Shown here: positions 1-64,000 of the stretch, one piece after another
Layout of the letters: each line of letters begins with the position of its first letter
How positions within the stretch are numbered: position 1 is the stretch's first letter
DNA from: Onchidella celtica
Lineage: Eukaryota > Mollusca > Gastropoda > Systellommatophora > Onchidiidae
NCBI GenBank assembly: GCA_963931925.1
Contig: OZ007579.1
Location: 38,361,566-38,425,565 of the forward strand
Direction: 5' to 3'
DNA length: 64,000 bases
Position numbers and translations under genes: made by a program
Notes under the pieces: model-generated
Told to the model about the DNA's origin: nothing
Database searches by the model: none
What the model saw: the letters and a program-made list of their open reading frames with translations, nothing else

Positions 1-480
1 AAAAAAACAAATTTAGGCTTTTTGACCACTTCTTGATAAATAAATTATTATATTATGTTCTTACACAATAGAATTTCCGAAGAATCAAGTTTAAAAATTC
101 CGAATCAGAAACTTGTTAATCTCGAAGAATAGGGAGTTCAGTGCCCTGGGTTGCCACGTCTTGCCGAAAGAGGAAGTGTTACTGAATCTTCTCTCTCCCC
201 CCCCCCTCCCCCTCCCCCGCACCTCCTCCCTTTTGCACACAAAATTTCATTCACAGGACAAAATGAAAGTTGAAAGTTGACAGCTCAATGGCGGGGAACG
301 TGGTGATTAACCCTATTGGTGTGGCGTGTCAAACTCACTCAGCTACTGTGGCATGTTCGTTGGCTTTGATTGAAATTAAAATGAAAATCGGTGCATGATT
401 GTAGTGAATATAACACACTGCAAACCTTCATACACCAAGCTCCCCCCCCCCCCCAGCTTTTCCATCACATGGCGCCACAG
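1..480. other. no gene seen; AT-rich upstream DNA
   Basis: No coding or RNA gene is supported here. The stretch holds short C-rich runs near 197-225 and 440-456 and is otherwise ordinary AT-rich DNA. Confidence 0.5.
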
Positions 481-489
481 ACACAAAAA

Positions 490-893
490 AAAAAACATGC
501 ACATATAAGCAAACACACACGCATAGAGCATAGAGAAAGAGAGATTGGAGAAATAGAGAGACAGAGACAAACCAGAGAAAGAGAAATGAGAGAGAGAAAC
601 AAACAAAGGAGAGAGGAAGAGAGACTGGAGAACGCGAGGAGAGGAAGTGAGACAGAGAGAAATAGACGGGGAAGTGAGACGAGGGAGAGAGAAATGACAG
701 AAGGGCGGAGAGAGAGAGAGAGAGGAGGGGGGGTAAGACTAGAGAAAGAAAGAAAAAGAGAGAAAGGCGAGAACAAAAGAGAGAGAGAGAGCGTGTGTGT
801 AAGAAAGAGAGAGAGAGAGAAAGACAGACAGACAGACGAGAGGGAAAGAGAGAAGGGGTCGGATCCAAGACAGTGTCGCATTAGCGTGCGCCA
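490..893 (+). repeat. GA-rich purine tract ending in a conserved adaptor-like segment
   Basis: Imperfect (GA)n/(GAGAA)n purine tract. The long open frames across it on both strands are low-complexity artefacts (Arg/Glu on one strand, Ser/Leu on the other). Its right end (about 858-893, with GACAGTGTCGC) resembles segments that border other CT/GA tracts at 17795-17840, 18528-18580 and 21128-21175. It may therefore be part of a dispersed repeat rather than a simple microsatellite. Confidence 0.7.
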
Positions 894-1389
894 TGATGAG
901 TTGGGGCCAAAAGAAAAAAAAGAAGGAGAAGACTATAATGTTGCAGAATTCTGTAGGAATGGACACGTACAACTACAAGAAAATTGAATTTAGCGACAGC
1001 CCAAGACCAAAAGTCATAGGAAAATCATGGCAGACAATGAACACGTGTAAAGACCTTAAGGTTGGGTTTAAAGAACAGGAAGACAAGGACAGATGTCATG
1101 ACACAGTTATGTAATGATCGTTTAGCGTCTGAACTAGTTTGTCCATTTCAAATTGGAACAAGAGTATTAATTACTGTCATGTTATAGAGGCACGAAATGA
1201 AGATAAATATGGGTTTTGAGAACTCGTGGAAAATACACTGCATTGGGAATCAGAGCCATTTAGGCTAGTTTAATGTATAATTTACATACGCTCGGAAATT
1301 AGTGGTGTAATTTGCCCATAGTTAAATTATAAACTTGTTGGATTGGATAAAAATAAAACCACGTCTCTAATGAGAGAAAACAGTCAGTA

Positions 1390-1449
1390 GCAGACGAGAA
1401 AGAGGAGAGAGAAAGGCGAGAGAGAGAGAGAGAAAGAGAGAGAAAGAGA
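1390..1449 (+). repeat. GA microsatellite at the 5' edge of a SINE
   Basis: Short (GA)n tract lying immediately before a 5'-truncated SINE body. It occupies the place where the tRNA-like head of the family would normally be. Confidence 0.7.
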
Positions 1450-1768
1450 GGTGCAGGCCTGTTGGAATTTTGGAGGAAATTCCTGTCCCTGCTCTTACGG
1501 TAAGTAGGATCGAACACCTAGTCTTCTCGGATAAGGACGAAAAACTCCGAGGGGCCGCGCGCACGTTGCGCACGTTAAAAGATACCTTGGCAGTTGAAGT
1601 CGAGAAGAGCAGGCTGAACAAGACCGCTGTCAGGGTAAAATTCTCACAAAAAACAAAACAAAAAAACTAATCCATACCACGAAAACACACAGAAACAAGA
1701 ACAAGAAAAGTGACGTGTAAATGCCAAGAGCAGCGAACCTCCTAAAATGAAGACCTAACACACACAGA
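1450..1768 (+). mobile_element. tRNA-derived SINE, copy 1, 5'-truncated
   Basis: The body and tail match the full copies at 6458-6893 and 13555-13939. Shared parts are the GGCCTGTTGGAATTTT join, the CCTAGTCTTCTCGGATAAGG block, the GCACGTTGCGCACGTTAAA block, the GAGAAGAGCAGGC block, and the tail TGTAAATGCCAAGAGCAGCG. The tRNA-like head is missing. Noncoding and presumably mobilised by a partner LINE. Confidence 0.85.
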
Positions 1769-2064
1769 CATCATGACACCATTGTCATAGAATAATTAAT
1801 TAGTAACACGAAGTGCCAGACCCAGTTTTGTCTATTTCAATTCGGACCCGGGTGTCAATTACCATCAAGTTACAGAAGCACAAAATGAAGATGATGTTTC
1901 TTGAGAAACGTGTGGAAAATACAGTGCAGACTAAAACAGTGGAAATCAGGGCGGATTTGTCAGTAACGTGTGGTATTTTATAATGTACAAACATACAATG
2001 ATACACACACAAATTGGTGATGTAAAGAGGGGTGGAGGGGTGTGTAAATCGTAGGGAGCGTCAC

Positions 2065-2200
2065 ACCCAGTTTCTGCTTACAAAATGTACACCCAAGAAA
2101 TAGTCAAAATATGGCAAAAAGAAAAAACATTGCATGGTGCAAAGACTCGTGTAAGAAATAATATCAGGAACGATATAATAAAAGTTACAGGAAAAAAGGA
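2065..2200 (+). repeat. dispersed repeat, family R1 copy
   Basis: Contains TCAAAATATGGCAAAAAGAA, then a GCAAAG block and 'GTAAGAAATAA'. The same order occurs at 5735-5900 (+), 18290-18500 (-), 37555-37690 (folded back on itself) and 49850-49950 (+). No coding potential. Class unknown. Confidence 0.55.
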
Positions 2201-2203
2201 AAG

Positions 2204-2503
2204 ATTGGGCTTAGTATGATAGGATCTTCCCCGGATTTACAAGGAAAAATATATGAGAAACTAAGACGTGCACTTCTTGTCTGCCGGCATCTGAGTGTGT
2301 CTGATTGGGCTTAGTATGATAGGGTCTTCCCAGATTTACCAAGAAAATATAGGAAATTATGGTGTGCACTTTTTGTCTGCCGGCATCTGAGTGTGTCTGA
2401 CCGGGCTTAATTATGATAGGGCCTTCCGATCCCGGATTTACTGAGAAAATAAGGAAATTATGGTGTGCACTTCTTGTGTGTCAGCAACTGACTGTGCCGT
2501 TCC
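2204..2503 (+). repeat. three tandem ~98-bp units
   Basis: Three diverged units, each starting GGGCTTAGTATGATAGG or close to it and ending near CTGAGTGTGTCTGA. The same unit appears in the opposite orientation at 6112-6310, on the other side of the candidate promoter. Confidence 0.8.
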
Positions 2504-2734
2504 TGGCTTTGTATGAAACAACCCTAATTTGCACATTGCAAAATTATAAAATTGTTGTGTTGTATGAAAATCGTGTCTCTAATGAAACGGTCAAGAGAGC
2601 ATTATCATGAGTATTTGAGGTTATTATACACTGTATCAAGATCTTAATAGCCTACACAAATCTTCTTGTGACAGCCAAAGTACAGTACTATTATACAATG
2701 TGAATTTTAAAAAAAGATTTTATTACCATACCGG

Positions 2735-3010
2735 TAGTTATATTTCAACTAAATTAAAGTCTTCACCAATTATATTTCAACCAAAAAGGCCAAACGAAGT
2801 GTACAACAAAAATTAATGAACTAGATCTATACTAATTATATTTGAACTCATTGAGGTGTATTTCCAGTAAGTGTTTAAATTGCTTGATGTACACTTCATT
2901 TAGTTGAAATAATAATTGGTGTAGACTTTATTTACTTGAAATATTAATGGTATACACTGCATTTAGTTGAAACGATAATGGTATACACGGCATTTAGTTG
3001 AAATATTTCA
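2735..3010. repeat. short AT-rich repeat with inverted halves
   Basis: Several copies of a ~37-bp motif containing GCATTTAGTTGAAA and GGTATACAC lie on the right. Inverted versions (TATATTTCAACTAAAT) lie on the left, so the segment could fold back. No gene is seen. Confidence 0.55.
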
Positions 3011-3344
3011 TAAAAAACAATATTTTGTCCAAGTAAAGTTTGGCCCGCCTGTAAAAATACTGCAAGTAATGAACACACTTTACTGAAATCTACAGATTTT
3101 GTCACATTTCTAGGAAATGCTAACAACCTTCATAAGTTTGACTGGAAACTCCCAAAATAACTGGATCCACGCCATTGCTTTAATTAAGAAACAAATTAAG
3201 TCTAGCGCCTCCAGTGTTAGGGTTAAAAGTGGGTCCAAGAAATTGAATAAGTTTTGTCCAAAATTGTCTTACAAATTAAGGAGTCATCAAAATTGTCGTT
3301 AAAACAGTCCTCTTTGTATTTTCTCTTTTCAGTATCTTACCATC

Positions 3345-3354
3345 AGAGAGAGAG

Positions 3355-3411
<57 letters not shown>

Positions 3412-3705
3412 GAAAGGAAGAGAGGCAGAGAGAGAGAGAAAGGGGAGAGTCAGAGAGAGAGACACATAGAGAGAGAGAGAGACAGAGAGAGGGGATAGGC
3501 AGAGAGAGCGACAGAGAGAGAGAGAGAGAAGGGGGGCAGAGAGAGAGAGAGAGAGAGAGGGGGGGGAGAGAGGCGGAGGGAGGAACAGAGGGGGAAGAGG
3601 AAGAGCGAGAAAAAGAGAAAGATTGAGGGACAGAGGAAGTTGGAGAGGGAGCGAGAGACAGAGAGGGAGAGAGAGAAAAAAAAAGAGAGAGAGAGAGAGA
3701 GATAT
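3345..3705 (+). repeat. GA-rich purine tract
   Basis: About 360 bp of nearly pure purine (GAGAGA with GGGG, GAC and AAA interruptions). It lies directly upstream of the non-repetitive segment proposed as promoter. Open frames across it on both strands are compositional artefacts. Confidence 0.9.
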
Positions 3706-3879
3706 GGAAAGGAACACCGTGCTGATCATCCTTCAGACGGCACTAGCGACACCAGTGTACCATTGTTCAGAAGTTTCATTTCAACAAATCAATACAGTTG
3801 CTGGCCAACCACTGCTCACTGTCTTACCTGGAAATATTTTATTACAGCCTGGAGCTACCGTAAAACACACACCTGTGTA

Positions 3880-4152
3880 GTGAGGGGACCTCCCACTAAG
3901 CCCGCCTCTCCGCGAGCCATTGGCCACACCCACTGGCCGCGCGGCGACAAATGACAGTCGCTGACCGGAGACAGTCATCGGTGGACGATGTCCACGCGCT
4001 GTGAAGTTACAAGCCTCGTGAATGGACAAAACGATGTCTCAGGTAAATACGGGGAAGATTTGCAGTTCAGGTGATTAGCGCTTGTTATCATGCTGTTATC
4101 ACTGACATCTCGCCATTCTTGGAGTTACGGAGTTTTCCTGCTCTGGTAGAAG
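3880..4152 (+). promoter_or_regulatory. candidate promoter and noncoding first exon of the T-box gene
   Basis: A GC-rich, non-repetitive island (about 3885-4010) follows the purine tract. It contains GCCATTGGCC (an inverted CCAAT box) and CCACACCCAC (GC/KLF-type box). Two good splice donors follow: CTCAG|GTAAAT after 4042 and AGAAG|GTAAGT after 4152. Either could splice to the acceptor TTTTCTTTTCAG ending at 6984, which sits 328 bp upstream of the T-box start codon. No transcript evidence is available, so this is inferred from composition and splice signals only. Confidence 0.33.
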
Positions 4153-4486
4153 GTAAGTTTTGCACCTTGTCGAAGTGTTAAAATTGCATTTGCATCTGTC
4201 TTAACAGGTTTTGTGTATATTACTTTTCTGTCTTTTGTTCTATGTTTTCTCGCACTTCACACATTCTGAAACAAATCTGCTTTACACCGGGGTTTGATGT
4301 GCCAAATACTTTGGTCTCTCAGTGCCGTTGAAAAACTTCTTACGATTTGTCGCGTTTTTCACCTATTTCAACATATCCTTAGTCCCTTGAGATCTGTCAA
4401 AAGTTCTCTAGCCATTTCAACTTAGATGTCTTCAGATAATTATAAAACCTAGACTTAAACAGGGCGAAGACGGATGATGTGTGTTG
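4153..4486. other. no feature seen
   Basis: Non-repetitive, AT-rich stretch. If the upstream donor is used it would be the start of a 5' UTR intron. Confidence 0.4.
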
Positions 4487-4489
4487 CTT

Positions 4490-4671
4490 TTACCTTAGCA
4501 GTTGGAAGTCGAGAAGAGCAGGCCGAACAAGGCCGCTGTCTTGGCAAAAATTTAAAAAAATAATCCCTACGACTAAAAACACACAGAAACAAAAATAAGA
4601 AAAATAGGAACAAAGAAAGTGAGTTGTAAATGCCTTGAGTAGCGAACCTTCTAAAATACAGACCTAAACAC
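4490..4671 (+). mobile_element. SINE copy 2, 3' part only
   Basis: Starts inside the SINE body at TTAGCAGTTGGAAGTCGAGA and continues through GAGCAGGCCGAACAAGGCCG, the A-rich linker and the GTGAGTTGTAAATGCC tail. The last 53 bp of this copy are the first unit of the tandem array that follows. Confidence 0.85.
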
Positions 4672-5201
4672 GTGAGTTGTAAATGCCTTGAGTAGCGAAC
4701 CTTCTAAAATACAGACCTAAACACGTGAGTTGTAAATGCCTTGAGTAGCGAACCTTCTAAAATACAGACCTAAACACGTGAGTTGTAAATGCCTTGAGTA
4801 GCGAACCTTCTAAAATACAGACCTAAACACGTGAGTTGTAAATGCCTTGAGTAGCGAACCTTCTAAAATACAGACCTAAACACGTGAGTTGTAAATGCCT
4901 TGAGTAGCGAACCTTCTAAAATACAGACCTAAACACGTGAGTTGTAAATGCCTTGAGTAGCGAACCTTCTAAAATACAGACCTAAACACGTGAGTTGTAA
5001 ATGCCTTGAGTAGCGAACCTTCTAAAATACAGACCTAAACACGTGAGTTGTAAATGCCTTGAGTAGCGAACCTTCTAAAATACAGACCTAAACACGTGAG
5101 TTGTAAATGCCTTGAGTAGCGAACCTTCTAAAATACAGACCTAAACACGTGAGTTGTAAATGCCTTGAGTAGCGAACCTTCTAAAATACAGACCTAAACA
5201 C
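4619..5201 (+). repeat. 11 x 53-bp tandem array made from a SINE tail
   Basis: Eleven consecutive units of exactly 53 bp, each starting GTGAGTTGTAAATGCCTTGA and ending CAGACCTAAACAC. By eye they are identical across 583 bp. The unit is the 3' tail of the adjacent SINE (4490-4671), so a mobile-element tail has been amplified in place. Identity between units implies recent expansion or homogenisation, or an assembly-sensitive region. Confidence 0.95.
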
Positions 5202-5734
5202 AGATATTTATTGCTGTTTGTTGTTGTTGTTCTTGTTGTTATTGTTTTCTTCGCTGTTTCACAAAATTCTATGAATCATAAACTGAAACTATGAGTCAAA
5301 AAACGTATTTTGTAAATCCCTACAGTAGTAACAAAATAACAAAGCTAGGTTCTGTGAATTCTGTAAAAGTTGCAATAACAAAAATTCTAAGAGACCTATT
5401 AAAAATAAAACAAAAACGCGCAGCATCCTCGGGGAGTTTTTGATATATATATATATTTTTTCAAAAAAAGAATCTGTATTGAGGCTTTTGGTTTAGGAGG
5501 ATCGCTGGCCTGAGCATTTTCATCTCGAAGAAGAAAAAAAAAAAATCATAACCTGAATTTTTCGGTCTCGTTTTATCTACATTGCCAACTATCATTAAAT
5601 AATATTTTACCTGAATGTGTAGATTGCATGCATATCCGAAGAAAGCACTGTGCCTGCACATCCATGAAAGAAATTCGCGAAATATCATAAAAACCACAGA
5701 AAAACTGTGGGGTCGCAGCAGGGCTATAAGCAAA
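5202..5734. other. no gene seen; AT-rich DNA
   Basis: Contains a short (TTG)n run near 5218-5240 and an (AT)n run near 5444-5456. Nothing else is recognised. Confidence 0.4.
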
Positions 5735-5900
5735 GTCAAAATTGGGCAAAAAGAAAAGGTTGTATGTTGCAAAGCCCCGCGTGAGAAATAAAACCCAAAC
5801 AATGCAAAGCAAACTAAAGAGAAGACAGAAAATACACAAAATTTTCGGCTTTCGCCTTTTTCAAGTGAAAAAAAAACAACGAACAATAAAAGACTTCAAC
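5735..5900 (+). repeat. dispersed repeat, family R1 copy
   Basis: Contains GTCAAAATTGGGCAAAAAGA, TGTATGTTGCAAAGCCCCG, GAGAAATAAAACCCAAAC and a TTTTCGGCTTTCGCC block. The inverse occurs at 18290-18500. No coding function is seen. Confidence 0.65.
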
Positions 5901-5984
5901 AGGAACGAAGTGAAACAGTTTACTTAGCTGGGAGTTCTTGCTTCGTCAGCAGCACCAAAGCACGTCCGTCCGCCAAAAGCATGA

Positions 5985-6062
5985 AAGAATTATTTTCTAA
6001 CGTGGACCCACACCATGTCTGAACCTTTCTCAAAGAGGCAGGCTAAGATCTACAACTTGATT
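5985..6062 (+). repeat. dispersed repeat, family R2 copy
   Basis: TCTAACGTGGACCCACACCA followed by CTCAAAGAGGCAGGCTAAGATC. Matching segments lie at 15570-15640 (-) and 54838-54905 (+). Confidence 0.55.
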
Positions 6063-6111
6063 TGAAAACCGAAGACAATGTAGGATTTTTGTCCCACAGC
6101 CTTATGGGAGT

Positions 6112-6310
6112 TTTCATACTAAGCCCGGTCAGTCACAGTCAGATGCTGCCAGACAAGAAGCGCATACTATATTTTCCTACATTTTCTCAGTCAATCCGGG
6201 AAGACCCTATCATACTAGGCCCGGTCAGACACAATCAGCTCCTGCCATTATTTTTCTGGTCTACATTTTGCTAGCAGCACCGGACCGTGTCTGAACGGGC
6301 GTAGTATGAT
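6112..6310 (-). repeat. two tandem ~98-bp units, inverted relative to 2204-2503
   Basis: Units carry CATACTAAGCCCGGTCAG and CATACTAGGCCCGGTCAGAC, the reverse complement of the unit start at 2204-2503. Confidence 0.7.
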
Positions 6311-6444
6311 AATTATTATCTCCTTTTTCCTTGTTTTGACTCAGCTTGGAATTCTCTCCTTCCGCCAGCAAACTCAAGACACTTTTAAGACACGTCCGAA
6401 CTAGTGAGTCAGTCTTGTATCCCTTATGTGTCTGCCAGTGCTAT

Positions 6445-6906
6445 TCAACAATAGTGAACTTTGTTTTAGGTCTTTATTTTTAAGAGGTTCGCTGCCCTTG
6501 GCATTTACACGTCACTTTTCCTGTTGTTATTTTTCTTGTTCTTATTTTTGTGTGTTTCTGTGGTAGGGGTGAGTTTTTTTTTAATTTTAATTTTGCCCCG
6601 GCAGCGGTCTTGTTCAGGATGCTCTTCTCGACTTTCAACTGCCAAGATAATATATCTTTAACGTGCGCAACGTGCACACGGGTCCTTCGAGTTTTTCGTC
6701 CTTATCCGAGAATATTAGATTCTCGATCCTACCTACCACACGATCAGGGACAGGACCCCCCCCCCCCCCCCAAAAAAAATCCCCTCCAAAAAAAAAAATA
6801 AAAAAATTCCAACATGCCCGCACAGGCCGGGAATCGAACCCGGGGCCTTCGGTAGGAGAGGCGAACGCCATGAATCTAGTCCAGCGTGCCCTCTCAACAA
6901 TAGTGA
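6445..6906 (-). mobile_element. near full-length SINE (copy 3) with 13-bp target-site duplication
   Basis: The element runs about 6458-6893 and is flanked on both sides by TCAACAATAGTGA (6445-6457 and 6894-6906), a perfect 13-bp target-site duplication. On the minus strand the tRNA-like head is at the right, with B-box sequence as the reverse complement of GGGAATCGAACCC near 6829. Body and tail match the other copies. A G/C-rich run (6749-6770) interrupts the body. Insertion looks recent. Confidence 0.93.
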
Positions 6907-6984
6907 TCCTTCTTGTTACATATTTTATGTACTGGGTGATATGCTATTACAACTCTTATGTTTCTTTATATCTTTTCTTTTCAG

Positions 6985-7312
6985 CCTAAGTTTTCACACT
7001 TAGCCATTGACCTAATCGGCAGCAAAGAAACTTCTTCTCATGAATGAAGTGTTTCTCACTTTTCAAGAAGGAAATTCCTTGATTTTGTAATACATCGGAA
7101 TAGAGGAGGAGTGGGGGAGTTGTCTTTGCTTAATCAATCCAAAGTGATTGTTATTTCAACCCAAGACCAGCGTCACAACCAGTGAACAGACTTTGAGAAC
7201 CGTCGGAAACTAAATGAAATTTTCTCACGCATTTTGGTCCTGATGAGGACTTGACATTAGCCTAATTAGTAGCTTGAGTTTGTTATATCCGAGGTGTGGA
7301 CGAGACCCTCTC
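6985..7312 (+). promoter_or_regulatory. likely 5' UTR of the T-box gene
   Basis: Lies between a strong acceptor-like TCTTTTCTTTTCAG (ends 6984) and the start codon at 7313. An in-frame TGA at 7244 precedes the start, so the coding region cannot extend upstream without splicing. UTR status is inferred. Confidence 0.4.
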
Positions 7313-8514
7313 ATGGCGAGTATGCCTTCAACCAATGCGCCTAATGGCGGAAATCTTAACCCCAGCGGGACGGATCCGAACGAAGCTTCGCACCTTCAGC
7401 CGGGAAGAGTTAACACTTCCACGGCTTATGAGGAAGGTGCGTACGGTGGGGGCTCTTCTTTTCTGCTTGGAGACGGCGCCCCTTCTCAGTACTACAACTC
7501 CTACTACGGGTATTACGGTGACACACATCAGCATAGAGCAGTATCGGGGGCTCTTCAAGGAGATAGTGGCAGTAGCAACACTTACATTCCTAACCAGGAT
7601 GTCCACGACGGTGCTGGAACTAGTCTGTACTCCGAGGGTTTTAAACAAACCTATCCGGCTTATCAGCCAGTCAATGGTGGAATCCTCGCTACCGGAGCTC
7701 CTGATCCGGGCCCAGCCTACAGGTCCTCGCAAATTCAGGACTGCTACAACACCGGGCTACCCAGCAATGCCCCGGCATCAAATGCTGACACCGAAACTTC
7801 CACACAGCTCGGGGGTCACAGTCAGACGGCCGTCCATCCGCAAGACCACTTAGGCCAGTCAGCTTCCCATCTGCATCAGCAACAACAACAGCAGCAGCCG
7901 CCCCCACAGGGTAATGTTTACACAGAACTACAGCCGTATCAAGGCGTCTCCCTCCTGCCCGCCATACCACCCCCTCTCCCCTTTCAGACATCGTCACCAT
8001 TATGTTCCTCACCAAGCGCCGATGTTGCCGGCTATCAACATCACCACCAAATGCCTTCGACTTATGGCTCATTCAACTATGGATCCTTTCCCAGCCGCGG
8101 GACCGGCTACAGTGATACCCCAGCGTCTCCCAGCACTGCATCCCCTCACTATAGCCAAACACATTCATCGCCTAACTCCTACCTTTGGTCTCAACATGGA
8201 CCAACCCTTCCATTTGGCTCATCAAAGGGCAGACAGCCAGCTTACGGCTACAATGCTGTACAACCTTCAATTAATACTGAAGAGAACGTACCCCCTTCCT
8301 TCCACCCAACGCCTGTGATTCCTCCAGCTGTCGATTTTTCTGGAATGATGGCCAACAGGGACAGGGAGCTCTTGCGTCTTGGACGGCGCGGGAATACCGT
8401 CCCTGCCTGGACGGCTAGGGGTACCAGGAACTGCTCGGTGGTGCTCTACAATGGAGAGATGTGGTCCAGGTTTCACATCCACACCAATGAGATGATCATC
8501 ACCAAACACGGAAG
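7313..8514 (+). CDS. T-box gene exon 1 (N-terminus and start of the T-domain)
   Basis: 400 codons plus two bases. Start chosen at ATG 7313, the first ATG after the in-frame TGA at 7244; a second in-frame ATG at 7322 has the better context (A at -3). The N-terminal ~370 residues are low complexity: Tyr-rich YYNSYYGYYG, a Q7 run followed by prolines near 7880-7912, and many S/P/T/H. They are probably disordered and regulatory. The last ~30 codons start the T-domain (VVLYNGEMWSRF, then TNEMIITKHGR). The donor is GGAAG|GTAAGA, phase 2. Codon use and composition change sharply at the donor, because a pyrimidine minisatellite begins about 54 bp later. Confidence 0.95.
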
Positions 8515-8568
8515 GTAAGAGACCATTTTAACCTTCATTACCACTATTTTCAACATCAGCACCATCAT

Positions 8569-11373
8569 CATTATCTACCGCCTCTTCCTCATCCTCCTCA
8601 TCTTTATCCTTTTCCTCCTCATCTTTATCCCCTTCCTCATCTTTATCCTCCTCCTCATCTTTATCCTCCTGCTCATCTTTATCCTCCTGCTCATCTTTAT
8701 CCTCCTGCTCATCTTTATCCCCTTCCTCATCTTTATCCCCCTGCTCATCTTTATCCTCCTGCTCATCTTTATCCTCCTGCTCATCTTTATCCTCCTGCTC
8801 ATCTTTATCCCCTTCCTCATCTTTATCCTCCTGCTCATCTTTATCCTCCTGCTCATCTTTATCCTCCTGCTCATCTTTATCCTCCTGCTCATCTTTATCC
8901 TCCTGCTCATCTTTATCCTCCTGCTCATCTTTATCCTCCTGCTCATCTTTATCCTCCTGCTCATCTTTATCCTCCTCCTCATCTTTATCCTCCTGCTCAT
9001 CTTTATCCTCCTGCTCATCTTTATCCTCCTCCTCATCTTTATCCTCCTGCTCATCTTTATCCCCTTCCTCATCTTTATCCCCTTCCTCATCTTTATCCTC
9101 CTCCTCATCTTTATCCCCTTCCTCATCTTTATCCCCTTCCTCATCTTTATCCTTTTTCCCCTCATCTTTATCCCCTTCCTCATCTTTATCCCCTTCCTCA
9201 TCTTTATCCCCTTCCTCATCTTTATCCCTTCCTCATCTTTATCCTCCTCCTCATCTTTATCCCCTTCCTCATCTTTATCCCCTTCCTCATCTTTATCCTT
9301 TTCCTCCTCATCTTTATCCTCTTCCTCATCTTTATCCTCCTGCTCATCTTTATCCTCCTGCTCATCTTTATCCTCCTGCTCATCTTTATCCTCCTGCTCA
9401 TCTTTATCCTCCTGCTCATCTTTATCCTCCTGCTCATCTTTATCCTCCTGCTCATCTTTATCCTCCTGCTCATCTTTATCCTCCTGCTCATCTTTATCCT
9501 CCTGCTCATCTTTATCCTCCTCCTCATCTTTATCCTCCTGCTCATCTTTATCCCCTTCCTCATCTTTATCCCCTTCCTCATCTTTATCCTCCTCCTCATC
9601 TTTATCCCCTTCCTCATCTTTATCCCCTTCCTCATCTTTATCCCTTCCTCATCTTTATCCTCCTCCTCATCTTTATCCCCTTCCTCATCTTTATCCCCTT
9701 CCTCATCTTTATCCTTTTCCTCCTCATCTTTATCCTCTTCCTCATCTTTATCCTCTTCCTCATCTTTATCCCCTTCCTCATCTTTATCCCCTTCCTCATC
9801 TTTATCCCCTTCCTCATCTTTATCCCCTTCCTCATCTTTATCCCCTTCCTCATCTTTATCCCCTTCCTCATCTTTATCCTCTTCCTCATCTTTATCCCCT
9901 TCCTCATCTTTATCCTCCTCCTCATCTTTATCCTCTTCCTCATCTTTATCCTCTTCCTCATCTTTATCCTCTTCCTCATCTTTATCCCCTTCCTCATCTT
10001 TATCCTTTTCCTCATCTTTATCCCCTTCCTCATCTTTATCCTCCTGCTCATCTTTATCCTCCTCCTCATCTTTATCCTCTTCCTCATCTTTATCCTCCTC
10101 CTCATCTTTATCCTCTTCCTCATCTTTATCCTCTTCCTCATCTTTATCCCCTTCCTCATCTTTATCCTCTTCCTCATCTTTATCCCCTTCCTCATCTTTA
10201 TCCTCCTGCTCATCTTTATCCTCTTCCTCATCTTTATCCTCCTCCTCATCTTTATCCTCCTGCTCATCTTTATCCCCTTCTTCATCTTTATCCCCTTCCT
10301 CATCTTTATCCCCTTCCTCATCTTTATCCTCCTGCTCATCTTTATCCTCCTCCTCATCTTTATCCTCCTGCTCATCTTTATCCCCTTCTTCATCTTTATC
10401 CCCTTCCTCATCTTTATCCTCTTCCTCATCTTTATCCCCTTCCTCATCTTTATCCTCTTCCTCATCTTTATCCTCTTCCTCATCTTTATCCTCTTCCTCA
10501 TCTTTATCCCCTTCCTCATCTTTATCCTCTTCCTCATCTTTATCCCCTTCCTCATCTTTATCCTCCTGCTCATCTTTATCCTCCTCCTCATCTTTATCCT
10601 CTTCCTCATCTTTATCCTCCTCCTCATCTTTATCCTCCTCCTCATCTTTATCCTCTTCCTCATCTTTATCCTCTTCCTCATCTTTATCCCCTTCCTCATC
10701 TTTATCCTCTTCCTCATCTTTATCCCCTTCCTCATCTTTATCCTCCTGCTCACCTTTATCCTCTTCCTCATCTTTATCCTCCTCCTCATCTTTATCCTCC
10801 TGCTCATCTTTATCCCCTTCTTCATCTTTATCCCCTTCCTCATCTTTATCCCCTTCCTCATCTTTATCCTCCTGCTCATCTTTATCCTCCTCCTCATCTT
10901 TATCCTCCTGCTCATCTTTATCCCCTTCTTCATCTTTATCCCCTTCTTCATCTTTATCCCCTTCCTCATCTTTATCCCCTTCCTCATCTTTATCCTCCTC
11001 CTCATCTTTATCCTCCTGCTCATCTTTATCCCCTTCCTCATCTTTATCCCCTTCCTCATCTTTATCCTCCTGCTCATCTTTATCCTCCTGCTCATCTTTA
11101 TCCCCTTCTTCATCTTTATCCCCTTCCTCATCTTTATCCCCTTCTTCATCTTTATCCCCTTCCTCATCTTTATCCCCTTCTTCATCTTTATCCCCTTCCT
11201 CATCTTTATCCTCCTGCTCATCTTTATCCCCTTCTTCATCTTTATCCCCTTCCTCATCTTTATCCCCTTCTTCATCTTTATCCCCTTCCTCATCTTTATC
11301 CCCTTCTTCATCTTTATCCCCTTCCTCATCTTTATCCTCCTCCTTATCTTTATCCTCCTCCTTATCTTTATAC
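8569..11373. repeat. 2.8-kb 18-bp minisatellite in intron 1
   Basis: About 155 units of 18 bp: CTCATCTTTATC followed by a variable hexamer (CTCCTG, CCCTTC, CTCTTC, CTCCTC). Some units have 17 or 21 bp. A higher-order repeat of exactly 540 bp is visible: 10201-10440 repeats at 10741-10980 with one seen change (CATC to CACC near 10752). On the minus strand it stays open as (MRKGIK/MSRRIK)n for up to 563 codons, which is expected from an 18-bp unit without stops and is not a gene. In the sense pre-mRNA it is a continuous polypyrimidine tract rich in UCUUU. Confidence 0.97.
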
Positions 11374-11529
11374 TACTTACCTAGTTACACAACCGCCACC
11401 AACCGTTTATCAGTACTACCGGTAAAGACAGAAGCAAGTTGCAAACTTAGCCCACAATTCCGAGATGATCACACAAAACTTGCAAGCACGTGATTTTCAC
11501 TTTGATTCCTTAACAAAACTGTAGTTTCT
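11374..11529. other. no feature seen
   Basis: Short non-repetitive intron sequence between the minisatellite and the next dispersed repeat. Confidence 0.4.
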
Positions 11530-11625
11530 TGCTAAAACCAAAGATACTGGATACAGCTAGCGCGTTTAGCGTGCACAGATTTCGCATTCATCGCCACCTA
11601 GCGGCGAATGGGCGGAAGTCTTGAA
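11530..11625 (+). repeat. dispersed repeat, family R3 copy
   Basis: Holds CGCCACCTAGCGGCGAATG preceded by AAACCAAAGATACTGGATAC. The reverse complement of both blocks occurs at 40720-40825 in the same gene. The core is partly palindromic. Confidence 0.6.
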
Positions 11626-11796
11626 CAATACCGCATTTTACGAAGCCAGTATAGTAATTATGGGGAAAATACTGAATTTTGATCACTGTTCAGCTATCCC
11701 TGCAGGCCTTGGTTGAAATCACTTATTTTGTAATTATAACTTCAATCACTGTAGGAAAACTCTGGCTAATTTTTATTTATTTATTTTTTATCTACT

Positions 11797-11841
11797 AGAT
11801 GAAGTTCCCGGCATTATCCGGGATAAACCTGTGAACCCACT
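11797..11841 (-). mobile_element. Helitron-like 3' end
   Basis: On the minus strand the segment reads a short CCGG-type hairpin (CCCGGATAATGCCGGG region) followed by AACTTCATCTAGT. That is the layout of a Helitron terminus: hairpin, then CTAG-type end. A very similar end lies at 16932-16976 (-). The body is not recognised and probably truncated, since a SINE begins at 11882. Confidence 0.5.
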
Positions 11842-11881
11842 GTTCTATCTGGTGCGAGAAGTTATGTAGGGACACAGTGCT

Positions 11882-12272
11882 TAGGTCTTTATTTTAATAG
11901 ATTCGCTGCCCTTGGCATTTACAAGTCACTTTTTTTGTGTTTCTGTGTGTTTTTGTGGTAGGGATTAGTGGTTTTTTTTGTTTTTTGTAAAGAATTTTGT
12001 CAGGGCAGCGGCCTTGATAGGCCGACTTTCCTCGTCGTTCAGCTGCCAAGGTGCGTTTAATGCGTGCAACGTGCACACGGGCCATCCGAGTTTTTCGTCC
12101 TTATCCCAGAAGGCTATGTGCTAGATCTTACCTACCATAGGATCAGGGACAGGATTTTTTTTCCCCATGAAAAATTCCAACATGCCTGCACCGACCGGGG
12201 CATCGAACCTGGTACCCTCGGCATGACAGCCTAGAGGCGAGCACCTTGCCTCTAAACCAGCAGTTCCTAACG
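11882..12272 (-). mobile_element. SINE copy 4
   Basis: Minus-strand copy with tail (TAGGTCTTTATTTTAATAGA ... TTGGCATTTACAAGTCAC), central block and tRNA-like head (GACCGGGGCATCGAACCTGG). One body region is rearranged: GGCCTTGATAGGCCGACTTTCC instead of the usual AGAGCAGGC segment. Confidence 0.88.
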
Positions 12273-12360
12273 TGGGCTATATCGCCCCCTGGGTTGGTGG
12301 GGGTGGGTGGGGGGATTTGATTTTCAGTGGGGGTGGGGTGGAGGGCGAAGACACATGAAA
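12273..12360 (+). mobile_element. possible hAT-type terminal fragment
   Basis: CAGCAGTTCCTAACGTGGGC resembles the CAGNGGTTCTCAACNTNNG ends of hAT-type elements. Related ends are at 20155-20180 (-), 30615-30640 (-) and 61590-61615 (-). A G-rich run follows. No transposase is seen. Confidence 0.35.
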
Positions 12361-13541
12361 CATAAATGGTGGACGATCTGAGGGTGAATTCAAGAAAACC
12401 TTAAATTAAAATCCAAAACAGGAGAATTTTAAGGAAAAACAAAAAAAAATTTAGGCTAAACAATTACGGGTGTATTAAAGTGACCCTTAGCTAATAAAGA
12501 AAAAATGTTTTAAATTCTAGAGATTTGCAATAAAACTTTGGAGTCAAATTACTGTAAAATCCACCAATTGCTGGCCGCTCATGACAACTAAACAATGACA
12601 GAGTTTAACAAATATACCAACAAATACCAATAAATATGATAACAAACACATACGGTAACTATGAAGAAATTAGAATGTAAAGAATATGATAAAATAATAA
12701 TTTTAATAATAAAAATGATAATATAATAATAATGTTTTATAAAGCACATAATTATAAACATAAGAAAATAAAAGTATGAAAATTCAACAATAAAGTTTAA
12801 AAAAAAAAGATAAAATAATTTAAAATAAATAGAAATATCAAATGAGCAAAACCAACTTATGATCTAGTCGAAAAAGACGATACTTAAGCAGAAAGAATAT
12901 TATTAATTTTGTGAATCTGTCTAACCCCAGCAACAACAAGAAAAAAATGTTTAAAAATACTAATAATAATTACATTATAAAAATCTCTTACACTACCAAC
13001 TCTTTCGTTGGCAAAATAAACAAAACAAAAACAGAACTAGTTTAAATAAAAAGATCAACAAAAATTTAGTGTGCATGTCCACAAATTTGAGTGTTGATTG
13101 CAGTGGAAAGGAGAATAAATAATGTTAAAATAATTGCGTTTTTTTTTGTGTTTTTTTTTCTGCCCAAAATTTTGGCACTTTGATTTTCACACTGTCCTAG
13201 TTTAGATTTAGTATCGCTCATTTGATGAAGTGGAGGGCTAATTTTAACCCTTGAATCTAATAACCTGGCCAGGTGCATGCACACGTACATACAATTACCT
13301 GTGACGTCAGATCTTACAAGGGCCATTTTCATTAATTAAATTTATTTGTGTTATCAGACATAAGCCGTGAATTCTGCTTAACCCTATAGCGCCCAATTCC
13401 AATGCCTGGCAAATGGGAGCCATAGCCAGAACATGCGTACAATTGTAAGGGCTGGGGTTCAGGGATTTGCTTCAGGGTATGTAAGGGGACATGAGGAAAT
13501 TAAAGATGTGGAAATGAAATATAATGTCAAGCGTGGTTTTT
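12361..13541. other. no gene seen; very AT-rich intron DNA
   Basis: Roughly 12400-13060 is extremely AT-rich with short ATAATA-type runs. 13450-13541 is the first part of a repeat unit that continues after the SINE at 13953. Confidence 0.5.
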
Positions 13542-13952
13542 CACTCAGACTAGAGAGGGGACACGGTGGTCGAGAGGCAAGGTGCTGGCCTCTCTCGCCG
13601 AACGTAACGGGGTTCAAATCCCGGTCGGTGTGCAGGCATGTTGGAATTTTGGGATTTTTCTCCTATTTTCCTGTCCCTGATCCTACGGTAGGTGGGATCG
13701 AGCGCCTAGTCTTCTCGGATAAGGATGAAAAATTCGAAGGGCCCGTGTGCACGTTGCGCACGTTAAAGATCCCTTGACAGTTGGAAATCGCGAAGAGCAG
13801 GCCGTACAAGGCCGCTTCCCCGGGCAAACTTCTGAAAAAGAAAACAACGAATCTCTACCACAACGAGAAAAATGAAAAAGAAGAAAAGTGAGATGTAAAT
13901 GCCAAGGGCAGTGAACCTCCTAAAATGAAGAGCTAAACACACTCAGACTAGA
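13542..13952 (+). mobile_element. full-length SINE (copy 5, reference copy) with 13-bp target-site duplication
   Basis: Element 13555-13939 (385 bp), flanked by identical CACTCAGACTAGA at 13542-13554 and 13940-13952. The head is tRNA-like: A-box-type TGGTCGAGAGG at 13567-13577 and B-box-type GGTTCAAATCC at 13611-13621, so it probably carries an internal RNA polymerase III promoter. Then comes the conserved body (TCTTCTCGGATAAGG, GTGCACGTTGCGCACGTTAA, CAGTTGG..AGAGCAGGCC), an A-rich linker and the tail GTGAGATGTAAATGCC..CTAAACACAC. This is the best copy for a family consensus. Confidence 0.95.
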
Positions 13953-14285
13953 ATGGGTTAACAAGACAGAATTGTTTCAATCCCACATGTGAGTGATGGG
14001 GCCCCGTTTAAATTAACGCAGTAGTTCACATCTCACTCTAAGATCCGAGGCAAAAACAGACTTGATCGAGTAATTTGCTTCAGCATAATATGAAAAGGTG
14101 ACTTGAGGAAAGATGGGGCAATGGAAGAGAGAACCAAGCTTGTCTTCATTCAGACTAGAACTTCCGTCGAATCAAGCAGCGAGACAGCGATGTTTCAGTC
14201 CCACTAGTGCGGGAGGTCACGAATAACTTAATAGCCCACATCTCACTTTAAAATGGAGGAAAAAAACAGAATTGATCCACCGCGC
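13953..14285 (+). repeat. ~190-bp tandem duplication interrupted by SINE copy 5
   Basis: Two diverged units (about 13958-14150 and 14152-14285). Both contain GACTAGAA, a TTTCA(A/G)TCCCAC block, and CACATCTCACT(C/T)TAA followed by AAAACAGA(C/A)TTGATC. A third partial unit lies left of the SINE (13450-13541, with TTTGCTTCAG and GACATGAGGAAA). Confidence 0.6.
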
Positions 14286-14299
14286 TAGGGGCCTTAGGC

Positions 14300-15570
14300 C
14301 TAAATTGCACTGATCGTTCATAATCCTCTAGAGGTCACGCCAAACGCAGTCATGTAAATAAACAAATTAAAAAAAAAAAAAAGGCCCCAATCCATCCCTA
14401 CAACAATAGACACTTTCAGATAAATGTTTTATCTTGATAATACAGCTTTTATGTCCTTTCATCAAAACGATGAAAAACGAGATAGGCCCTTATGTTAGTG
14501 CTGGGTTTGAGTTTGAGTTTGAGTTTGTTAATTCCTCTACAAGATAAGGCCATAATTATTGTGCTAGGAGGAATCCAAACGACAGACAGAATAATTTATG
14601 ATAGAGGAATGATAGGACAGAAGGGAGACGAAAATTTCTTTGATGTCTCAAAATGGCGCCACTGTCACGGCGTCTACAGGTCGGTGCAGCCCTTGATGTA
14701 GACTTGGGGCGAAGGGAATCTGTCGAGACTTCCCAGAGAGGTGTAACGTACACAAGACAAATGTTAAGAGAAAAATAGATTGTGTAACAGCTAAATTTTG
14801 CAAGAATGCCGCCGAGTTGACTGTCAAACCCGTGCAGGGGTGGGAGTTGGCACTTGGTGGGGGTGGGGATGAGGGCTTCAGTCTTCAGCCTTCAAGAACT
14901 TTACAAATTTGCCCTTAATATTTATTTTCATGATAATAATATTTTGAATAAATAAATAAGGAAATAAATATAATTATAAATAAATAAATGTAAATATGAC
15001 AAGGGTGGAATGTTATGCAAAGAACTAACTTTCCGAAACAAATAAATTATCCCTTGTAATGACACTAACATTTCAAGGACTGTCGCAGTGCAGCCCGGGG
15101 ATCGGCACATTGTGGCCCGAGGGTCCAGCCCGTAAAGGAATTTTGACTAGCCCGAGAGCAAAAATTAGATACTACGCTTATCTCCGCCCGTGAACGATTC
15201 TTCTCTGTTTTGAGTGTTCTACGCGATCACATTGCTGCATCGGTTGCAGAGAAAGAGGCCGAGCAGAAAAAAAAAATCAAATTATGTTGGGCACAATGAT
15301 TTTCAGATAGAATCCAATCGTTATTCACTGATTTCAGTCTGAGTTTGGGTTTTACTTTGGGTTATACTTCGCGTGGCCACGGCACAAGTCATTTTGCGTC
15401 TTTTATTGTCTTTCTTATATGTTTGCTATTCAGAGCTTCAACAGTTTTGAGTTTCATAGTAGAAGTCAATAGTTCCTTTACAAGATTATTACATTGGTCA
15501 AATTCTCAAAAATTCTTTTGTAAACATTTGAAAATGTCATTGTAAATGAGTATAAAAGTGTTTAAATCAA
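14300..15570. other. no gene seen; short repeat fragments
   Basis: Contains (GAGTTT)n at 14505-14530 and AT-rich DNA. At 15080-15140 there is a hAT-like terminal fragment (GATCGGCACATTGTGGCCCG, AGGGTCCAGCCCG). No coding gene is supported. Confidence 0.4.
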
Positions 15571-15640
15571 TTTGTAGATCTTAGCCTCTATCAGAAAGGA
15601 CAGGATGCGCTGCGGGTCCACGTCAGAAAAAAACCCAACA
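15570..15640 (-). repeat. dispersed repeat, family R2 copy
   Basis: Reverse complement of the blocks at 5985-6062 and 54838-54905 (GTAGATCTTAGCCTCTATCAG, GGGTCCACGTCAGAAA). Confidence 0.5.
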
Positions 15641-16931
15641 AAAAACCCTCGTCCTTAAAAAAAAATGAACCCAAAAATGAAAAACGAAACGAAATTAATT
15701 TTTGCGATAAAGACTTTTGACAGAAGTCAGTGAATAAGAAAATTTATAAAAATAAGAACTGAGATGTAAATGTATTGTCCAACATTACAACTGGTTCAGC
15801 CATTGGCCGGGTCGCCATCGCCCTTGTCGTCAAATTTCTCTCTGTCTTCCATTTCATTTTTATTTTTATTTCTAGTAGTTGATGTTACTATTGATGTTGT
15901 TTGTTGATTCTGCTGGTTTTGAACACAAAATCGCAACCATCTGGTCCAGTATCAGCCCTTCACGGCTCTCTGAAATCACTGTCTAGCGCTTTAGCAACTT
16001 ACTGTTCATTCATCCTGATTCCTTGAAAAGAAAATCGCCAAATTTGAAATGATCATATCAAAACAGAGAAACAATAATGATTGGAGAAGAAAACACCAGT
16101 GACTTCCTCCTTATTTCAGCCAATCAGGGTGAAATGACAACAAAAGTATTGTAGAGCTGCAGAAACATTGTCCATAAATCAAAATGTTTGGAAATACTGC
16201 GAGCGGCAACTTGCTTTGATATGCCTTTGAAGTCCCGCCGGCCGCCTTGTGGTGTTGTTATTGTATAATAATTTCCATGAGTCCTGCGTCGTTTGTTAGA
16301 TACCTGGGAAGTAAGTCTTTGTCCTGCAACTCATCATCTTACTATAATGAAGCTACAAGGGGAAAATGTAAGCACCTAAAATTTCGTGACTACACGATCA
16401 AAAAGGATGAAACAGTGTACTGCTTCAATTTCTGATGACAAGTTACGTGGACAGCCCCGTTGTGGACAAACTTCAGGCTCTATTATTATTCATTCACCAT
16501 TTTTTGAACCGCAAAATAAGAGACGCATTTTTGTCGAGTAGAATTGAAAAGTGTGACCGGAAATTGTGCTCTAAGCGACTCTTTACAGTTTACACATTGC
16601 TGGCCGAAAGTCAAACGTTATCACATCTGTGAATTCTGCAAGGAACTATTTTGTAACTAAAAGATCTATTTGTCTTTAGGCTTTGCATCGAAGCCAAATG
16701 TCGCTATTAATAGGACCTAGATCTAGCTGGGCGCGATGCAAAGAAACTAATGCAAGATTTATCTTGCCTGCAAAGGCTAGTTTACATCAGCTCCAAATCA
16801 TCTCAGTGCTTTAATTAACCATCTCCAGGTTTGAGGTCTTTGTTTCGGGATCTGCAACTGGATTAAAAAATATTCATACAAAACGTGATAAATTAATTTC
16901 ACAGATCCACACAAAATAATTTTTGAGTACT
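15641..16931. other. no gene seen; intron 1 DNA
   Basis: 16680-16790 contains CCTAGATCTAGCTGGGC and GCAAGATTTATCTTGCC. Similar segments lie at 63430-63500 and in part at 50150-50180, indicating another dispersed repeat. The rest is unassigned. Confidence 0.4.
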
Positions 16932-16976
16932 AGATGAAGTTCCGGGCATTAGCCGGGATAGACCTGTAAACCCATC
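16932..16976 (-). mobile_element. Helitron-like 3' end
   Basis: Minus strand: CCCGGCTAATGCCCGG hairpin, then AACTTCATCTAGTACTC. About 40 bp aligns closely with 11797-11841. The element body would lie to the right and is not recognised. Confidence 0.5.
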
Positions 16977-17184
16977 TCTCTCTCTCTCTCTATGTTTTGG
17001 TTTAGAAAGCTTCCCATATTGTACAGACTTACTGCAGATTTCATGCGCACCAGAGTGCACTCATTTCTAGTAAGGAATTGCCCCCACCGAACAGAACGCG
17101 TATTAATACATCGTTGCCGGTGTGGTGGGCTTCCTACAGGGAGCCAAAACAAAGATCATTGTATTTTATGTTTACAACTGTTTA

Positions 17185-17545
17185 TTTAAAAGTACCTGAA
17201 ACTTGAATCAACACAATCGGTCGATATAAAAGCGATTGGACTGGATTAGTTGACACTTCAGAAAATTAATTTTATAATTTTTGAAACTGTCGTTCAGGCT
17301 GTAGCGTCGAGCAAAAGAAGGGCCAAAATTACACCACAATGAATTACTCCCTCCACTATTTTTTTGTTATAATAAGATTTTACAAATGCCATAAATTTTA
17401 AACGGAACTAAATAATTCTATAATTTGTGAAATTTGCATTGGTGAAGCTCCAAATACTGAACATAAATAAAATACTCCAAAAAGACCGCGAAAGGTGCAA
17501 AATGGCCGCCATCGTCCCGACGCGTCTGTAAAACCCAAACTCTAA
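17185..17545 (+). repeat. dispersed repeat, direct copy of 18885-19060
   Basis: The two segments share GACTGGATTAGTTGACAC / CTTAGATTAGCTGACAC, a TTTTTGAAAC(T/A) block and a GCTGTAG block. The end, AAAATGGCCGCCATCGTCCC, recalls 14650-14690 and 55105-55150. Function unknown. Confidence 0.45.
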
Positions 17546-17552
17546 CTCAAAT

Positions 17553-17888
17553 GTTAGGAGAATCTTTCACTGCCCTGAGCATTTACATCTCCCTTGCTTC
17601 TCTTCTTGTTGTTTGATTCTACTTTTGTTTCGTTTCTTGCCTTTCCTCTATGATGTCTTCTTCTTCTTCTTCTTCTCAGCAGTCAAAAACGGTTGGATAT
17701 CCCTACCACCCCCTTCCCAAAAAAAAAAAAAAAACGTCGGCGGAGAGAGGTGGGGGGGGGGGGGGGAGGAAGAGAGGGATACAGAGAGAGAGAGAGAGAG
17801 GCGGGGGCACAGGTGTATTCTAGACCATGTCGGCGACACTGGCGACGACGTGTCTGCTCCAGTTGTAACTGGGCTGCAATGACACTAA
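17553..17888 (+). mobile_element. composite SINE fragments with the alternative tail (tail B)
   Basis: 17553-17640 is a degenerate minus-strand SINE tail (CACTGCCCTGAGCATTTACA). 17700-17730 is a CCACCCCC..poly(A) join. 17795-17840 carries the adaptor-like block, and 17840-17888 carries tail B (CTGCTCCAGTTGTAACTGGG). The same tail B lies in minus orientation next to SINE bodies at 23069-23120 and 61690-61745. Confidence 0.5.
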
Positions 17889-18078
17889 AGCGGTGTTTTC
17901 ATGTGTGCCGAAACTGAAACGGCAACGGAAACATCAATACTGCATCAAATAGTCATAAAGAAAGAATGCGTCCATGTGTACGGAAAAAGCCGTTGCTGTA
18001 CACTTGATTATTTATGTATTTCTCAACTGAAGGGTTTATCACGTTTGCCGTTTCCGTACACATGAAAACACAGCTTAA
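17885..18078. mobile_element. foldback MITE (single copy)
   Basis: Ends are inverted copies of each other: TAAAGCGGTGTTTTCATGTG at the left and CATGAAAACACAGCTTA at the right, with GGAAACGG-type motifs inside. Same family as the three joined copies at 42774-43340. Confidence 0.8.
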
Positions 18079-18289
18079 GGCAAATTTCCCAAATAGGATT
18101 AAAGAAGTAGACAAAATATAAAAATACAAAAAAAATAAATAATCATCCCCTTTATAAAATACACATATTTATTTGGGAGTGACAAATCTGGCCAGGTGCA
18201 ACCACCCATCAAGTATGAGCACTCGAGTTTGGCACTTTTTTTAAACCCCTCCCCCTCCCCTCTCCTGGTCTCCGCTTTTCGTCCGGTTG

Positions 18290-18500
18290 AAATCTTTTAT
18301 TCTTCGATTTTTTTTCTTCTTTTCACTTGAAAAAGGGAGCCGAAAATTTTGTGTATTTTCCGTTCACTAGTGTATATCTATGGTATTTTCTGTCTTCTCT
18401 TTAGTTTACGATGTATCGTTTGGGTTTTATTTCCCACGCAGGGTTTCACTACATACAACTTTTTTCTTTTTGCCTAATTTTGACATCGCTTTTCATAGGC
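18290..18500 (-). repeat. dispersed repeat, family R1 copy
   Basis: Reverse complement of 5735-5900, including CACTTGAAAAAGGGAGCCGA, CTTTTTGCCTAATTTTGAC and TGGGTTTTATTTCCCACGC. Confidence 0.65.
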
Positions 18501-18527
18501 TTGACTTCAAGCTTAGCAGATTTGGTA

Positions 18528-18712
18528 CCCGACATTGTCTGAGATACATTGCCTTGTGCTCCCGCCTATCTTACCCTCCCTCCTATCCGCTATCGCCCTC
18601 TCTGTATCTCTCACTTCCTCCCTCCCCCCTCTCCCCCCTCTCCCCTCCGTGTATCTCTCTCTTCCACCCCCCTCTCATTCTCTGTCCCCCTTTCAATCTC
18701 TCTCATGTCACT
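18528..18712 (+). repeat. adaptor-like block plus CT-rich tract
   Basis: GGTACCCGACATTGTCTGAG and TGTGCTCCCGCCTATC precede a CT-rich tract. The same order is seen at 21128-21260 (+) and, inverted with GA tracts, at 17795-17840 and 858-893. Confidence 0.6.
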
Positions 18713-18884
18713 GTTGGGAATGCCAACTGAACAAGTGTCTAAATTTGAAACAATCCTCAAGATAATTATTTTCGCTTATTGTTAGTAATTTTTTGCTCGT
18801 CTCACAACCTCCCCCCCCCCTCCCCCCTCCCCAGTCATTTTACCATCATAATAACATTTTTGAGAGATTGCCTGAAACCCAAGT

Positions 18885-19060
18885 AAAGACATCAGGTCGA
18901 CACAAAGAACACTGGCTTAGATTAGCTGACACATTAAGAAAGTTCATTTTTTAATTTTTGAAACAATCATCAAAGCTGTAGTGGAGCAATAAAAAAAAAT
19001 GTGGGGGGGGGGGGGGGAGGGGGTTGCTCTGCAGCAGAGAAATACTCCTAACAAATGGTT
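18885..19060 (+). repeat. dispersed repeat, direct copy of 17185-17360
   Basis: See 17185-17545. A G-rich run (19000-19025) interrupts it. Confidence 0.45.
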
Positions 19061-19204
19061 TGAATGGTAAGATTTTAGTTTATAGTGATTGTTTTCAATG
19101 TAAATATGTCTGTACCACATGTTTGTTGTTTTATTTATTTATCTTTTAAAACAAATAAAGTTATCTTTGCCACTGCGTGAAAATTTAAATTGGGTGGAAC
19201 AAAA

Positions 19205-19392
19205 TTATGTTAAATCTGAATGAAAGAATGAACCAATGAACCACCAACGAATAAACAAAAAAACCAACCAACAAACAATGATGAATGAATGAATGAATGA
19301 ACAAACAAACAAACAAGCGAATGAATGAATAAATGAATGAATGAATGAATGAATGAATGTAATAAAGGAACGAACCAATGAATTCATCAACA
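19205..19392 (+). repeat. (AATG)n tetranucleotide repeat
   Basis: Imperfect GAATGAATGAAT/AACAAACAAACA run. The open frame on the opposite strand is compositional. Confidence 0.9.
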
Positions 19393-19754
19393 TTTTTTTC
19401 CTTTTAATCCAATCCAGTAGCTACCTTTTTCCCTGTGCCAGTAAATTATTACCCATTGTAATTATCTTATAGAGGATAAAAATGTCAGTAACAAACAGGT
19501 AAAGTCAATCCCCCCTCCCCCCCACAGAGAACTAAACTGAAGGACTCATCGACATTGTATGACCAAATCTGAGGGCGGGGCTACAGTCATGCGCCCGCCC
19601 ACCCTAGTTCGGGCAGTGATAGCGCGCGGTAGCCCGAGTTTGCAACACTGCCCCCCCCCCTCCCCGGGGATCTCTCCCTATCCCTTCCCATCTGTCCACC
19701 CACACACTGTATCTCTCCCTGATACAATATTATTTTAGCCTAAGCGCACATCAG

Positions 19755-20062
19755 CCCAACTGGTTGGACGCGGTTACCTAGAGGCAAGCTGCTCGACTCT
19801 CATGCCGAAGGTACCAGGTTCGAATCCTGGTCGGTGCCGGCATGTTGGAATTTCTTGTTTTTATTTTTCTTATTCTGGTAGGGATTCGTTTTTTAGAATT
19901 TTGCCTGTTCGGCTTGCTCTTTTCGATTTCCAACTGCCAAGGTATCTTTAATGTCCGCAACTTACACACTTGCCCTCCGAATTTTTTTGTCTTTAACCGA
20001 GAAAACTAGGCGCTCGATCCTATCTACCATAGGAGCAGGGACAGAAAAATATGAGAAAAATG
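19755..20062. mobile_element. rearranged SINE (copy 6): head in + orientation, body in - orientation
   Basis: 19755-19850 is a + strand tRNA-like head (CCTAGAGGC A-box area; GGTTCGAATCCTGG B-box area; then CGGCATGTTGGAATTTC). From about 19855 the sequence is the SINE body on the minus strand (GGTAGGGATTCG..TTCCAACTGCCAAGG..GGAGCAGGGACAG). So head and body face opposite ways. Confidence 0.8.
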
Positions 20063-20084
20063 CCAAAATTTCATCATGACTTTT

Positions 20085-20180
20085 GTCCCATCATGGCGAG
20101 GGAGGGGTGGGGGGGGGGGTTGGGAGGCTTGAAATGGGGATGGGGGTGAGACAAAAAAGGTTGAGAAACACTGACCAAAA
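20085..20180 (-). mobile_element. possible hAT-type terminal fragment
   Basis: A G-rich run followed by AAAAAGGTTGAGAAACACTG, the reverse complement of a CAGTGTTTCTCAACC-type end. No transposase is seen. Confidence 0.35.
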
Positions 20181-20784
20181 TGCTTTCGTGTGTATCCGGG
20201 GCGAAATCGACGACGTTTAGAGCCAGTGTTGACACAGCGGTATCTTTGATTGGTCTCTTTGCTGATTGCAAGCATCATGTGGTCATTCTCAACCAATCAA
20301 AATCTGTGAAACTTACATTTGTTATACAATCAAAACAACCCACACAGAGGGCCCAAATGTGCGAAAACCCCGGTCCGCTGGTCCCCCCCCCCCCCCCGGT
20401 ACCACTGTGATGTGGACAATGGCTGGACAATGTAGACTTGTTGTGTGTTTATGTAGTTGACTGTTTGTGAGTTCTCACTTTCTGGCCTGCTTTTGTCTCT
20501 GTTCTGTGTTTACAAACCGTGCCTAGACTGTCAGCGGTGGCCGTCTATGTCAACATTGAGATGGCATGACCAAAGAAATCTGTGTTTAATCAAAACTGGC
20601 CAGGTGCCAAACCTTTCTCAATCATAGAACGCGGGCGCGGCCCTGCCACAGGGATAGTATTTTTGTTGCGCATTCCACGGCAGCTGGACATGGAAAGGGT
20701 GGGGTGGGGGGGGGGGGGGGGAGAGAATCTCAGAATTACAGATTTCACTGACGGACTCACAATGGAAATATTCGGTTACTGTAT

Positions 20785-20995
20785 CTTTCTTTCTTTCTCT
20801 TGCTTGTTTCCGTTTTCTTCTTTCTTTCTTTTGTTAATTTCTTTTTCTGTCTTTCTCTCTTTCTTTCTTTTGTATATTTCTTTCTTTCTTTCAATCTGTC
20901 TTTCTTTCTTTCTTTCCTCCTTTCTCTATTCACTTCTTTCGATCCCTTTTCTTCCCTCCTTCTATCCCTGTTCTCTTTCTTTCCTTTTTTTTTTC
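20785..20995 (+). repeat. (CTTT)n pyrimidine tract
   Basis: Imperfect TTTCTTTCTTTC tract. Open frames here are artefacts. Confidence 0.9.
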
Positions 20996-21127
20996 CGGCC
21001 AAATTTGGACCCCCTTCATTCGTAGTTTATTTGCTTTTTGTCAGGAAGATTTCCAAATGATATTTCCAGAAGGGAAACGGGGGTGGTATGGAGGCTTGAG
21101 GACGGATAGGTGAGGAAGAAGGCTGAG

Positions 21128-21270
21128 GTACCCGACATTGTCTGGGATACACCAGCTGTGCTCCCGCCTCTCTCTTCCCGTCTCTCTTCCACCCCTTCCC
21201 TCTCTCTGTATCTCTCACCTCCTCCGCCCTCTCTCTCTATTTATCTCACTGCTTCCCCCCGCCCCCTCCT
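21128..21270 (+). repeat. adaptor-like block plus CT-rich tract
   Basis: GTACCCGACATTGTCTGGGA and GTGCTCCCGCCTCTCTC, then a CT-rich tract. Same family as 18528-18712. Confidence 0.6.
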
Positions 21271-23040
21271 CCTTTCAGTGCCATGAATTTTGTATTTTGC
21301 AACGAGTTTTGAAAATGTGTCCATCAGTACAATTCATTACCATCTTGCCGGACCATGGATCACTCTCTATTTCCTCATGTTTAGCCAATGCGGGGGGTTG
21401 TGATTCCTACTCGAAGACGATCACAGCCATAGGCTTTTGCACTGTCAAACAGGGGAAAACTATGCTTATAATCAGTGGCCCCTATAACTATGAAACTAAT
21501 GAAGCTTAAGCCAGGGCCCCTAATCCCGAAGAAACTTGAAATATTTAATGAGTGAATTTTGGATTGTCGCTGATTGCGAAGGGACCCCGTAACAGTTCAG
21601 GCTCATCGCAGTATTGGCACGGGGCTCACCCCCTGGCAGTGTACCTCTAGAACCTGACAACATTTATCAATTTTGCCCCCGTCATGTTGGAAAACTGTAG
21701 AAGGTTCGAACATTGGGAGATTTTTCTATGTGACGGGAAGGCGCGCTAACTTTTATTTATTATCACCACTTTCTTTATAATTAATATTATATTTTTATTT
21801 TGAAATTTTGCCCCCCCCCCCCCCCCGCAGAATTTAGAGCTCAGGGCAATCGCCTACGTGGCCCCACCTATGCTGAGCCACTGATCACCGCCCCTGACGG
21901 CCAAAGGCTCAAAATCAGGTCGATCTGAAGGGACCAGAAAACTGGTGGGCTGGAGGGAATTTCCGGTCGTGAATGAAAGTTTAACCGATGCAAGATTTCT
22001 GACAACCAAAATAGACATTAACTTGTAGAGACGGACAACTGTTGGCCGACGGTTTTGTTATTAGATCTCCAGCGGCGGATCCACTATGAAAATAATAAAG
22101 CCTATGCATCGGTGCCCCATAATCCCGGAGGGACCTTGAAGAAACCCTTTTTTTTCTTTATTTAAACATTCGATGACAGGCCGTATAATGAGCAGTTCGC
22201 ATTTTTAGCAAAATTTAAGGGCTTTAGTCATTTTCTTTCCATACCAAAGTATCAAAAGACATTACGATAAGGGCCGAAAGACTGTCCCCCCCCCCCCACC
22301 CCCACCCGGCCGCAGCTATTTTGCAATAAGCGAAAATATCCCGTATAATCAATAGTTCGAGTTTAAACAATATCCAGGAGCTGTATGTAAACAATTTCTT
22401 TCATTATCAAAGTATTCAAAGTCGTATAAACAGATAATATCATAACTTATCATCTGTAAACATTTCACCTGGTCACCTGGTTGTTACCTCAGCAAAGAGT
22501 GTTGCACAAAATGTCCTGTAGTTTTATTTCTCTACTTGGATAACAAAATCTTAATTTATTATAGTGGACAAAACATTCTGCACTGATTAAAAAGTAGACA
22601 CTGTACGACATTGCAACTCGCCGGTCCCTCTCCTCTAGTTAATAACGTTAGTATGCGCTCCAAACTGTGTACGGAGTGCAAATGCCCAGGGCAGTGATCT
22701 TCCGAAAACGTAGATCTTCAACTCACTCCAAATTCTGTACATTTCTTTATTACTGATCGTCATAGTCAGCACACACCTATCAAATGATGAGAAATTGCAC
22801 AGTGCTTTTTAAAAAAAAAATTCCATTTCCATCCTCACTTGCAACTCCAGCTGACTGCAAAAACTACAAATATAACAAAATACTTTTACAATAATAAGAC
22901 TGTCTCACCACTGTTATGATAAAGCATTGTCTTTCGGTGTCCATTAATTTTTAATCATTCAAATTTTAATTTTTACATCCACTGGCTGTTGCCGACTTCT
23001 GTATTTGCATTTTGTATTCGTAGATCTATACTTTTTTAAA
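21271..23040. other. no gene seen; fragments of GGCGGATCC-type repeats
   Basis: Segments such as CCCTAATCCCGAAGAAACTT (21500s), CCCCGTAACAGTTCAGGCTC (21590s), GGCGGATCCACTATG and CCCATAATCCCGGAGGG (22070-22130) recur at 25080-25230 and 41460-41550. They look like eroded DNA-transposon relics. C-runs are at 21810-21830 and 22285-22300. A degenerate SINE tail may lie at 22675-22720. Confidence 0.4.
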
Positions 23041-23044
23041 ATCC

Positions 23045-23432
23045 CATTTCGGAAATTTGCCTTTGCGTCGCTGCAGCCCAGTTACAACTGGAGCGGATAT
23101 GTCGTCGCCACAGTGCATGGCGTTTTTTTTTTTTTTAAAGGGGTGGAGGTGGTAGGGATAAATTAATTTTTTATTTAATTTTGCCAATGCAGTGTTCTGT
23201 TCGGCCTGCTCTTCTCGATTTCCAACTGCCGAGGTATCTTTAACGTGCGCAACGTGTACACGGACCATCCGAGTTGTTCGTCCTTATCCGAGCAGACTAG
23301 GTGCTCGATCCTATCTACCATAGGATCAGGGACAGGAAATTTGAGAAAATCGTAAAATTCAACATGACTGCACCGAACCCAGTACCTTCGGCATGACAAG
23401 CGAGCACCTTGCCCCAGACAACCGTGTCCCTT
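23045..23432 (-). mobile_element. SINE copy 7 with the alternative tail (tail B)
   Basis: Minus-strand SINE body and head (23140-23432). The usual TGTAAATGCC tail is absent. In its place are a T-run and the reverse complement of CTCCAGTTGTAACTGGGCTG (23069-23120). The copy at 61684-62052 has the same body-to-tail-B layout. Confidence 0.8.
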
Positions 23433-23989
23433 TAACTTTTACACTGTGCCATCTTAAGTACATTGCTTGTAATCTATCATATATTTCAGTAACTTGCAAC
23501 CTTTGGCATGACTAACTGACCAAACTATACACTCTTCAGGCCTTAAATTTAGCAGGAAGGTGACAATTGAGATAAGGAAGATGATGGCTATAATTAAAAG
23601 TTGTTTACTTCAAGCATGTATTTTAAAAAAATAACAATGTTTATTGCTATGTAGCATCTGTATACTTGCATGTTTGTTTCGTAATGTATAGTACCGTGCA
23701 TGTCATAAAAAGTAACCGTATCAAGCGTTCAGTTTGGTGCGTAATGTTGTGGTGCGCATGAGTTCTGAAGCAAGACTGTAGTTTATTACTTTTATCTTAA
23801 GTACATTGCTTGTAATAAAATAATATTTGACTTCTACCGTTAAAAAAACAACAACAAAAAACCCATTGTTTTTAGATGATCACTGCCCTTAGCAGTAAAC
23901 AATATAAAATTATCTTCCCGTGACACCATATGAAAGTTCCCTGGCCACATGTCTGGTTCTGTCAGAGTTTCAATTCTTTTTTCAGGACC

Positions 23990-24240
23990 ACAGCCAATCT
24001 TGGCCAGTGCGCATGCTCAGCCTGTTTTTAATTCTACTCGAAAAATGACTCGAAATGTCGGAACACTCTCTTCTGTTTAAATCAATCGTGACTCAAAATC
24101 AACGAACGTATTAAAAATATAGCGAACTTCAAAATCTGTTAAGATATGCCCATCTGCGTCTTTACGAGTTTCTTTGCGTAATGTGATATTTCGTAGAATT
24201 TAAGGCTCAGCATTGACAAAGTCGTTCATGATTTTCATTG
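23990..24240 (+). repeat. dispersed repeat, family R4 copy
   Basis: Shares CTCAAAATCAACGAA, AATATAGCGAACTTCAA, TTTCGTAGAATTTAAGG and TTCATGATT..GGAGGCCTT with 31990-32200. A weaker relative is at 50230-50480. Confidence 0.6.
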
Positions 24241-24249
24241 GAGGCCTTT

Positions 24250-24545
24250 CGCCTTCCACCTAGGCATTGTCCATCCACTGCAGGGTGTACCCCCCCCCCT
24301 CCCCCACCACCGTCAATGACGCCCATTCCTTTCTGTCTGTATGTCTTCCCCATCCATGTTGTTCTCTCCATCCCGTCTCTTTTTAATATCATCCTGCCAT
24401 CTTCTTCCTGGTCATCCTTCCTGTGTTCTTCCTGTCTGTGGTTGCCATTCAGCGCAGCGTTTTGTCCATCTACTGTCATTCATCCTTCCCACATGACTTG
24501 CCCAATTCCACTTTTGTCGTAGCGTGCATTTTACTATGTCCGTTA
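24250..24545 (-). pseudogene. LINE reverse-transcriptase C-terminal fragment (decayed)
   Basis: The minus strand reads QKWNWASHVGRMNDSRWTKR then CAEWQPQTGRTQEG, a stop, and PGRRWQDDI. This is the W-A-x-H-V-x-R-M ... G-R-x-x-R-W-x-D-D-I signature at the C-terminal end of many non-LTR retrotransposon proteins. One in-frame stop and frame drift show it is dead. Confidence 0.7.
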
Positions 24546-24588
24546 GCTTCGATGTGGGGAATTGGAGGTCTTACTTCAATTATGATCA

Positions 24589-24775
24589 TTATCATCATCA
24601 TTAAGTGCCCCGCCGGCAGGCGTTGGCGATCATGACCCTCCATCTCTCGCGATCTTCCGTAGCCCTGATGACGTCGCTGGTGGTGTACATTCCCAGCCAG
24701 GCCTTTAGGTCCTCTTGCATCTTTATGCGTTGTCGTCCCCGGCTTCTTCTTCCATTGAACTTCCCTGTTGTTACT
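24589..24775 (-). pseudogene. LINE C-terminal fragment with TGATGA tail
   Basis: The minus-strand open stretch ends RERWRVMIANACRRGT and a TAA, followed directly by a (TGA)n microsatellite, the usual 3' end of a non-LTR element. Upstream it carries GRRSRGRQRIK. A related end (EWRAMIANVCPRQGN) lies at 51806-51915. 5'-truncated. Confidence 0.7.
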
Positions 24776-24872
24776 TATTGTTCTTTATGATAATATAATG
24801 TTGCAAATAACGTCTCTTCAATGTACACTAATTTCCCATTAAATAATCCTACTGACTAATTTTTCCCTCCAG

Positions 24873-25027
24873 ACGCATGTTTCCAGTCCTACACTTCATG
24901 ATCTCTGGCCTGGAACCAGACAGATTATACAGAGTCTACGTGGACATGATCGTGGCTGACAACAGCCATTGGAAGTTCCAAGGTGGCAAATGGGTGTCTT
25001 GTGGCACTGCCGAACCTCTACCAGCGG
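24873..25027 (+). CDS. T-box gene exon 2 (core of the T-domain)
   Basis: Acceptor TTTTTCCCTCCAG|A, donor GCGG|GTGAGT. It enters in phase 2 (completing GRRMFP across the junction) and leaves in phase 1. Encodes [20 protein letters not shown], then [18 protein letters not shown] and KWVSCG, the conserved beta-strand core of the T-domain. The [10 protein letters not shown] stretch is typical of the Tbr group. It sits 16.4 kb after exon 1. Confidence 0.96.
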
Positions 25028-25079
25028 GTGAGTACAGCTCTATGTTGTGACCTATGTATATCATAATAGCCTACTTCTC

Positions 25080-25300
25080 AAACTCAGTCAGTGGTGGACC
25101 GGTATTTTTGGGACCTTTAAGCTTGAATTGTCATGGGACTCCTTAGCAACAATTGAGCAACATCAAAAATTCACCCATTAAAAAAAAAGTTTCTTGGCGG
25201 CCCCTCCGGGATTAGCGGCCCTACAGCTGAAGTTCCGTTAGTTTCGTAGAAGATCCCCCACTGAACCCAGTCCTGCCTACACAGCAAATCCCCCATGAAA
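25080..25300. repeat. eroded repeat related to 21480-21560 and 22070-22140
   Basis: Contains CAGTGGTGGACCGG, AAAATTCACCCATTAAA, GGCGGCCCCTCCGGGATTAG and TTCCGTTAGTTTCGTAG. These blocks match, inverted, the 21470-21560 segment. Confidence 0.45.
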
Positions 25301-25389
25301 TCCCGTTACATGAAAACAAGGAAAGACTTCCGAATGCGTCACATGCCAGTATTGCCAGATTCACCCCACCCCCCTCTCTCTATCCAGGA

Positions 25390-25762
25390 GTCTTAAAAGA
25401 CCATTTGGGGCGTCACAGAAGACTTCACAACCAGCTTCCTCCATTCCTACTGGTTCTCAGACGCTCTTATGCAGTTGCTGAGTGTGAGGCCAGCCATTCT
25501 CTGATGTTGTCCTCCCATCTCTTTCTCTGTCTTCCTCTCCTTCTGCCTCCTCGCACTGTTCCTTGTAGAGTGGTTTTAGCAAGTCCTGTTGATCTTGATA
25601 CATGACCGTACAATCTCATTTCCCGTCTTTTCACTGTGGACAACAGGTCTTCGTATGGTCCAATGGCTTGCCTTACTCTGGTCTGGACCTCCAAGTTGGT
25701 AATGTGGTCTTTATATGAGATGCCAAGGATCTTGCGGAAGCATCTAATCTCTAATGCCTACA
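25390..25762 (-). pseudogene. LINE reverse-transcriptase C-terminal fragment
   Basis: The minus strand encodes ILGISYKDHITNLEVQTRVR, then QAIGPYEDLLSTVKRREMRL and YGHVSRSTGLAKTTLQGTVR, with GRQRKRWEDNIREW. This is the C-terminal tail of a non-LTR retrotransposon protein. The same family, better preserved, lies at 49375-49830. It is 5'-truncated and inserted against the host gene. Confidence 0.85.
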
Positions 25763-27490
25763 AAACAGTAACAAAAAAAAAATGTATTATATAATTATAT
25801 ATAAAAAAATGGACAAAATATAATAAAGTTCGTGTTTTATAATGAATGACCATGCAACACCTGAATACTGTAGGCTGCATTCTTCTTCTTCTTCTTTCGT
25901 TCACCGATCTAAATCTGCAGATTTGTTCTTTTAAGAAAATCTACGGTTTTCTGCAGTTCTGGCAGAGCACCATAGAGTTTGATATTCAGATAGGCTGCGT
26001 AAGGGACGAGATAGGCATCAAGCTTTATAGTATAGATACCACTGAACACCTCGTATGGGGGCATCCATCTCTTCTCCCCTCAATTTCTGGTCTGTATTGG
26101 TACATGCCAGGGGTCTGCCCGGAGTCTCTGCCTTCCGAACCACGTGACAGATATAAACAGTAAACAGTTGCATAAAAGCTTCACAGTGTAGAAAATTCAT
26201 GCTATTCTCTCTCTCTCTCTCTCCCCCCCCCCCCCCTACCTCCCCGCGTTTCACGATTACCCCCCGTAACTTGAAATCCGGTTCAGATTGCCAGGAGGTG
26301 GGATAAACTTGAACTCTATTTCAAGGTTGATTTGGGCATTACCTCCAGGGCTAGCTAATTTAACCCAGACTTTTATTTTTTTTTTCTTATATAGAAATGA
26401 AAGTTTCCTCAAGTCTGACATTATTCTCACCATGAAAAATTTATATAAATTTTGTTTATTGATTGTATTTCTTTATTTTTATCTAACTAGACAGATCGTT
26501 TGATACACTAGAAATATTATAATTAAGTTGCATAGTTTTAATACAATTTACACTATTAAGACATTAAACAGTCAAAAATAGTTTAAAAAACTGTTTTAGA
26601 GATTGGTCCATGTGTTTTTTCTCCCAATATTTTTTATCAGGAATTGTAATTATAGTAGTGGATTTTTTGTGTGGTGGGGGTGGGGGGGGGGGAGGGGGGG
26701 TTGGGGGAGACTCAGATTCAACTACGATTTGGAAATGTACTCATTCAGTGCGTGGCTCAGTGATTACAGATAACTGAATGGATAAACACGTAATTCAAAG
26801 AACTGTATAAAGAGTAGATAGATGCTTATATGTCATTTATATAAGCAAATGGATTTAAAGAATTTAAATTGATGGAAAAGAGAAAATAATCCTATAGGCT
26901 AGGAAGAAAACATCTAGAGAAAAAGATAGATAAGATGACGGGGGCGGGCGGGGGGGGGGGGGGGTCATATTCATATGCTCGCCTCGTAGGCGATCCATGT
27001 TTCTGTTACTCCACAATTTGCTTCCTTCAGCGAATGAACGATGAGGGAAACTGCGGCACGGTGCTAAAAATAGCATTTCCCTGTTCTAAAAGCTTGGAGT
27101 TGGAAGTGTTTGTTTGCGAATTTTACGCGTGTATTATGCAAAATTAACAAATTATCCAGAGTTTGCAGCAGTTTTACATTATCCCCTTACATCACTATAA
27201 GTCGAGTTATAGGCGATGAGAATGCTTCCAGGGTTTTTGGAGCCCTCCCACAAAGGGCCATTGAGGGCAGAGCTTTCACCCTCAGGTCCATTATATATAC
27301 TATACGAATACCAATAATATACTGTGATATAGTCAACCATTATTACATTCAAGTGTTATGTCTTTGGAATTAATTTACTTTTATATATAATGTATTTTGA
27401 TTCCTATCACCTCCCGAGGTGTGAGAAAAATGATCGGAACAATTGAGACAGTGGATACGTTTCTTCTGTCGTGCTGTGTGGAAAATACTT
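25763..27490. other. no gene seen; intron 2 DNA
   Basis: AT-rich with G-rich runs at 26675-26710 and 26938-26965 and a (CT)n/C-run at 26205-26240. No coding feature is supported. Confidence 0.4.
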
Positions 27491-27500
27491 TAGTACCTAC

Positions 27501-27870
27501 CACAGACTAATAAAATACACAGACTGGATGATCCCATTGTGTGACGCCACAAAACAGCGAAAGGTCATGAACCATCCGCCATTTTAGCTTTAAGGTAGCT
27601 GATCGACGCTTCAGCATAGCTACAATTTTGAACGATACCATTTTCACGCGCCTACTGAACGCGGAAGTTTGGTTCCGCACCAAGAAATGAATACATGTAC
27701 AACCAATCTTGACAAATAAAAAGAAATTTCTATTGCAGATAGAACTAGAATCGGAATTTCCCGAACGGCGGCCATGTTGGTTATACACACAGTCGTCGCT
27801 CGGGAAATTCCGTAAAAAACGACACAGCCCGAAGCTCTTGTTTCCAGTCTGGTTGATTGATTAGTCTGTG
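27501..27870. mobile_element. MITE, family M1 copy 1
   Basis: 370 bp. Terminal inverted repeats are CACAGACTAATAAAATACAC..AGACTGG at the left and CCAGTCTGG..GATTAGTCTGTG at the right. The left flank is GTACCTAC, the same octamer that forms the target duplication of the second copy (32902-33266). The right flank does not match, so the duplication is not intact here. No transposase: a non-autonomous DNA element, inverted relative to copy 2. Confidence 0.9.
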
Positions 27871-27962
27871 GGTAGGATGGCTGCGCTCTAGGATTCTCGC
27901 CCCTATCCTTGTTCCAGAATATCGCGACCTTGGTTCTTGTTTGTTTCCCCAACTCCACTTTT

Positions 27963-28180
27963 TTGCATAGCTGAGAAATGCAACGTTAAATGTTTGCGGC
28001 TTTAATATGACGATAAAGGGTGAGAGCGAATCGGAACTGTGAAAGAGCTTGATAAGTGCCAAAACGCATTTTAAACAAGTGTCAAAGAGTATATTTGTTA
28101 CACCTCTGCTACATACTAAGAGATCCACAGTTTTTTTTTCCTTTAGAAATGGAGATAGAACAAACAAGAACTAAAATTTC
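27963..28180 (+). repeat. dispersed repeat, family R5 copy
   Basis: TAGCTGAGAAATGCAACGTTAA, then AACTGTGAAAGAGCTTGATA and AAATGGAGATAGAACAAAC. The inverse copy is at 36330-36605. Confidence 0.75.
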
Positions 28181-29290
28181 TGTTGTTTGTTTCCTCTGGT
28201 TTCTTGTCGTGACTTTCTTTTTTTTTTCTTGGTTGCCTGAGGCCCGTCTTAGTCCTCAGAAGGACTGCTTGATAGCTCTGAAAAGGGCCTGTTTGTTTAG
28301 TGAAAACGGTGTTGTAAAATGGCTGTAATGTGGACTATCCGAACTGAGTAAGATACATCTTCCAAATTCTTTGTAACAAGCTCATTGAAATTAGGATTTT
28401 GTTTTTTCAGACGGTTGCAAGTAATAAGAAATTTAATTCCATAAATCATTTTAATAATTACTACCGGTACTGTAAAGGTATAATGCTGAAAAAAAAAACA
28501 ACAAAAAAACAAAACAACAAACAGATGATTAGATGACACTTCAGAATGGGGGAGGAATTGAGGAAACCCAGGATCGCAAGTGGAGGAAAACGTGGCCTGG
28601 CACTCTGAGAGCCATTGATTTAAAGAAGAGCTGACAGAAGAAAACGAAGAACAAGGCCGACGAAGAAGAAGGAAAAGACGCAGGAAAAAAAAAAGAGAAA
28701 AGAGAGAAATGGCAAGAAACAAGCAAAACAAGAAGACAAACAAAAACAAGCAAAGCCAGGTGTAAATGCAAACAGCTGTGACCCCTCCGAAAACATTGAC
28801 CTCACGGCTTCATGACGGTACAGTATTGACCCGTGTGAAGCATCAATTCATTTATTTACTAGAATAATGTTATGTTGATATCGGCTAATTTCACAGTTTG
28901 ACCGCATGAGGTTTCATTTTTCAAGACCCGCTAGACGAGTGAAAACTAATTTCTTTAGCAATGGGTAATGGGCACGTGGCAGGACACGATAAACACGTGG
29001 CAATGCGTTTTTTTTTTATCATCAATGGTGAATGGATTAATTCATCAAATGATTATTCAGTGGGGCGCCATTTCATCAGTAATAAATACTCTTTATATAT
29101 TCTCCACTCTGGGCAAGGCACTGTTCTATAATATTATTATAAACACCACAACAGCGACATTGAATATTGTTTTTATTATTATTATTATTATTATTATCAA
29201 GCTTATTATTGTACTCTTGTGTGAGATCGGTAGGTATGTTCGAAGGTGTTAACCAACTTTTCCTCCGACCGAATGTAAAGCTATACAATC
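28181..29290. other. no gene seen; degenerate SINE tail near 28690-28800
   Basis: The A-rich segment with AGGTGTAAATGCAAACAGCTGTGACCCCTCC (read in two parts) resembles a decayed SINE tail. An (ATT)n run is at 29168-29200. The rest is unassigned. Confidence 0.4.
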
Positions 29291-29299
29291 TATAGGTTT

Positions 29300-29880
29300 C
29301 CGACCACCGAAACTAGCAAAAATTAAAGAGATTTCCAGCCAAAAGTTTGAACCAACGTGATTTCTCAAACTCACAACGCTACCGGGATCTTAGAAGGACG
29401 ACGGGAGGGGAAGGGACGGGGGTAATTCTGTTGTCCTTGCACAATCAATGTCTCCTGCTGGAGACAACACAAACAGCACAGGCGAACCATAACTCAGTAC
29501 ACAAAGATAGCCCCGCCTCCTTCCGCGCATCTGTCCAATCAGGAACGAGTTTATAAAGCTCGCCGGTCCTAAACCCATCCTAATCGTGTTATGGGAAAGC
29601 GCAAATCCTGTTTGGCCGAAGCACCCTCTCGTTTTTATTGATCTTTGTCCGACTTTTGCTAACTACCCGTCATTAACTGAGCCCTGAACATTCAGTGGAG
29701 GGTCCAGCACCAAAGACCTTCTGCGCGGCAGGGGCCTTTGTCAACTCATTCGCACTAATTAGCACGTCCAGTGAACGCGCGGGGCGGTAGGACCAACGTT
29801 CCCATGACATCATCAGTTTCTGTGCGCTTCTGGTCTCTCACGTTCACCCGAGTTCTCCCCGAGCTAGCAACGTGAATATC
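29300..29880 (+). promoter_or_regulatory. candidate intronic promoter or enhancer in intron 2
   Basis: A rare non-repetitive, GC-balanced block. It contains a GC box CCCCGCCTCC (29511-29520), a CCAAT box in GTCCAATCAG (29533-29542) and TATAAA (29552-29557), in that order on the + strand. Downstream are CTAATTAGC and TGACATCA (homeodomain- and CRE-like) and a GC-rich GCGCGGGGCGG segment. Start of transcription would be near 29580. It could drive an N-terminally truncated isoform, a noncoding RNA, or act as an enhancer. Inferred from motifs only. Confidence 0.35.
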
Positions 29881-30087
29881 TCATTATCTATCATAATTTC
29901 TGGGAAATCCGTGTCCTTTGGAGTTTGGAGGCAAATAAGGGGTAGCCAATAATTTGTACAACAACACGACGCAGCTGGGATTCATGAATACAAAATGGAA
30001 AACGTCTATTTTTTTCAGCGCATTTGATGAAGAATGTTTTCTGTTTGATAACGAATTGATCAGCACGCGCATTGTCATTAGCATGGC

Positions 30088-30513
30088 TTTGGTTGGAAAA
30101 CTTTTCATTATACTTTGTGCGTTGTTTGTCTTCTTGCGTGAATGTATCTGTTGGGTTCTTTGGTTGGAAAACTTTTCATTATACTTTGTGCGTTGTTTGT
30201 CTTCTTGCGTGAATGTATCTGTTGGGTTCTTTGGTTGGAAAACTTTTCATTATACTTTGTGCGTTGTTTGTCTTCTTGCGTGAATGTATCTGTTGGGTTC
30301 TTTGGTTGGAAAACTTTTCATTATACTTTGTGCGTTGTTTGTCTTCTTGCGTGAATGTATCTGTTGGGTTCTTTGGTTGGAAAACTTTTCATTATACTTT
30401 GTGCGTTGTTTGTCTTCTTGCGTGAATGTATCTGTTGGGTTCTTTGGTTGGAAAACTTTTCATTATACTTTGTGCGTTGTTTGTCTTCTTGCGTGAATGT
30501 ATCTGTTGGGTTT
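30088..30513 (+). repeat. 6 x 71-bp tandem repeat
   Basis: Six units of exactly 71 bp (GGTTGGAAAAC starts at 30091, 30162, 30233, 30304, 30375 and 30446), essentially identical. Because 71 is not a multiple of 3 the repeat stays open across frames, which yields repeated overlapping 70-codon open frames. These are not genes. Confidence 0.95.
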
Positions 30514-30650
30514 GATTAGGTATTTGGGGGAGGATGGGTAGGGAGGAGGAGAAAAACGGGGAGGGGGGGGGGGGAGGTGAAAGATAACTTGGAGCATAAG
30601 GGGGCTGATTGTCTGAAAAAAAGGGTTGAGAACCGCTGTTCTATACGCCA
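30514..30650 (-). mobile_element. G-rich run and possible hAT-type terminal fragment
   Basis: AAAAAAAGGGTTGAGAACCG followed by CTG is the reverse complement of a CAGCGGTTCTCAACCC-type end. No transposase is seen. Confidence 0.4.
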
Positions 30651-31985
30651 ATGGCCCATGACGCTAGAGAAACCTGTGCTGCTTTCAGTTCTGAACTTGT
30701 TTTGTTTTCATCAAAACGGCAGCTGAGCACTGCGTGGCATCTAGCCTACATGCTAATTTTGCTGACGTGACTGAACCATGGTAATAATTGGGTTGGTCTC
30801 TCATTGATGTCAGAGAAATTGGAAGACGACAGGGGAAGAACGCCAGTTGTCATAGACTACAAGTTTTTGTGTTACCTCCCTCAGCTCTTAGCTAATATCT
30901 TTAGATTTGTTCCTCTAATACCGATTAAGTGAAAAACAACCGTTGTCCAGCAATAGGAGCAAATTTAAACAAGGCATCCTCTTTTTAACCTATGGAGTTT
31001 CAAACTTCAAAATGCGAATTTCTCCAAATCCTCATTTTGTGACAACTGACGTGTTTCCGCTATAGTCTTCATTTGTTTTTCTCAGGATGTGTAAATTATT
31101 TGTTTCTAAGCACTGCATGGCGGTCTACATCACCATGGTGAAGCCTGATTGTTTTTATATGGATGACCTAAATGGCTGTCTTCAACAAATAAAATCAGGG
31201 AGATCACAAGGCAAACAAACACCTTCATTATTACAAAACATGATTGTTGTCGTTATGGCCAGAGGACGAACATATCTTAGCTCGTCTCCAAATGAAGTTT
31301 CGTTATGCACCTCCTGGGGGAGAAATCTGGATATAGTTTAGATGTGTTCTTGAACTCGAAAGAAAAATAAATATTGTCATTCGTAAAATTTAATGTGCGC
31401 ATTATCTTAGTTCGTACAAAATACTTTTTCTTTTTTTTTATCGGATATTTTGGGACATGCAGCACTCCATATTTCGTGTCTACATTTAATAATTTCATAT
31501 TTTTGGGGGGCATGGGTGGGGGGGGGGGGGGAGGTGCTTGGATGCAAAATCCACCCGTTTCTCTATCTGAATGGGCCAGATAGTCCGTCCTCTGCACCAT
31601 TTACTATCATTTTCTTGTTAAATTAAAATGCAGCTTACACAACACTGTGGAACATTTGAAATGGCAGTACTGGTTATTTGTCACTGAATCTGTATAAACA
31701 CGTGCATGCAAAAAACTAGATTTTTCCCTTGGGGCACCGCGGTTCTTTATCATTGTACGACTCCTAGCGATTACAAACTATGATTCTACGCCTCGCCGCT
31801 CGGGAGGAAATACTCACAAAACATACATTTCCTAAATAATCATCGCCTTCGTCAAGCTAAACTAGTTGGTCCGCTGACCCGAGCAATACACAGATGTCAT
31901 TTTTGAAGTTGAGTTTTGACCACAAATGTATAAATGGAGGCACAGAAGGGAATTTCCAGTCATACTTGTTAGTTCTACCCGAAGA
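30651..31985. other. no gene seen; intron 2 DNA
   Basis: No coding or RNA gene is supported. A G-rich run is at 31504-31532. Confidence 0.4.
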
Positions 31986-32200
31986 AAATATACCTTTTGT
32001 TCCCGGCTCAAAATGTCAGAAGACTTTCATCTGTTCAACTCAGTCGTGGCTCAAAATCAACGAAAGTTAAATATATAGCGAACTTCAAGATATTCTCACC
32101 TACACCTTCACGATTTTCTAAGCATATAATGATATTTTGTAGAATTTAAGGGCCAGAGATTAAAAGCCTTTCATGATTACATTAGAGGCCTTACTGTCTT
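31910..32200 (+). repeat. dispersed repeat, family R4 copy
   Basis: Direct copy of 23990-24240 (shared AATATATAGCGAACTTCAAG, TTTTGTAGAATTTAAGG and TTCATGATTACATTAGAGGC). The first part (GACCACAAATG..AATTTCCAGTCATAC) also matches 50265-50330. Confidence 0.6.
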
Positions 32201-32488
32201 TATTATAGGCTGTAAAACCTATTCGTCTGCAGCCCTAGTTTGTGGAGGAAATTGTGACATTTTTCACACTAGTTGTATATAACACACTTTTGGACAAGTC
32301 ATTGTGAAGTGACACTATTTTATTTTGTTCGCAGTTGATCACTTAATGAGTATGACAGAGTGTAATAAACTCATGAATTGTTGCTCGCACCTTCATCAAG
32401 GGTTTGTAATTTGACATCACGGATTGGATTTGTTTACACTCGCTGCCATATTACCGGTGGTCAATGAGGGTGTTGACAATTTTGATGC

Positions 32489-32752
32489 TGGTCACTGCTC
32501 CACGCTAATGGCGTAAATCATTTTTGACACTTTTGAGATAATTATTAGGAAAAAACTGTTTCTTTTCTTGTCATTTGGTGACTTATGCCATTATGAATCT
32601 GTTGGATTCTTACATTTTCCTATTGGCACATTTCTTTTTCTATAATATCATCTGAAAGCCCTCATGCCCAGGAATGCAAAAAAAAACCCAACCCTATCAG
32701 TTGCATTTTGGCATAAGTCTGACATATGCCATTATTGTACAGCAGTGACGGC
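32489..32752. mobile_element. MITE, family M3, imperfect
   Basis: GGTCACTGCTCCACGCTAAT at the left mirrors ATTATTGTACAGCAGTGACG at the right, about 30 bp of imperfect inverted repeat. The inner part (TTTTGGCATAAGTCTGACAT) resembles the MITE at 50907-51254. Confidence 0.6.
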
Positions 32753-32859
32753 AATTCTGACTGTTTGTCGCCCAATCTCACCCTCCCACCATGTCAAAAA
32801 CAATCCCACGCAAACCGAACAACGGCGTAAGCAAACTGACAAGCACCATTTAGAATTAA

Positions 32860-33919
32860 GGTCCGTTTATACTTCCACCTACGTTTTCTGTAGGTACCTA
32901 CCACAGACTAATAAATTAACCAGACTGGAAACACGAGCTTCGGGCTGTGTCGTTTTTTACGGAATTTCCCGAGCGGCGACTGTATAACCAACATGGCCGC
33001 CGCTCAGGAGATTCCAATTCTAGTTCTATCTGCAGTAGAAATTTCTTTTTATTTGTCAAGATTGGTTGTACATGTATTCATTTCTTGGTGCGGAACCAAA
33101 CTTCTGCGTTCAGTAGGCGCGTGAGAATGGTATCATTCAAAATTGTAGCTATGCTGAAGCGTCGGTCGCTACCGTAAACCTATAATGGCGGATGGTTCAT
33201 GACCTTTCGCTGTTTTGTGACGTCACACAATGGGATCGTCCAGTCTGGGTATTTTATTAGTCTGTGGTACCTACAGAATTCGTGCACAATGGAAAATCTC
33301 TCTTTTGCTTCAGCTTACGACACTCTGGGTGTTTATACTGCCACTGACACCTACGACTGTCGTACGCGCATATAAAAGAAGTATATGATTGTCATACCTC
33401 AGTTGCGCGTAGGTGCAGACAAAAAGAAGTGTGTCCAATGGTTACTCCTTTTTTTCATTGGTGTGCTCTCTCTGTTCATACTGGCACGCGTTTTTATGTG
33501 TGTAGATCAAGGGACATTACTTTTCTAATCTTGGTATCCGTCAAAATAGACGGTGACAAATTAACTGCTGAAGTAAGAAATCGAACTTTTATTTGGGTCA
33601 AAACACCACGAACTTCTTTTTATCAGTCAGCGATTGGGGCATTAAATGATGAAACTCTCCATGAGATTTTCGTGATTTGTTTACTGCGTGTACAGAAAAT
33701 TGGCGATGTCTAAGTTTTTCCATGCCTCTTTTCTTCCAGCACCACCACAAAATCAGTTTCTGTCGCCTCGTAAGTCCCATTTGCAACACAAAACTAGTGG
33801 TCATGCACTTCCAATTAGGTACCTACAGAAATCGTAGGTGGCGCTATAAACACACTTTTCCACGCGCGCGCTTCAATTTAGGTACGTACAGAAAACGTAG
33901 GTGGCAGTATAAACGGACC
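32860..33919. mobile_element. outer inverted-repeat element carrying a nested MITE
   Basis: Ends are inverted copies: GGTCCGTTTATACTTCCACC..CTACGTTTTCTGTAGGTACCT at the left and AGGTACGTACAGAAAACGTA..GTATAAACGGACC at the right (about 40 bp). It contains MITE M1 copy 2 at 32902-33266, inserted close to its left repeat. A further partial terminal repeat occurs at 33818-33858. No transposase is recognised. Confidence 0.75.
32894..33274. mobile_element. MITE, family M1 copy 2, with 8-bp target-site duplication
   Basis: 365 bp (32902-33266) between identical octamers GTACCTAC (32894-32901 and 33267-33274). The terminal inverted repeats match those of 27501-27870, in opposite orientation. An 8-bp duplication is the size expected of hAT- or P-type transposases. 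Confidence 0.92.
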
Positions 33920-34186
33920 GTATCTTAGGCTGATTTAGACCTGAGACACAGGATATCGAGACGAATCAATCCATTACATTCCGTCCGTCAATTTGTGCGC
34001 GTATCATCGATGTTATCAATGCAACAATTCGCACCACACCATTCCATAATTGAACGGAAAAAGACTAGTACTCATTTTATTTATACGCGTGCAATTAGTG
34101 GACATATATAGATCTAGTATAGACCCTTTTAACTTACCGTCCTCCATATCACGTGATTTGTAAACAAAATGGCGTCGTGCCCCACT

Positions 34187-34400
34187 TTAGGGCAGAAGCG
34201 GTGGACAACGGTCGAACGATGCCATCCTCTTGTTGGGCACCCAACTGTACAAACCCGTTACATGCTGGTTCTGGCATAAAAATGCACCTTTGCTTTGAAT
34301 GTGCACATATTCAGATGCCACCATCAAGGCAAGTGGAGGTTTTTGCCCTACACGGTGCTTTTCGAAGCCGTGCGGCTCCCCGCAAACAACCGTAACGCGG
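34187..34400 (+). pseudogene. possible THAP-domain N-terminal fragment
   Basis: Open frame starting MPSSCWAPNCTNPLHAGSGI (from ATG 34219). The M-P-x-x-C-x-x-x-x-C start is typical of THAP zinc fingers, which serve as DNA-binding domains in P-type transposases and host proteins. The expected downstream F-P, W and C-x-x-H-F positions are not clear in one frame, so this is at best a fragment. Confidence 0.35.
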
Positions 34401-34409
34401 AAGTTGAAA

Positions 34410-34728
34410 AGGTCTATAGGCTCATTGCGGATATCGGCCATTTTAGTTGTCAGGCCCGACGCTTAACCATGGCGATGGTAGCATTGATTTTGATTCTGTC
34501 AATTCTTTCACTTCCTTTCCTTTGTTTACACGGATGGTAGGAAATCTGACCAGCTTGGATCCATCCTTTCCACCCCTGACATAACAGTCAACTGCAATGC
34601 AACCAGCAAGCATTTTAACTGCTTAGACATATCTCGATGTTACACTCGTCAGCTGATCCACCCGCCATTTTAGGTGTCGGAAGTACAAAACAAAAACACT
34701 CTGTGGCGTCATTCGCAATGGGCCTATA
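34410..34728 (-). mobile_element. candidate short DNA element with THAP-like fragment, unit A
   Basis: Bounded by TATAGGCTCATTGCGGATAT (34412) and the inverted ATTCGCAATGGGCCTATA (ends about 34727). Inside, on the minus strand, is MLAGCIAVDCYVRGGKDGSK then LVRFPTIRVNKGKEVK, a THAP-like C-x4-C start with the R-F-P motif. Unit B (34752-35185) is a second copy in the same orientation. No full transposase. Confidence 0.5.
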
Positions 34729-34751
34729 GTGAAAGAAGGATTGGTTCGTCT

Positions 34752-35185
34752 TGATATAGGCCCATTGCACATATCGGCCATCTTGATGTAAGGACTGACG
34801 CATCACCATGGCGACGGTAGCACTAATTTTGATTCGTTAGCTGATTTGCACTGCGAGCACTTGAGACGTCGCGAACCAACCGGCGGCGAGCTAAAAGTAG
34901 TTCATTACAGTAAACAATGGCACATGTGTACACGCACATGGGAGACGTTCGGTCAATCCTTTCACTTCCTTTCCCTTGTTTGCACGGCTGGTAGGGAATC
35001 TGACAAGCTTGGATCCATCCTTTCCACCCCTGTCATAACAGTCAACTGCAATGCAACCAGCAGGCATTTTAACCGCTTTAGACATAATTATCTCGAAGTT
35101 ACACTCATCAGTTGATCCACCCGCCATTTTGGGTGTCGGAAGAACAAAACAAAAACACTGTGACGTTATTCGCAATGGGCCTATT
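34752..35185 (-). mobile_element. candidate short DNA element with THAP-like fragment, unit B
   Basis: Bounded by TATAGGCCCATTGCACATAT and inverted ATTCGCAATGGGCCTATT. The minus strand encodes MPAGCIAVDCYDRGGKDGSK then LVRFPTSRANKGKEVKGLTE, close to unit A but with about 115 bp more in the middle. The two units face the same way, 24 bp apart. Confidence 0.5.
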
Positions 35186-35239
35186 CTATGTCTCGGGTGA
35201 AACTGTCGAGTCATTTTAATTTATTTTTTTTCGGTTTCT

Positions 35240-35505
35240 GTTAAATAAAACCAGTCTCCAGACCAGATTGTTCTAAATTATTCCGTATCGATTTTCTGTT
35301 GTGTCAAATGAAACCGGTCGGTTTCAAGACTCGGAGAAATTTACCTGTAAACAGATAGCCCTGCATATTTTTTTGTTGAAATCAGTTTCAGCAAATTAAA
35401 ACCAGACCCTATAACATCCTGTTCGAAATTACGTCTTATCGATCTTCTGTTCTGGCAAATGAAATCAGTTGGTAGCAAGATTAAAAGAAATTAACCGGTT
35501 AAGGT
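35240..35505 (+). repeat. two diverged ~150-bp tandem units
   Basis: Both units share AAT(A/T)AAAACCAG, a TTCTAAATTA/TTCGAAATTA block, TATCGAT(T/C)TTCTGTT and AAATGAAA(C/T)C. Eroded; class unknown. Confidence 0.6.
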
Positions 35506-36283
35506 GTAGACATGTGCATCTATTCATGTCGTGTCTGCGTGTAGGTATGGTATTTGGCTGTACAAACCAAACAAACAGTGGTCTGCAGAGGTTTGGTAAT
35601 GCCCGTGACCAACTGCTTGACTGTATGCGCCAGGCCTCAAGTATAGAGCCTAGTACTGAGAATTTACATGTAACAGGTTCTCTACTCTGGTCTCGCTCAT
35701 TAACCCTTTGACTACTGGCGCTTTGGGAGCTAACTTTTCACAAATATGGTTTCTATGAAGATCCATTTATTTCAATTACTTTAGATGGTAAATATGAATT
35801 TAAATCAAGATATTTATCTGTATTGAAGAGCTGGTAATGGGCAACCAAAATCTGTAACTGGTAGGACAGTAGTGCTCACCGTAATACTGTTTCAGCATTG
35901 AAAGTGATAAAAACACGGGTCCACATTCACACTAGCTTGTGGGACTGTAGGGCAGTTTGTACAACGAACTTAACAGCGATAATTTCAAAATTAAAAAAAA
36001 AAAATTAATTAATTTCACTCTTTGATTGGATGGATGCCCGGCGTTTCTGCCTGCTTTCTGCACGTCACTGCAAACCAAGGACAAAAATAACCGCTTTGTC
36101 TCAATAATCCAGCTATGCTTCAACCAGTGATAGGAAGAAAACATAACCTTCGAGCAATATTGATAGTTCAACAGAGCAGATAATTATGTCAGCCAAGAAG
36201 GTGAAGTCTACCACTACCAGCACCAGCTCATGAGATAGAAAGAATTAAATTTTGTGTGCCATGACCATTTTGTAACTTGTAGG
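35506..36283. other. no gene seen; intron 2 DNA
   Basis: No coding gene is supported. A poly(A) run is at 35994-36004. Confidence 0.4.
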
Positions 36284-36329
36284 CTACGTCTGTAACAGCG
36301 ACCTCGTCATGGTCAAATGGATACAGAAG

Positions 36330-36374
36330 CATTCCGCGGCCTTACTTCTTGTTTGTTCTATCTCCATTTTCTGA

Positions 36375-36413
<39 letters not shown>

Positions 36414-36605
36414 AACAAAACAAAACCCAACAACTGGAGATCTTTTAGTATGTAGAAGAGGTATAACAAATGCACACTTTGACACTTGTTAGAAATGCGT
36501 TGTGGCACTTATCAAGCTGTTTCACAGTTCCCATTTATTCTAACTCCTTATTATAATACTAAAGCCACAAACGTTTAACGTCGAATTTCTCAGTTGTGCA
36601 AAAAG
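36330..36605 (-). repeat. dispersed repeat, family R5 copy, with (CAA)n insertion
   Basis: Reverse complement of 27963-28180 (GTTCTATCTCCATTTTCTGA, TATCAAGCTGTTTCACAGTT, GAATTTCTCAGTTGTGCA). A (CAA)n run at 36378-36415 interrupts it. Confidence 0.75.
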
Positions 36606-36869
36606 GTGAACAAACAAGACGATATCTTACTGGGAACATCCATTTTGGATGTCCATCCATTCAGTCTTTTATATTGTTATCTACTTTTTTTTTCTTCCTT
36701 CGAGTGACATCAAAAAGAGTGATCGGAAATATCGTTCATCTCTCCTTTTTACACATTGCTGGCTGAATTATCAGCTTTATGGCATATGATGATGTCTGAG
36801 TGCAGTTATAGTGTAACAGTAGGTTTTGTTTGTCATTGCATTGAATACACTAACGCGTATGAGAGACAG

Positions 36870-37016
36870 TTTTGAAAGAGAGAAAGAGAGAGAGAGCGAG
36901 AGTCTCAGAGGGAGGGAGAGGGAGCATGAGAACGAGGGGAGAGAGAGAAAGAGAGAGAGCGAGAGTCTCAGAGGGAGGGCGAGGGAGCAAAAGAACTAGG
37001 GGAGAGAGAGAGAGTC

Positions 37017-37074
<58 letters not shown>

Positions 37075-37130
37075 TGAGAACAAGGGAGAGAGAGAACAAG
37101 GGAGAGAGAGAAAGAAAGACGGAGAGAAGT
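36870..37130 (+). repeat. GA-rich purine tract upstream of exon 3
   Basis: Long GAGAGA tract ending about 110 bp before the exon 3 acceptor. A ~70-bp segment (GAGAGCGAGAGTCTCAGAGG) is repeated twice. Confidence 0.9.
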
Positions 37131-37239
37131 GTAGAACGGAAGCGACCCCCAGCCACTCATTGATAATTCACTACTAACCTCTAAATTTTCTCTTTATTCC
37201 TCCCCCAACACCACCTCCCCCTCCCTTTCTCCTTTGTAG

Positions 37240-37355
37240 CTGGAGGAGTTTACCACCACCCAGACTCACCAAATACGGGAGCCCACTGGATGAAACAAGA
37301 TGTGAGTTTTGGTAAACTCAAACTGACCAACAATAAAAACTGTAAACTGAAACAG
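37240..37355 (+). CDS. T-box gene exon 3
   Basis: Acceptor CTCCTTTGTAG|C after a pyrimidine-rich stretch; donor AACAG|GTAAGT. Enters phase 1, leaves phase 0. Encodes [20 protein letters not shown] then [18 protein letters not shown]. The [12 protein letters not shown] and [11 protein letters not shown] motifs are the clearest Tbr-group signature in the gene. Confidence 0.97.
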
Positions 37356-37384
37356 GTAAGTAATGCAGTCAGTGCAGGAGTTGC

Positions 37385-37505
37385 TGTGTTTTAGGTCTTT
37401 ATTTTAGGAGGTTCACTGCTCTTGGCATGTACACCTCACTGTTTCCCATTTTTATTTTTCTTGCTATTGTTTCTGTGTGTTTTTGTGGTAGGGAATAGTT
37501 GGTTT
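37385..37505 (-). mobile_element. SINE copy 8, tail only
   Basis: TTAGGTCTTTATTTTAGGAG, CTTGGCATGTACACCTCACT and TTTTTGTGGTAGGGAATAG match the minus-strand 3' part of the family. The rest of the element is replaced by an R1 repeat. Confidence 0.8.
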
Positions 37506-37554
37506 GAGTGTGTGTGAGAGTGTGTAGAATTTTCCCCGTGGCAAACAGAAAAAA

Positions 37555-37690
37555 ACAACAAAAAAGTTGTATATATAGCAAAGCCTCGCTTAAGAATTGT
37601 TTTACATCTGTATCATTCCCCAATTGGAGGCTTTGCAACATACAGCTTTTTGTTTTTGCCACATTTTGACTATGCTTCAAGCCATGCTGC
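37555..37690. repeat. dispersed repeat, family R1, folded back
   Basis: Left half reads GTTGTATATATAGCAAAGCC; right half reads the inverse (GGCTTTGCAACATACAGC, TTTTTGCCACATTTTGACTA). This forms a hairpin of R1 sequence. Confidence 0.6.
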
Positions 37691-37794
37691 GACCGCATAG
37701 ATTTTCTGTTCAAAAAAAAAAAAAAAAGACATTTGTTAGTAAATTTTCATTTACTTGCTGACCTGTCCATATAGTGGAAATGTATATATATATC

Positions 37795-38165
37795 ACGACC
37801 ACCTCTACTACTCAACATCACAATTATCATCGTTGACGTCACCACCATCACACCATCATCATCATCGTTATCATTTCACTACCAACGTTACAATCATCAT
37901 CATGATCATCATCACCATCATCATTACCACCACCACCACCAACACCACCACATCATCATCACCATCATCATCAACACCATTACCTCCAAACTTACCACCA
38001 CCATCATCATCATCATTCTACTCCTCCTCATCGTCACCATGATGTTCACCTCTTTCCTTGACCTCATCATCTGGAGCGAAAATCATCATCCTCACAGGCG
38101 TCAACCACATCATCACCTAATTCATCATCATCATCATCACCATTCTCATCCACCTCACAATCTCC
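37795..38165 (+). repeat. (ATC/ACC)n low-complexity tract filling the end of intron 3
   Basis: CATCATCACCATCATCATTA-type repeats run up to within 10 bp of the exon 4 acceptor. Open frames here are artefacts. Confidence 0.9.
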
Positions 38166-38174
38166 CGTCCTCAG

Positions 38175-38315
38175 GTGATCCTCAACTCCATGCACCGCTA
38201 CCAGCCCCGTATCCACATTGCTGAGGAGGTGGACGGGGAGGAAGGGGAGGTGCTGCTGACCCACGCCTTCCAGGACACTCAGTTTATCGCTGTCACAGCT
38301 TATCAAAATACGGAT
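38175..38315 (+). CDS. T-box gene exon 4
   Basis: Acceptor CCGTCCTCAG|G, donor ACGGAT|GTGAGT; phase 0 in and out, 47 codons. Encodes [20 protein letters not shown], an acidic loop (GEEGEV), then [16 protein letters not shown]. The [10 protein letters not shown] and FIAVTAYQN motifs are invariant T-domain features. The exon ends exactly where the alternative exon 5 choice is made. Confidence 0.97.
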
Positions 38316-38389
38316 GTGAGTATGAGCCTAACTCTCGTGTGTAACTGGGGTGGGTCGGGCAGTGGCAGGGGTGGGGGAGGGGTAGAGGA

Positions 38390-38598
38390 CAGAGGGGGGA
38401 GAGCGAATGAGAAAGGGAAAGTGAGAGAGAGAGAGAGAGAGTGAGTGATAGAGACAGAAAGAGAGAGAGAGAGAGAGTGAGAAAGAGATGGAGAGAGAAT
38501 GAGAAGAAAGAAAGAGATGAGAAGGAGAGAGAGAGAGAGAGGAGAGAGAGACGGGGAAAGAGTGAACGAGAGGGGGAGGGATAGAAAGAAATAGGGAG

Positions 38599-38637
<39 letters not shown>
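38390..38637 (+). repeat. GA-rich purine tract downstream of exon 4
   Basis: GAGAGA-rich tract beginning 75 bp after the exon 4 donor, in the intron that precedes the alternative exon pair. In the transcript it is a long GA-rich purine stretch. Confidence 0.9.
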
Positions 38638-38640
<3 letters not shown>

Positions 38641-39448
38641 ATTTCGGGCACTTTTACTACAAATTTCCCTGGAAGCTCTCAGAATACAATGTTTCAATGA
38701 CACCTAAACTGTAGATAATTATATTCATTGTTTGAAACGGCAGTTATTCCATGTCCTGGCAAAAATTGATCCAAGGTACACAACCCATGATAAAATGAGT
38801 TTTCATTTTGTTACGCCCCTTGCAATGTCAGCCAAATACAATTCTATTTCGGCGGTTATTTTCATTGCCAGGAACAAACTGATTAATCAGCGCAAATCGA
38901 TAATGTGATTGTTTTTTCTTTTCTTTTGAAATGGAAAATAAAGTTTATTAGTAACAAAACCGTAGGCCTGAAGTATGACGGTGAAAGTGAACTTAGCAAA
39001 CTGTATGTGGAAAGCATTGGTGGATGCACATTTGTGTATGTGTGTGTGTGAGAGAGGGGGCTGGTGGGATACCATGAAATTGAAAGGCGATATGAACATT
39101 AGAATGTTTTTATTCATTAATTCAAATTTTTTATCAACAGATTTCATGTTTAAATTTGCTTATATTTGTTTTTATATATCATGTCACAGAATTTTTAGAC
39201 ACTAGTTTTAAATTCTAATCTGTAGATTCCTTGAAGATTGAAAAAAGACAAAACGAAAAAAAACAAAACAAAACCCCCACAATATTCATTCAATTCTGCT
39301 TCATTAGCAAATTCTATTTGAACGATTTCTCTAATGTGTCAGTCAGACAAACTTTAGTTTTGCAGATCTTACACAATCAGTTTCTTGGACGAACATATGT
39401 TTTGGAACAATAAACTCAGAATTGAATGAGTTAAGCAGAATTTGTTTG
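38638..39448. other. no gene seen; intron 4 DNA
   Basis: AT-rich, no repeat family recognised, no coding support. Confidence 0.4.
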
Positions 39449-39736
39449 CTAAGGGGCCGCGCGCACTATCCCGTTTCGCCTGCTGCACGGCGTGCAAACG
39501 CAGATTTTTGCTTGCTTGGCAAAGAGTTTACAGTGCTGCACGCCACGCTAAAGATTGCTTGCATTGAACGGATGGTTAATTTTAACATAGCACTATCCTG
39601 TTTCGCCTGCTGCACGGCGTGCAAACGCAGATTTTTGCTTGCTTGGCAAAGAGTTTACAGTGCTGCACGCCACGCGAAAGATTGTTTGCATTGAACGGAT
39701 GGTTAATTTTAAACATAGTGCGCACCGGGCCTAAGG
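39449..39736. mobile_element. MITE, family M4, with internal tandem duplication
   Basis: GGGCCGCGCGCACTAT at the left mirrors ATAGTGCGCACCGGGCC at the right; TAAG borders both ends. The inside (~125 bp, CGCCTGCTGCACGGCGTGCA ... GAACGGATGGTTAATTTTA) is present twice in tandem. A single-unit relative is at 60353-60496. Located about 300 bp before exon 5a. Confidence 0.85.
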
Positions 39737-40039
39737 CGCATTGGCCGATTTTGATCAGCCAGCTAGTTTGGATGCTGACGTCATTAAAGTGAGTTTCACT
39801 AATACCCAACTAGTTTGCTGGTGTGCGAGGTGGCTTTGAAACTCCAAACATCAATGTTGTGACGCCACCAGCCAACAACCTGACTGGTCAGATTCGGCTA
39901 GGGCGTATCGGGTTTTTGACACAGTGCAACGTAAAATAAAACCGGGTACACTTCATCCGTTCCACGTGACAGACCTGGGAAAGATGAATGCATAAGTTTG
40001 ACATCATTCTGTATTTTAATACCTCACTCACATTTTCAG

Positions 40040-40098
40040 ATAACGAATGAAAAGATAAAATATAATCCATATGCGAAAGGCATGCAAGACAAGTCTAG
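40040..40098 (+). CDS. T-box gene exon 5a: alternative exon for the end of the T-domain
   Basis: Acceptor CACTCACATTTTCAG|A, donor TCTAG|GTAACT. It enters phase 0 and leaves phase 2, exactly like exon 5b at 41779-41840. Encodes ITNEKIKYNPYAKGMQDKS plus two bases of Arg. About 11 positions match exon 5b (I-T-x-x-K-I-x-x-N-P-x-A-K-G-x-x-D). KIKYNP is the Brachyury-type version of this motif. The two Phe that 5b has in NPFAKGF are Tyr and Met here. Joining 5a to 5b would give AGA-TAA at the junction, so the two exons cannot be used together productively. Known T-domain structures place this segment in the DNA minor groove, so the variant could bind DNA differently. Confidence 0.8.
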
Positions 40099-40719
40099 GT
40101 AACTATACATTTTTGGAACCACAGAAACAGTGGACAGTGCAGAGAAATATTAGTAACAGATATCATTACATATAACATTTGTTGTTTTAATGCGGCTAAT
40201 ATTTACTAATCATTTATACAGTGGGTGATACATCTGGAGGAACGTGGACAAACTATGGCAAGAAAGTTCCTACAAATGATTTTTCTGCCCTCTCTGGCTG
40301 GGTAAATCTAGGCGCGTGCCAGCCCATGTTGATCAATCAATAAGTTGGATGGTGAGGTCAAGACATTGAGTTCTAATGTCAGGCAACTACTCGGCAGGCA
40401 CGTGAGGTTTCACCAAAGATACTAGACACGATAAGATGAGACACTCCCTTCTTCGCATACCTACAAAAATTGTGCACACGGTTAGAGCGCTGACGGGGGG
40501 GGGGGGGGGGGCAATGGCGCATTGCGTGAAAAGAATGCTTGGTATAATGGTACACTATGCGGATTTGTCACAGTGCTACTGCGACTGAAAAAAAAAAAAA
40601 AGCCAGAGTTTTCCCCTCAGCGAATGAAGTTATAATTACAAAATAAGTGACGTCAGTCAAGGCCTTCAGAGATGGCGGACAACATTTTCCCTATTTGGCT
40701 GTGCAAAATAATGCAGTGT
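40099..40719. other. intron between alternative exons; no gene seen
   Basis: A G-rich run is at 40495-40511 and a poly(A) run at 40589-40601. No further exon copy was seen. Confidence 0.4.
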
Positions 40720-40825
40720 TCATGACTTCCGCGCATTCGCCGCTAGGTGGCGGTGCGAAACCTGTGTACTCTAAACGCCCCAGTGGTCTCATCTTACCGT
40801 TTCTTGTGTCTTTGGTTTCACTAAA
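40720..40825 (-). repeat. dispersed repeat, family R3 copy
   Basis: Inverse of 11530-11625 (CATTCGCCGCTAGGTGGCGG, TGTCTTTGGTTTCACTAAAC). Confidence 0.6.
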
Positions 40826-41159
40826 CCTTCAAGTCGTGACGTCACATCTAGCCAGCCGGCTCACCAATATCGACTGATGCACTCCTAGGGGAAATGTCTA
40901 GAATGTCGAAGTTTTGGACACTTCGTTCAGCAAATTCTCTAGATGTATCACTTACTGTGACATTGTTTGCTTTATCGCACGGAGTTGTCTGAGACACGGA
41001 GTCTGGTTGGTGACGATTGGTGAAATATGATCAAATTTTCACACCAAACAAAGATAATTTTAATTTGTTTATAGTGGTTCGCAACCATAGCAACGGCGAT
41101 GGTAACAACAACATGGTTAATTACTATAACAAAAAACGAACAACAATAACAATACGAAC

Positions 41160-41183
41160 TTCAACAACAACAACAACAACAAC

Positions 41184-41238
<55 letters not shown>
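41160..41238 (+). repeat. (CAA)n then (CA)n microsatellite
   Basis: About 24 bp of CAA followed by about 50 bp of CA. It lies between the two alternative exons. Confidence 0.95.
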
Positions 41239-41454
41239 CCAGCAAAAACAACAGCGTGAGCAAAAATGCCCATAAACCACGGAAGGGCCTACTCTAGTTC
41301 ATTGTTTTGTTGTTTTTTTTTTCATCCCAAGAAATTCGGATCGGAAATTTGAAATTACCTTATTTTAAACAAAAAACTGAACGAAAAGACACAAAACAAT
41401 TAATTCATTTCGACTCAGGAGAGTTAGAGTTTTCCTTCAGTTAAAGACTGTAAA

Positions 41455-41555
41455 ATCCTGTTCGGTGGGCGGATCTTTTATGATTGCTGTTGGTTGCGAA
41501 ATTGCCCCGTAACAGTTCAAGTCTCAGGGTCACAAAAATATAGGTCCGCCGCTGG
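41455..41555. repeat. eroded GGCGGATC-type repeat fragment
   Basis: GGTGGGCGGATCTTTTATG, GCCCCGTAACAGTTCAAG and GGTCCGCCGCTGG recall 21590-21610 and 22070-22090. Confidence 0.4.
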
Positions 41556-41778
41556 TCTTGAATGTACACTCAAAAGGTTATCTCACCTTCCAAGAACCAT
41601 GGATTGAGGCCAGTTTTCTTATTCATGAACACAAATTTTTATCATAATCTCTCACCAATCTTGGCCACCAGAATTCCCGCATCTGTCAATTCTTGCAATT
41701 GTTTGTCCAAAGTCTGGCTACTAACTTACTCACCATCATTGTTTTTTGTTCCTTTCTTTTTCTTATCCAAATTTTCAG

Positions 41779-41840
41779 ATAACTCAGCTGAAAATTGACA
41801 ATAATCCCTTCGCTAAAGGATTTAGAGACAGTTTCAACAG
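41779..41840 (+). CDS. T-box gene exon 5b: standard exon for the end of the T-domain
   Basis: Acceptor ATCCAAATTTTCAG|A, donor AACAG|GTAAAA; phase 0 in, phase 2 out, 20 codons plus two bases. Encodes [20 protein letters not shown], the canonical Tbr-type end of the T-domain. The two Phe of NPFAKGF are those that enter the DNA minor groove in known T-domain structures. This is the default version by family comparison. Confidence 0.95.
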
Positions 41841-42773
41841 GTAAAAAAATAAAAAAATAAATGTTATTCACCTGTTTGAATTGTACGTATCTTTCAATAT
41901 AGTTTGGTGTTTGTTAGTAAACATATTCTTGGAATAATTTGATATATTGAACAATTGAATTCATGATAAGAGAAGGTATCTTTCCACATTTTTGGATAAT
42001 TCATAATCCTTCAAGTAAGAAATATCTTGATCGTTTAGTGCATGAGCAAAAATATTTGTAGACTTAAAAAAAAAACAAAAAAAAACAAACAAACAAAAAA
42101 CAAAAACGTTCAATTCCGTCCCTGTTTATCAGTTTACATTTTCCTCATAGAGAAATAGAACAATGTAAATAGTATACGATTTTTAGAGATGTTTTGTGTG
42201 CTAATTTTCTTCCTTTTTAACTGTCCACCATTATATTTCTTATTTGATGTTCATTCAATGGTTGTTTATGCATTTTTACCTGCACTGGGTTTTGCTGAAT
42301 ACCTGTTCAGTTGTACACTATGCCATTTTATGTACATTACCTCTAGTATTTATTGTATAGTTAGTTTGTTCCATCAAGGAAAGAAGAAAAATATACTTGA
42401 AACCATACGTGACATGCAAGACTTTAAGTGCGTAAGCAAAACATATGGGACATTTGGGACCTTAAATGTATATGGCCAAAAACTATGCCGGGAATAATTC
42501 TAACATGTGAACTGATGACATTCAAATTCCACTGCTCTTCAGTGGAGAGAACAGGTTAGACACTGTTTATTTGGTCTAGTTACTGACGCCGAGTTGGCAA
42601 TTGCTTTGTTTCAGTGCCTGTTAACAATAATTTGGATGTTGTGCCAAAGTATGATAATATTACTTGCTACGCGTGGACTGTGTTTTGTATTGATGTTTGC
42701 AACACAATCAACCAGCTATTGTTTTTTTTTTCACTGACGTCACTAATACTTGTGTAATTACCATGCTTGAATA
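41841..42773. other. intron 5 DNA; no gene seen
   Basis: AT-rich. The 102-codon open frame at 42189-42497 has no splice or family support and is rejected. Confidence 0.4.
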
Positions 42774-43340
42774 TTAAAGCTGGGTTTTCATGTGTACTGA
42801 AAGGAAACGGAAACGTCAAACCCTCCAAGTAGTGAAAATTAAAGAATGTTTTCATGTGTACAGGATCATCATAATTATGAAAACAGTCTTTGTTTTTACG
42901 ACGTGATGGATTTTTGACGTTTCCGTTTCTGCACACATGAAAACCCACCTTAAAGCTGGGTTCTCATGTATACGGAAACGGAAACGGCAACGGAAACGTC
43001 AAAAAGCCTTCAAGTAGTGAAATAGAAAGAATGTTTCCGCACGCCCTTTCCGTACACATGGAAACACTCTTTCTTTGTACTACATAAGGGATTTTTTGCC
43101 GTTTCCGTTTCCGTACACATGAAAACCCAGCTTAAGCCGTGGTTTCACGTGCACGGAAACGGAAACGGCAAGGGAAACCGTCAAACACCCTTCGAGTAGT
43201 GAAACAGAAAAAGACGTGTTTTCATGTGTACTGAGATGCTGTTCCCATACACAAGGAAACACACTTTCCTTTTACTACTCTGCTTGATTTTTGAGGCCTC
43301 CGTTGGCGTTTCCGTGTCCTTGCTCATGAAAACACAGCTT
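42774..43340. mobile_element. three foldback MITEs (family M2) joined end to end
   Basis: Units of 176, 182 and about 208 bp meet at TTAA (42774-42777, 42950-42953, 43132-43135). Each unit is an inverted repeat: TTAAAGCTGGGTTTTCATGT at the left, ACATGAAAACCCAGCTTAA at the right, with GGAAACGGAAACG motifs in each arm. A single copy is at 17885-18078. TTAA at each junction suggests TTAA-targeting transposition or recombination between ends. Confidence 0.9.
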
Positions 43341-44579
43341 GCTCAACCTTTTTATGTTCCTAGTAATAAGCATGTCTTAATGACGTCATAATATAACATT
43401 AATATTTCGAGAGCTGATTTATTGGTAAATTATCGTTAACTTGGTTAAAAAAATCAACAACAACAAAAAAAACAACAACTGAATAACCCTCTTTATCAGG
43501 TTTACGATATATATAGACATATATACATATATATAATTATATATATATATGAAACAACAACCGGAATTTTACCCTTAGTTATCAGAAATTAACCCCCAAC
43601 TTACAAGACAAGCTGCGGGCTGTCAAGAGCTGCAAGTATGCCAAAGATCTGAAATTTTGGAAAAAGGAAAAAAATTCGAGTTGCGATATTATATTTCATG
43701 GCCCTGGATTTGAATGTCGTGGTGCATATGGTGCATTTTTTTTTTTTTTGGGTGGTCCTTTGCTGTTGTTATTGAGAAAGACGTTTCTTCAGTGCCGGAT
43801 GAAAACATAATCTGTGTAGCTCCCTGACAAAATGAGGCACATTTCGGCAATACCCGATTCGAGAAAATCACGAAAAGGCATCATAGGGTCAATTTGATTG
43901 GGTTTTACGTTTTCAGTAGTTTTGAAAAGTTTAACTTCTTTACTATTCCTTTTCCAAATGATAATCCTGTTTGAGAAGGGTAAATGCCTCAAACTTGACT
44001 TTGACTTGAGTCAATCATCAATAATTTTGATCAAAAGCTGAAATTTTAAAAGCGTTTTTCTCAAAACTGTGGGTCTGCCACTTCCGGCTTTTGTAAGGCC
44101 AAAATTGGACACAATTGGGACGCGACAGCAATACAGTCGCATAGGCCTAATAATATGGATGCGTTTAGGCTATTTCCGTATATCTGAATTCAAAGGGAAT
44201 CTTTTCCAAAGCGGGCACTAGGTACACATGACTTTTTCTTAAGGACGGCAAAAGTTCCCGGCCAGAGGATATTAGATCATTTTGTGTGTGGGATCGTTGC
44301 TGATTGAAGATTCTGTCAGTAAAAACTTGTGGTTTTCAAACGTCAGAACATAAACCGACCGGGGCTTCCTCAATTGCTTCAGGATGAACTGGTGTGAATG
44401 TTTGTCTCAGTGTTGAGCTACGGTCTGGTGGCCATTGTCAATGTCGAGTCGGGAGGGGGTATTTTGTTGACTGTTTGCCTGTAGTCCAGAGGTGGGGCGG
44501 TGGGGGGGGGGGGGGGAGGGACATCGAAGGCAGGTGTTTGAGACATGTGAGGCCAACGGAAGGTCAGCTTTGGTAGATA
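43341..44579. other. intron 5 DNA; no gene seen
   Basis: Contains an (AT)n run at 43505-43552, a poly(T) run near 43738-43750 and a G-rich run at 44500-44520. No coding gene. Confidence 0.4.
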
Positions 44580-44625
44580 AATAGAAAGATAGACAGGTAA
44601 ATAGATAGATAGACAGACGGATAGA
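44580..44625 (+). repeat. (GATA)n microsatellite, left part
   Basis: TAGATAGA-type repeat interrupted by the element at 44626-45166 and resuming at 45167. Confidence 0.85.
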
Positions 44626-45166
44626 CATATCTATATAATAAAGCTACAACAAAACCCCTAATAGTCCTATGGACTCGGAAACTACACAACGCACCGACCT
44701 GAAATTTGGCACAAAGAGTTATGGGATAGCGAACATTGTTCCTATCGCTATAAACAAACAAAACCGTTTGTTATTTCTGAGTTAATCGGTAAATGCGGTT
44801 ATAATTAAAGACTAAATTCACGAGAGCGTTTGATCCGATATTTACGATCAAGAAGATAGTGATGTATGTTTCTAATAATAGCCCACTTCCGCCTACACAT
44901 GACGTTATCACTTCCTGCGATGTGTTCGGCTCAAACTAACTAACCCGTGTGCAAATCATATTGCCATTTGACGGATGCTGACGGGATGCGCAGGATGTCA
45001 ACGCGCAAAGGGAGAGCAGTAAAACTTATCTGAAGACAAACAAACAAACAAAAATAAAATAAAGCTAAAGGAACGGGCAAAATGAAGCAGGTCCATAATA
45101 ATCACCCAGAACTGAAACTAATAAATCGATTTATCCCGGGCAGGGCCGGGTAACTCAGCTAGTAGT
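44626..45166 (+). mobile_element. non-autonomous Helitron-like element inside a GATA microsatellite
   Basis: Starts TCTATATAATAAAGCTAC and ends with a hairpin (CCCGGGCAGGGCCGGG) followed by TAACTCAGCTAGT. This matches Helitron-type termini (TC at the 5' end, short hairpin then CTAG-type 3' end, no inverted repeats). It sits between two blocks of the same GATA repeat. No Rep/helicase is encoded. Ends at 11797-11841 and 16932-16976 are comparable. Confidence 0.6.
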
Positions 45167-45182
45167 ATAGATAGATAGATAA

Positions 45183-45234
<52 letters not shown>

Positions 45235-45281
45235 TCAGACAGATAGATAGATGGATGGATAGATAGATAGATAGATAGATG

Positions 45282-45319
<38 letters not shown>

Positions 45320-45322
45320 CAG
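45167..45322 (+). repeat. (GATA)n microsatellite, right part
   Basis: About 155 bp of ATAGATAGATAG with a few substitutions. Confidence 0.95.
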
Positions 45323-45878
45323 ATGATGTATGTTCCGAAGTAGAACGTTTTCCTGCAGTCATTTAGGAACGAATATGAAATCTACTGTAGGCAGATAAAT
45401 TAGTCAGTAAAACATGTGCGAAAGAAGTGCCAATACAAGTAAGTCCATCCTCTTAGGCATACAGAGCGCAGAACAATCAGTCAGACACCGTTTTCAAATA
45501 CACAACATTATACCAGTGCTAGCAAAGGAGCGATTTTTACGTCATATGACCAAGTTTGAGTTTGTTTATGCAATGAATTGTTTCGACAGTTTTAGGTTTT
45601 GGCCTCGGACCACGTTTAAGTTACCAACAACAACATTTTCCTTGGCGACAAAGCTACAATAACTTCATTTCAGAAACTGGCAGCAAATTGGCAATAACAT
45701 CCTTTAGTGAATTTATTGGCTGCATAGCTCAAAATTAATAGCCTCAAAAAACTTGAAGAAAAACACAAGAAAAGAAAGTGGGGGGGGGGGGGGGAGCAGT
45801 TTGGCAAACCCAGGACACTTTGTAATTGGCAGTGACACTACCATGCACTTACGAGTCATCATTTGTTCAATTCACCAG
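45323..45878. other. end of intron 5; no gene seen
   Basis: A G-rich run is at 45780-45796, about 85 bp before the exon 6 acceptor. Confidence 0.4.
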
Positions 45879-45881
45879 CAG

Positions 45882-46145
45882 ACTGGGCTATACCGATTCA
45901 CCTAACCCTGAAGGGTCTCAGTCTCCGGCCCCCATGTACGCTCCTGCCATCCACAATCCAGATGCGATGAACGCCGGCACCCATCCCTACAACTACGGCT
46001 ACGTACAACCAATGTTGCCAGCTGCTCCAGGAGCGGCTCGAGTCTCCCCAGCAACAAAGACACCGACATCTCTTGGCCCTGGTTACTTTTCTGCTCCACC
46101 GGCGGCTGGTTCTCTGCTTGCTGGCAGTCCTAATTTGTTTCAAAG
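45882..46145 (+). CDS. T-box gene exon 6
   Basis: Enters phase 2, leaves phase 2 at CAAAG|GTAGGA. The acceptor is a tandem CAGCAG: splicing after the first AG (exon from 45879) inserts one extra Ser before RLGYTDSP; after the second AG (45882) gives RLGYTDSP directly. Encodes a Pro/Ser/Ala/Tyr-rich segment after the T-domain (PNPEGSQSPAPMYAPAI, then YNYGYVQPMLPAAPG). No known domain. Confidence 0.9.
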
Positions 46146-46164
46146 GTAGGAACTTACTTAACAT

Positions 46165-46350
46165 ATATAACCTACCGACCAACCGACCAAGCAAGCAAGC
46201 AAGCAATCGAACGACCGACTGACCAACTGACCGACCGACTGACCGACCGACCGAGCGACCAATCATCCAACCAACCAAGCACACATCAAGCCACCATCCA
46301 CCCCACACCTCAACCCATCAGCCGACCCACCTATCCAACAACCAACCAAT
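46165..46350 (+). repeat. (ACCG/ACCA/AGCA)n tetranucleotide tract in intron 6
   Basis: Degenerate CCGACCGACCAACCAAGCAAG-type repeat (read in parts) fills most of the 324-bp intron 6. Confidence 0.85.
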
Positions 46351-46469
46351 CAACTTGGATATCTTCAGTAACACCTATATTTTACATTTTCACCTCATCT
46401 GTCCTGACTTGATACAGCAAACGTCAGTATCAGAATTAATTTTTTTGTATTATATTCTCTTGTCTGTAG

Positions 46470-48432
46470 GAGCTGTGGAAATCCATACTCTGATGCAGAA
46501 TATCAACAACAGAATTTTCTAGAGCATTCGGCGTCCCATCGTCAGATTGGACCATCAGCTCATTCTCTGCCAGTGACGCCCTCCACAAATCAACAGTCTC
46601 ATTTTTATGACCCTCAGCAAGGGGCGGGTTTAGGGACAAGTTCAGAAAGCCAGGCCCTTTTCCTTAAAAGGGCTGCCAACACAACAACTGAAACATTTGA
46701 TAAACAAATCTTTCAACAAGATTACAACAGAACAGATTCATTTGGCATTGCCCAGGCTCCTGTGTACAGCCAGGAACAAGAAACATCAGATTTGCAGAAT
46801 GTCCCAGGCGAAAGTTACAGAAATAGCGCCGCAACTTTCCAGCCTCTTTCCGTTACACAAGTATCTCACCACGACGCGGCCACTTACAATTATAATAAGA
46901 ATCCTGCCCTTGCTGGATCTTGCTCGGTGACAACATCACGCCACATTAGAGAAGCTGAGGTCAGTGAGAACAAAGCAAACTTTATTTTCCCCCCAAATCC
47001 TCAAATAGAAATGACACCTCAGACAGCTGAACAATCTGCTGTTCCAGGCACTTCTTTCAGCAAATTTGAAAGATCCTCACCTGCCATGTTTTCACTTTTC
47101 TCTACACCAAAACTGGAACCAGGGAAAAAAGCTGATCAAAATTTGCCAGCCGAGAAAGTCACATTTTCTAATTGTCCCCAAACTTCCCTCACCATGTCAT
47201 ACAGGAATTCCCCGACCTGTACTCAGAGTAACCCATCAAATAACACAGCGAATTCCATACACTCTCCGTTTGCTTTAATTTCTTCAAATCCAGCATTTGG
47301 AAAAGATAGCTGCTCCACTCTGATAGACGAAAGAGTAAGTACAAACTCCCCTTTGGGGAGTCCTGTTAACTTTGTGAATGCCCCAGCGTTGATGACAGGT
47401 CGGCATCAAGCAGAGGAGCAGTCTGGACAGCGGCAGCGGTGTCATCCTTACAAAGGTCATCACCAAGAGCAGCAACAGTCGCTGTCCGCCGTGTACCACA
47501 CTAACCCCGGGTCAGCTCCCACCACTCGCACATCTCCATCTCTTGCCATGCCCGGGCACCAGACCCTGCCACAGGTAGCCAGTCTTGTGCAAGCTGCAAG
47601 TCACCCCCAGTGTCGCACTGAACGGGAATGCGAGGCGGCCAGAGAGTTCGGGAAACTACAAAGAGAAGCTGCAGAATTATCTCTCGATTTCATGTCTAAA
47701 GACGTTTCTTTGAATGCTGCCAACGGCAACTGTGGGGAGACCAGACAAAACTCTCACAATCCAATATATCTACCGACTACAGTGACTGAAACCTGCAGGA
47801 GTACCCCAACACAACCAATCGCGAACACAGGACAAGCGAGCTCAGGCATCAACAGTCAGTTACAGAACCGTGTCATTAATACAGAACTCGTTGGTAGCAT
47901 CCAGCAGATTGGGGACCAGGCGGGATACAATAACAGAAAAGTACAGCCGTGGTCAAACAATGGCGAACTAAAGCTTAGGTCTCCTCAGCAGTTGGATGAC
48001 CATCACCTCGCACAGGTCCAGGGTCAGCAGCTGAGCCAAAGTCCATCCTCTAGTACCAACAGTTCGCTGGCAGTATCCACAGACTCCAGTCGCCAAATTC
48101 AGGGCAGTGTTGACCCAGTTAAAACGATGAGGCGAAAAATCAGTGCACAAAAATCTCCATTCATTGATCGTCCCAGCGTCAAGAAATCCAGGTCTCTTGC
48201 AGCTCTCTCATTGAGCCAGACACAGGACAGTGGTAACCATCCGCCTGGACGTGAGCAGTGGACACTGGAGTCTCACCTCCCCGGTTCAGCCAAAGCAACA
48301 GCTGCAAAGAGAACCCAGATGTCTGGAGGAGCCACCATCCACAGCAACGGCCCAGCTCACAAATTCCCGTACACAGCCACCGGACAGGACAACCAATTCA
48401 TAGACAACAATAACAAAAACGCTGAAATCTGA
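46470..48432 (+). CDS. T-box gene exon 7 (long C-terminal region)
   Basis: Acceptor CTCTTGTCTGTAG|G, phase 2 in; ends at TGA 48430-48432. About 654 residues, rich in Ser, Gln, Asn, Thr and Pro, with no recognised domain. A charged, helix-prone stretch (CRTERECEAAREFGKLQREA) lies near 47615-47680. A basic stretch (KTMRRKISAQKSP and VKKSRSLAALSLS) near 48120-48215 could be a nuclear localisation signal. It recalls, weakly, the basic Ser/Pro motif near the C-terminus of vertebrate Tbr proteins. Probably a disordered transactivation region. Confidence 0.95.
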
Positions 48433-48860
48433 TACAAATCTATGAAACCCCGGACATGATATATTTGAACAAAATAATATTATTTCTTATTTTGTTTTAA
48501 AATATGGTGTTAAAATATTTAACGGACAGGCAATAATCGTTGTAATTGCTACAAACTGTATTTGTGGTCAGCATTTTAAAGCAGGATGAACGTCTCATTA
48601 TACAGTGAAAAGGTTTGAACACCGTACTGGGCTGATGAAGGCGCATTTGAGGAAAGAAAGAAACTATAATTATGCTGTTTTTTACATGGTTTTAGAAATA
48701 ATTGTTTAAAAGTCTACCAGCATTTGTCATAACTTAAACAACAAGAATAACAACAGAAACAACACAAGAAGCTCATGAGACAACGACGGAACATCTGGAA
48801 ATCCCCAAGGCAATAATTTAATTCCCAAGAAATAAACTTTAAAGACTATTGATTTATGAT
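48433..48860 (+). terminator. 3' UTR and candidate polyadenylation signal of the T-box gene
   Basis: AATAAA at 48831-48836 is the first clear canonical signal after the stop, giving a 3' UTR of about 420 nt. No GU-rich element was looked for computationally. Confidence 0.55.
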
Positions 48861-49374
48861 GTTTAGAGGAAGATTTAACGTAGGAAATTATTGTGCATGG
48901 TCAGAAATGCAAAACATTAACCTTGCAGAGCCCAGGGTATCAGATACGAAACAGTATTTAGACCTAAATAGATGTCTCCCATGTAAGCAAATATATCACC
49001 GGGTAGGATCTTATCCTTTGCTTACCAAACTTTTAAAGTATCTACAAATGTATAATGACGCAGAGGAATGATTTGGTTAAATTGGACTAAGATTCAGACA
49101 TTTAACAAAATTTGTTTTCCTTGGCATGGGAGGGTTAATTAAACAACGACCAGATTCAAGTCCTAATTGCACGTAATTACACCGTCTGTCAAACCTCGTG
49201 AACTTAAAGTTGTGACTACATCAGCTGGAACAAATGATCAGAATTTGTAATTAACACATCAGAGTCTGGCACTGAATGGTCAAGTCATTCACAGAGATAG
49301 TCTGTGTGGGCATGATGAGCAAGTAAATTCCTGGATTTGCTCGGTCATCATGACATGGTGTCACTGGTCACTGG
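48861..49374. other. intergenic; no gene seen
   Basis: Short open frames only, without family support. Confidence 0.4.
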
Positions 49375-49830
49375 TCACTGATCCCATAACCCGCCGGGGT
49401 CGTAGGGGCGCTGCAGTGATGAACGTTGCACCAGCTGGCTCCATTTGTGGCGGTTGTGGGCGAGTGTCTGGGTTGCAGGAAAGCTCATCTTGGTCCATTC
49501 CGCAATGTTATCTGCCCATTTCTTCCTCGGTCTGCCTCGTCTTCTCTTCCCCGGCACTGTTCCTTGTAGTATGGTCTTAGAGAGCCCATCTGATCTTGTC
49601 ACATGCCCATACCATCTGAGCTTCCTTTTCTTGACTGTGGTCAGCAGGTCTTCATAGTGCCTTATTTGTCGGGTGATAGTTTGTCGGACTTCTTCGTTGG
49701 TAATGTGGTCCGTGTATGAGATGCCAAGAAGTCTTCTGAGGCATCTGATTTCCACTGCCTGGATCTTCCTTTGTAGCTCTGCATTCAGTGTCCAGGATTC
49801 GCATGCATACAGGAAGATGGTGTACTGTTG
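49375..49830 (-). pseudogene. LINE reverse-transcriptase C-terminal fragment (best preserved copy)
   Basis: The minus strand stays open for about 126 codons: MEIRCLRRLLGISYTDHITN, then YEDLLTTVKKRKLRWYGHVT, SDGLSKTILQGTVPGKRRRG and RPRKKWADNIAEW. This is the C-terminal tail of a non-LTR retrotransposon polyprotein, same family as 25390-25762. The N-terminal endonuclease and reverse-transcriptase core are missing (5' truncation). Confidence 0.88.
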
Positions 49831-49844
49831 GTATATTTGGCATT

Positions 49845-49955
49845 CTATACCGAGTCAAAATGCGGCAAAAAGAAAAGGTGGTGTGTTGTAAAGCCTTGAG
49901 GAATAAATAAGGCAGAAAAGATACGATAAAATAACATAGGAAAATGAAAGTCCAA
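49845..49955 (+). repeat. dispersed repeat, family R1 copy
   Basis: GAGTCAAAATGCGGCAAAAA, GTGTGTTGTAAAGCC and GAGGAATAAATAAGG match the R1 family. It abuts the LINE fragment. Confidence 0.6.
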
Positions 49956-49997
49956 ACGAGTTTTCGATTAAAAAAAAAAAGAAGGCCCCTCTTCAAA

Positions 49998-50060
49998 CAA
50001 CGACGACGACGACAACAACAACAACAACAACAACAAGAACAACAACAACAACAACAAACG
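49998..50060 (+). repeat. (ACG)n/(ACA)n microsatellite
   Basis: ACGACGACGACGACAACAAC-type run. Confidence 0.95.
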
Positions 50061-50185
50061 AATGATTGAAACAGAATAAAAAGAAAATTTTAAAACCAAC
50101 CGGCCGGGAAAGATAAATCTTGTGAATTCTTTGTAGGAAAGCCCAACCGTATGTCTAGATCTAGGTTACATTAAAAATGGCATTT

Positions 50186-50500
50186 CGATTCGATGCAATG
50201 ACTAATAGAACTTACTGTTGAACCACAATTTTCACATAGAAAGACACAGGTGTGATAAAGTTGTTTTTGACCACCATTGTGTAAAGAGAGGTCAAGGACG
50301 AAATTTCCAATCATGCTTTTTGATTCTACTTGACGATAACGCGTCTCTGTTTTAGCGGCTCAAAAACATCGTAAACAAATAATATTAAAGTCTAATTTTT
50401 GTAGAAAATGAATGTGTCCACGTAACTCATCGTTCAAACGTGACATAGTACGCAAAGTTTCACCACTATTGGCCACGAAATCACGAACTGCTTTCATGTT
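50186..50500 (+). repeat. dispersed repeat related to family R4
   Basis: GACCACCATTGTGTAAAGAG, AAATTTCCAATCATGC and TTTCACCACTATTGGCC correspond loosely to 31910-32080. Confidence 0.4.
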
Positions 50501-50906
50501 CACCGACTAGCTCCATTATAGTAAGATAAAAAAAATAAATAAATGAAATTTCACAAAAATGGAGACACTTATGTTAACGACCTCACAGATGTCTATGATT
50601 TTTGTTTTATAATATTTTGTGCCGTATATTGTGGAATTCGTTCATTTTGAAGGCGTTAACTGTACTGAGAATTGAAGTATTCGAACCGTTAGTTTTGTAG
50701 TTATAGTGCGTCCTTTTCAGAATTATGGAGAATGTGTGTTTGTGGCATCTACGTACACGCGAGCACACACATGTGTGCAGTGGCGGCCTACATTTTTGAG
50801 ACCCTGAAGCTAGGACTGCCACCAGCAATAATAGGGCAATTTCCTTCACAGTAGATCCATCACTGCACGTGTATGTGTGTGTGTATTTGTAGGTGTGTGG
50901 CTATGT

Positions 50907-51254
50907 ATATCGTCATGGTGCTGACCTTTTGGCCTAAGTCATTTTTTGCACTTCTGAGGAAATCGCAAATAACTTATTTATCCTTTTGCAATGCAGTCAG
51001 ACTTAGGCCAAAATGACTCTAGGTAAAAGTGGCGTGCATCCACGTTGGGCTGAAACAAACCTAGAACCAAAATGGCCTACGTCTATGAATGAGAGGCCAT
51101 TACAGAAAGTTTTATATTCAGGATAATGGCTTGGCTCTTTTGAATGATTTTTTTACGTTAATAGATGCACCATGGATAGGGCAATGACATAACAGGCACA
51201 TTCTGTTTTGGCCCAAGTCTGACTTAGGCCAAAAGGTTAGCACCATGACGATAT
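50907..51254. mobile_element. MITE, family M3-like, with ~35-bp inverted ends
   Basis: ATATCGTCATGGTGCTGACC then TTTTGGCCTAAGTCA at the left is mirrored by TGACTTAGGCCAAAAGG then TTAGCACCATGACGATAT at the right. A second inner inverted copy of the GGCCTAAGTC motif lies near 51000-51015. No coding region. Confidence 0.9.
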
Positions 51255-51547
51255 GGTGAAAGTGTGGTATAGATGTGCATATTTATCAGTGGTTAACCTG
51301 TGCCTGAGGTATAACTATGTATTATGTGTATGTGAAGTGTGTGATAGCCCTGTCTATGTGGTGTGAATATTCATGTATTTGTATAATCATATACGTCAAC
51401 GTGAGGCAGTGCATTATGCGACTAAGCCACATATTTCTGATAGGTCACAGATGGGACCCAAAGAACAATAAATTATACGTCATGCACTGTTTTCACTGAT
51501 CAGCGTGACAATATTTTATTACAACACAATGTCTTTCTATGGGCTGT

Positions 51548-51658
51548 TGTTAGAGGCGTGTAGTATTTCACATTATAAGCCATTGGTGAACAGTGAAAAC
51601 AACTCATTAGTATCTCATTCTCAGTTTGGCTTTGTAATTAAACTACACGCCCCTAACT
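51548..51658. mobile_element. small inverted-repeat element
   Basis: GTTAGAGGCGTGTAGT at the left mirrors ACTACACGCCCCTAAC at the right, about 110 bp in total. Confidence 0.65.
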
Positions 51659-51799
51659 ACACTCCTTTCTAATTCTATGTTGTAGCGATGTAAATATTGT
51701 ATCATTGAATGACCAGATTTCTTACTTTACAGGAAATAAATGGACTTTGTTATGTGTAATTTATTCGTCTTTCAATTCACTTTTCCCCCGCTCTTGATA

Positions 51800-51915
51800 C
51801 TGGTAGAATCATCATCATCATCATCAATTGCCCTGTCTGGGACAGACATTGGCGATCATGGCTCTCCACTCGGATCTGTCATCAGTCAACCTCAAGAAGG
51901 AGTTGTTGTTGCGAT
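51800..51915 (-). pseudogene. LINE 3' end with TGATGA tail
   Basis: The minus strand reads DDRSEWRAMIANVCPRQGN, a stop, and a (TGA)n tail. Related to the end at 24589-24775. Only about 30 codons remain. Confidence 0.6.
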
Positions 51916-52074
51916 GTTTATTTGACAATGGTTTATTCTCTCTCTCTTTCTTTCTTTCTCTCTCAAGATCCATCTCTCTCTCTCTCTCATTCTTCTGACT
52001 ACCACCACACATAATATGTATCTGCTTGTCTGTCTACTATCATCTGTCTGTTTGTCTTATCTGTGCGTAGAATG

Positions 52075-52130
52075 CTAGAAAGAAACATTATATCCCTAAT
52101 AACGCCAGGGACTCCAGCTAGTTTATTCGA
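52075..52130 (+). mobile_element. possible Helitron-like 3' end
   Basis: AACGCCAGGGACTCCAGCTAGT resembles the CTAGT end at 45166, but the hairpin is weak. A CT microsatellite (51935-51990) lies upstream. Confidence 0.25.
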
Positions 52131-52388
52131 AGAATAATACTAAATTTTCTTTACACCCAAAAGCTCAGCCGATCCCTGATCGACCCCATGGGTATTTTCC
52201 AACCCCTGGATTGCCCTAACAATCCTCCTGGGAACCCCTGCTGGTCTCCTGGAAGGCATTAGCGCCCCCCCCCCCATTTTTCCCTCAACTGTCTGAACAC
52301 TGTGGGGGGGGGGGGGTGGTCTCCTGGGCGTCGGAAGCTTTAAGGAACTATCAATATCTGTCAGGGTGATATTTGCTCCGATGTCCCA

Positions 52389-52761
52389 TTTTAGGTCTTT
52401 ATTTTAGGAGGTTCGATGTCCTTGGCATTTACACCTCACTTTTTCTTGTTTTTATTTTTCTAGTTGTGGTTGGGATTCGTTTTTTCAGAATTTTGCCCAG
52501 GCAGCGGCCCTGTACGGTCTGCTCTTCACGATTTCCAACTGCCAAGGTATCTTTAACATGGGCAACGCGAGCACTGACGATCCGAAATTTTCGTCCTTAT
52601 CCGAGAAGACTAGGTGCTCGATCCTACCCACCATAGGATTAGGGACAGGAAAAATATGAGACAAATCTCAAAATTCCAACATGCCTGCACCGACCGGTAT
52701 TCGAACCCGGTACCTTCGACATGAGAGGCGAGTAGTTTGCCTCTAGACCACCGTGTCCCCC
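52389..52761 (-). mobile_element. SINE copy 9, near full length
   Basis: Tail (TAGGTCTTTATTTTAGGAGG, CTTGGCATTTACACCTCAC), body (TTTCGTCCTTATCCGAGAAG, CTAGGTGCTCGATCC) and head (GACCGGTATTCGAACCCGGT) are all present on the minus strand. Confidence 0.92.
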
Positions 52762-53330
52762 GAGGTCCCAGCCTGGACTACCAGAAACTGTTTATATCTG
52801 TAGAGGTGAACATTGCTCTGACGTCCCGGTATGGACTGGCAGAAACTCTCATTATGTAAAGAGGCGAACATCGTCCTGAAGTCCCAGTCCGGATTTGCAA
52901 GAAACTGTCTGTATCTGTAAAGGCGAACATTGCTTTGGAGTCTCAGTCTGGACTCGTAGAAACGATCATTATCTGTAGAGGTGAACATTGCCCTGAAAGT
53001 CCCAGTCTGGACTCGCAGAAACTATCATTATCTGTAGAGGCGAAGATTGCTCTCAAGTCCCGGTCTGAACTCGCAGAAACTATCATTATCTGTAGAGGCG
53101 AAGATTGCTCTCAAGTCCCGGTCTGAACTCGCAGAAACTATCATTATCTGTAGAGGCGAAGATTGCTCTCAAGTCCCGGTCTGAACTCGCAGAAACTATC
53201 ATTATCTGTAGAGGCGAAGATTGCTCTCAAGTCCCGGTCTGAACTCGCAGAAACTATCATTATCTGTAGAGGCGAAGATTGCTCTCAAGTCCCGGTCTGA
53301 ACTCGCAGAAACTGTCTGTATCTGGTCTTG
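52762..53330 (+). repeat. ~10 x 58-bp tandem array with a divergence gradient
   Basis: Units start near CAGAAACT(A/G)TC and carry TCTGTAGAGGCGAA and AAGTCCCGGTCTG. The last five (CGGTCTGAAC at 53061, 53119, 53177, 53235, 53293) are exactly 58 bp apart and identical by eye. The five or so units on the left differ in both sequence and length. The array starts at the SINE edge. Confidence 0.93.
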
Positions 53331-53900
53331 CAGAGTCGTGAGCACACCGGGCACGGGAAATTGGTTATTGGTACAGGGGTGAACGTTGCACTGTGATGTT
53401 GTTCCCGTGTTGCCTTGTTAGGAGACAAAAAGATGCAACACGACAATAATTCTGCAGTGCAGATTCATCTACGAAACATTATCGCCAACTTATAAATACA
53501 AAGCAAAAGGAGGAAGCAGCCTGATGGGGAGCCCTTTTGAGGACCAGTAAGCAAAGGAAGAAAGAAAGCAAGCAAGCAAGGACGAAAAGGAACAAGATCA
53601 AGAACAGGACAGTGGAACCCAACTGGGAGCCCTTTTAAGGGCTAAGAAAGCCAGAGAGAAGACAACAACAAAACCACGAAAAGAAGCAACAGGAACGGCA
53701 ACAAGAAATTGCGAGGTGTAAATGCCCAAAGAAAATCCCCCTAAAACAAAGACATAAACATATGAAACATCTCAAAGAATGGGCCTAAAATATGCCCTGT
53801 CCTTCTTTTCGGGTTATAACTTTGCACGAATAATCGTTTCTTTTGGTCACTAGGAAAGGAAATTGAACGAAAAACTAGTAAAACAGGCCTGGAGATAGAC
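53331..53900. other. intergenic; decayed SINE tail near 53640-53760
   Basis: 53695-53760 (GAGGTGTAAATGCCCAAAG, then CCCCTAAAACAAAGACATAA) is a + strand SINE tail remnant. Two short duplicated segments contain GGGAGCCCTTTT (near 53526 and 53616). No gene. Confidence 0.5.
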
Positions 53901-53904
53901 AGCT

Positions 53905-54313
53905 CCGTCGACACTTTGGTCTAGAGGCCAGGTGCTCACCCTTCATGCCGAAAGTACCGGGTTCGATCGCCGGTCGGTGCAGGCATGTTGAAATTTGGGA
54001 GCGGGGTGGGGTGGGGGGGGGGGGATTGCTGTCCCTGATCCTTTGGTAGGTAGCATCGAGCACCTAGTCTTCTCGGATAAGGACGAAAACCTCGGAGAGC
54101 CCGTGTGCACGTTGGGCACGTTAAAGATAGCTTGGCAGTTGAAAGTCGAGAAGAGCAGTCCGAACAAGGCTGCTGCTGCTCATGCAATATTCTAAAAAAA
54201 GAAAAAAAATCAACTAATCTCAACCACAAAAACACACAGACACAAGAAGAAAAAAAAGAAGAAAAGTGAGGTGTAAATGCAAGAGCAACGAACCCCCTAA
54301 GACCTAAACACAC
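53905..54313 (+). mobile_element. SINE copy 10, near full length
   Basis: Head (TTTGGTCTAGAGGCCAGGTG; GGGTTCGATCGCCGG B-box area), body (CTCGGATAAGGACGAAAACC; GTGTGCACGTTGGGCACGTT) and tail (GTGAGGTGTAAATGC ... GACCTAAACACAC). A G-rich run (54002-54025) sits after the head. Confidence 0.92.
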
Positions 54314-56104
54314 TTTGCAAATATAAAATTTGACAAGACCGGAGAGAACGAAGTAGACCAGGAAGTTCATGTTATGATTCTGATATTTAACATTGTATAT
54401 CACATTCACAACCAAAACCATGTCCTGCTTAACTAATTAGCACCAGACTGTTTCGGCTGTGGCTAATCAATTAATTAGCTATATTTCCTTTGTCGTGTGG
54501 GGCATTTCTGTCTTTGGTCAGCAAGGGTCAGTTGTTGGGTCTGTTAAAGTATACGATATTACCTCGTCATGACTGACCGCGCGACAAGAAATTTAACGAA
54601 ATTAAAAAAACAACAAAACCAATCTGGCTAAAGTCTCTTTCAATTAAAATGTTATTGTGCAAGTTGCATGAAATAATTATGCAAATATGTAATTACAAGA
54701 CGAAGTCATGTGGCTGGCGAGACCAAACCTGTGAGAGAACACAGAACGCTTCGAGCGCCAGAAAGCTAGCACTTCAAAACAAGCACTATGTAGCTTCGTG
54801 AAGTATTCCACTCAACCCTGCGGATCCATTACAGGATTCTTTTCTGACGTGGACCCTCAGTGCATCTTGTCATTTCTGAAAGAGGTCGAACTCTACAAGC
54901 TGATGTAACAGACTTTTGTCATGTTTACAAATTTCATATAGTATGAATATATAAATGAATATATATATATGAATATATATAGTATTTACAATATGGGCCC
55001 TTTTCCCATTAGATTTTTACTTCACTTTTATCTGATCGTACCCATAGGCATCTGAGGGCTGAAAGCTGGCCCAAAGAAAGATAACGAACAAACCGTCAGA
55101 GGCGCAAAGTGGCCGATATTGTGCCTACGCGCAGTTACACCCAAACTCAAACTCAAACACACTCAAACCCTATTGACATCACAGAGAATGCTCATGGTAA
55201 GAAGCTTGCTGGGTAGTGCCTCGCTTGTACAATCAAGCGTATTTTGAAGTATCGGAAATGAATTCTTTTTCCGGCCTTGAAGCGACTGGCTATGGAGTGA
55301 AATAAGTACTTTTCGATCTTAAGGTACCAAAATGGATATATCGACTTTCTGGGTTTTTACTTTACTTTTATGGAATTGAAAGTATTTCTTAGGCCCAGGG
55401 GGTCACTTTAAATGAAACTACAACGACCAGGAGTATATTTTTTAGTGCAAGGCTCAAGGCTTATTTGAAGAGATAGAGCAAGTTGGCCCCCCGACTATCC
55501 TGAGGTGAGAATAAAATCTGTCAGGGTGATGTTTCAGTTGACGAAAAAGATGGTGGTATTTACCAATATCTTTCTTTATTTCTTCTCCTTTTTTCAACAC
55601 AAATTTTGGTAAAACATTGTCCAACAAGAAATGAAGATTATCCTTCGACTGACGAAGATGTCAGGTTTAAACACGAGAGACTCTGGTTACTGGTGAAGCG
55701 CTTGCTTTTTCGGGCTTTATCTACGTGCACCCTCGGCAGTAACAGGCACTTTCTTAAAATGCACCAGTCTGGAGGTGCCAGCTTTCTCCTTCTGGAAGCA
55801 TTCACGATGTTCTCTCCCTTGAAAAGGTGTCTGCATGCCTTGAATAAAACACTCCAGCTCTTTCATTAAATCATTTACGTGTATTCTTATCCCGAAGCTT
55901 GCTTTTCTGTACCAGATGCATTACGCAATAGTACAGTACAGAGGATCGCAGCAGAGAATATTATATATATAAAACAACAACAAAAAACACAGAAAATCTA
56001 TGAGAGCAGCAGTTATTTGATTTTCCTTTTAATTAGTTTTATTTTCTTACATTTTTTTCCCCCATGAAGGTCTGTTGACCGGGAATTTTCTTTTTTGGCC
56101 ACAT
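54314..56104. other. intergenic; no gene seen, R2 repeat at 54838-54905
   Basis: 54838-54905 (TTTTCTGACGTGGACCCTCA, GAAAGAGGTCGAACTCTACA) is a family R2 copy. An (AT)n run is at 54945-54980. 55140-55175 carries AACTCAAACTCAAAC runs. Open frames at 55606-56067 lack family support. Confidence 0.45.
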
Positions 56105-56129
56105 TTGGACAGAACAATGACAGAATTCA

Positions 56130-57392
56130 ACAAGAAGAAGAAGAAGAAGAACAAGAACAAGAACAAGAAGAAGAACAAGAACAAGAAGAAGAAGAAGAAG
56201 AAGAAGAAGAACAGAACAAGAACAAGAACAAGAACAAGAAGAAGAAGAAGAACAAGAACAGAACAAGAACAAGAACAAGAACAAGAAGAAGAACAAGAAC
56301 AGAACAAGAAGAACAAGAACAAGAACAAGAAGAACAAGAAGAACAAGAACAAGAACAAGAAGAACAAGAACAAGAAGAACAAGAACAAGAACACGAATAA
56401 CAAGAACAGGAACAAGAACAAGAAGAACAAGAACAAGAAGAACAAGAACAAAAACAAGAAGAACAAGAACAAGAACAAAAACAAGAAGAACAAGAACAAG
56501 AACAAGAAGAAGAAGAACAAGAACAAGAACAAGAAGAACAAGAACAAGAAGAACAAGAACAAGAACAAGAACAAGAATAACAAGAACAGGAACAAGGACA
56601 AGAAGAACAAGAACAAGAAGAACAAGAACAAGAACAAGAACAAAAACAAGAAGAACAAGAACAAGAACAAGAACAAAAACCAGAAGAACAAGAACAAGAA
56701 CAAAAACAAGAAGAACAAGAACAAGAACAAGAACAAGAACAAAAACAAAAAGAACAAGAACAAGAACAAGAAGAACAAGAACAAGAAGAACAAGAACAAG
56801 AACAAGAACAAGAATAACAAGAACATGAACAAGGACAAGAAGAACAAGAACAAGAAGAACAAGAACAAGAACAAGAACAAAAACAAGAAGAACAAGAACA
56901 AGAACAAGAACAAGAACAAAAACAAGAAGAACAAGAACAAGAACTAGAACAAGAACAAGAACAAAAACAAGAAGAACAAGAACAAGAACAAAAACAAGAA
57001 GAACAAGAACAAGAACAAGAACAAGAAGAACAAGAAGAACAAGAACAAGAACAAAAACAAGAACAAGAACAAGAAGAACAAGAACAAGAAGAACAAGAAC
57101 AAGAAGAACAAGAACAAGAAGAACAAGAACAAGAACAAGAAGAACAAGAACAAGAAGAAGAACAAGAAGAAGAAGAAGAAGAAGAAGAACAAGAACAAGA
57201 ACAAGAAGAACAAGAACAAGAACAAGAACAAGAAGAACAAGAACAAGAAGAACAAGAACAAGAACAAAAAACAAGAAGAACAAGAACAAGAACAAGAAGA
57301 ACAAGAACAAGAACAAGAAGAACAAGAACAAGAAGAACAAGAAGAACAAGAACAAGAAGAACAAGAAGAACAAGAACAAGAACAAGAACTAG

Positions 57393-57423
<31 letters not shown>

Positions 57424-57424
57424 G
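56130..57424 (+). repeat. 1.3-kb (AAGAAC/AAGAAG)n array
   Basis: Nearly pure mix of AAGAAC and AAGAAG hexamers, with AACAAC at the right end. AAGAATAACAAGAAC landmarks recur at about 56392, 56573 and 56811, showing longer-period (about 180-240 bp) duplication. Frames of up to 448 codons are open on both strands because the units lack stops; they are not genes. Confidence 0.97.
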
Positions 57425-58569
57425 TATTCATGGCGCCTTGCAGAAGTAGACGCTTTCGAGAAAACTAATTGTAACAAGGAAGAAAAATACAATGGTGATC
57501 TTGAGAAGGATGATAGCCCCGCCAGCAAGGCTCTGTAAAATACGATTTTTTCTTGGGTGTGTTGAGGGGTGGGGTGGAGAGGGCACTGTGACACTGACAC
57601 TATTATAGTGCATTTAGAAAGTTGTGCCCTCAGTCTCTTGCAATTTTCTCCAACACTTGCAGTAAGTTTTTGCGTACAATCTTAACCTTGCCGGGACCTC
57701 AAGACTTTCTGATCGGTAAATACATCGGGCAATGTGAAATATTTAAAGCAACAAATTTCTTTGACCTTTTTGACATATTACAAAAAGTACGCCTTAAAAT
57801 TTTTGCAGTAAACTCACCATCACTATAGTGTGTTCAACAATATACGGTTTTACATTTATATTCGCGGCTTGCCTTGATGAATTCCGACAAAATTTGGCAT
57901 AGCCCGCTGTTTCCATTTGTTTTAACCGAGAACTGTTAGTGTTTATTCACATGTAAAGGGTGAAAGATTGAACAGTTTTCTTCATATATATATAAACAAA
58001 AACGCGGAAAATACAGTGTTGCAAAAGGCAGAAATGCTACCGTGCTCACAGAAATGTCGTCTTAGGGGCATGTCTGCATATAGCACTAGCCTGTTTACTT
58101 CAGTATTCAGTATTGCTGACATAGTGCAGAGAATGTCAATGATAGTGCTTAAACTATATAACTGCTTAAACAATTCCCGTTCACGTGCAGTTTTCTCTGA
58201 ACCGACAACATTCGTTATTTATTATTGAAATTTATATCAAAACTGGAATGGCCAAAAAAAAAAAAGAAAAAAGTTTTACCCTTGGGGTGCGTGACAGATT
58301 GAAAACCTACGACTTCTGTGGCGTGAAAAGGTTTGGTGATGCCCCATCACGCCCAGGGCATGAGGCATGATCAGGCTACAAATCAACCTCTGTTTTATAT
58401 TGCATTCAGACATCCTGTCATTCATAACGCAGCATCATCAACATCTTAAGGCACTTTTGCTGATCACAACCTACAGAGACCATGCTGAGACCTTGATCAT
58501 CAATTCAAAACCTCTGTTCATTACTCTGGTAACAAAATGGAACATCCAATGCTCCTCTTTTCTGTTGCA
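57425..58569. other. intergenic; no gene seen
   Basis: AT-rich, no recognised repeat or coding feature. Confidence 0.4.
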
Positions 58570-58732
58570 TTTTTCGTAAACTCTTGATGTGGAATGTCTC
58601 TTGGTTAAAAATGACTGATCATAATATAATGAAATTAGAGCTTTGCCAACGTAATTCTTTCCACGAGCCGCGTTTTGACAATCAGACAGCCGCATGTAGC
58701 TCGTGAGCCGCAGTTTGGCCACCCCTGATGTA
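58570..58732 (-). mobile_element. hAT-type terminal fragment
   Basis: The right edge, GTGAGCCGCAGTTTGGCCACCCCTG (read in two parts), is the reverse complement of the CAGGGGTGGCCAAACTGCGG ends of hAT elements. Another copy of the GAGCCGC motif is at 58664. No transposase remains. Confidence 0.6.
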
Positions 58733-58804
58733 TGTCCTCTTACAGCTCCGTCAAAGAACATATCCCACACCGGATAACGAAGTGATTCTTGTCTTACCTA
58801 ACCG

Positions 58805-59170
58805 TTGGTTCACACCAAACTGGCGACAACGGGCGTGTGAACACAGCCTGAGTGACAACGGTACATAGTTTCTCTAAATCATAATTATTGTGATTGTTTT
58901 TCTTTAATTTCACGTACTCCAAGCCGCCAGGCCCATGGCGTCTAAAAAAAGCACAGGTGGGACGCTTGAAGAAAAATTTAAATGTACAGTTTTTTTCATC
59001 ACATGTTATTTTCGAGCACAGATTTGAATTCAGCGACCCAAAATTAGGTACGGGCGCGAAGGCGTGGCGTTTTATCGCTTTATAAAGATTTTTTTGGGGT
59101 AAATATTCATGTTTAGTCATTTCAAAACGGGCGCTCGGCCGTGTTCGCGCGCCAGTTTGGTGTGAACGAA
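58805..59170. mobile_element. MITE just downstream of the NXPE-like gene
   Basis: GGTTCACACCAAACTGGCG at the left mirrors CGCCAGTTTGGTGTGAACG at the right (365 bp apart). It lies about 50 bp beyond the end of the NXPE-like coding region. Confidence 0.85.
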
Positions 59171-59208
59171 GGGAAGATGTTGTGACAGTCAATTTATGGA
59201 ATTACAAT

Positions 59209-59222
59209 CAAATGTTTATTTA
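59209..59222 (-). terminator. AATAAA overlapping the NXPE-like stop codon
   Basis: On the minus strand the stop region reads TAAATAAAC, so a canonical AATAAA lies within three bases of the stop. If used, the 3' UTR would be only about 15-25 nt long. Usage is not shown by the sequence. Confidence 0.35.
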
Positions 59223-59995
59223 GCTGCACTTGAATGATAACAATGACCTAACCATTTCATGAGGAACAGTGGGGGATGGATGAAAATCTCGATTTTCTAA
59301 TAAAACAGTCATTTCCCAGCCATCCATAAACATCACCTTGTTTTCCAAACCTTTGAAGATTTTCTTGATCACTTCTATCAGAAAGATTCCTAAGCTGTCG
59401 CCTCCTATCGTATGATTATCCGACCAGCCATCAAACGCCACATGGGGACCTCTGAAAGCTAATGTGACATTGGGATTTCTCTTAAGAAGGCGGACCATGG
59501 CACCACGGACTGCTACCAACAGGTCATAAACAACGCTTAAATGCGAAGTAACTATGTGAAGGTAGTGGTGAACGATAACAATATGTTTCCCATTTGATGG
59601 TATGGAATCGATTTGTTTAGCCACACCTCCGTTTGGTAATCGATCTACCCAATGGCCACGTAAATACAGTGGGTATTCTAAATGCGAAAAATTGATAACG
59701 AGATTTTGGTTCGTGTTAATGCATGCAGCTTTATAGGGCAAAGCCGCGTGTATTTTGACTTCACAGAGCAAATTATTCAGAAAGACGTTATAAAGACGAC
59801 GACCATTAGAATCTCCAAAGATCCACACTTGGGTGTTCCTCAGACATGCGGCTCCCCATTCAGGGGTCAGGTGAGGTCTCCGGCACTGTAATGACACCCA
59901 CTGGCTTCCGTTCCAGTAACCGCTAGGCCCTTTTTCAGTGTCCCACGTGATGCTGAAACTTAGGTCACGACAGGGAGGTAATTCTCTGCGTTTTC
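59220..59995 (-). CDS. NXPE-family PC-esterase-domain protein, last exon
   Basis: Acceptor TATTTTTGCAG|G (exon starts at 59995) and stop TAA at 59220-59222; about 257 codons. Encodes RRELPPCRDLSFSITWD, then GPSGYWNGSQWVSLQC, CLRNTQVWIFGDSNGRRLYN, a central RGAMVRLLKRNPNVTLAFRG, and a final FMDGWEMTVLLENRDFHPSP. These are the LPPC, PSGYW, FGDS (Ser codon 59808-59810), RLL.R.P and D.WEMT..HP motifs of the PC-esterase domain of NXPE (neurexophilin and PC-esterase domain) proteins. Members are usually secreted or type II membrane proteins; the substrate in invertebrates is unknown. The gene is convergent with the T-box gene. Confidence 0.85.
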
Positions 59996-60296
59996 CTGCA
60001 AAAATAGATTCAGATCATCAGGGCAATATTGTGAGCTTCATATTTTTCCTAAGCTGTGCTGTAAATACATGTATTTACAACCCTCAATTAAAATGTTTAA
60101 TGCAAAAAGAAAAGGCAAATTAATGGAGGAAAAAAAAAATTAAAACGAAAGAGAAACGTTCTATGAGCCCTACCGTCAAATTGTACTCACAATAGGCTTT
60201 TATGTGAACTTTGTTGTCCGCGTTAAGAACATTACAGCCGCCAGTCCAAACTCATCTCATTCTAAGACAAACAAACAGAGTGGAGAGGCGGGAAGG

Positions 60297-60334
60297 GGTA
60301 GAGCGCGCGCGCGCGCACACACACACACACACGC
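60297..60334 (+). repeat. (GC)n and (CA)n microsatellite
   Basis: GCGCGCGCGCGC followed by ACACACACACAC, in the last intron of the NXPE-like gene. Confidence 0.9.
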
Positions 60335-60352
60335 AGAGCTAGAGGGTTTATG

Positions 60353-60496
60353 CCCGGCGCGCACTATCCCGTTTTGCCTGCTGCACGGCGTGCAAAGCAG
60401 ATTTTTGCTGCCTTGGCAAAGGGGTTTACTGTGCTGCACGCCACGCGAAAGATTGCTTGCATTGTTAATTTTATCATATTGCGCGTCGGGCCTAAG
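60353..60496. mobile_element. MITE, family M4, single unit
   Basis: GCCCGGCGCGCACTAT at the left mirrors ATATTGCGCGTCGGGC at the right. The inside matches one unit of 39449-39736 (GCCTGCTGCACGGCGTGCAA, GCTGCACGCCACGCGAAAGA). Confidence 0.85.
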
Positions 60497-60539
60497 AGTC
60501 GCAATAAGATACGTCACAGAGTTGGAAAAGGTTGTATTG

Positions 60540-60635
60540 AGAGAGAAAGAGAGAGAGAGATAGAGAGAGAGACAAAGAGAGAGAGAGAAAGAAAAAGAGA
60601 GAGAGAGAAAGAGAGAGAGACAAAGAGAGAGAGAA

Positions 60636-60670
<35 letters not shown>

Positions 60671-60755
60671 GAGACACAGACAGATACCGAGACAAAGAGA
60701 CAAAGACAGAGAGAGAAAGACAGAGAGAGACAGAGAGAAAGAGAGTGAGAGAAGA
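60540..60755 (+). repeat. GA/GACA-rich tract
   Basis: GAGAGAAAGAGAGA and (GACA)n runs; compositional open frames only. Confidence 0.9.
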
Positions 60756-60945
60756 TCTAGGACATTCGCAGTAAGACACGGTGCATAGTTGGAAAGAAAG
60801 GTTGTACTATGCAAAATCGTAAGTTTAATTGTCCAGTAAGGTCTGGCATCAAACAACGTGTACACGAGTTTAAGATTGGTCACTAAGATATCCCTCACTT
60901 GGAGACTTGGAAAACAAAAACTCTGACAAAATCATAGATCTTTAC

Positions 60946-61001
60946 CTTCCTTGTCTACCCGCACAAACACTGTGGATTTGATTGCATGCTCACTTGGGGG
61001 T
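60946..61001 (-). CDS. NXPE-like gene, penultimate exon
   Basis: Acceptor TTCTCTTTCTTCAG|A (exon starts 61001), donor GGAAG|GTAAAG (exon ends 60946). 56 nt: enters phase 2, encodes PPSEHAIKSTVFVRVDKE and leaves phase 1. It joins without a stop to the last exon (VDKEG-KRRELPPC across the junction) and to the exon at 62073-62171 (FVKR-PPSEH). The phase fit on both sides is the main evidence. Confidence 0.72.
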
Positions 61002-61589
61002 CTGAAGAAAGAGAATTATGGTACAAACTGAAGTTTCTGAAACACGAAATCGAGGGATATTTGCCATAATTATTGTTGTATGCGACATCTTGTCGATTTT
61101 GAGGTCTCGTCATGAAATGGGTCCTCTCACTCCTAATTTTAGTAGGACATAAATCTCACGTGAACACTTCCTGTCGTATGTGGGTCACTGCTGTCGGCCG
61201 ATTTAAGCTATTCACCGCCCTCAAGGCTAAAATTAGAACACAGGAATGTGTAGAGAGGGTAGAAAGTGACGGGCGGGGCAGTGGTTGGGGGAGGGGGGGA
61301 GAGGGGGAAGATCTGCACGGGGCACGGCTTTTGAACTCATTAGTTATAAGACAGAAAGCATTCTTCATCAAATGTACTAAAAATAATAACAAAAAAAAGG
61401 TCTTTCTGTTCATTCAACCTATCTAAGCGTGCTGTTGAAATGGTCAATGGCTGCACGGTATTTGCTCCAAATTGTCCTCCATTTACGTTTTCGTCCCCGA
61501 TTACTTCCACCCCCGATCATTTCGCCCCCTTCTCGCCCTTTTCTTCCTTTCACTTCCCCCCCCCCCCCCCCAAATCAAAATCGCCCCTT

Positions 61590-61620
61590 GAGGGCCGACA
61601 GCACCCAAGTTGAGAACCAC
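61590..61620 (-). mobile_element. possible hAT-type terminal fragment
   Basis: CAAGTTGAGAACCACAAATG resembles the reverse complement of a GTGGTTCTCAACTTG-type end. Upstream C-rich sequence contains repeated CCCCGAT / TCGCCCC blocks. Confidence 0.3.
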
Positions 61621-61683
61621 AAATGTAGATAACTGGATCTTTATTAATGTTTAGTTTGTAAGTATACCTCTTCGCTCCGAAAA

Positions 61684-62052
61684 TTTGCCTTATTGTCATT
61701 GCAACCCAGTTACAACTGGAGCAAACACGTCGCCACAGTGCAGCGCCGATCAGCGATTTTTTGGGGTTGGGGAGGCGGTAAGGATTAGTTTCTACATGTA
61801 ATTTTGCCCGGGCAACCGGCCTTATTAGGACTGCTCTTCTCGACCTCCAATAGCCAGGGTATCTCTAACGTGGGCAACGTGCATACAGGCCATCCGAATT
61901 CTTCGCCCTTATCCGAGAAGACTGGATACTCGACCCTACATACCGCAGGATCGGGGACAGGAAAAATATGAGAAAATCCTAAAATTCCAACACCGACCGG
62001 GAATCGAACCCGATACCTTCCGCATGAGAAGCGAACACCAACCTGCCCCAAT
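61684..62052 (-). mobile_element. SINE copy 11 with the alternative tail (tail B), in an intron
   Basis: Minus-strand head (GACCGGGAATCGAACCCGAT) and body (TTCGCCCTTATCCGAGAAGA) at 61790-62052. The normal tail is replaced by tail B (GCAACCCAGTTACAACTGGA region, 61690-61745). It ends about 20 bp from the NXPE exon donor at 62073. Confidence 0.85.
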
Positions 62053-62072
62053 GAGGTACAATATGTTGTTAC

Positions 62073-62171
62073 CGTTTCACAAAGCCAATAAGTTCCAGTT
62101 CGGCCGGAGTGCAGTTTCGTGGTTTTGGGACAGGCAAAGTATGAACAGCATCCCAGTCATCGCATGATAAC
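62073..62171 (-). CDS. NXPE-like gene, internal exon
   Basis: Acceptor TATTTCACGCAG|G (exon starts 62171), donor AAACG|GTAACA (exon ends 62073). 99 nt, open only in the frame that fits: one base, LSCDDWDAVHTLPVPKPRNC then TPAELELIGFVK, two bases. It joins in phase to 60946-61001. There is no strong domain motif by itself; assignment rests on phase, splice sites and strand. Confidence 0.62.
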
Positions 62172-62818
62172 CTGCGTGAAATATAATAATTCATACTCAT
62201 AATTGTTACCAAGGAAGTAAGGCCTCCAGTGGAATCATGAAATGCCCTTTAACCTCTGAGCCTTGAAATGTACAAGATAATTTATTACGTATAGAAAAAC
62301 GTAAAGGTGTACGTGGGTATATTTTTAAAGGTCTTGAAGTTCGTTATATTTTGAATGGTTTCTTTGATTTTGAGCCACACATGAATAGAACGGAAAAGAG
62401 TGCCCCCACAATTTCCTGGAAGCGCCTGCAGGCCAAGCATAATAATATAAAAGTTGGACCGCATCATGGTGCAATTTCGTCGCGTAGAATTTAAAGTATG
62501 ATCGGAAAGGCCTTTCTTGGCCTCATTTTTTGGTGTCTGACCATTTGATACCTTCAGCTATAGGTTGAACGCCGCAAGCCCGCTTTGTTTACTTCCGCCC
62601 GCCAGTGCACTGGTAAATGCTATGGCAAATGCCTACCATTTGTGCTCGTTTGGTTGTCGACATCGAACGTCGGAAGTTGAACTTTTTTTCTGTGCAGCCG
62701 ATTCGTATAGTACAGGAGAAAGTAGCTGAGGAACTGAGTGAGAGAGAAGAAGTTTGTGGATCAAGGTCATACACAGAAAAGACATTTCCAGCTCCATAGA
62801 TCCGAGGAATCCACTTAC

Positions 62819-63022
62819 TTTGATCTGATCAAGTGAATAGGCACTGTGTTCGGCACTAAATGTCAGGATATGTGATGTTTGGCAGGTTGGTCGGTTGTTG
62901 GCCGGCCATTTGTACTTTGGCAGCTTGTACAGATCAACGCCTTCTATGCTTTGTAATGTTTGATGCCATCGCTTCCCCTTCCCCCTTTTTTTCGCCACGG
63001 GATCTAGCGAGTCTCCACTCAC
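62819..63022 (-). other. candidate upstream exon of the NXPE-like gene (weak)
   Basis: The minus-strand open frame ends at a perfect donor (AAA|GTAAGT, exon end 62819). It encodes KRWHQTLQSIEGVDLYKLPK then YKWPANNRPTCQTSHILTF and ends SLDQIK. The donor is phase 0, which does not join to 62171 (needs phase 2), so at least one more exon would be needed. No good acceptor was seen on the right. Could be an unrelated open frame. Confidence 0.28.
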
Positions 63023-64000
63023 TACAGGACGCCATGTTCGTTGATCTTACAGTACATGCAAAACGGCTGCGGGGTCAAAGTTCAATTCTAAACTCGTTCA
63101 ACCTGTATTACAATGGTAACTACGGCGTCTACACACAGGCCACACTCAAACGGGTTGGACAGACAGCAAAAGCAATGGAAAAAAAACTAAAACAAACAAT
63201 TAATAACAACATGCGTATGGAGCTTGGTACAAAGTTGAAATATGGCGAAAAAAAAAAAAAAAAGCATGCATTTTCTCACTGCTCTGCGTCAATATAAGAA
63301 ACTAAAAAAAATAAAAAATTCTGACTGTAACGTAGCTAGAGGGTGAAGCTGTAGGCAATTAAACCTTGGCGACTCCGCGATAAAAGATGAAATTTGGTAT
63401 AGTTCTAATCCAAGTGTAATTATTAATGTGATCTAGATCTAGGTATAGGCTGGGCTTGACACAAAAGAAAGATTGCAAGATTTATCTTGCCGGGGTTGGA
63501 TAGTGATAATAATAATTATAGTAATACTTATAAATTGAAACAGGAAGAAAATGATATTCTAAATGAATCTTTCATAAGTTCAAAAGGGAATTTTTTTTTT
63601 TTTAGAACCCATTTTTCTTTCAGAATTCATTGCAAAATTTGACTAATCTTTGCCACAACATAAGACTTGGACACTACAGCTTGTTTGTTTGCTTACACCG
63701 ACGAGTATGTATGTGCAGAGACGTTTCACCATTGGTGGGTTTACACTACGAGGCTCCGAGAAACCATTGTTAGCATGGAGCGGAAAGTAGGTCGCTGCGG
63801 TAAACAATACCTGTTTGTAAATTTCCACGGGGCGTAAGAACTTACAAACGGCTCTAAATAGTTTCAATCAGCCTAAAAATATGGACACACCCAAGTAAAC
63901 AGATGGGCTCACTATATATTTCATGAAGTCGGTCTCTTTCAATTCTTGTTACCGCAGCGACCTAGTTTCGAGATTTGGCGGGAGTGAGATCTCTCTATAA
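63023..64000. other. no gene seen; repeat fragment at 63430-63500
   Basis: 63430-63500 (ATCTAGATCTAGGTATAGGC, GCAAGATTTATCTTGCC) matches 16680-16790. Otherwise AT-rich and unassigned. Confidence 0.4.

What the first reader, a model, noticed from the sequence alone, without database searches (positions are those of the whole stretch)
40040..41840. Mutually exclusive exon pair switches the DNA-contacting end of a T-brain T-domain
Exons 5a (40040-40098) and 5b (41779-41840) are diverged versions of one exon: same entry phase (0), same exit phase (2), both with good splice sites, and about 11 matching residues. 5b has the canonical KID..NPFAKGF. 5a has the Brachyury-like KIKYNP, followed by YAKGM, replacing both Phe residues that enter the DNA minor groove in known T-domain structures. 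One gene could therefore make two T-box factors with different DNA-binding or partner properties. I do not know of this switch being described for Tbr-group genes.
Basis: partly seen in the sequence, partly recalled or inferred. Interest (0 to 1): 0.93.

Follow-up and report, generated by a model that had tools for sequence, protein, structure and literature searches.

The report
Splice-swapped DNA wedge in T-brain gene
A developmental control gene carries two alternative copies of the tiny exon that plugs the protein into DNA, and the second copy changes both key contact residues, so one gene could make two differently binding proteins; this rests on genome sequence only and still needs RNA proof.

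Summary
Exon 5a (40040-40098) and exon 5b (41779-41840) are homologous exons in one intron of a seven-exon T-brain-group gene. Both enter in phase 0 and leave in phase 2, and match at 10 of 17 ungapped residues plus a split Arg. A chance origin of 5a has P about 3e-6. No other AG..GT pair 30-150 nt apart in that intron has two sites as good (0 of 2,879). Either exon alone gives about 1,300 residues; both together give a stop at the junction; skipping both gives a stop after seven shifted codons. In ten canonical T-box segments of this genome eight positions never vary. 5a keeps six and changes exactly the two Phe whose brachyury counterparts enter the minor groove (to Tyr and Met). The codon pattern does not fit simple decay. 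'Brachyury-like' is not an origin: 5a is no closer to this genome's Brachyury than to 5b. Best reading: a mutually exclusive exon pair that retunes or weakens the minor-groove wedge, working like FOXP1/FOXP1-ES. No RNA and no second species could be examined, so usage and binding remain inferred.

The parts
7313..8514 (+). Exon 1 coding part (first Met taken at 7313, reading MASMPST...; start not verified); N-terminal region and first part of the T-domain, ending ..ITKHGR, donor AAG|gtaaga
24873..25027 (+). Exon 2, T-domain [16 protein letters not shown]
37240..37355 (+). Exon 3, T-domain [23 protein letters not shown]
38175..38315 (+). Exon 4, T-domain [18 protein letters not shown], leaves in phase 0
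40040..40098 (+). Exon 5a: variant C-terminal DNA-contacting segment, 59 nt, ITNEKIKYNPYAKGMQDKS(R), phase 0 to 2
   Evidence: only match found in the genome
41779..41840 (+). Exon 5b: canonical segment, 62 nt, [20 protein letters not shown](R), phase 0 to 2
45882..46145 (+). Exon 6, RLGYTDSPN.., enters in phase 2; NAGNAG acceptor (alternative start 45879)
46470..48432 (+). Exon 7, long C-terminal coding exon (end includes the stop codon)

Best explanation
This is a pair of mutually exclusive, tandem-duplicated exons in a T-brain-group T-box gene. Shown from sequence: the exon runs from phase 0 to phase 2, so a second copy cannot be added to the first. 5a alone or 5b alone gives a full-length protein, both together give a stop exactly at the 5a/5b junction, and skipping both gives a stop after seven shifted codons. 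Inferred: the cell picks one exon, helped by donors weaker than those of the other exons of the gene, and mis-spliced products are removed by nonsense-mediated decay. Inferred: 5b makes the standard T-domain. 5a makes a protein of the same fold with the Lys between the two Phe kept, but with Tyr and Met in place of the two minor-groove Phe and Gln in place of the following Arg. The 5a isoform therefore probably meets T-box sites with changed affinity or sequence preference, and may compete with or modulate the 5b isoform. The confidence given is for the exclusive splicing of two translated isoforms; the direction of the binding change is split with the second rival below, which shares that splicing step.
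For: Homology far above chance. Only two exon-like pairs in the intron meet their own thresholds. Frame lock shown by joining exons: isoform A 1,299 aa, isoform B 1,300 aa, double inclusion 558 aa, skipping 545 aa. Codon pattern: 9 of 34 first and second positions differ against 11 of 17 third positions (Fisher P 0.014). Neutral decay from 5b, matched to the third-position divergence, gives 10 or more retained residues with P 0.0034 or 0.0002 (change on the 5a branch only). Of eight positions invariant over ten canonical segments (5b plus nine other T-box genes), 5a keeps six and changes exactly the two Phe. Brachyury F213 and F217 insert into the minor groove (PMC11828899, passages). Nematode T-box proteins whose DNA-contacting residues differ have novel motifs (PMC4434323, section 12). 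The mutually exclusive FOXP1 exons 18/18b change DNA motif (PMC11701043, passages).
Against: No RNA evidence and no second species. 5a has a clearly non-conservative change outside the wedge (Glu where the ten canonical segments have Leu or Met), which could weaken the fold. Its donor is the weakest of seven scored in the gene (7.62; 5b 7.73; others 7.87 to 12.87). 5a is the faster-changing copy: 25 to 34 of 51 bases shared with eight paralogues, against 31 to 41 for 5b. The Pfam T-box score drops from 240.6 to 226.9 bits when 5a replaces 5b. The constraint test uses only 17 codons and an assumed 5b-like ancestor, and its weakest figure is P 0.014.
Confidence: 0.7

Rival explanations
1. 5a is a relic: an old duplicate of exon 5 that is no longer, or hardly ever, spliced in.
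For: Faster change than 5b, weakest donor in the gene, both conserved Phe lost, Leu to Glu change. No RNA was available to show use.
Against: Open frame, exact phases, both splice sites intact and better than nearly all others in the intron. Six of eight invariant residues kept. Neutral decay matched to third-position divergence has P 0.014 to 0.0002 depending on measure and model. A recent loss of use after a long functional life is not excluded.
Confidence: 0.17
2. The 5a isoform is made by the same exclusive splicing but does not bind T-box sites usefully: it is a non-binding or dominant-negative form that keeps dimer or partner contacts, so the switch is on/off rather than a change of specificity. 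This overlaps with the best explanation up to the binding step.
For: Both base-contacting Phe are lost. The next residue is Gln where nine of ten canonical segments have Arg; by alignment this is the place of TBX5 R237 (inferred), and R237Q is said to disrupt synergy with Nkx2.5 and GATA4 (PMC3163680, passages). TBR1 K389E, in this segment by recalled numbering, abolishes some partner contacts and mislocalises wild-type protein (PMC10117376 and PMC6155134, passages).
Against: Tyr and Met are bulky and could still fill the groove. The Lys whose TBR1 counterpart is modelled to touch the backbone is kept (mapping recalled). TBR1 T-box variants, K389E included, kept repression of a Fezf2 element (PMC6155134). 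R237Q kept synergy with myocardin (PMC3163680).
Confidence: 0.3
3. 5a is a poison or decoy exon: its main effect is to be included together with 5b, giving a truncated 558-residue product and decay of the message, and so to set gene dosage.
For: Joining 5a to 5b gives an immediate stop; poison exons are a known kind of dosage control (recalled).
Against: Any duplicate of a phase 0-to-2 exon would do this, without needing to keep a T-box-like peptide; the coding pattern argues for a translated product.
Confidence: 0.1

Closest known systems
[quoted passage not shown] PMC11701043, passages)
   Same: One of two alternative exons encodes part of the DNA-binding domain; frame is kept; key residues change. 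There the DNA motif is reported to change.
   Different: Forkhead domain, major-groove recognition helix (recalled), mammalian; RNA and microarray data exist. Here a T-domain, minor-groove wedge, sequence evidence only.
TBX3 / TBX3+2a (PMC7044113, passages)
   Same: T-box gene whose splice forms differ inside the DNA-binding domain.
   Different: An extra exon inserts 20 residues; it is described as an insertion, not as a swap of two homologous exons.
Mouse Eomes splice forms (PMC9483813, passages)
   Same: Tbr-group gene with splice isoforms.
   Different: The forms differ in an exon 6 variant region or lose the C-terminal domain; no homologous exon pair was seen in the 12 of 32 passages shown.
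Human tandem duplicated exon substitution events (PMC9741552, passages)
   Same: Homologous neighbouring exons, one used at a time, mostly ancient.
   Different: The main text holds none of the terms TBX, DNA-binding, transcription factor or FOXP1; [quoted passage not shown]
COE/EBF duplicated helix exon (PMC2394523, abstract and outline)
   Same: Tandem exon duplication inside a transcription-factor domain.
   Different: In vertebrates inclusion of the duplicate is mandatory; the motif is a helix-loop-helix tied to dimerisation, not the DNA wedge.
Sea star, sea urchin Tbr and mouse Eomes secondary motifs (PMC4166925, passages)
   Same: Tbr-group binding preference shown to be evolvable.
   Different: There the difference lies between orthologues; here it would lie between two isoforms of one gene.

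Membership tests
T-box family | Whole T-domain matching Pfam PF00907 | tested here: met
   Isoform A 226.9 bits, isoform B 240.6 bits, cut-off 26, profile 2-182 of 182
T-brain group (Tbr1/Eomes/Tbx21) | T-domain groups with Tbr-group members, not with Brachyury or other T-box types | tested here: met
   Groups with TBX21 at 95/95 among 13 rows; TBX21 was the only Tbr-group reference used, and one paralogue (C1, 49.03 Mb) and the TBX1 and TBX3 chains were not in the tree; best PDB match TBX21, 245 bits against 210.4 for Xbra
Mutually exclusive tandem exon pair | Neighbouring exons with homologous sequence | tested here: met
   10 of 17 residues, chance P about 2.6e-6
Mutually exclusive tandem exon pair | Same entry and exit phases, usable splice sites on both | tested here: met
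   Phase 0 to 2 for both; site ranks
Mutually exclusive tandem exon pair | Double inclusion and double skipping break the frame | tested here: met
   558 aa and 545 aa truncated products against 1,299 and 1,300 aa
Mutually exclusive tandem exon pair | Both exons found in mature RNA, one at a time | not testable with these tools
   No RNA data on hand
Mutually exclusive tandem exon pair | Both exons conserved between species | not testable with these tools
   The tool states that this genome has no relatives here; the other collections are described as prokaryotic, viral, plasmid or metagenomic and were not searched
FOXP1-ES-like DNA-binding switch | Alternative exon changes DNA-contacting residues | tested here: met
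   Residues aligned to brachyury F213 and F217 become Tyr and Met (numbering placed by alignment and spacing)
FOXP1-ES-like DNA-binding switch | The two isoforms prefer different DNA motifs | not testable with these tools
   Needs a binding assay

The most novel reading that the evidence does not exclude
A T-brain gene uses a frame-locked pair of exons to swap the two minor-groove Phe, which are unvarying in the ten canonical T-box segments compared in this genome, for Tyr and Met, giving a second T-box factor with its own DNA preference from the same gene. It would be a splice switch of the T-box minor-groove wedge, kept by selection in its lineage.
Probability: 0.4. Interest if true: 0.82.

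Novelty: new variant of a known kind. Interest (0 to 1): 0.64.

Why it matters
T-box factors are described as recognising nearly the same core site across animals, and how target specificity arises is said to be unclear (PMC4434323 and PMC11828899, passages). A natural pair of isoforms that differ only in the DNA wedge would be a clean test of what the two Phe contribute, and would show that one T-box gene can change its own target choice by splicing rather than by gene duplication.

Tried and rejected
Origin of 5a from Brachyury: not supported; 5a shares 10 of 17 residues with 5b, with this genome's Brachyury and with four other T-box genes alike, although among PDB chains human brachyury scores slightly best. 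5a as a repeat or transposon piece: not supported; its 141-base surroundings match only themselves, and the peptide's one match is itself (both searches score only the best candidates of a first look). Duplicate exon 5 in other T-box genes: none seen in the loci scanned, which are limited stretches around each gene. A third copy in intron 4: the next score, 21.4 at 41981, is within the simulated range. A possible 11th T-box gene on C8 (only an N-terminal exon seen, L028) was not followed. Regulatory motifs: one TGCATG (42039, about 200 bases after 5b) and three GCATG, one inside 5a (40080); no chance estimate was made, and I draw nothing from them. RNA pairing between the introns was not tested.

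Paper searches bearing on novelty were (open-licence library only; listings seen: 4 of 4, 20 of 28, 10 of 564, 4 of 4, 15 of 210 and 20 of 86 papers). No listed title or abstract start reports a homologous exon swap in a T-box gene. [quoted passage not shown] An oyster survey of transcription-factor splicing mentions mutually exclusive exons but has neither 'T-box' nor 'Tbx' in its main text (PMC12111275, passages). The other four searches were for structure, variants and analogues.

Full report
What is there. A single gene on the + strand runs from about 7313 to 48432. Reading its exons (8514 donor; 24873-25027; 37240-37355; 38175-38315; 5a or 5b; 45882-46145; 46470 on) gives one open frame of 1,299 residues with exon 5a (40040-40098) or 1,300 with exon 5b (41779-41840). 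The start codon is taken, not proved, and no transcript supports the model. The T-domain matches Pfam T-box over its whole length with either exon.

Which gene. The best solved relative is TBX21, 245 bits, ahead of Xenopus Brachyury at 210.4. In a tree of 13 T-domains (the window gene, four PDB chains and eight paralogues) the window gene groups with TBX21 at 95/95. This genome's own Brachyury is another gene on C4 and groups with vertebrate Brachyury at 98/96. Only 3 of 10 inner branches were well supported in all, two paralogue rows are very long, some rows are partial, and one paralogue (C1, 49.03 Mb) was left out. TBX21 was the only Tbr-group reference, so 'T-brain group' is supported but rests on this one comparison.

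Are both exons real? Scanning intron 4 with a profile of five T-box segments (one identical to 5b over 17 residues, none of them 5a) gives 74.0 for 5b, 48.8 for 5a and 21.4 for the next best. The highest of 4,000 simulated introns was 37.2, and the fitted P for 48.8 is 2.6e-6. With recalled splice weights, no other AG..GT pair of 30-150 nt in the intron (0 of 2,879) has both sites at least as good as the weaker of the two exons; both exons are open and run phase 0 to 2. The peptide and the DNA around 5a found only themselves in the genome.

Exclusivity. In six of six paralogues whose separate exon 5 was measured, the exon starts at a codon boundary and the best-scoring donor leaves it in phase 2 (donors were picked by score, without transcripts), so the phase appears to be an old feature and the pair inherits a built-in lock. 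Joining 5a to 5b gives AGA TAA, a stop at the junction (558 residues); skipping both gives a stop after seven shifted codons (545 residues). The donors of 5a (gtaact) and 5b (gtaaaa) both lack G at +5, while the other five scored donors of this gene have it; the six paralogue donors have it too, but they were chosen as the best-scoring GT, which favours that. Weak paired donors fit regulated choice, but this is inference.

What changes in the protein. Ten canonical segments were compared: 5b and the segments of nine other T-box genes. Positions 2, 5, 6, 9, 10, 11, 12 and 15 never vary. 5a keeps T, K, I, N, P and A and changes exactly the two Phe, to Tyr and Met. [quoted passage not shown] The main-chain bond could survive in 5a; the side-chain packing must differ. 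5a also has Lys and Tyr where 5b has Asp and Asn, Gln for the Arg after the second Phe, Glu where the ten canonical segments have Leu or Met, and one residue fewer. The Lys between the two Phe is kept; [quoted passage not shown] Against an easy reading, the whole-domain Pfam score falls by 13.7 bits with 5a.

Selection. 5a and 5b differ at 11 of 17 third positions but only 9 of 34 first and second positions (Fisher P 0.014). Simulated neutral decay of 5a from a 5b-like ancestor, kept only when it reproduces 11 third-position differences, gives 9 or fewer first/second differences with P 0.014 and 10 or more kept residues with P 0.0034 (4,110 of 30,000 runs kept). With change on the 5a branch alone these are 0.0019 and 0.0002 (25,982 of 200,000 kept). 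So 5a does not look simply decayed, though it has changed faster than 5b: it shares 25-34 of 51 bases with the eight paralogues tabulated, against 31-41 for 5b (the ninth, on C4 at 36.4 Mb, was compared by peptide only). Seventeen codons, a flat prior on time and an assumed ancestor are a thin base, and a recent loss of function cannot be excluded.

How it probably works. One exon is chosen per message; frame and decay remove the rest; 5b makes the standard factor, 5a a factor with an altered wedge. Altered contacting residues can plausibly change motif (nematode TBX-33, -39 and -40 have novel motifs and different contacting residues, PMC4434323, section 12) or lower binding. Tbr-group proteins are known to differ in secondary motifs (PMC4166925, passages). 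Point variants in this region are mixed: TBX5 R237Q is said to disrupt synergy with Nkx2.5 and GATA4 but kept it with myocardin (PMC3163680, passages); TBR1 K389E lost several partner contacts, kept others, and kept repression of one element (PMC10117376 and PMC6155134, passages). A change in partner choice, or loss of binding, is therefore a real alternative.

Against what is known. The closest working analogue is FOXP1/FOXP1-ES, a mutually exclusive exon swap reported to change the DNA motif (PMC11701043, passages). T-box genes are known to splice inside the DNA-binding domain (TBX3+2a, a 20-residue insertion, PMC7044113, passages), and mouse Eomes has isoforms that differ in exon 6 or lack the C-terminal domain (PMC9483813, passages). 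In the six searches that bear on novelty (partial listings, open-licence library) I saw no report of a homologous exon swap in a T-box gene; one directly relevant review is not held. Verdict: a new variant of a known kind, well founded as sequence, unproved as RNA and as binding.

Noticed in passing
45876-45884: Exon 6 has a NAGNAG acceptor (ccagcag), so isoforms may differ by one residue directly after exon 5.
   Followed up: partly
8595-11371: An 18-base tandem array of about 154 copies (TCCTCATCTTTATCCTCT) begins about 80 bases after the exon 1 donor.
   Followed up: partly
59223-60014 (- strand): Open frame matching NXPE family member 4-like C-terminal domain, E 8e-40; probably part of the neighbouring gene.
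   Followed up: partly
49378-49854 (- strand): Open frame that looks like the tail of a non-LTR retrotransposon reverse transcriptase (from memory); no Pfam match at E 0.001.
   Followed up: partly
39460-39720 and near 60302: A roughly 125-base unit occurs twice in tandem upstream of exon 5a, with similar sequence again near 60302; looks like a dispersed repeat (seen by eye).
   Followed up: no
L028 (G000:C8:48903000-48909000): A lone T-box N-terminal exon ([24 protein letters not shown]) on another contig, with no other T-box exon listed there.
   Followed up: no
G000:C10:45.70-46.13 Mb: Three T-box genes that group together at 94/95 (Tbx2/3-like, class named from memory) lie within about 0.42 Mb, a local tandem expansion.
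   Followed up: no
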